Both the position numbers and the translations under genes were made by a program. Below are positions 1-28,439 of a stretch of DNA of 28,439 nt, one piece after another. The stretch comes from Porphyromonas sp. (GTDB taxonomy: Bacteria > Bacteroidota > Bacteroidia > Bacteroidales > Porphyromonadaceae), in contig RBKG01000236.1 of assembly GCA_003640335.1 (NCBI GenBank), forward strand, positions 1 through 28,439, written 5' to 3'. The notes beneath the pieces were generated by a model. It did no database searches. It saw only the letters and a program-made list of their open reading frames with translations, and was not told where the DNA came from. The stretch's first letter is position 1, and each line of letters starts with the position of its first letter.

Positions 1-54
1 CTGTATTGTTACTCTAACATCGGACAGAACCTATTGTATAATACGACAATGACC

Positions 55-807
55 TTATACATTAAATAGCTCATCGGGATAGGCTACATCTTCGAGAAAA
101 AGAGCATGCCCTGGCGCAGAAGAACCTGCTCCATTGCGGTCTTTTGCTTCAATAATACGCTTAAATCCATCGACTGTAAGTTTGCCTCTTCCCACTAAGA
201 ACAAAGTTCCGACAATAGCACGTACCATATTACGCAGGAAGCGGTCCGCTGTTATGGTAAAGACATAATCACCTTCTTCTGTTTTGGTCCATTCGGCAAA
301 AGAGACCTTGCAATTATTAGTCTTGACATCAGTATGGAGCTTACTAAAACTCGTAAAATCGCTATACTCCAGTAAAGTCTTAGCTGCACTATTCATAGCC
401 TCCACATCAAGAGCCTGATGCAACTTGCACTGAAGATGCCCCGTGTATGGGTCTTTCTGTTCCGTGGCATAGTAACGGTAAGTACGTGAAACAGCAGAGA
501 AGCGAGCGTGAGCCTCTTCTGAAACAGGAACAATTTTTTGAATACTGATATCAGGAGGTAATAACCTATTAAGTTTGTGTTTGAGTGTACCTATTTCAGA
601 TAATTCTAAATCTATATCAGCATGAGCCACCATCACACGAGCATGTACACCGGCATCAGTTCGCCCTGCCCCCACAATAGGACAAGGCGTTCTGAGGATA
701 GTCTCTAATGCTCGCTCTATCGTCTCCTGAACAGTCTCGGCATTAGGTTGAATCTGCCAACCGCTATAACGCAGACCATTGTATGACAAATAAATAAAAT
801 AGCGCAT
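55..807 (-). CDS. truA: tRNA pseudouridine(38-40) synthase TruA
   Basis: Converts uridines 38-40 of the tRNA anticodon stem to pseudouridine in the cytoplasm. The 250-residue protein has the usual TruA length. The catalytic motif GRTDAGVHA lies at residues 48-56, with the nucleophile Asp51. The N-terminal stretch SGWQIQPN and the late FLRNMVRAIVGTL segment near residue 195 are also family hallmarks. The ATG overlaps the stop codon of topA in a TAATG arrangement, so the gene is probably translated by coupling and is the distal gene of a topA-truA unit. No terminator can be seen in the 54 bases left before the window edge. The family assignment is firm; the exact sites modified are taken from the family. 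Confidence 0.97.
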   Translation of the reverse strand: MRYFIYLSYNGLRYSGWQIQPNAETVQETIERALETILRTPCPIVGAGRTDAGVHARVMVAHADIDLELSEIGTLKHKLNRLLPPDISIQKIVPVSEEAHARFSAVSRTYRYYATEQKDPYTGHLQCKLHQALDVEAMNSAAKTLLEYSDFTSFSKLHTDVKTNNCKVSFAEWTKTEEGDYVFTITADRFLRNMVRAIVGTLFLVGRGKLTVDGFKRIIEAKDRNGAGSSAPGHALFLEDVAYPDELFNV

Positions 808-3158
808 TAAGATTTAGCCTTTGCTTTAGTTCTTGAAGAAGTACGTTTTACTGTTTTCTTTTGAGGTGCTTCGTCTATGATTTTCTTAGCATCCTCATAA
901 GTTAAACTAGCAATATCTGTCCCCTTAGGGAGCTTATAGTTTGCATTCTGATACTTTATATATGGTCCAAAACGACCATCACGCACTTCTAGACCTTGCT
1001 CTTCAGTAAAGACTTTAAGCAGGCTTTTTTCTTCTGCTTCAGCTTTAGCCTGAATGAGTGCAATTGCTTCATCAAGATTTACATCAAGAGGGTCTCTATC
1101 CTTAGGAATGCTGACATAAGATTTGCCATAGCGCACATAAGGACCAAATTTACCAATACCGACACTCACAGCATCACCATTGTACTCTCCCAATGCTTTA
1201 GGCAACTTAAATAAGTCCAAAGCCTGCTCTAATGTTATGCTCTCTAATGTCTGCCCAACTTGTAGCGAAGCATAGCGAGGTTTCTCAACCTGCTCTGTCG
1301 TTCCAATCTGAACCATAGAGCCAAAACGCCCCATACTTGCGATGACGGGTAAGCCACTATCAGGGTCGATACCTAGCTCACGAGTTCCAACACGAGCTGA
1401 ACCTTTCTCAAACACTTGAGCCTTCTCTACATCTGGATGAAAGCCTTTGTAGAACTTAGCTATAATGTCTTGCCACTGGTGTCTACCGAGAGCAATATCA
1501 TCAAAGTCTTCTTCTACACTTGCAGTAAAGCCATAATTAACAATATCAGGGAAATGCTCTACAAGGAAATCATTAACAACCATACCCATATCAGTAGGAA
1601 TTAGTTTGCCCTTGTCTGAACCATACTTCTCAGCCTTTACACTTCTCTTTATCTTACCTGTTTCGGGAGTAAGCTTTAGTGTAATGACTTCTCTAGGGCT
1701 TCCCTCCTTATCGCCTCGCTCAACGTAACCACGCTCTTGTATCGTATTTATCGTAGGCGCATAAGTAGATGGTCGACCGATACCTAGCTCTTCCATCTTG
1801 CTCACCATACTTGCCTCCGTATAACGTGGAGGACGCTGGCTATAACGTTGGTCAGCTGTTACTGACTCTGGTGTGAGCACCTCTCCGACAGACATAGGAG
1901 GCAATAGTTTATTGCCATCTTGACTATCATCAGAGAGATACACTTCCAAGAAGCCTCTAAACTTGATAACCTCTCCATTTGCGACAAATGAATAGTCTGT
2001 ACCCGAGACCGGAATACTCACGGTTGTACGCTCAATATCAGCATCGCTCATTTGAGATGCCAAGGTTCTGCGACGGATAAGGTCATAGAGCTTTTTCTCT
2101 TGTGCTGAACCTGAAATCTCAGCGACATCTATGTATGTTGGACGTATAGCTTCGTGAGCTTCTTGCGCTCCCTTACTCTTCGTAGTAAATTGGCGTAACT
2201 TATGATACTTCTCTCCATACGTTCCGACGATTTCCTTTTTAAGTGTCGAAAGAGCCATCTGCGACAGATTAACAGAGTCTGTACGCATATAAGTGATATG
2301 CCCACTTTCATAAAGAGTTTGTGCTAGGCGCATAGTTTGACTAACCGAATAGCCTAGTTTATTGGCAGCATCCTGCTGTAAGGTAGATGTCGTAAAAGGT
2401 GCAGAAGGGCTACGACGTGCCATTTTCGTAGCAAGATTTCCTATCTGAAATCGTTGGCTACTGCAATATGCTAAGAAAGAATTAGCTTCCTCTTCTGTGT
2501 CAAAACGATGATTTAGCTCTGCTGCTAAGACGGAACCATTAGGGAGTAAAAAGTTAGCCTGAACTCTATACTGACTAGTAGGTTTATAGGCATTTATTTC
2601 TCGCTCACGCTCTACAATAAGTCTTACAGCAACGCTCTGTACACGCCCTGCAGACAAAGAAGGGCGAACACGCCTCCATAATACAGGCGACAGCTCATAA
2701 CCAACTAGTCGGTCTAACACTCTACGTGCCTGCTGAGCATCTACTAAGTCTTGGTTAATATCTCTCGGATTGTCTAGGGCATGCATGAAAGCCTCTGATG
2801 TAATTTCATGAAAGACAATACGACGTCTATTCTGAGGCTTTAGACCTAGTGTTTCGCTTAGATGCCAAGCAATAGCTTCCCCTTCACGGTCTTCATCGGA
2901 TGCGAGATAGACTAGTTCACTTTTCTTTGCCTCTGCCTTAAGTTCCCGAATAAGTTTTTTCTTATCCTCATTAACCTCATAAATAGGGCTAAAGTTATTC
3001 TCAATATCAACACCCAAAGGACGCTTCTTAAGGTCACGAACATGCCCTGCACTCGCCATCACTTTGAACCCACTAAGTTTCTTCTTATTAAGAAAGCCTT
3101 GTATGAGTTGCGCCTTTTTAGGGGACTCTACTATTACTAAATTCTGTTCCTTAGGCAT
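807..3158 (-). CDS. topA: DNA topoisomerase I (type IA)
   Basis: Relaxes negative supercoils by single-strand cleavage through a 5'-phosphotyrosine. The 783-residue protein opens with a Toprim domain (VIVESPKKAQ at 8-17; acidic triad Asp88, Asp90, Glu92 in SDEDREGE). The catalytic Tyr290 sits in GHITYMRTDS. From about residue 590 come several glycine-rich topoisomerase C-terminal repeats of the G(R/K)FGPY(I/V) type, and a Lys/Arg-rich tail. The four-cysteine zinc fingers of the E. coli enzyme are absent, as in many Bacteroidota. It is first gene of a topA-truA unit, preceded by a TAAATTTG -7 element and lying just downstream of the nagA terminator. Start ATG at 3156-3158. Confidence 0.97.
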   Translation of the reverse strand: MPKEQNLVIVESPKKAQLIQGFLNKKKLSGFKVMASAGHVRDLKKRPLGVDIENNFSPIYEVNEDKKKLIRELKAEAKKSELVYLASDEDREGEAIAWHLSETLGLKPQNRRRIVFHEITSEAFMHALDNPRDINQDLVDAQQARRVLDRLVGYELSPVLWRRVRPSLSAGRVQSVAVRLIVEREREINAYKPTSQYRVQANFLLPNGSVLAAELNHRFDTEEEANSFLAYCSSQRFQIGNLATKMARRSPSAPFTTSTLQQDAANKLGYSVSQTMRLAQTLYESGHITYMRTDSVNLSQMALSTLKKEIVGTYGEKYHKLRQFTTKSKGAQEAHEAIRPTYIDVAEISGSAQEKKLYDLIRRRTLASQMSDADIERTTVSIPVSGTDYSFVANGEVIKFRGFLEVYLSDDSQDGNKLLPPMSVGEVLTPESVTADQRYSQRPPRYTEASMVSKMEELGIGRPSTYAPTINTIQERGYVERGDKEGSPREVITLKLTPETGKIKRSVKAEKYGSDKGKLIPTDMGMVVNDFLVEHFPDIVNYGFTASVEEDFDDIALGRHQWQDIIAKFYKGFHPDVEKAQVFEKGSARVGTRELGIDPDSGLPVIASMGRFGSMVQIGTTEQVEKPRYASLQVGQTLESITLEQALDLFKLPKALGEYNGDAVSVGIGKFGPYVRYGKSYVSIPKDRDPLDVNLDEAIALIQAKAEAEEKSLLKVFTEEQGLEVRDGRFGPYIKYQNANYKLPKGTDIASLTYEDAKKIIDEAPQKKTVKRTSSRTKAKAKS

Positions 3159-3183
3159 ATTGCACTATTATTATTTATGTGGG

Positions 3184-3191
3184 CAAATTTA
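3184..3191 (-). promoter_or_regulatory. Candidate Bacteroidota -7 promoter element for topA-truA
   Basis: The minus strand reads TAAATTTG, matching the Bacteroidota primary-sigma -7 consensus TAnnTTTG, 25 bases before the topA start codon and just after the nagA terminator. No clear -33 TTTG lies at the expected spacing, so this is a one-box match in AT-rich DNA. Confidence 0.45.
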
Positions 3192-3213
3192 ATGAATAAA
3201 TAATAAATAAAAG

Positions 3214-3260
3214 CAGTCTCACAAAGAATAAAGCCATAAGCTCTATTCTTCGTGAGACTG
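3214..3260 (-). terminator. Rho-independent terminator after nagA
   Basis: Arms 3214-3230 and 3244-3260 pair over 17 positions around a 13-base loop. The single non-Watson-Crick position is a G.U wobble when read on the minus strand. The minus strand continues with GCTTTTATTTATTATTTATT, a T-rich tail. It lies about 50 bases past the nagA stop codon and closes the ftsE-to-nagA gene run. Confidence 0.8.
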
Positions 3261-3311
3261 AAACTGTGATATCTAAGTGAGCCTTTAGGCTCTATCAATC
3301 AAATACTAAAT

Positions 3312-4445
3312 CTACTTTTCAGGATAGAAACACAAAGACTTAGCATCTGTTACTTCATCAGTAAAGACAGAGAAGAATGCTGGATAACCAACAGTAAGCT
3401 GTCCGATTTGCTTATCTCTACCAACAGCCTTAGCTGGACGGTCTGTAGCCATAGCTACAGCTTCAGCTAAAGTGATATTAAGGTAAGACATCGCATTCTT
3501 AATAGCTTCAGGCATATCAATTGCTGAGCCAGCGAGCTTACCATCTCTATTATAGTAGAAGCCGTCAGGAGTAAGCTTAGCATGGAAGCCTTCAAAGTCT
3601 AGTTCATCCATTTCTCTACCTAGCACAGCTGCATCTGTAATCAAAATAAGACGTTCGCCCTTCGCACGATATGCGACACGAGCTTGAGCAGGATGACAGT
3701 GAGCACCATCTAAGATAATAGGACCATATACTCTATCATCATCAAGAGCAGCCCCTACTAGTCCTGGTTTACGAGGCTCAAAAGCACTCATCGCATTATA
3801 TAGGTGAGTTACTATGCGAATACCCTTATCAAAGGCATCCTTTGCACCATCGTAACAGATTTCACTATGTCCTGCAGATACTTGAATGCCACTAGCAATC
3901 AGTTTCTTAATTTGGGCATCAGTGAATTGCTCTGGAGCAACTGTGATAAGAGAGATAACCCCCTTACCCTTCTCAATAAGTTTATCAAGAAGCTCATCAT
4001 CAGGAATACGAATATATTCTAGAGTATGAGCACCTCTACGTACTGGGTTTAAGAATGGTCCCTCTAGATGCATTCCTAAGATATGAGGGTCTGTCTTCAT
4101 AGCTTCACGGACAGCCTCAATAGCTTCAAAGATTGTTTCAGGCAAAGCTGTAACAAGTGTAGGCTGATAATATGGTGTAGCATGCTTAAGGCAACCTTCA
4201 GTCATTTCGGCTAGGGTCTCTGCATCTGGTGTCTGCGAGAAGAACTTGCGGATACCTCCATTCAATTGAATATCAGTAAAACCTGGCGACAAATACTTTC
4301 CTCCTAGGTCTAATACTTCTGCGCCAGCTTGTGGCTCTGCATCACCGAGAGACACAATACGCCCGTTTTCTACACTAATAGTTGTTGGGCGAAGCTCTAC
4401 TCCCTGAGATAGGAGGCGAGCATTTTTGATAAAGACACGTTTCAT
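3312..4445 (-). CDS. nagA: N-acetylglucosamine-6-phosphate deacetylase
   Basis: Hydrolyses N-acetylglucosamine 6-phosphate to glucosamine 6-phosphate and acetate, for amino-sugar use or cell-wall recycling. At 377 residues it is full length. Metal and catalytic residues of this amidohydrolase family are present: Glu128 in MHLEGPFL, His193 in AGHS, His214 in THLYNAMS, substrate-side DGAHCHP at 246-252 and the catalytic Asp271 in LITDA. It lies 30 bases after the GltD-like gene and is followed by a terminator, so it is probably the last gene of that operon. nagB and transport genes are not in the window. Start ATG with an A-rich leader and no clear Shine-Dalgarno site. Confidence 0.95.
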   Translation of the reverse strand: MKRVFIKNARLLSQGVELRPTTISVENGRIVSLGDAEPQAGAEVLDLGGKYLSPGFTDIQLNGGIRKFFSQTPDAETLAEMTEGCLKHATPYYQPTLVTALPETIFEAIEAVREAMKTDPHILGMHLEGPFLNPVRRGAHTLEYIRIPDDELLDKLIEKGKGVISLITVAPEQFTDAQIKKLIASGIQVSAGHSEICYDGAKDAFDKGIRIVTHLYNAMSAFEPRKPGLVGAALDDDRVYGPIILDGAHCHPAQARVAYRAKGERLILITDAAVLGREMDELDFEGFHAKLTPDGFYYNRDGKLAGSAIDMPEAIKNAMSYLNITLAEAVAMATDRPAKAVGRDKQIGQLTVGYPAFFSVFTDEVTDAKSLCFYPEK

Positions 4446-4475
4446 TGTTCTAACTTTTATTTGATAGTATGTTAG

Positions 4476-5951
4476 TTATGCTGTAAATTTCTTATGTATT
4501 GCTCTTGCAGCAGCTCTGCCATCTCTCATTGCATGTACTACCGTAGCACCACCACGAGACGCATCACCACCAGCATAAAGCATAGGTATTGAGCTCTCTT
4601 GCTCCTCATTTACGACAACAACGCTACCCCATTTTAGTTCTAATCCATCGATAGACTGAGGTAATTCTTTACTTGGAGACACACCTACACAAACAATAAC
4701 CTGGTCAACATCTACAACCTTAGTATTACCCGAAGGAACAGGCTTACGTCTACCACTTTCATCAGGTTCAGTAAGCGTCATTTCCATAAGTTCCATCGCT
4801 CTAAGATGACCATATTCATCTGCAAGATAACGTTCCGGGTTATGTAGAGTCATAAATTCAATACCTTCATCTTCGGCATGTTCAACTTCATCTTTACATG
4901 CAGGCATTTCTTCCATTCCTCTTCTGTAGACAACCATTACTTGTTCTGCTCCAACTCTTCTTGCTACACGCGCTGCATCCATCGCAGTATTCCCTCCTCC
5001 TATGATAGCCACTTTCTTGGCTTTGAGTACTTGGATATTTTTCTCTGCTTCAGAAGCCTCACTTAGGTTAATTATATTGAGATACTTATTCCATGGCAAT
5101 ACTTCTGGCAAGTCCTCACCTTCTATGCGCATGAGATTGCTTTCCGTTGCTCCTGTTGCAAGGAAAATAACATCATAACCATCTTCCTTTAGAGACTCTA
5201 TACTCTTATCAGTTCCTATTTCTATGCCATATTTGAACTGAACACCATAAGCCTCAAGTCTTGAGATTTCGTCATCAATTACATCGGCTGGTAGACGAAA
5301 GCGAGGAATACCCAAACGCATCACACCACCAGGATGATTTATACGGTCAAAGACCGTCACCTCATAGCCCCATAAGGCTAAGTCATGAGCAGCTGCTAGC
5401 CCAGCAGGACCTGCTCCGATAATTGCGACTTTATAGCCATTAGCTGGACTAGGAATTTTAATACTATTAAGTTCTGAGCGATGTTCTCTTTCGTAGGTTG
5501 CTACATAACGTTCAAGTGCTCCGATATGGACAGCTCTCTTTTTCAAACTAACCTTATATATACATCCGCCTTCACACTGGTTCGCTTGGTCGCATACTCG
5601 TGAACAAATGGCCGATAGCGTACTACTTTCTCTAAGAATAGTCCAGGCTTCCGCTAAGTTACCTTGCTCTAGATTCTTAATAAAACTAGGAATATGAATA
5701 TGAGCAGGACAAGCGTCCACACAACCTGGAGTAGGACAATCCAAACAGCGTCTAGCCTCCGCAAGAGCTTCTTCTGGAGTATAAACGAGCTTGTCCTCCA
5801 CATAAAGAGCTGAGATATTTGGCTCTTGGTGTAGTTCTGATATATGTTGTGGATCCAAAGCAATACGCTCCTTGTTCGGCAAGGATTTTCTTAGCTCCGC
5901 TCGCCAAGGCTCAGTGCGTCTTTGCTTAATTAACTCCTGTAACGTAACCAT
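4476..5951 (-). CDS. gltD: GltD/NfnB-like NADPH-dependent flavoprotein (glutamate synthase small-subunit family)
   Basis: A 491-residue iron-sulfur flavoprotein. The N-terminal domain carries two cysteine sets, Cys69/72/77/81 (CLDCPTPGCVDAC) and Cys116/120/126/130, as in the Fe-S domain of glutamate synthase beta subunits. The FAD site IIGAGPAGLAAAHD starts near 177, the NADPH site AIIGGGNTAMDAARVA near 315, and a C-terminal FAD segment YAGGDASRGGATVVHAM closes the fold. In GltBD it passes electrons from NADPH to the large subunit; relatives act as sulfide dehydrogenase or NfnB subunits. No GltB, NfnA or SudB partner lies nearby, so the partner and reaction are not settled here. The neighbours are menA upstream (85-base gap) and nagA downstream (30 bases). 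Confidence 0.85.
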   Translation of the reverse strand: MVTLQELIKQRRTEPWRAELRKSLPNKERIALDPQHISELHQEPNISALYVEDKLVYTPEEALAEARRCLDCPTPGCVDACPAHIHIPSFIKNLEQGNLAEAWTILRESSTLSAICSRVCDQANQCEGGCIYKVSLKKRAVHIGALERYVATYEREHRSELNSIKIPSPANGYKVAIIGAGPAGLAAAHDLALWGYEVTVFDRINHPGGVMRLGIPRFRLPADVIDDEISRLEAYGVQFKYGIEIGTDKSIESLKEDGYDVIFLATGATESNLMRIEGEDLPEVLPWNKYLNIINLSEASEAEKNIQVLKAKKVAIIGGGNTAMDAARVARRVGAEQVMVVYRRGMEEMPACKDEVEHAEDEGIEFMTLHNPERYLADEYGHLRAMELMEMTLTEPDESGRRKPVPSGNTKVVDVDQVIVCVGVSPSKELPQSIDGLELKWGSVVVVNEEQESSIPMLYAGGDASRGGATVVHAMRDGRAAARAIHKKFTA

Positions 5952-6036
5952 TTAATATAATAAAATCTTAATCTTCTAAATTTTCTATTGTTAATTATGG
6001 ATATGCAAGTAAAATTACCACATTAGCACAATTAAC

Positions 6037-6918
6037 CTATCTCAAGAATATAAATAACACGATAAGAATAGCTAAAAAGAATACATTCCTAGCAGTTAAT
6101 CCTAGAGTCTTATTTAAGGATGTCCCTTCCAAGCTAGTTAAGCTCCTATAAGCATTGAGAACAAAGTAGCCATACGCTAAAATGAGCCACATAGACCAAC
6201 GAGAATAGACTGGGAAAAGAACAAGAATACTCAATAAAGCACAGCTTAGATAAAGCTTGGGAGCGAAATCTCTCCCCATTCGAACAATCAAAGTTTGCTT
6301 ACCAGCCTGAGCATCTTCTTTATAGTCTCTGTAGTTATTCACAACCAATATATTGACACTTGACAAACCGATTGACGTTGCCAAACAATATATGGTAGGA
6401 TTGTGCCACTCACCTGTTAGGATATAGTAACTAACAATTACTGGTATCCAACCAAAAAATATTAGGACTGATAGTTCTCCTAGAGCATGATGTGAAAGAG
6501 GATAAGGACCTCCAGAATATGCGAATATTCCAATTAGCACAAGAATACCGACAATAATCAAATACCATGAAGAGAGAGACAATAAAACTCCAGCAACAAA
6601 CAATAGAGCAACAATATTCAAATAGAGTGCTACTCTAACCTCCTTCTCTGAGAGTAATCCTTGACTCAAAGGTCGAAGAGGTCCCTTTCGTTCATCGGTA
6701 TCAACACCTTTATGAAAGTCTATTAAGTCATTAGCTATATTACTAGCAATCTGCGCCAAAACAGCGACACCCACTAGACATGCTACAATAGCCCAGGATG
6801 TGATTTTATCCTGAGCATAAGCGTACGCAACAGGGACAATGACCGAACTAAGACCAGAGAGTAATGTTTTCGGTCTTAGCAATCCCATATAAAGAGATAG
6901 TTTACTTTGCCCTGCCAT
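6037..6918 (-). CDS. menA: 1,4-dihydroxy-2-naphthoate polyprenyltransferase
   Basis: Joins a polyprenyl chain to 1,4-dihydroxy-2-naphthoate in the inner membrane, the prenylation step of menaquinone synthesis. The 293-residue protein is strongly hydrophobic, with about eight or nine membrane segments. It has the two UbiA-superfamily aspartate motifs: NDLIDFHKGVDTDE at 63-76 and NNYRDYKEDAQAGKQTL at 194-210. The GPLRPL segment after the first motif is typical of MenA rather than UbiA. It starts 16 bases after the aspartokinase stop and is probably cotranscribed with ftsE and lysC. Other men genes are not in this window. Menaquinone fits fumarate-linked anaerobic electron transport. Confidence 0.94.
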   Translation of the reverse strand: MAGQSKLSLYMGLLRPKTLLSGLSSVIVPVAYAYAQDKITSWAIVACLVGVAVLAQIASNIANDLIDFHKGVDTDERKGPLRPLSQGLLSEKEVRVALYLNIVALLFVAGVLLSLSSWYLIIVGILVLIGIFAYSGGPYPLSHHALGELSVLIFFGWIPVIVSYYILTGEWHNPTIYCLATSIGLSSVNILVVNNYRDYKEDAQAGKQTLIVRMGRDFAPKLYLSCALLSILVLFPVYSRWSMWLILAYGYFVLNAYRSLTSLEGTSLNKTLGLTARNVFFLAILIVLFIFLR

Positions 6919-6934
6919 AATAAAGGTTCTGCTA

Positions 6935-8263
6935 CTACTTTGAAACGAATAGATGACTACTCAATGCTTTAAGAGCCTGTCTCTTCTCACTAGCTTTGAT
7001 GAGTATGGTCATATTATAGCTACTTCCTCCATAAGCAACCATATAAACAGGGATATCAGCTAGTGCATCTAATATCTGCGCCTCAAAGCCAACATTCTCA
7101 GCTACTAGGTCTCCTACGACACAAACTGTAATCAGATCTCGCTCTACAGATAAAGCTCCAAGAGGATTAAGTTCATCTAACAAAGCATCTGTTAATCGAG
7201 AAGACTCTAAGGCAAAAGACACAGCTACTTCTGTAGAGCTAATCATATCTACAGCAACTCTATGATGTTCAAGAGCAGCAAAAATCTTACCCATGAAGCT
7301 ATAAGGCGTGAGCTGGTGATTACTTCTTATACGGACTTGTACAAGATCATCTTTCGCAGCTACTGCCTTTATCTTATTTCTATCTGTTGCTGTTGAGATT
7401 AAAGTTCCGGGAGCTTCAGGAGCAAGTGTATTCAATAAACGAACAGGTACACTTGATGCTGCTGCAGGCACTATACAAGTAGGATGTAAGATTTTAGCAC
7501 CAAAGTAGGCCAACTCCTGAGCTTCCTCAAAGCGTAAAGTTCGTACCGGTTCAGTTTGGTCTACGACACGAGGGTCATTGTTGTGCATTCCATCTATGTC
7601 TGTCCATATCTGAATCTCATCAGCCTTGAGAACAGACCCTACAATAGTGGCTGTATAGTCGCTTCCTCCTCTCTGTAGATTATCTACATCTCCAAAGGCG
7701 TTACGACAAATATATCCCTCAGTAATAAATAACTTAACATGCTCATCTTGCCTTGCGAGTAGTTTTGTTAAAGCTTCTCGCACATAGGGTAAATCCGGCT
7801 CAGCATTTTTATCCGTACGCATATACTCAAGCGCAGGGAGTCCAACAGCCTTAATTCCCCTATCAGCCAGGTGTCCTAACATCATAGCGGTGCTGAGAAG
7901 CTCGCCTCTCGCTAGAATTTTCTTTTCATCATAGAGAGTAAAGTTATCGCTATAACAGAGCTGTTCAAGGAAAAAGAAAGTTTCATTAACAACTGTCCAG
8001 CTACGGTCATAACTAGCCTTATTGGGATATAGAGCCTTAGTTTCAACTTCATACTTATGCTTAAGCTTAGTCAAGAGCGTTAAGGCTTCATGTCTATGCT
8101 TAAGAACTAATTGACGACTAATCTCTACAAGTGTATTTGTTGTCCCAGCCATCGCAGATAGGACAACAATTTTAGGCTCATCATTTGCAGTAATCAGGTC
8201 TGCAACGTGCCTAATTCGTTCAGATGAGGCTACTGATGTACCTCCAAACTTTAGGACTTTCAA
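6935..8263 (-). CDS. lysC: Aspartate kinase, monofunctional, TTG start
   Basis: Phosphorylates aspartate, the entry step to lysine, diaminopimelate, threonine and methionine. At 442 residues it is the LysC type without a fused homoserine dehydrogenase. It begins with the canonical MKVLKFGGTSVAS; RGGSDYTA is at 198-205, LHPT at 259-262, and the C-terminal third (about 300-442) should hold two ACT regulatory domains, implying amino-acid feedback. The start codon is TTG: the sequence has CAA at 8261-8263, the family N-terminus begins exactly there, and an in-frame stop lies four codons upstream. No Shine-Dalgarno site is visible; the ftsE stop is 9 bases before, so coupling is likely. Confidence 0.94.
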   Translation of the reverse strand: MKVLKFGGTSVASSERIRHVADLITANDEPKIVVLSAMAGTTNTLVEISRQLVLKHRHEALTLLTKLKHKYEVETKALYPNKASYDRSWTVVNETFFFLEQLCYSDNFTLYDEKKILARGELLSTAMMLGHLADRGIKAVGLPALEYMRTDKNAEPDLPYVREALTKLLARQDEHVKLFITEGYICRNAFGDVDNLQRGGSDYTATIVGSVLKADEIQIWTDIDGMHNNDPRVVDQTEPVRTLRFEEAQELAYFGAKILHPTCIVPAAASSVPVRLLNTLAPEAPGTLISTATDRNKIKAVAAKDDLVQVRIRSNHQLTPYSFMGKIFAALEHHRVAVDMISSTEVAVSFALESSRLTDALLDELNPLGALSVERDLITVCVVGDLVAENVGFEAQILDALADIPVYMVAYGGSSYNMTILIKASEKRQALKALSSHLFVSK

Positions 8264-8272
8264 CGTATCTAA

Positions 8273-8923
8273 TTATAATGAAATGATTCTTGATGGATAA
8301 GTTTCCAGCACAAGCGTGTTATGAGTCGCCATAACTACTGCTATATTATGCTTTCGAGTTAGCTCATGAAGTAGCTGAGCTATTGCCAGACCATTATCTG
8401 CATCCAAATTAGCTGTAGGCTCATCTGCTAAAATAAGTTTAGGATTACCTAGTATAGCACGAGCAATAGCCACACACTGCTGCTCTCCTCCAGAGAGTTC
8501 ACTAGGATACTTATACCCTTTATTCTGCAGTCCTACAAGAGCAAGTACTTCTTCGATACGTTCCCGTCTCTCTTTAGAAGACTTTTCTCCCCAAGCATTT
8601 AGGACAACATCTAGATTAGCATATACAGTCCTATCTTGTAGTAACTGAAAATCTTGGAACACAATACCCAAGTTGCGTCTAAGCTCTTGACGCTTACGTG
8701 TACTTATCTTAGATAGATTGTATCCTAAAACTGAGCAATCACCCTCTTGTATAGGAACTTCGGCATAAATACTCCTTAATAAGGTACTTTTTCCACTCCC
8801 CACAGGACCTACAAGGTAGACAAACTCTCCTTCACGAACCTCTAGGTTGAAATCAGAAAAGACTATATGTTCGTCTCGACAAATCATTGCTCGAGAGTAT
8901 GACAATACTACATCTTCATTCAT
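8273..8923 (-). CDS. ftsE: Cell division ATP-binding protein FtsE
   Basis: ABC ATPase that works with the membrane protein FtsX to control septal peptidoglycan hydrolases. With the chosen start it has 216 residues: Walker A GPVGSGKST at 39-47, Q-loop in FQDFQLL, signature LSGGEQQ at 143-149, Walker B LILADEP at 163-169, and switch His201 in MATHN. An upstream in-frame TTG at 8942-8944 would add seven residues but lies inside the -7 promoter element, so ATG 8921-8923, preceded by purine-rich AAAGAAAG, is chosen. ftsX is not adjacent; the next genes are lysC and menA. A LolD-type lipoprotein exporter ATPase is the main alternative, but length and N-terminus fit FtsE better. Confidence 0.85.
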   Translation of the reverse strand: MNEDVVLSYSRAMICRDEHIVFSDFNLEVREGEFVYLVGPVGSGKSTLLRSIYAEVPIQEGDCSVLGYNLSKISTRKRQELRRNLGIVFQDFQLLQDRTVYANLDVVLNAWGEKSSKERRERIEEVLALVGLQNKGYKYPSELSGGEQQCVAIARAILGNPKLILADEPTANLDADNGLAIAQLLHELTRKHNIAVVMATHNTLVLETYPSRIISL

Positions 8924-8941
8924 ATTTCTTTCTTTGGTTTT

Positions 8942-8949
8942 CAAAGGTA
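8942..8949 (-). promoter_or_regulatory. -7 promoter element for ftsE-lysC-menA
   Basis: The minus strand reads TACCTTTG, a full match to TAnnTTTG, 18 bases before the chosen ftsE ATG. The upstream in-frame TTG falls within it, which decides the start codon. No convincing -33 box is seen. Confidence 0.55.
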
Positions 8950-8965
8950 CTAAAAAATGTAGTAC
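8947..8965. promoter_or_regulatory. Small inverted repeat overlapping the ftsE promoter
   Basis: GTACTA and TAGTAC, 6-base perfect arms separated by 7 bases, overlap the upstream edge of the -7 element. The position would suit an operator, but arms this short are common in AT-rich DNA and no regulator is known for it. Confidence 0.25.
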
Positions 8966-9119
8966 ATCAGCTTATTTCTATCTACAGCCGTCATCGCTCA
9001 TTGTCTAAAAAATCACCCTGCCTGAATAGTTCTATAAGAATGTTATTGTCCCTCACCTACCCAACTAAGAGTAAATCGAATACAAGCACTATTTCAACGT
9101 CTCAGGATAAGCAATAAAA

Positions 9120-9155
9120 ATTGGGGAGAAGTATCCGAAAATACTCCTCCCCAAT
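9120..9155 (-). terminator. Rho-independent terminator after mutB
   Basis: Arms 9120-9134 and 9141-9155 pair over 15 positions around a 6-base loop (ccgaaa on the plus strand). The only imperfect position is a G.U wobble on the minus strand. The minus strand continues into TTTTTATTGC, a classic U-tract. It sits about 20 bases past the mutB stop codon. It is the strongest terminator in the window. Confidence 0.9.
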
Positions 9156-9176
9156 CTCTAGTTATATAAAAATATT

Positions 9177-11324
9177 CTATTCTTCTAGAAGAATTTCTAG
9201 CACCTTAGCAGCTGAGTAAGCCACTGGAGTACCAGGACCAAAGATAGCAGCTACACCTGCATTATAAAGGAATTCATAGTCCTGTGCAGGAATAACACCA
9301 CCAGCAGTTACCAAGATATCAGGACGACCTAACTTCTTGAGTTCTGCAATTACCTGAGGAATAAGTGTCTTATGACCTGCTGCAAGAGAAGATACTCCCA
9401 TTACATGCACGTCATTTTCTACAGCTTGGCGTGCAGATTCCTCAGGAGTCTGGAAGAGAGGACCCATATCGACGTCAAAACCACAGTCGGCATATCCCGT
9501 AGCAACAACCTTAGCTCCACGGTCGTGACCATCTTGTCCCATCTTAGCGATCATGATACGAGGCTGACGACCTTCCTTCTCAGCGAACTTCTTAGCTAAT
9601 TCCTTAGCACGAACGAAGTCCTTATCTTCATTTGATTCTGATGAATACACTCCAGATATAGTTCTAATGATTGCCTTATAACGACCTACTACCTCTTCGC
9701 AAGCATCTGAGATTTCTCCGAGAGTAGCGCGTAGAGCTGCTGCCTTAACAGCTAAATCAAGTAGGTTACCTTCCTTAGTACGTACGCAGTGAGTGATAGC
9801 TTCAAGAGCCTTCTTAACAGCAGCTTCATCACGCTCACCTCTCAATTCAGTAAGACGCTCAATCTGCTGAGTACGCACTGCAGTATTGTCAATTTCTAGG
9901 ATATCAATAGGATCTTCCTTCTCTAGACGGTACTTGTTAATACCAACGATTGTCTGCTGACGAGAGTCAATACGAGCTTGAGTACGTGCAGCAGCTTCTT
10001 CGATACGCATCTTAGGAAGACCTGTTTCGATAGCCTTAGCCATACCACCCATTTCTTCTACTTCCTTGATGTGTTCCCAAGCCTTATGCATAAGCTCGTT
10101 AGTCAAGCTTTCTACATAGTATGAACCTGCCCATGGGTCAATCTCACGACAGATTTGAGTTTCTTCTTGAATATAAATCTGTGTGTTACGAGCGATACGA
10201 GCAGAGAAGTCTGTAGGAAGAGCGATTGCTTCGTCAAGAGCGTTAGTGTGTAGTGACTGTGTGTGACCAAGAGCGGCACCCATAGCCTCAATACAAGTAC
10301 GACCAACGTTATTGAATGGATCTTGCTCTGTTAGAGACCAACCTGAAGTTTGGCTGTGTGTACGTAGAGCAAGAGACTTATCATTCTCAGGGTTGAACTG
10401 CTTCACAATCTTAGCCCAAAGACAACGTGCTGCACGCATCTTAGCAATTTCCATGAAGTGGTTCATACCGATAGCCCAGAAGAAAGATAGACGTGGAGCA
10501 AACTTATCTACTGGAATACCTGCAGCGATACCAGCCTTTAGATACTCTAGACCATCAGCAAGCGTATAAGCCATCTCAATATCAGCGGTAGCACCTGCTT
10601 CTTGCATGTGATAACCAGAGATAGAGATTGAGTTGAACTTAGGCATATTCTGAGAAGTATACTCAAAGATATCAGCGATGATACGCATAGAGAATTCAGG
10701 TGGATAGATATAAGTATTACGCACCATGAATTCCTTCAAGATATCATTCTGAATAGTACCAGCCATTTCTTCTAGCTTAGCACCCTGCTCTAGACCTGCA
10801 TTGATATAGAATGCCATAACAGGAAGTACCGCACCATTCATTGTCATCGATACAGACATCTTATTCAATGGAATACCATCAAATAGAACCTTCATATCTT
10901 CAAGAGAACAGATTGATACACCTGCCTTACCTACGTCCCCAACTACGCGCTGGTGGTCAGCATCGTAGCCTCGGTGTGTAGCCAAGTCAAAGGCAACCGA
11001 AAGCCCCTTCTGACCAGAAGCTAGGTTACGACGATAGAATGCATTAGATTCTTCTGCAGTAGAGAAACCTGCGTACTGACGGATAGTCCAAGGACGCATA
11101 GCATACATACCGCTATAAGGACCACGAAGGAATGGGGGAAGACCTGATGCATACTCTAGGTGTTCCATACCTTCAAGGTCAGCCTGCGTATATACAGGCT
11201 TTACAAGAATCTGCTCTGGTGTACGCCATAGAGAGTCGTTGCCCTGTGCAGATGCCCATGCTGCAGCATCACTATTAGCGAAGCCTGCAGACTTTATATC
11301 TATATTCTTATATTGTGGTTTCAT
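9177..11324 (-). CDS. mutB: Methylmalonyl-CoA mutase, large (catalytic) subunit
   Basis: Adenosylcobalamin-dependent isomerase interconverting succinyl-CoA and methylmalonyl-CoA, used by propionate-forming anaerobes in the reductive direction. The 715-residue protein has the N-terminal TIM-barrel substrate domain ([17 protein letters not shown] at about 74-90) and a C-terminal B12-binding domain from about 586. The cobalt-ligand motif DxHxxG is complete: Asp598, His600, Gly603 in GQDGHDRG. It starts 16 bases after mutA, preceded on the minus strand by AGGAGAAG, an unusually clear Shine-Dalgarno sequence for this phylum. A strong terminator follows. The epimerase and decarboxylase genes of the pathway are not in the window. 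Confidence 0.97.
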
Positions 11325-11340
11325 CTTAATACTTCTCCTA

Positions 11341-13200
11341 TTAATTGATTCCTAGTACTGCATTAAAGCCTCTGAGCGTTTCAAGAACATTGCTCTTCAC
11401 ATTGATGAAATTGGTAATACCTACAGCCTTGAGGTCTTCAGAGCAAGCAGGAGCACCAGCTACAACAAATTGAGCACGACCATCAAGATACTTGTAAGCT
11501 TCTGGAGCAAACTCTGCATACTCATCATCACTTGAACAAAGTACGATGATATCAGCTCCTGCAGCAAGACCAGCATCTACACCTTCTTGTACAGTCTTGA
11601 AGCCAAGATTATCCATAACCTTGTAACCAGCACAAGCAAAGAAGTTAGAAGAGAACTGAGAGCGAGCTAGACGCATAGCAAGGTTACCTATTGTAAGCAT
11701 AAATACCTTTACATCCTTACCACTACGCTCTGTAGCTAGACGAAGTTCTTCGAAGTCGCTAGCACCTCTTGAGAAATTCAACTTCTCAATAGTAGCCTCA
11801 CCACAGCCGCAGCTATGAGATTCTTCTCCTTCAAACTTAAGCTTTGCAGCTGCCACCTCAGTAAAGTTAGGGAACTGGTTAGTACCCAAGAATATTTCCT
11901 TACGAGCAGCAACATTAGCATGACGCTTAGTATTACTTGCATTTACAGCAGCTTGCACCTTACCAGCTTCAGCAGCAGCAGCAAAACCACCTTCTTCGTC
12001 TACTGCGAGGAAGAGCTTCCATGCTTCATTTGCGATAGAGTTAGTCAAGTACTCTACGTAATAAGAACCTGCAGCAGGGTCAATAACCTTGTCAAAGTGA
12101 GATTCTTCCTTTAGAAGAAGCTGTTGGTTACGAGCGATACGTTCAGAGAAATCATCAGACTCTTGATAAGTTACATCAAATGGCTGTACTGTGATAGAGT
12201 CTACTCCAGCAATAGAAGCACTCATAGCTTCAGTTTGTGTGCGTAGTAGATTTACGTGAGCATCGTACACAGTCTTATTCCAAGTTGAAGTTACAGCATG
12301 CTGATAAATCTTAGCAGCTTCTCCTCTATACTGTTCTCCATGTGAACCAACGATTTCAGCCCACAACCAACGAGCAGCACGGAACTTCGCTATCTCCATG
12401 AAATAGTTAGAGCCAATACCGAAGACAAAGCGAATACGACTAGTTACTTCCTCAATGCTATAGCCTTCTGCTACTAATGAATCCAACAATTCTGCACCCC
12501 AAGCAAGAGCATAACCTAGTTCTTGATAGATGAATGCACCTGCATTATTAAGGTTAAGAGCATTAACAGTAAGTACTCGGAAGCCCTTAAGAGGCTTGAT
12601 AGCTTCAAGCAAAGCCTTACAAGATGCTACCCACTGAGGGTTAGAGATACCACGTACAAGTTGCTTCTTGAATGGGTCATAACCAATAGAACCCTTAGAT
12701 GTTTCAAGATTAGCTCCTACTTCCTTGTAGTAAGCAACAAGCACTTCTGCAAGCTTAGCAGCTACAGACACGCAACAAGTAAAGTTAAGTTCTACAGCCT
12801 CTGGATAAATACCTTTAAGAAGGACCCTCAAGCTCTCAACATTGATTTGAGTCTTCTTGAGCTTAAATCCTAGAGAAGTAATCCCCTTGCCAAGAATATC
12901 TAGAGCCTTTGCATTCGCAGCCTCTAGGTCTACAACATTAATGTCTTGTCTAATAAGCCATTCATTATCCATACGAGTACTACGTACGTAAGGATACTCT
13001 GCTGGTAGGACATGAGGAGTTGTTAATCCTTCAAGGTCCTCCTTACGATAGAATGGATTTACATTGAAGCCCTCGTTCGTGCGCCACACTAATTTCTTAG
13101 CGAAGTCTGCACCTTTCAAGTCGGCCGTAATCTTGTCCATCCACGCCTGTGTCGTCACAGGAGCGAACTCCGTCAAAAGCCTTTCCTTCTGGTTTGCCAT
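11341..13200 (-). CDS. mutA: Methylmalonyl-CoA mutase, small (non-catalytic) subunit
   Basis: Partner of MutB in the heterodimeric mutase. The 619-residue protein follows the same two-domain plan, but its C-terminal cobalamin-type domain has no DxHxxG motif: the corresponding region reads [14 protein letters not shown], as expected for the beta subunit, which does not bind B12. A cysteine cluster CGCG lies in the linker near residue 463. It is the first gene of the mutA-mutB pair, with a promoter about 95 bases upstream. No cobalamin riboswitch is evident in that short leader. The ATG at 13198-13200 begins the conserved N-terminal region. Confidence 0.95.
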
Positions 13201-13295
13201 ATTCTATATAATTTAGTGAATCTTAATCTATTATCCTTCTCAAAAAGCAAGACTACCCCTTAATAAATAGATAGTAACCTGCTTAATGATTGGAA

Positions 13296-13325
13296 CAAAG
13301 GTAATAAATACTAGGCAACAAACAA
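13296..13325 (-). promoter_or_regulatory. Two-box Bacteroidota promoter for mutA-mutB
   Basis: On the minus strand TTG at 13325-13323 is followed 19 bases later by TACCTTTG at 13303-13296. This agrees with the -33/-7 layout of Bacteroidota promoters and is the only site here where both boxes are spaced well. The leader would be roughly 85-90 bases. Bases 13201-13367 otherwise hold no gene and no clear terminator for the DUF4301 gene. Confidence 0.6.
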
Positions 13326-13367
13326 TGTTATTAGCTGATATTTTTCTTCAATTGCGACACAAAATGA

Positions 13368-14927
13368 CTACTTTGTTTGTAGGCGACCTTGGTGCTCTGG
13401 ACGTAGTAAGTCATTCACTTCCTTCACAGGATTGAACGTCTCGATAGGTACTTCTACAAAGACTGTTAGCCAATGGTGCATAGCTCCATTCCATAAACCG
13501 GGACGTTCAAGAGCCTTGAGTTCACGCCCTTCCAAGCTCTTACTCGAAACAAAGGCAGTCTTTGGATTTATAAATGATTGGAGATTGTATGAAGTTCCAT
13601 CATAACGCTTTGTCGAACACACAATATCTACTGGGTTAAAGAATTGCCCTGCCTCAAAGAATGCTTTTTGTGCCTCATCATTCATATTAATCTGCGAGCT
13701 TTCCAAGATTTGTAGCGAGGTTGAACCATCAGCTTCTTTAATGATGAATGGACCTCCACCGGGCTCTTTCTCATTGCTAACCATGCCACATACTCGAATA
13801 GGTCTATCTAACTTAGACTTTAGCCATTCTTGAAGATCTGCTGGTTTATCCGCGAAATGCTCAGGAATATCTATACATAAGGTTTTCGTCAAGAAGCTTG
13901 AAATCTCATCTAACTGAGTAGACGAAAGTTTTCCTTTCTCTAGTAGTTGCAGATAGCTGTATGCTTGATTACGAACTCTAACAAGTATTCCTCCAAGAAG
14001 TTTCTTATATATGACGACACTACTTTTAAGATGGTCAGGCACGACATTGTCTATATTCTTGATAAAGATAATGTCTGCATCAAGGTCACCTAGATTACTA
14101 ATCAGTGAGCCGTGTCCACCAGGTCTAAATAGCATTGAACCATCATTCTTTCTAAAGATTTCTCCATCTTTATCCAGAGCAATCGTATCTGTTGATGATT
14201 TCTGTTCACTATAAGTAATTTCATACTCTACCCCAAAGCGGTCTTCATACTTAGCTTTAGCATCTGCAATAAGCGCTTCAAAGTGTGGGCGATGCTCAGG
14301 AGATACTGTAAAATGAATGCGCACCTTGCCGTTTGAATGTCTAGCATACATGGCTCCTTCTACTAAATGCTCCTCAGCTGCCGTACATGAGCCTTTTGCG
14401 TAATTATGGAATAATATCAATCCCTTAGGAAGGAAACCATAGTTTAGCCCTTTCTCAGTAAGAAGATTTCTAATGACTGCCTTATAATCCCCCTCCTCAA
14501 TTAGCTTTACAGCTTGCTTCCAGTTATTGCGCATACAAGCCTGCGTTAGCCTATCGCTAAATGCAAACCGAGATATATTATCAAAAAATCTTTGTACCGA
14601 CTCATCTTTTTCAGGAGTAGTTTGGTCGGAGTCTAAGAAGTTAAATAAGCTCTTAAACATACGAGAAGCGGCGCCTGATGCAGGAACCATCTTACAGACA
14701 TTAGCTTCTGCTTTCTTCAAGTAATCCTCCCAAAGATTAAGATAATACGACATCTCTTCATTATCAAGGCGCACAACACCACGTTCAATGGAAGCTGATG
14801 CCTCGATATTAAGGTAGGGAAAGCCCTTACGAATAGACTCTACTTGCTGAGTTGCTTCCTCTACACTCACGCCCAAAGCCTCAAGTTGCTTGAGGTCTTG
14901 CTCTGAGAATAAACTATTAGTCTCCAT
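13368..14927 (-). CDS. DUF4301 family protein, nucleotidyltransferase-like motifs
   Basis: A 519-residue cytoplasmic protein with no signal peptide or membrane segment, recognised as the DUF4301 family common in Bacteroidota; its function is not established. Three stretches resemble GT-A fold sugar-nucleotide pyrophosphorylases: VPASGAASRMFKSLF at 81-95 (like the nucleotide loop GGxGTRMG...K), RPGGHGSLI at 268-276 (like GHG/GNGG in UDP-sugar pyrophosphorylases) and FIKNIDNVVPD at 288-298 (like the NIDN/VDN segment). A histidine- and glutamate-bearing block HNYAKGSCTAAEEHLVEGA lies at 174-192. It has its own -7 element and sits between hemN and mutA, with no informative neighbour. The family call is firm; the enzymatic suggestion is an inference. 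Confidence 0.8.
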   Translation of the reverse strand: METNSLFSEQDLKQLEALGVSVEEATQQVESIRKGFPYLNIEASASIERGVVRLDNEEMSYYLNLWEDYLKKAEANVCKMVPASGAASRMFKSLFNFLDSDQTTPEKDESVQRFFDNISRFAFSDRLTQACMRNNWKQAVKLIEEGDYKAVIRNLLTEKGLNYGFLPKGLILFHNYAKGSCTAAEEHLVEGAMYARHSNGKVRIHFTVSPEHRPHFEALIADAKAKYEDRFGVEYEITYSEQKSSTDTIALDKDGEIFRKNDGSMLFRPGGHGSLISNLGDLDADIIFIKNIDNVVPDHLKSSVVIYKKLLGGILVRVRNQAYSYLQLLEKGKLSSTQLDEISSFLTKTLCIDIPEHFADKPADLQEWLKSKLDRPIRVCGMVSNEKEPGGGPFIIKEADGSTSLQILESSQINMNDEAQKAFFEAGQFFNPVDIVCSTKRYDGTSYNLQSFINPKTAFVSSKSLEGRELKALERPGLWNGAMHHWLTVFVEVPIETFNPVKEVNDLLRPEHQGRLQTK

Positions 14928-14950
14928 ACTATATATTAATTAGATAGTAC

Positions 14951-14958
14951 CAAAGATA
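14951..14958 (-). promoter_or_regulatory. -7 promoter element for the DUF4301 gene
   Basis: The minus strand reads TATCTTTG, a full TAnnTTTG match, 23 bases before the ATG and inside the 47-base gap after hemN. No -33 box is evident. Confidence 0.5.
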
Positions 14959-14974
14959 CAAAATAGTCTTTGTT

Positions 14975-16354
14975 CTAAAGAGCCATACTATAAGGCAAAT
15001 TGCCACTAGCTTGAGCTAACATAGGGTCTAAAGCAGAGGCAACAATGCGGATAAAGGGCAATCCCTTATCTGTTATAGTAAGGGCATCTTCATTCCACAC
15101 AACTAAGTTATCCTCAGCCATACTTTGTAATAGCTCTCTATTTATATAGATTATGCCCTTCAGCTCGCTTATAGACATCTCATAACGCTCTGCAAAATCT
15201 CGCCAAACAATTTGAGCATTACACATAATTGAAGCTATTAGTTCTCCAGCAAGCTGCTCCTGTTGGGTTAGCTTGTACCCTCGTTCGACGGGAAGCTCTC
15301 CCCGCTCAATACTCTCTCTATAAAACTTGATACTTTTAGTATTCTGAGCATAAGCACCCGCAAGTTGGCTAATGGCTGTTACCCCCACAGCATAGACTTG
15401 TCCTGTCGTGGCTCTAGTACAATAGCCTTGAAAATTTCGATGCAATAAACCTTGCTCTTGCGCTATGTAGAGAGCGTCATTAGGTCTTACGAAGTGGTCC
15501 ATGCCAACGCTATAATAACCTGCCTCTTTCAGTAATGATTGAGCTGCAGCCAACATAGCAGACTTATCTTCGGCTGATGGTAATCCTAGCTTTTCTAGAA
15601 TAAGTTGTCGAGACTTAACCCAAGGAACATGAGCATAGCTAAAGGTTACAAGTCTATCCGGATTTAAAGCTATCGCTCTTCTTATGTTATCAGCAAAAGA
15701 TTGAGGAGTTTGCTTAGGCAAACCATATATCAAGTCCAAATTAATTCCAATGCCATGACTACGGAGTAAACAAAAGATTTCTTCAAATGCTACTCTTGAT
15801 GGTTGTCTATTCACAGCAGCAAGGACATCTTCATGAAAATCTTGTACCCCTAAACTTACTCGAGTAAAGCCAGCATCAACTAACTCCTCCCACCCTGATA
15901 AGCTGAGGTAGGCGGGATGGCATTCTATTGCAATCTCCGCACCTTCGGATAATGTGAAGCTAGACTTTAAGCGCTCATTTATTTTCTTCAACCATTTCAG
16001 AGGAACAGCCGTGGGCGTACCTCCTCCATAATGAATTTGCATAATTGGGCGAGATGTATCCAACAAAGGGATAATCATCTCTAACTCATCTAGTACTGCT
16101 TGCATGTACGCATCTACATTATCTCGTTTTTCCATTTCATACGCATTACAAGCGCAATAATGGCAGAGGCGCGGACAGAATGGGACATGTATATAAAAAG
16201 ACAAACCCTTTATCCCTTCCTGATTACTTTTGACGATAGCCTTACGCAAATCTTCAGAGCCAAAACTAGGTTGAAAATAATTTGCAGGAGGGTAACTTGT
16301 ATAACGAGGTGTTGGTCGGTTGTATTTAGAGATTAGAATAGAATCTATTTCCAT
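14975..16354 (-). CDS. hemN: Oxygen-independent coproporphyrinogen III oxidase
   Basis: Radical-SAM enzyme that decarboxylates coproporphyrinogen III to protoporphyrinogen IX without oxygen. At 459 residues it matches the E. coli enzyme in length. The features separate it from the HemW paralogue: N-terminal PRYTSYPPA at 16-24, the four-cysteine motif Cys60, Cys64, Cys67, Cys69 (CPRLCHYCAC), GGGTPT at 110-115, and the C-terminal substrate region RNFQGYCTR, VGVTAIS and YAQN. It is the only tetrapyrrole gene in the window. It lies 278 bases after the TonB receptor/MFS pair, with the repeat element between them, and 47 bases before the DUF4301 gene. No good TAnnTTTG box precedes it. Confidence 0.95.
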   Translation of the reverse strand: MEIDSILISKYNRPTPRYTSYPPANYFQPSFGSEDLRKAIVKSNQEGIKGLSFYIHVPFCPRLCHYCACNAYEMEKRDNVDAYMQAVLDELEMIIPLLDTSRPIMQIHYGGGTPTAVPLKWLKKINERLKSSFTLSEGAEIAIECHPAYLSLSGWEELVDAGFTRVSLGVQDFHEDVLAAVNRQPSRVAFEEIFCLLRSHGIGINLDLIYGLPKQTPQSFADNIRRAIALNPDRLVTFSYAHVPWVKSRQLILEKLGLPSAEDKSAMLAAAQSLLKEAGYYSVGMDHFVRPNDALYIAQEQGLLHRNFQGYCTRATTGQVYAVGVTAISQLAGAYAQNTKSIKFYRESIERGELPVERGYKLTQQEQLAGELIASIMCNAQIVWRDFAERYEMSISELKGIIYINRELLQSMAEDNLVVWNEDALTITDKGLPFIRIVASALDPMLAQASGNLPYSMAL

Positions 16355-16454
16355 TATTTCATTTATTGTAATTTGAATTCACGAGCTATTAAAAGAACTA
16401 ATATACGTCTCTTAGTGTTGTTTAAACCTTAAATAAAAATTGCTGAAGTGCTAA

Positions 16455-16478
16455 AGGAAACTTATATCCTAGTTTCCT
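16455..16478 (-). terminator. Weak hairpin past the MFS gene, possible terminator
   Basis: AGGAAACT and AGTTTCCT, perfect 8-base arms around an 8-base loop, lie 155 bases past the MFS stop. The minus strand continues TTTAGCACTTC, a poor U-tract, so termination here is uncertain. It touches the left edge of the repeat element and could belong to it. Confidence 0.3.
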
Positions 16479-16564
16479 ATTCTGCAAACTTCAGCTGTAG
16501 TTTGTGCAGACTACGGCTGAAGTTTGTACAGACTACACGTGTAGTCTGCAAAAACTTCGCCGAG
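16474..16564. repeat. 22-base-period palindromic intergenic repeat, copy A
   Basis: After the flank TTCCTATTCTGCAAACTTC (16474-16492), four 8-base cores at 16491-16498 (TCAGCTGT), 16513-16520 (ACGGCTGA), 16535-16542 (ACACGTGT) and 16557-16564 (TCGCCGAG) alternate with 14-base linkers of consensus AGTYTGYRCARACT. The period is exactly 22. Core 1 pairs with core 2 to make a 46-base hairpin at 16483-16528, and 16529-16548 is a perfect 20-base palindrome centred on core 3. A decayed continuation may run to about 16627. It fills the gap between the MFS gene and hemN. A second copy lies at 28361-28439. Confidence 0.85.
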
Positions 16565-16632
16565 TGCTCAACCTTTACTTTCCTATTTGAAAATCTTCAT
16601 CTGCGATAGCTCCGACTTTTTGTAGTAGAGCT

Positions 16633-17835
16633 TCAATGCCGTTTAGTCCAATAAAAGACATAAAGCAAGCTAATCAATGAAAAGACAGCTTCTAATGCAA
16701 AGAAACCACTATAGCCTAAGCGTTCAGAGAGTCCTCCACTAAAACTGGCTATCAAAAGACCACTCAAATGAGGAATGACAATCTGTAATGTAAAGTCTGT
16801 TCCCTCGCGACCTGAACGAACATAGTCCATTGCGAAAGAATAGACCATCACCGTCCCAAAGCCATAGGCTGCCCATAGTAAACCTAAAGATAAGAGAATG
16901 TAAGGTAACGAATATAATCCAAGAAAGGCAAGCACAGCAATTACAAAGGCGGCTATCCCTATAAACATCGCAGCATATCGTAAGCCTTGATGAATATCTA
17001 GAACCTTACGAAATCGGCTCAACAGCATACTTCCAAGAAATCCCATACTTGCTCCATAAAGAGTGAATAGTAAGCCTATATCTTTAAGACTATATTTCAA
17101 ATCGACAAGGTAGGGTTTCATCATAGCCATAGTACCTACAAGTCCAAAATTCAAAAGAACGAGTACAAGTATTCGCCCAAAGCTATCCTTCTGCGAAAAA
17201 AAACTTACAATGTCATTAAGACCAATCCTATCAGTATCATGAATAAGTTTCTTCTCAATCTGCACTTCTGATTTGTAAGTATATAGGGGAAGAAGAAATA
17301 GCATAACAAGCGCTGCCATTAAAAGAAATAAAGCAGTCCAGCCCAAGCTATGATAAAGCATCATGAGTACTCCTCCCCCAAAAATCGTTCCAGCAAACTG
17401 CCCCATAGATTGTAAGCGATTAGCGCGTACGACATCTCCTTTGAAAGTTAAAGAGGTTAGTGCATCTGTAGCAATATCCTGCGTCGCTGAGCAAACAAAG
17501 GCAAGGACTATAAGACCTAGAATTAAGGTAAAATGAAGCTTAATCTGAAGGAAAGCAACAGCGACAAGAGCGAGCGCATAAGCTAATTCACTTGAAAATA
17601 TCCAGCGTTTATAGCTTGCGAGATTTGATGTATTTCTATCTACGATAGGAGCCCAAAGAAGCTTAGCAATCCAAGGAAGCTTAACCAATTGAAGAAGACC
17701 AATAGACGAAAGCGAAAAATGTTCTTGTCTCATGATAACAGGTAAGAGTGTACTGATGAGACTCATCGGTACACTCTGTGCCATATAGAGAGAAAAGAAT
17801 GTCAGTTGCTTACGTCCAAACGGAGTATACTGCAT
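16633..17835 (-). CDS. MFS permease, AmpG/RhtX-FptX-like, probable siderophore importer
   Basis: A 400-residue inner-membrane protein with about twelve hydrophobic segments. The N-terminal block IGLLQLVKLPWIAKLLWAP followed by IVDR at about 43-65, and ATQDIATDALTSL in the fourth segment, are characteristic of the AmpG/RhtX/FptX branch of the major facilitator superfamily. AmpG imports muropeptides; RhtX and FptX import ferric siderophores. The gene starts 10 bases after a TonB-dependent receptor, matching the receptor-permease arrangement of pyochelin uptake (FptA-FptX), so siderophore or similar iron-ligand import is favoured. A run of eight A (plus strand) occurs near 17196-17203. The stop is TGA at 16633-16635. 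Confidence 0.8.
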   Translation of the reverse strand: MQYTPFGRKQLTFFSLYMAQSVPMSLISTLLPVIMRQEHFSLSSIGLLQLVKLPWIAKLLWAPIVDRNTSNLASYKRWIFSSELAYALALVAVAFLQIKLHFTLILGLIVLAFVCSATQDIATDALTSLTFKGDVVRANRLQSMGQFAGTIFGGGVLMMLYHSLGWTALFLLMAALVMLFLLPLYTYKSEVQIEKKLIHDTDRIGLNDIVSFFSQKDSFGRILVLVLLNFGLVGTMAMMKPYLVDLKYSLKDIGLLFTLYGASMGFLGSMLLSRFRKVLDIHQGLRYAAMFIGIAAFVIAVLAFLGLYSLPYILLSLGLLWAAYGFGTVMVYSFAMDYVRSGREGTDFTLQIVIPHLSGLLIASFSGGLSERLGYSGFFALEAVFSLISLLYVFYWTKRH

Positions 17836-17845
17836 CTGATATCTG

Positions 17846-19960
17846 TTATAGTTTTATACGTAATGTTCCGCCAAAGTGAAGAGGAGTACCCTTCTGTGCA
17901 AAATTAAATCCTCGACTATTGAATTGATAGGCACTATACTTAGTATCTAACAGATTACGCCCCCATAACTCTAAGCTATAGCCCTTGCTTTGGAAGCTAA
18001 TCTGTGCATCTAATAAGTTATAGAAACTCTGCTTCTGTGTATTGGCATTATCCCAATAAATATCACCCAAGCCTCTATACTGAGCACCTATCTTAACCTC
18101 TTCAAAGCATTTCATACCTGTTTTAATTGTATAACTAGCAGCTGCTGATAGAGTCTGACGAGGAACCTGTGGGATATAGTTACCATCATGAGATATATAC
18201 TTCTTGGCCGAAGCATTGTATTCATCATACTTTTCAAAGGTTGCTTTGGTATAACCGTATGAGAATGCTAAGTATATGGGGTCAGTTGGGCGATATGATA
18301 CAGATAGTTCAGCCCCCATACTTTTTGAGTGACCTGCATTAGTTATCTTATGCCCCAATTGGGTTACAAGTGATTGGGTAATCTGTTGCTGTTTCCAATC
18401 AATATAGAAGACTGAGGCATCTACTTGTAAGCGACCGTTCAACCAATAAAGATGTGAACCCAATTCGTAATTCCAACTATACTCAGGGGCATAACTCTGC
18501 TCGCTAGGATTATCAAACTGAAGATTAAAACCTCCAGACTGATACCCTCTCTGCAATGCAGCATAAACTCTATGCTCCTGTCCTAATCTGTATGAGAGAG
18601 AGAACTTAGGAGTAAATTGTTGGAAAGATTTGAAATAAGGATATTCTTTACTTTCCATCTTGCCACCTGCGAGATAGTTTGTTGTCTGAGAATTAAGTAT
18701 TTGCTTGCTCCATTCCCATTCATAACGTAACCCAAGTTCAGCGATCAACCTATCTGTCAGTTTATAGGTAGACTGGTGATAGAGAGCTAACGTTGAATTA
18801 GGTTCATAGTAGTCATAACGAACTCTTTGGTTAGCTCTAGGTAGCATCTTGATTTTATTATCTACAACTCTATCTGCAACAGTACTGAAGCCATATACAC
18901 CGGTAACCCATGAATAGCGTCCATAAGTCTGGCTAAAGTTAATTTCCTGTGTTATAGAGTTACGCTTAGTCTGCAATGATGATGTAATGGCATCCATAGG
19001 CATAAAATCTTGGTCCATTAGCATATCATCACTTAAGTGCTGATAACTTGTTCCACTCTTGAACATCAAGCCACTATTCCAGACTTTTTGAAGACTCAGC
19101 CCTAATGTAACAAGATTACGAAGATAAGTCCCTTGACCATCATAATTTACATCCCCAACAGTACCATCCTTTGCAACCAATGCATAAGGATAGCCTCCTT
19201 GTTTCTTACGCTGATACTGGGCAAAGAAATTGGCGTTCCAGCCTCTATTGCTGTATTGAAGACCAAATTTAGCAGAGTAATTATCTCCCTTATCTACTAG
19301 ATTTCCGTTAAACTTATTCTCGTAATAACCACCTTTATGCTGATAACTCAATGCTGCAGATACTCCCCACTTATCGTTAATAGCTTGATAGCTCTGAGCA
19401 TTTAATCCGAAGAGTCCATAATTCCCAGCAAATAAATTGATATTAGTCATTTGCTTTACATCAAGTGGCTTGTACGTTGTTAGGTTTATAATTCCTCCCA
19501 TAGCTCCTCTACCATAAAGAGTACCTTGTGGTCCTCTTAAAACTTCGATAGAGCGGACATCACTATAATCCATATCTAGAGATTCTCCATCAATAAGAGG
19601 TACCCCATCACTATAGAAGCCAATCATATTTACTCTACGTGAACCAATGCCTCGTATAAAAATAGGAGTAGACCTAGATGAGCCAAAATCAGGAATATAG
19701 ACATTAGGAATATGCGCATTGATGTCTCTGATACTTTGAAATTGTGTTTGCTCTAGGAAGCTCTTACCTAAAAGACTAACACTAATCGGAAGTTCTCGTT
19801 TTAGTGCTGTCGTCTTAGTGGCAGTAACTGTGAACTCATCTAATCGCTCTCCTAATCTAAGAGAGTCAATTTGCTCTGCATGCACAGATATAGAGGGCAA
19901 CAATAAAGCAGATACAACTAATGTACGCTTAACCCAACTATGAGATATAATACTATTCAT
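17846..19960 (-). CDS. TonB-dependent outer-membrane receptor, siderophore type
   Basis: A 704-residue outer-membrane receptor that takes up a ligand using TonB energy. It has a signal peptide (positive WVKR, hydrophobic 13-25, probable cleavage after SVHA at residue 28), a TonB-box-like segment DEFTVTATK at 41-49, and a plug domain containing FIRGIGSRR, IGFYSDGVP and VLRGPQGTLYGRGAMGGIIN. The rest is a 22-strand-type barrel rich in aromatic repeats. There is no N-terminal carboxypeptidase-like domain and no SusD partner, so it is not SusC-like; it resembles ferric-siderophore receptors. It is cotranscribed with the downstream MFS permease (10-base gap). The ligand cannot be told from the sequence. 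Confidence 0.92.
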   Translation of the reverse strand: MNSIISHSWVKRTLVVSALLLPSISVHAEQIDSLRLGERLDEFTVTATKTTALKRELPISVSLLGKSFLEQTQFQSIRDINAHIPNVYIPDFGSSRSTPIFIRGIGSRRVNMIGFYSDGVPLIDGESLDMDYSDVRSIEVLRGPQGTLYGRGAMGGIINLTTYKPLDVKQMTNINLFAGNYGLFGLNAQSYQAINDKWGVSAALSYQHKGGYYENKFNGNLVDKGDNYSAKFGLQYSNRGWNANFFAQYQRKKQGGYPYALVAKDGTVGDVNYDGQGTYLRNLVTLGLSLQKVWNSGLMFKSGTSYQHLSDDMLMDQDFMPMDAITSSLQTKRNSITQEINFSQTYGRYSWVTGVYGFSTVADRVVDNKIKMLPRANQRVRYDYYEPNSTLALYHQSTYKLTDRLIAELGLRYEWEWSKQILNSQTTNYLAGGKMESKEYPYFKSFQQFTPKFSLSYRLGQEHRVYAALQRGYQSGGFNLQFDNPSEQSYAPEYSWNYELGSHLYWLNGRLQVDASVFYIDWKQQQITQSLVTQLGHKITNAGHSKSMGAELSVSYRPTDPIYLAFSYGYTKATFEKYDEYNASAKKYISHDGNYIPQVPRQTLSAAASYTIKTGMKCFEEVKIGAQYRGLGDIYWDNANTQKQSFYNLLDAQISFQSKGYSLELWGRNLLDTKYSAYQFNSRGFNFAQKGTPLHFGGTLRIKL

Positions 19961-19986
19961 ACAATTCGTTTTTTATTTTAACGACA

Positions 19987-19994
19987 CAAAAGTA
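19987..19994 (-). promoter_or_regulatory. -7 promoter element for the TonB receptor operon
   Basis: The minus strand reads TACTTTTG, matching TAnnTTTG, 26 bases before the ATG. No clear -33 box and no recognisable Fur-type operator is seen in 19961-20106, which holds nothing else. Confidence 0.45.
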
Positions 19995-20106
19995 CAATCA
20001 AACTGAACTTTAGTAGATAATACCTTCTACCCTTACATCAGCAATCAGATTAAAGAACTATATATCCAATCAGTTATAATACAATATATTAAAACCACAA
20101 AAGAAA

Positions 20107-20142
20107 GAGTATCGACTAGCAAAACTATGCTAATCGATACTC
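20107..20142 (-). terminator. Rho-independent terminator after gldH
   Basis: Arms 20107-20121 and 20128-20142 pair over 15 positions around a 6-base loop; the one exception is a G.U wobble on the minus strand. The minus strand continues TTTCTTTTGTGG. It lies 60 bases past the gldH stop and closes the DUF4837-pdxA-ricT-gldH run. Confidence 0.8.
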
Positions 20143-20202
20143 CATTATTGAAGTTTTTAGCCTCATTACAAGATAAGGCTTGTCATAATATATTGTCTTT
20201 AA

Positions 20203-20679
20203 TTACTCTTGAAGTTTGAACCCTATTAAAGTAATCCCCTGAATACCTTTAGCTTTGCTTTGAGCAAAACTAAAACGATAAAGACCAGGATTATCTATAT
20301 AAATTGGATTAGCCAAGCGTGCATTTACTTCATGAGAGACGAGACCAAACTTCTGCCACAAACCAGGTTTCTCTGCAAAGACTATAGGCACTGTCGTGTG
20401 ATAAACTTCCTTGCCTTGAATACTCTCAACAGCTAAGTCTAGTTTTGCTGACATCTGTTCAGTGTCATTATTATGCAAAACTAGTAGGTCAATCTTATAA
20501 GACCTGTGTCCTTGCTCCACCAATATAAGCTCAGAAATTTTCTTCCCTTGTGCAAACGTTTGAGCATCTACCTCAATCATTGTCCACGATGTAGCAGAGC
20601 TATCTAAAAACTGACAAGCAGATAAAAAGGTCATTAGTAAACCTACACATATAGGTTTTAAGACTTTAATCCTGAGCAT
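20203..20679 (-). CDS. gldH: GldH-family lipoprotein
   Basis: Predicted outer-membrane or periplasm-facing lipoprotein of the GldH family, needed for gliding in Flavobacterium but also widespread in non-gliding Bacteroidota. The start ATG 20677-20679 is chosen because it opens a lipoprotein signal peptide directly: Lys/Arg-bearing N-terminus, hydrophobic VGLLMTF, and lipobox LSAC with Cys22. This gives 158 residues, the usual length. A longer in-frame ORF reaching 20802 would run 137 bases into ricT and is not supported. The C-terminus YRFSFAQSKAKGIQGITLIGFKL matches the family pattern in two parts, the YxF strand and GI..IG. The ATG overlaps the ricT end by 14 bases. A terminator follows. 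Confidence 0.85.
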   Translation of the reverse strand: MLRIKVLKPICVGLLMTFLSACQFLDSSATSWTMIEVDAQTFAQGKKISELILVEQGHRSYKIDLLVLHNNDTEQMSAKLDLAVESIQGKEVYHTTVPIVFAEKPGLWQKFGLVSHEVNARLANPIYIDNPGLYRFSFAQSKAKGIQGITLIGFKLQE

Positions 20680-21871
20680 TCTTGTTTTCAGATCGATTAT
20701 CTCTCCTATTTCTATTAGGGCGCTTTTGTTGTTCTCCGTCCGGACGCGGTCCATTATTACGGAAACGTTTTCCATTTCCTCTATTACCCATTTTCTTATC
20801 AAAACGAGTTAGACTATTATCCGAAAGAATATCCTTAGGCTTCTCCTGAGGACGCTTACGCTCGTCATTGAAATCCAAAGTATCAGGAATTTCGCCTCTC
20901 TCATTCAGTTTGATTACATCAAAGGCACGCTTAGCATCAATAGTTACAAGCTCTTTAGGGAATGTCGGAGATAAACTATAGGTAATCATACGACCAAAGT
21001 TATCTGTCTTGAAGTGGAAGTATTTACCCTTCTTTGTTTCCAGAACTACTTCTCTACTTGGCAAGGTCTTTTGTGCCTCTACATAAGCATTAACCTCATA
21101 ATTCATACAGCACTTAAGCTTACCGCACATACCTGTTAGCTTCTGAGGATTGAGAGACAAATCTTGTATGCGAGCTGCATTAGTATTGACTGAGACAAAA
21201 TTACTCATCCAGCTAGAACAGCACAGTTCACGACCACAAGGACCAATCCCTCCAATACGCCCAGCTTCCTGCCTTGCTCCGATTTGCTTCATCTCAATCT
21301 TCACATGAAACGTATCCGCAAGAACCCTAATTAATTGGCGGAAGTCAACTCTGCCATCAGCGATATAATAAAAGATAGCCTTATTACCATCCCCCTGATA
21401 CTCAACATCACCGATTTTCATATCTAGCCCTAACCCTTCTGCGATTTGACGAGCTTGTATCATCGTTGGCTCTTCTAACTTGCGCGCTTCATTCCAGCGG
21501 TCAATATCTCCTGGTTTGGCTATTCTATAAATGCGAGGAGGCTCTCCTCTATCAGGTCTCCACCGATGACGCTTCATAGCTAGCTCAACAAGTTTACCCG
21601 TCAAGGTAACTACACCAATATCATGACCAGGTGATGCTTCGACAGCAACTATATCACCTTTTGACAATTCTATATCCTCACTATTAAGATAATAGCCTTT
21701 ACGAGTATTCTTAAATTGAACTTCTACAAATTTTGTAGACTGCAAGGATTCTGGTATATCATGTAACCAATCGTAACTACTATGCTTCTGAGCTGAACAG
21801 CCTTTACAGCCCTTACCACTCATAGCACAGCAACCTTGATTAGCCTTTATCGTTGTATATAATAATGACAT
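20666..21871 (-). CDS. ricT: RicT/YaaT-like PSP1 domain protein
   Basis: PSP1 C-terminal domain protein of the RicT (YaaT) family. In Bacillus, RicT with RicA and RicF binds Fe-S clusters and steers RNase Y processing; the role in Bacteroidota is not settled. The 401-residue protein has an N-terminal cysteine cluster (CC at 14-15, GKGCKGC at 19-25) and the family-defining CGRELCC and CGKLKCCMNYE blocks, near 216 and 252. From about 355 the tail is low-complexity and basic, rich in Arg, Asn and Gly, suggesting nucleic-acid contact. It starts 18 bases after pdxA and overlaps gldH by 14. An alternative start at Met17 (21823) would remove the first cysteine pair. Confidence 0.87.
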   Translation of the reverse strand: MSLLYTTIKANQGCCAMSGKGCKGCSAQKHSSYDWLHDIPESLQSTKFVEVQFKNTRKGYYLNSEDIELSKGDIVAVEASPGHDIGVVTLTGKLVELAMKRHRWRPDRGEPPRIYRIAKPGDIDRWNEARKLEEPTMIQARQIAEGLGLDMKIGDVEYQGDGNKAIFYYIADGRVDFRQLIRVLADTFHVKIEMKQIGARQEAGRIGGIGPCGRELCCSSWMSNFVSVNTNAARIQDLSLNPQKLTGMCGKLKCCMNYEVNAYVEAQKTLPSREVVLETKKGKYFHFKTDNFGRMITYSLSPTFPKELVTIDAKRAFDVIKLNERGEIPDTLDFNDERKRPQEKPKDILSDNSLTRFDKKMGNRGNGKRFRNNGPRPDGEQQKRPNRNRRDNRSENKNAQD

Positions 21872-21889
21872 TAATATTTTTAATATGGG

Positions 21890-22999
21890 TTAGTAGCTTT
21901 CTTCTGATGACAAGTCTAAGCTCTCATCATCTCTACCTTTATTGAAATAAACCCGTCTTAGTGGGTTTCTGTTTGCCCATTCGTAGTTACGTCTTGAGCG
22001 TAATATATCTATCCCCGTATATATCGCCTGCCTAAAAGAAGTAGGAGAAGCTATACCTTGCCCTGCAATATCATAACCCGTTCCATGGTCGGGAGAAGTA
22101 CGGACAATACTCAAACCTAGTGTTACATTGACACCTTCATCCATGTACAAAGTCTTGAATGGGGCTAGTCCTTGGTCATGATACATAGCCACTACTCCAT
22201 CAAAACTATTCACTCTGCCACTAGCCCAAAAACCATCAGCCGAATATGGACCAAATACAATATGCCCTTGCTCAAATAACTTATCAATGGTTGGTTTAAT
22301 AAGTTCTAATTCTTCTCTCCCAATGACACCATTATCTCCAGCATGAGGGTTTAGTGCTAGCAATGCAATTCTAGGCTTAACAATACCAAAGTCTTGTATC
22401 AATCCTTGCTCCAGCATCTTCACTTTTTGGGTAATCAACTCCTCCGTAAGAGTCACTGAAACTGCATTTAATGGAATATGGTCTGTAACAAGAGCAACCC
22501 TACAATCGCCAGCACACATAAGCATAAGGCTTTGCTTATCACCTCGACAAGCTTTTGCTTCCAAATACTGAGTATGACCTGGATAGGGAAACAAATCCTT
22601 AGGCATGACACTCTTGTTGATTGGTCCTGTTACCAGCAAATCTGCTGCTCCGGAGAGTACACACTTAGTTGCCTCCTCTAAAGCCCAGAAAGCTAGCTGA
22701 CCAGCTAGCTCTGTTGGTTTACCTGGCTCTACTACAACCTCACGAGTTTGAGCCACCTCTATCAGATTAACCTTGTCCTCCTTTACTTGAGATAGAGAGG
22801 AGATAGAAACCCAATTTTGAGTATCTATAGATAAGGAATTAGCCCAATACTCAAACGCAGATTTTGTTCCAAATACGATTGGGGTAAAAAGTTCCAATAT
22901 GCGCTCTTCCGAGAAGAGTTTAAGCAAAATCTCCCAACTTACGCCATTGATATCCCCTTGGCTTATAGCTACGCGTATCTTCTTTTCTTTTCTTTCCAT
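21890..22999 (-). CDS. pdxA: 4-hydroxythreonine-4-phosphate dehydrogenase
   Basis: NAD-dependent oxidation of 4-phosphohydroxy-threonine in the deoxyxylulose-5-phosphate-dependent route to pyridoxal phosphate. The 369-residue protein holds the three metal-binding histidines of the family, His174 (VTDHIPL), His219 (NPHAGDNG) and His274 (MYHDQGLAPFK), and the substrate motifs TGPINKSVM at 124-132 and PYPGHTQYLE. A short charged extension follows the last conserved segment. It lies 10 bases after the DUF4837 gene and 18 before ricT, so it is an internal operon gene. pdxJ is not in the window. Confidence 0.96.
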   Translation of the reverse strand: MERKEKKIRVAISQGDINGVSWEILLKLFSEERILELFTPIVFGTKSAFEYWANSLSIDTQNWVSISSLSQVKEDKVNLIEVAQTREVVVEPGKPTELAGQLAFWALEEATKCVLSGAADLLVTGPINKSVMPKDLFPYPGHTQYLEAKACRGDKQSLMLMCAGDCRVALVTDHIPLNAVSVTLTEELITQKVKMLEQGLIQDFGIVKPRIALLALNPHAGDNGVIGREELELIKPTIDKLFEQGHIVFGPYSADGFWASGRVNSFDGVVAMYHDQGLAPFKTLYMDEGVNVTLGLSIVRTSPDHGTGYDIAGQGIASPTSFRQAIYTGIDILRSRRNYEWANRNPLRRVYFNKGRDDESLDLSSEESY

Positions 23000-23009
23000 C
23001 GAGATGTTA

Positions 23010-24065
23010 TTAGAAACTCTTGCTATAAGTCGTAGAGAGGATTAGTTTAGGGTCAAATTTTTTGATATCACTTGGGCGCACAGAGTAAAGAGTAGCTTCC
23101 ATAGCTCGTACAAGATTTAACTTATCTTCGTTAGGTTTATATACAAACGTATCAAAGACATAAACTAAACCGTCTTTCTCATTATGTAGAGCTTGCAACA
23201 CAAATGGACCACCCATCATAGCACCACCTTCCATTTGCCAAAGTCCACGTAATTCTCCTCTATATGCCTCATCTGGTAGTGTCACCTTACGATATACCCA
23301 GCCTGTCTTAACGGTACTTGGATAGGTACCATCAAACTCACCCGGTATATTAGCCTTAAGGACAGAGTCTCGAACTTCAATCAACCTATCAACAAAGAGG
23401 TCTTTCTTATTCTTGTATGGAAAAGTATAAACCAGCAAATCATGTCTACCTCCCATTTGCGCATTACTAAACCATAAGAAATTCTTACCAACTTTAGAGC
23501 TACGTATATCGTGAGGCACATTTATACGATAATGAAACATACTGTCAACTTTCTCTTCAACAAGCTTGCTGTAAGTTTCCTCAACATTACATCCAAAACG
23601 ATAGAGTTCATGTCTCACAAACAAGTTGGAAACAGATTCTTGATTCTGCTTCATATAGCTTGCTAGAGAATCCAAGCTGGGCGTATTTAATGTTACAACG
23701 AGTTGCCCATCAGCCCACTCATTATAGGTATATTTAACTGTGGATTTACTGAAACGGGTGCTATCCACATCAACCATCAAGATATTTCTAGCTCTCTGCA
23801 TCATACCATCAAAACTTGTTTTAGGTACTCGGCTAGTAATCTTCAGCTGACTTTCCTCTTGAGGTAGTCCTGAGGCCGGTTTACTCAACACATCTATCAG
23901 ACTATAAGTTTGTTGAGTTTCAAACAAGGGTCCATCCATTACTAACATAACCTCTCCAGGACGACCGCTTGCTTGTATCATCTTGGCTACACTAGAGCTA
24001 TTGCAAGCCCCCATAAAAAGAGACATTGCCGATAATCCTAGCGCTTTAACCGATATATTATTCAT
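23010..24065 (-). CDS. DUF4837 family lipoprotein
   Basis: A 351-residue predicted lipoprotein of a Bacteroidota family of unknown function (DUF4837). The signal peptide ends in a lipobox FMGAC with Cys21. Family-like stretches follow: ASGRPGEVMLV at 32-42, the central RHELYRFGCNVEET, and GELRGLWQMEGGAMMGGPF near 268-286. No enzymatic motif is apparent and there are no further membrane segments. It heads the DUF4837-pdxA-ricT-gldH run with a TATCTTTG -7 box 33 bases upstream. The pairing with a second lipoprotein (GldH) at the operon end suggests an envelope role, which is an inference only. Confidence 0.85.
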   Translation of the reverse strand: MNNISVKALGLSAMSLFMGACNSSSVAKMIQASGRPGEVMLVMDGPLFETQQTYSLIDVLSKPASGLPQEESQLKITSRVPKTSFDGMMQRARNILMVDVDSTRFSKSTVKYTYNEWADGQLVVTLNTPSLDSLASYMKQNQESVSNLFVRHELYRFGCNVEETYSKLVEEKVDSMFHYRINVPHDIRSSKVGKNFLWFSNAQMGGRHDLLVYTFPYKNKKDLFVDRLIEVRDSVLKANIPGEFDGTYPSTVKTGWVYRKVTLPDEAYRGELRGLWQMEGGAMMGGPFVLQALHNEKDGLVYVFDTFVYKPNEDKLNLVRAMEATLYSVRPSDIKKFDPKLILSTTYSKSF

Positions 24066-24098
24066 TTTGATTTAGTCTATTATATAAGTAATTGTGCT

Positions 24099-24106
24099 CA
24101 AAGATA
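24099..24106 (-). promoter_or_regulatory. -7 promoter element for DUF4837-pdxA-ricT-gldH
   Basis: The minus strand reads TATCTTTG, a full TAnnTTTG match, 33 bases before the ATG and just downstream of the purE terminator. No -33 box is evident. Confidence 0.5.
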
Positions 24107-24159
24107 AACATTTTACTTGAGCTACTTATCGTTAGATTACCCCCAATAAAATAAGACTA

Positions 24160-24199
24160 AGGGCTGTACTCCTATATCTATGAATAGGAATACAGCCCT
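24160..24199 (-). terminator. Rho-independent terminator after purE
   Basis: Arms 24160-24175 and 24184-24199 pair over 16 positions around an 8-base loop, with one G.U wobble on the minus strand. The minus strand continues TAGTCTTATTTTATTGGGG. It lies about 20 bases past the purE stop and separates the polyphosphate operon from the DUF4837 operon. Confidence 0.82.
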
Positions 24200-24220
24200 C
24201 AAATACAGTGTAAGCAATTA

Positions 24221-24733
24221 TCAATTTGTCTTAAACTTATATTCTAGCTTAGATAAATCCTCATTAGCCTTAACAACCTTTGTTTTGAGAGACTCTTTAT
24301 ATGCTTCTAAACGAGCATATAATTCAGGGTTGTTCGTTGCTATCATCTGAACAGCAAGAATAGCTGCATTCTCAGCTGCATTAATACCAACAGTAGCTAC
24401 GGGTATACCTGGAGGCATTTGAACCATTGCCAACAGAGCATCTAAACCTTCTAAGCTACTCTTAATCGGTACTCCGATAACTGGAATTGTTGTCATCGAG
24501 GCAATGACGCCACACAAATGTGCAGCCATGCCAGCAGCTCCAATAATAACTTTAATACCTCTTTCATGAGCACCTTTAGCAAATGCTTCAACTTCGGCTG
24601 GAGTACGATGAGCAGAAAGTGCAAGAATTTCAAAAGGGATTTCTAAGGCATCAAGTCTTGCTGCGGCTTTTTCCATAATAGGCAAATCGCTCGTACTGCC
24701 CATTATGATACTTACAAGTGGATTCTTGGACAT
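24221..24733 (-). CDS. purE: N5-carboxyaminoimidazole ribonucleotide mutase (PurE)
   Basis: Purine synthesis: moves the carboxylate of N5-CAIR to C4 (class I), or carboxylates AIR directly (class II). The 170-residue protein has the phosphate-binding GSTSDLP at 12-18, catalytic His42 in SAHRTP, and the conserved GAAGMAAHLCG, KSSLEGLDALLAMVQMPPG and AAENAAILA segments. These features favour the class I bacterial mutase. It begins 7 bases after ppx and ends the operon before a terminator. purK is not adjacent. The last 20 or so residues are charged and probably form a helix. Confidence 0.96.
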   Translation of the reverse strand: MSKNPLVSIIMGSTSDLPIMEKAAARLDALEIPFEILALSAHRTPAEVEAFAKGAHERGIKVIIGAAGMAAHLCGVIASMTTIPVIGVPIKSSLEGLDALLAMVQMPPGIPVATVGINAAENAAILAVQMIATNNPELYARLEAYKESLKTKVVKANEDLSKLEYKFKTN

Positions 24734-24740
24734 AATAGAA

Positions 24741-25661
24741 TTATATAATAGGTGTCGTTATAGAATGCTGTTCTTTATATATGCTTTCGATAATGCCGTC
24801 AGAAAGACCTTTTGTTGGTACAATTATCTTTTCGCAACAGATAATACGCCCTACTAACAAAAATATCTCTGCAGCTGGAATAATTACATCAGCTCTATCT
24901 GGTTTTAAGCGAAAACGTATCATGCGTTCTTCACTAGTATATTTCACCAATTCATCGTAGACGCCTTGCAAATTTGCATACTTCAAGGAATTTACCTTTG
25001 CTCGCTCTGCTGGAGCTCCCAAACGAAGCAATTTATTGATATTACCTCCAGAACCAACAACCTGAACCTCGCCATAGCTCTCCTTTATCTGTGCTAAGTA
25101 AGACTCAAATAATCGAACTTCTTCCTGTTCAACCTTTCCACTTAATTGTCTAATCGTACCTATATTAAATGAATGCGATTGGAGTAGTTCTCCATGTTGG
25201 ACAAGATTAAGTTCAGTGCTACCTCCACCAACATCTACATACAAAAAAGTTGCCTCAGAGTCTATATCAGCGCCATTGATAAGGTCTTGACTGATAAGCT
25301 GAGCTTCCTCTCGCCCACTAATAATCTCAATCTTAATTCCAACCTCCTCTTCTATAGCCTGTACAAGCTCTAAGCCATTATCAGCATCACGCATAGCACT
25401 CGTAGCGCAAGCACGGTAATTAGACACATCATAAATCTCCATCAGCTCCTTATAAGCCCTCATAAGAGATATTAGTTTCTTACTCTTCTTCTTACCTATG
25501 CGCCCCTTCATAAAGGCGTCTTCTCCAAGACGTATAGGGACTCTCACAAGTTGCACCTTGCTAAGCAACTCCTCTGAAGATTCATCATTTAGACACTTGA
25601 TTAAGAGGCGAACAGCATTAGAACCTATATCTATCCCTGCATAGTGAATCTTATCCTTCAT
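24741..25661 (-). CDS. ppx: Ppx/GppA family phosphatase (exopolyphosphatase)
   Basis: Releases phosphate from polyphosphate ends, or hydrolyses pppGpp; the family does both. The 306-residue protein is the short form, with only the two actin-like ATPase domains and no C-terminal HD-like domain. Motifs: IDIGSNAVRLL at 10-20, TSAMRDADN at 87-95, SGREEAQL at 115-122 with the likely catalytic Glu, and VDVGGGSTEL at 142-151. Its ATG lies inside the last codons of ppk1, an 11-base overlap, so the kinase and phosphatase are translationally coupled. That favours polyphosphate over pppGpp as the main substrate, which is an inference. Confidence 0.9.
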   Translation of the reverse strand: MKDKIHYAGIDIGSNAVRLLIKCLNDESSEELLSKVQLVRVPIRLGEDAFMKGRIGKKKSKKLISLMRAYKELMEIYDVSNYRACATSAMRDADNGLELVQAIEEEVGIKIEIISGREEAQLISQDLINGADIDSEATFLYVDVGGGSTELNLVQHGELLQSHSFNIGTIRQLSGKVEQEEVRLFESYLAQIKESYGEVQVVGSGGNINKLLRLGAPAERAKVNSLKYANLQGVYDELVKYTSEERMIRFRLKPDRADVIIPAAEIFLLVGRIICCEKIIVPTKGLSDGIIESIYKEQHSITTPII

Positions 25662-27756
25662 GATTTTGATTTACAGCTGATTTATAATGATTATATAAAG
25701 CTTCTTGTGAACGGAAAAGAGATGTTTTATCCTGAATAGTAAAGCGCTTAGGTAAACGCCCCTCAGTATTTACATAATGGCCTTGAGCGGTATCTGCGAT
25801 ACCATAATCGACAATCAGACTAAGCTCTTTTTGTATTTGGGTATCATAGACAGGAGTCATTACCTCTATACGCTTATCTAGATTTCTAGTCATCCAGTCC
25901 GTTGAGCCTAAAAAGAACTTGGGTTCTCCTCCATTATGGAATATATAGATGCGCGAATGCTCTAGATAACGGTCTATAATTGCATTTACTCTAATATTAG
26001 TACTCATATTACGCAAACCCGGTATTAGAGAGCAATTTCCTCGTATACAAAGGCTAATATTTACTCCTGCTCGACTCGCTTCATAGAGCTTGTGTATCAT
26101 CTCTTCATCAACAATATGATTGAGCTTCATCTTAATAGATGCATAGTGCCCCGCTTTCGCAGCCTTTATCTCCTGATTAATAAGTTCAACCAATTTAGAA
26201 CGCATATCATTAGGAGCTACTAATAGATGATTAAACTGTGTGCGTAAATAAGGCGTTTCGATAAAATCAAAGACTCGTTTTACATCATCAGCAATACGGG
26301 CATCTGCGGTCATGAGCATATAATCGGTATAGATACGTGCATTCCCCTCATGTAGGTTCCCCGTTCCTATACATGCTATTCCCTTATCTTTACCATTTAC
26401 GTCTACTGTTATATGAACAAGCTTTGAGTGGATTTTGAGTTTCTCATGACCGAAAACAACATGTACACCTGCATCTTGTAGCTTCTTACTCCAGCTTATA
26501 TTACTTTCTTCATCAAAACGAGCAAGCAATTCTATAACAGCAGTTACTTGCTTTCCATTCTGAGCTGCAGCGAGCAATGCACTAATTACTTTACTGTGTT
26601 GAGCAACACGATACAGCGTAATTCGTATTTCCTTTACATACGGACTTATTGCAGCTTCCCTTAGTAGGCGTAGGAATACATCAAAGCTTTGATAAGGGAA
26701 ATGTATCCCCATATCGCGCTCAAGAACCTTTGCCAGCAAACTTTCCGTATCAGTTAATCCCCGTATTCCTAAAGGCTTCCATTCCGGATAGCGTAAATAT
26801 TTACGCCCACAATCGGGAAACTTAACCATATCTTTGATATTATGGTAACGACCTCCCCCTAGAAGCGTGTCACTCCTTCCCAAGTCCGCATATCGGCACA
26901 GCTTATCCAATAAATCTTTAGGCATAGCCGAGTCATAAACGACACGAATAGGCTCTCCTCTCTTACGACGTTTAACTCCCTGATAAACTTGCTCAACCAT
27001 ACTTCTACGCAAATCACTCTCAAGCTCTATTTCTGAGTCTTTTGTCAACTTAAAAGTATAGGCTTCATAGCTCGTATAGGGTAGTCCTGCAAATATATAA
27101 GGCAAGCAATAACGCAAAACATCATCTAACAAAATGATATAGCTTCTTCCATCGGAACCATCACGAAGTCGTACGAAACGACCATAAGCCTTTGAGGGAA
27201 TCTCAATAATAGCTAAATCTGGAGTAGACTCTGTGTTTCCATTGATATTTGGACGTAATCCTATTGCTAGGTAGAGGCTCTCCTTAAGATGACGTTCAGG
27301 ATTGAATGAATTACTACATATAAAGATAGGATTGATAGAACTAGCTATATATTCCCAGTAGTACTGCCGAACCTCTCGTCCTTGCTCTTCTGTTAGTTTT
27401 TGCTCGTTGATGATGCTAATCCCTTCTTGCTCTAACTCTCGAACAATAGCCTTAAGTGCCTCCTCATAATCTTGAGCATAATCCTTGTGTAAACGAGCAA
27501 TACGCACTAATGTTTGTCTCGCACGCTGACGCTCCTCATCTTTTGCACCTGAGTTATATTCAGCGAGCTTTCTCAGTGAAGCAATACGAACTCTAAAAAA
27601 TTCATCTAGATTGCTAGAATATATACCTAAATAATTAAATCTCTCAAGCAAAGGGATATCATTTCTCCTAGCCTCTGACAACAAACGATGATTAAAGTAC
27701 ATCCAACTTTCATCTCGTTCGATGTAGGGATAGCCATGTAATAGTGGTATATCCAT
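25651..27756 (-). CDS. ppk1: Polyphosphate kinase 1
   Basis: Reversibly transfers the gamma-phosphate of ATP to polyphosphate through a phosphohistidine. The 701-residue protein matches PPK1 length (E. coli 688). It opens with the N domain (FNHRLLSEARR, YLGIYSSNLDEFFRVR at 42-57). The autophosphorylated histidine is His443 in KLKIHSK, with GTGNLHEGNARIYTDY following at 464-479; the second essential histidine is His600 in RYLEHSRIYIF, followed by STDWMTRNLDKRIEV. It begins 11 bases after cdd and overlaps ppx by 11. All key residues are present. Confidence 0.97.
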   Translation of the reverse strand: MDIPLLHGYPYIERDESWMYFNHRLLSEARRNDIPLLERFNYLGIYSSNLDEFFRVRIASLRKLAEYNSGAKDEERQRARQTLVRIARLHKDYAQDYEEALKAIVRELEQEGISIINEQKLTEEQGREVRQYYWEYIASSINPIFICSNSFNPERHLKESLYLAIGLRPNINGNTESTPDLAIIEIPSKAYGRFVRLRDGSDGRSYIILLDDVLRYCLPYIFAGLPYTSYEAYTFKLTKDSEIELESDLRRSMVEQVYQGVKRRKRGEPIRVVYDSAMPKDLLDKLCRYADLGRSDTLLGGGRYHNIKDMVKFPDCGRKYLRYPEWKPLGIRGLTDTESLLAKVLERDMGIHFPYQSFDVFLRLLREAAISPYVKEIRITLYRVAQHSKVISALLAAAQNGKQVTAVIELLARFDEESNISWSKKLQDAGVHVVFGHEKLKIHSKLVHITVDVNGKDKGIACIGTGNLHEGNARIYTDYMLMTADARIADDVKRVFDFIETPYLRTQFNHLLVAPNDMRSKLVELINQEIKAAKAGHYASIKMKLNHIVDEEMIHKLYEASRAGVNISLCIRGNCSLIPGLRNMSTNIRVNAIIDRYLEHSRIYIFHNGGEPKFFLGSTDWMTRNLDKRIEVMTPVYDTQIQKELSLIVDYGIADTAQGHYVNTEGRLPKRFTIQDKTSLFRSQEALYNHYKSAVNQNHEG

Positions 27757-27767
27757 AACTTCAGTTA

Positions 27768-28235
27768 TTACAAATCAGATCCATCAAAACCAAAAGGCAG
27801 GCAAAGACGTGCATCTTCAAGAATAATAGTTTCGTCTTTACCCGAGAGCAATAATCGAAAAGGCTTAAAGCGTGTACTTGTTTCCACCAAAACCTGACGA
27901 CATGAGCCACAAGGAGAGATTTGTTCAACTTGCCCAATATTATTAAAAGCGACTACAGCTAAAGCCAGAACAGGCACATCGGGATATTGAGCTCCTGCAT
28001 AAAAAAGAGCCGTACGCTCTGCACACAAACCAGAAGGGTAAGCTGCATTTTCTTGATTGCTCCCCGTCACAATAATACCATTCTCCAAGAGAACTGCAGC
28101 TCCAACTTTGAATTGACTGTAGGGAGCATAAGCATCTTGAGCAACCTTAACAGCTTCAGCAATCAAAGTAGCATCTTCGCGACTCAGCTCATTATTGCTT
28201 AACCGTACGTAGGGTATTGATAATATCTGCTTCAT
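27768..28235 (-). CDS. cdd: Cytidine deaminase
   Basis: Zinc-dependent deamination of cytidine and deoxycytidine to uridine forms in pyrimidine salvage. The 155-residue protein is the homotetrameric, single-domain type, with zinc ligands Cys71 (in LCAERTA, with catalytic Glu73), Cys109 and Cys112 (in SPCGSCRQV). The NQENAAYPSG segment and YSQFKVGAA near 39-47 are also family hallmarks. It is the first gene of cdd-ppk1-ppx-purE, with a TATCTTTG box 20 bases upstream. Start ATG 28233-28235. Confidence 0.96.
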   Translation of the reverse strand: MKQILSIPYVRLSNNELSREDATLIAEAVKVAQDAYAPYSQFKVGAAVLLENGIIVTGSNQENAAYPSGLCAERTALFYAGAQYPDVPVLALAVVAFNNIGQVEQISPCGSCRQVLVETSTRFKPFRLLLSGKDETIILEDARLCLPFGFDGSDL

Positions 28236-28255
28236 ATATTCAATTTTTCTAATAA

Positions 28256-28263
28256 CAAAGATA
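28256..28263 (-). promoter_or_regulatory. -7 promoter element for cdd-ppk1-ppx-purE
   Basis: The minus strand reads TATCTTTG, a full TAnnTTTG match, 20 bases before the cdd ATG. No -33 box is evident. Bases 28264-28360 hold nothing else recognisable. Confidence 0.5.
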
Positions 28264-28360
28264 AACTATTATCCTAAATGCTCGCCGATAAAGTTTAACT
28301 ATTTAATTATTTCAAAACATTGAAATTCCTAAACAAACTAAAGTAAAATATTTAGTGTGC

Positions 28361-28439
28361 TTCCTATTCTGCAAACTTCGGCGAGGTCTGTACAAACTAC
28401 ACGTGTAGTCTGCACAAACTTCAGCCGTAGTTTGTACAG
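28361..28439. repeat. 22-base-period palindromic intergenic repeat, copy B (cut by window edge)
   Basis: It opens with the same 19-base flank as copy A (28361-28379), in the same orientation. Cores follow at 28378-28385 (TCGGCGAG), 28399-28406 (ACACGTGT) and 28421-28428 (TCAGCCGT), separated by linkers 28386-28398 (13 bases) and 28407-28420 (14 bases), with a third linker cut at the window end. The reverse complement of 28390-28439 aligns closely with 16503-16552 of copy A. It lies upstream of cdd, so the repeat is not tied to one neighbouring gene. Confidence 0.82.

Follow-up and report, generated by a model that had tools for sequence, protein, structure and literature searches.

The locus and its genes

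The window, by which we mean the whole stretch of DNA analysed (28,439 nucleotides of Porphyromonas sp., contig RBKG01000236.1), carries mostly housekeeping genes of a Porphyromonas-like kind, among them those for topoisomerase I, methylmalonyl-CoA mutase, HemN, RicT and PdxA. Within these 28 kb there are two copies of an array element. Copy 1 is at 16474–16564, in the 278-bp gap between an MFS transporter gene and hemN. Copy 2 is at 28361–28439 and is truncated there by the window's end; it had been counted in an earlier reading made from the sequence alone (below, the sequence-only reading), and it is real. No ORF of at least 80 codons runs through either copy. The neighbouring genes are:

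14975..16354, minus strand: hemN, oxygen-independent coproporphyrinogen III oxidase (NCBIfam TIGR00538, 442 bits)
16633..17835, minus strand: MFS transporter gene, upstream of hemN (siderophore/AmpG-type MFS NCBIfam models, below their cut-offs)
27768..28235, minus strand: cytidine deaminase-like gene (Pfam PF00383)

The MFS protein belongs with a metagenomic cluster of 384 members at 98% identity, which suggests that the species may be common. The PdxA identity is at most 61% in the 37 of 38 family genomes that have a match; in five of these (G002, G022, G024, G025 and G026) there is one TAA within the matching reading frame. The closest HemN in the species collection, 63% identical, is in L001, an uncultured Porphyromonas MAG whose MFS protein is 59% identical to that of the window. 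No array separates the MFS and hemN ORFs of L001, which overlap (2967–4289 and 4261–5631). The 278-bp gap and array in the window are compatible with an insertion, L001 being too diverged for proof.

Structure of the two copies

Copy 1 begins with a leader. Four cores of 8 bases follow, with 14-base quasi-palindromic linkers between them, and the period is 22. The features of both copies are listed here; the leaders are given on the plus strand and the other features have no strand.

16474..16492, plus strand: leader of copy 1, candidate terminal repeat, TTCCTATTCTGCAAACTTC; exact 19-base match to 28361–28379
16491..16498: core A, TCAGCTGT, read directly; 7 of 8 bases complementary to core B
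16499..16512: linker 1, AGTTTGTGCAGACT; 0 mismatches to AGTYTGYNCARACT
16513..16520: core B, ACGGCTGA; its reverse complement is found in copy 2 at 28421–28428
16521..16534: linker 2, AGTTTGTACAGACT; 0 mismatches to AGTYTGYNCARACT
16535..16542: core C, ACACGTGT, self-complementary; also in copy 2 at 28399–28406
16543..16556: linker 3, AGTCTGCAAAAACT, degenerate; 1 mismatch
16557..16564: core D, TCGCCGAG, read directly
28361..28379, plus strand: leader of copy 2, TTCCTATTCTGCAAACTTC; exact 19-base match to the copy 1 leader
28378..28384: core D', TCGGCGA, 7 nt, one base short
28385..28398: linker, GGTCTGTACAAACT; 1 mismatch
28399..28406: core C', ACACGTGT, read directly
28407..28420: linker, AGTCTGCACAAACT; 0 mismatches
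28421..28428: core B', TCAGCCGT, the reverse complement of core B, read directly
28429..28439: partial linker, AGTTTGTACAG, cut by the window end

Linker and core are both near-palindromic, and copy 1 therefore has a dyad centre every 11 bp. Its self-identity is 0.71 at lag 22, compared with 0.34 or less at all other lags from 15 to 29. A chain of five dyads at spacing 11 scores 29 out of 35, against a top score of 24 among 300 Markov-1 shuffles of the window (spacings 8–16 allowed, a minimum required of each dyad, complexity filtered), and at the remaining spacings from 8 to 24 the real window has no five-dyad chain scoring above 22. The description of the array as 14-base linkers and 8-base cores with a 22-base period is thus borne out. 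It had also been thought unlike an ordinary tandem repeat, and here we disagree, because TRF scores positions 16483–16537 as a tandem repeat, with period 22 and 81% matches.

Some details of the earlier description need adjustment. The array had been taken to start at 16474, which holds from core A onwards; the first nine bases, TTCCTATTC, and the half-linker that follows them are the shared leader, whose last two bases in copy 1 are the first two of core A. The linkers had been called fixed, as linkers 1 and 2 are, with linker 3 being degenerate. The cores had been called complementary to themselves or to each other: core C is indeed self-complementary, and the match between cores A and B is incomplete.

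Read on its opposite strand, copy 2 has cores B, C and D in the same order as copy 1, and the two copies are identical at 53 of 61 aligned bases. They are thus inverted copies that share one 19-base end. In copy 1 what follows the leader is core A; in copy 2 it is the reverse complement of core D. Since the same 19-mer opens both copies despite the inverted order of the cores, a complete element should carry it, inverted, at both ends. Compared with copy 2, where the corresponding end is intact, copy 1 lacks the expected right-hand repeat after core D or has it in decayed form. What is proposed as the right-hand terminal repeat is therefore a candidate put together from two copies that each show a single end, the other having presumably decayed in copy 1 and been cut off by the window in copy 2. 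No target-site duplication was recognised around the array copies in the window. In each copy the leader points towards the start codon of the adjacent gene, which is 119 bp away for copy 1 (hemN) and 125 bp away for copy 2 (the cytidine deaminase-like gene); with two cases, the similarity of these distances may be coincidence.

Immediately 5' of the copy 1 leader, at 16455–16478, there is a further palindrome, AGGAAACT-N8-AGTTTCCT, which has no counterpart in copy 2. Its centre and the first dyad of the array are 28 bp apart, which puts this palindrome outside the 11-bp register.

Occurrence of the sequence elsewhere

A search for linker-N8-linker in related genomes had been proposed in the sequence-only reading. 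It gave no match in 26 genomes of the genus (up to two mismatches) or in 393 genomes of the order (up to one mismatch). Single linkers occur once or twice each in 7 of the 38 family genomes, compared with 1 of 38 for the reversed control. BLASTN with the array found nothing in phages and plasmids, and its best E value against the 38 family genomes was 0.008. Exact and degenerate linker-core-linker patterns had no match in viral contigs. The 17-base leader pattern matched five viral contigs, with no dyad chain present, and these matches were judged to be chance. The sequence of the array therefore looks lineage-specific within the genomes searched. A weak BLASTN match (E 0.21) is found in L112, where a 22-bp array about 1 kb away was met by chance.

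A dyad lattice in the Porphyromonadaceae

The geometry of the array is far more common than its sequence. A scan that takes no account of sequence, and looks for five dyads at any constant spacing from 8 to 18, was run on 1.6 Mb from 17 Porphyromonadaceae genomes. It found 13 clusters in 8 of the 17 genomes, every one of them at spacing 11, and none in Markov DNA. At a lower threshold, 2.0 Mb from 17 genomes gave 35 clusters at spacing 11 (in 10 of the 17) and 31 at spacing 22, these being largely the same arrays, with at most two at each of the other spacings from 8 to 24; seven of the 17 genomes had no chain at this threshold. The 2.0-Mb sample was picked by known long contigs, except for G030:C81, which was picked after an array had been seen there, and the sample of G014, enlarged after arrays had been seen, supplies 15 of the 35 spacing-11 chains. 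The stretches of G026 were picked around pattern matches and stay outside these density counts, yet they are the source of most of the cores tested below. In 0.93 Mb of other Bacteroidales, the lower threshold gave three clusters at spacing 11, three at 22, and at most two elsewhere.

Two other methods agree. Among runs of near-perfect 14-bp palindromes at a constant period between 10 and 60, 11 of 12 have a period of 11, 22 or 44 (controls: one run in Markov DNA, two in other Bacteroidales). TRF, which is blind to dyads, reported 507 arrays of period 10–60, keeping one array per overlapping group. Periods 10–12 are the most numerous, and above 15 bp the leading periods are 22 (74 arrays), 23 (43), 21 (25) and 18 (10). 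The corresponding numbers in other Bacteroidales are 11 at period 22, 9 at 21 and 2 at 23, out of 175 arrays; in 200 kb of E. coli, a small sample, 0 of 21 arrays have period 22 or 23. TRF gave 125 arrays with period 22, 23 or 44. At a cut of 0.64 in circular palindromicity, close to the 95th percentile for random 22-mers, 52 of them pass and 73 fall short. The 22–23 bp arrays are thus strongly enriched in dyad symmetry, though it is not a general property of theirs.

Most of these arrays lie between genes. ORFs of at least 120 codons cover 84% of the DNA, and 48 of the 52 dyadic arrays are outside them, as are 63 of the 73 less palindromic ones. The window array has the same features, namely period 22, dyads every 11 bp and an intergenic position, and on this comparison it appears to belong to an architecture that is widespread in the Porphyromonadaceae. 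Arrays that share a period of 22 or 23 have unrelated sequences across these genomes.

Array families and carrier elements in relatives

The units of the main families are:

G002: CCACGTGG
G029: TTCGTACGTACGAA
G012: AACGTATACGTT and AAGTAATATAACTT
G007 (P. gingivalis): ATAGT-N4-ACTAT
G030, G026 and others: TTTCC-N6-GGAAA
G014: ACCTAC-N-GTAGGT, period 23, 77 sites in 500 kb

Repeats of the form TTTCC-N6-GGAAA-N6 are present in 12 of the 38 genomes, with 82 matches in G026, 37 in G030, 32 in G002 and 25 in G007, against at most one match of the reversed control in any genome. AAGT-N6-ACTT-N8 repeats are present in 8 of 38. The reversed control of the latter, TTCA-N6-TGAA-N8, itself matches in G022, G024, G025 and G026, most often in G025 with 22 matches on one strand, and may be one more family of 22-bp dyad arrays. 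The ACCTAC-N-GTAGGT unit of G014 is often in 23-bp tandem beside runs of A or T, and none of its 17 classified arrays is in a convergent gap. One of the G007 arrays of ATAGT-N4-ACTAT (L142, 8987–9100) is within a polysaccharide-like gene cluster, where it reaches the beginning of a small and, judged by eye, possibly HU-related ORF.

The 14 + 8 format of the window is also found in G034, with CTTGATGNNTCAAG-like linkers and a core, TTGTCTAA, in both orientations among the matches listed. The G026 cores are drawn from a limited repertoire, of which the eight commonest account for 54 of 76. Both orientations occur, for example AACGCT/AGCGTT and AAGGGA/TCCCTT among the matches listed. A restricted core set and a modular type of element had both been anticipated from the window. 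The former is seen in G026. The latter is what the relatives have: their arrays occur at scattered sites, most of them between genes, and combine arms that stay fixed with inner cores that vary.

In two relatives some of the arrays are carried inside larger elements with inverted ends. In G002 (L136, 13401–13679) two CCACGTGG arrays are within a 279-bp element whose 26-base inverted ends match at 24 of 26 positions; of three G002 loci checked, one has both ends of the carrier and the other two lack one or both. In G007 the element that carries a TTTCCAC array measures about 670 bp. Two of its copies, aligned over 674 bases, share 93.8% identity, and their 16-base inverted ends, CAGGGCAATCGCATTT and AAATGCGATTGCCCTG, match perfectly. 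The contrast that had been drawn between the window array and MITE layouts is therefore too strong, all the more since the published BrickBuilt repeat, discussed below, is itself a MITE that contains a tandem repeat (PMC4596501).

The arrays also change in length. Of six aligned pairs of orthologous arrays in sister genomes, four differ by 22 or 66 bp, and the other two have no such gap; units are thus gained and lost in multiples of 22 bp between sister species.

Further elements are found beside the arrays. A repeat of about 175 bp (L276, 8500–8674) has copies in L265, L271, L280, L283 and L284 of G026 and at L238, 1209–1383, of G024. The copies are about 93–99% identical, and among the matches listed they are present or absent beside dyad arrays at orthologous G024/G026 sites, with a few-base overlap at the junctions that resembles a target-site duplication. 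The carrier element in G007 is split at one site (L216, 413–1482), where some 1.07 kb of DNA bounded by ISPg3-type ends, ACGTCAGTTCGA, directly adjoins a 22-bp array.

Comparison with known repeats

The closest published relative of these arrays is BrickBuilt of P. gingivalis (Klein et al. 2015, PMC4596501). That paper describes a 23-nt tandem repeat within a MITE-like element, with 19 intergenic loci in ATCC 33277, a number of units that varies between strains, predicted stem loops, and small inverted-repeat ends that are IS5-like, GAGACCTTTGCA (its Table 2). It also mentions earlier reports of 22-nt tandem repeats in W83, given without locations. The window array and its relatives resemble BrickBuilt, as described there, in being intergenic, dispersed and made of a short tandem unit within an element that in the window is probably MITE-like. 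However, the window unit is unrelated to the 23-nt BrickBuilt unit given in PMC4596501, and the leader TTCCTATTCTGCAAACTTC of the element in the window is unlike the IS5-like GAGACCTTTGCA type in the same source. Leader and tail segments of 200–300 nt like those of BrickBuilt were not detected in the window.

We can also compare the dyads directly. A 23-bp, 12.1-copy array in G007, between protoporphyrinogen-oxidase-like and AraC-like neighbours, matches the setting given for BrickBuilt_2 in PMC4596501; the neighbours are convergent, and their ORFs were named from sequence by eye. The circular palindromicity of its unit is 0.78, compared with 0.73 at the 99th percentile of random 22-mers. Its dyads are weak, with two of at least 6 in 12 units, whereas the window array has period 22 and clear dyads. 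The TTTCCAC-type arrays of G007 resemble the window array in having period 22, fixed arms, variable centres, a dispersed distribution and a carrier with matching inverted ends; they differ in that the sequence is unrelated and the carrier is larger. The window array is a lineage-specific new variant, and BrickBuilt is a published example of the kind. A description of a general 22-bp dyad lattice was not found in the open-access literature, excerpts of PMC5771137 included, subscription papers being outside this search.

The 77bpIR upstream of the P. gingivalis capsule operon is likewise intergenic inverted-repeat DNA in the same genus. Tagged HU (PG0121) binds DNA containing it (PMC3969353), and its transcription is bidirectional, with an antisense RNA (PMC8757827). 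It is described as two 77-bp arms around a loop, unlike a 22-bp array. A 77-bp inverted pair was sought in two 20-kb stretches (L141 and L142) and was not found.

Protein half-sites, RNA or neutral repeats

On the basis of these observations, we favour the interpretation, with about even confidence, that the window contains a non-coding, MITE-like intergenic element in at least two copies, with an interior that is a minisatellite of 22-bp dyad units and that presents helically phased protein half-sites on double-stranded DNA. The putative half-sites are the inverted sequences AGTYTG/CARACT, which recur once per 22-bp unit of the window array. This is close to two helical turns, and a dimeric protein could therefore bind every unit on one face of the DNA, with dimers side by side and adjacent dimers able to touch. 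The inner 6–8 bases would not be read, and could drift or be reshuffled when arrays recombine with one another. An IS transposase provided in trans would disperse the element. Action on double-stranded DNA is inferred from the lattice, as are the putative protein, its cooperative binding and the transposase.

A repeat of 22 bp also fits two turns of A-form RNA, at 11 bp per turn. The sequence-only reading had raised a modular RNA, and one can imagine that the transcribed array folds into alternative hairpins and serves the genes on either side as a terminator, an attenuator or an RNA-stability element. We regard this as unlikely. Both strands of the array do fold far better than dinucleotide shuffles (z of -7.4 and -6.3), as any dyad array must. 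A search of 16000–17000 against Rfam gave no family above the gathering threshold, and two miRNA matches below it (E 0.23 and 0.68). The position of the arrays is likewise equivocal. In G026, 10 of 16 classified arrays are in convergent gaps, against a background of 121 of 732 gaps, which would suit an RNA element; the arrays of other families avoid such gaps (2 of 43, background 107 of 663). These counts exclude arrays that are inside predicted ORFs or lack an ORF on one side (6 of 22 in G026, 5 of 48 in the others). The difference in placement between G026 and the other families makes a single shared function doubtful. An intrinsic terminator is doubtful: the preference for convergent gaps is limited to G026 and the other families do not have it.

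If the arrays were constrained as RNA, mismatches on the strand that is transcribed should more often be G.U than A.C. Arrays between tandem genes have 71 G.T and 80 A.C, with no excess of G.U on the gene strand, and within arrays the strands are concordant in 221 of 326 comparisons, against 214.9 ± 5.5 at random. Nor do the cores appear to be selected for pairing. The 76 G026 core hexamers have no more internal complementarity than shuffles, the 2-5 pair being in fact lower (9 against 30.4 ± 3.7); in G030 and G007, with 16 cores each, there is no significant excess, G030 being slightly above shuffles. A long hairpin formed through complementary neighbouring cores, as suggested by cores A and B of the window, was rejected, because complementarity in 56 adjacent pairs of G026 cores is not above chance. 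Neighbouring G026 cores are weakly alike in the direct sense, with an identity of 3.70 compared with 3.45 ± 0.18, a value reached by 176 of 2000. The arms are conserved and the inner cores are drawn from a restricted set in either orientation, with no sign of RNA pairing.

It may instead be that the arrays have no function, and that template switching at quasi-palindromes, together with slippage, makes and homogenises dyad arrays, with the 22-bp period being inherited or mechanistic. Several observations fit such a by-product. Array length changes by whole units of 22 bp. Where a position is asymmetric, the base found there in the next unit is the same in 647 cases, the mirror complement in 399 and any other in 284, which is what copying of units in both orientations would give. 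In the one clear case among the matches listed, an array is at a rearrangement junction, the flanks in G022 (and G026) matching G002 about 52 kb apart (L242), from which it follows that arrays may matter for genome evolution and for the assembly of these species. (A second apparent junction, G002 L241, is weak, its right flank matching two places in G026, L284 and L271.) However, one period is common to unrelated sequence families, something that slippage alone would not lead one to expect; the combination of conserved arms with variable centres suggests that the arms are read; and the absence of 22- and 23-bp arrays from E. coli, in the small sample noted above, argues in the same direction. 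We therefore consider a purely neutral origin improbable.

REP and BIME sequences are species-specific intergenic palindromes that occur in tandem and in both orientations, and a Y1 transposase is the enzyme of REP systems; to our knowledge, strict 22-bp phasing is not a feature of REP. The sequence-only reading had allowed for palindromes mobilised by a transposase, and the arrays are REP/BIME-like as tandem intergenic palindromes. Spread by a Y1 (RAYT-type) transposase is nevertheless very improbable, given the 22-bp phasing and given that Y1_Tnp (PF01797) is found in only 7 of 38 family genomes, which include the array-bearing G002, G018 and G024, and in none of the array-rich G007, G012, G014, G026, G028, G030 and G034, all of these being relatives of the host of the window.

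A shared geometry

Returning to protein half-sites on double-stranded DNA, a broader proposal can be made, which we regard as possible though rather doubtful. This is that the Porphyromonadaceae, and more thinly other Bacteroidales, maintain a 22-bp dyad lattice that is independent of sequence, in which half-sites and cores turn over, implying a shared reader of the geometry. Such a reader might be, for example, a family of nucleoid or recombination proteins with diversifying specificity, and the arrays would then form a chromosome-wide regulatory or recombination system. If the lattice is general, BrickBuilt would be no peculiarity of P. gingivalis but a single member of a class that spans the family, with many different sequences and a fixed geometry of 22–23 bp, for which a common DNA-binding or recombination factor is predicted. 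It would also become testable whether and how these repeats expand, contract and move, a question left open in PMC4596501. The keeping of a 22-bp dyad register across unrelated sequences of the family is of more interest than the window array itself.

A few similar arrays are found in other Bacteroidales, for example in Bacteroides pyogenes (L037) and Prevotella vespertina (L032), both with period 22, and in Parabacteroides (L049), with period 42. It is worth adding that in the last of these, a MAG (4518–4754), the palindromes TCCGAG..CTCGGA and TTTCAACGTTTGAA alternate, 21 bp apart.
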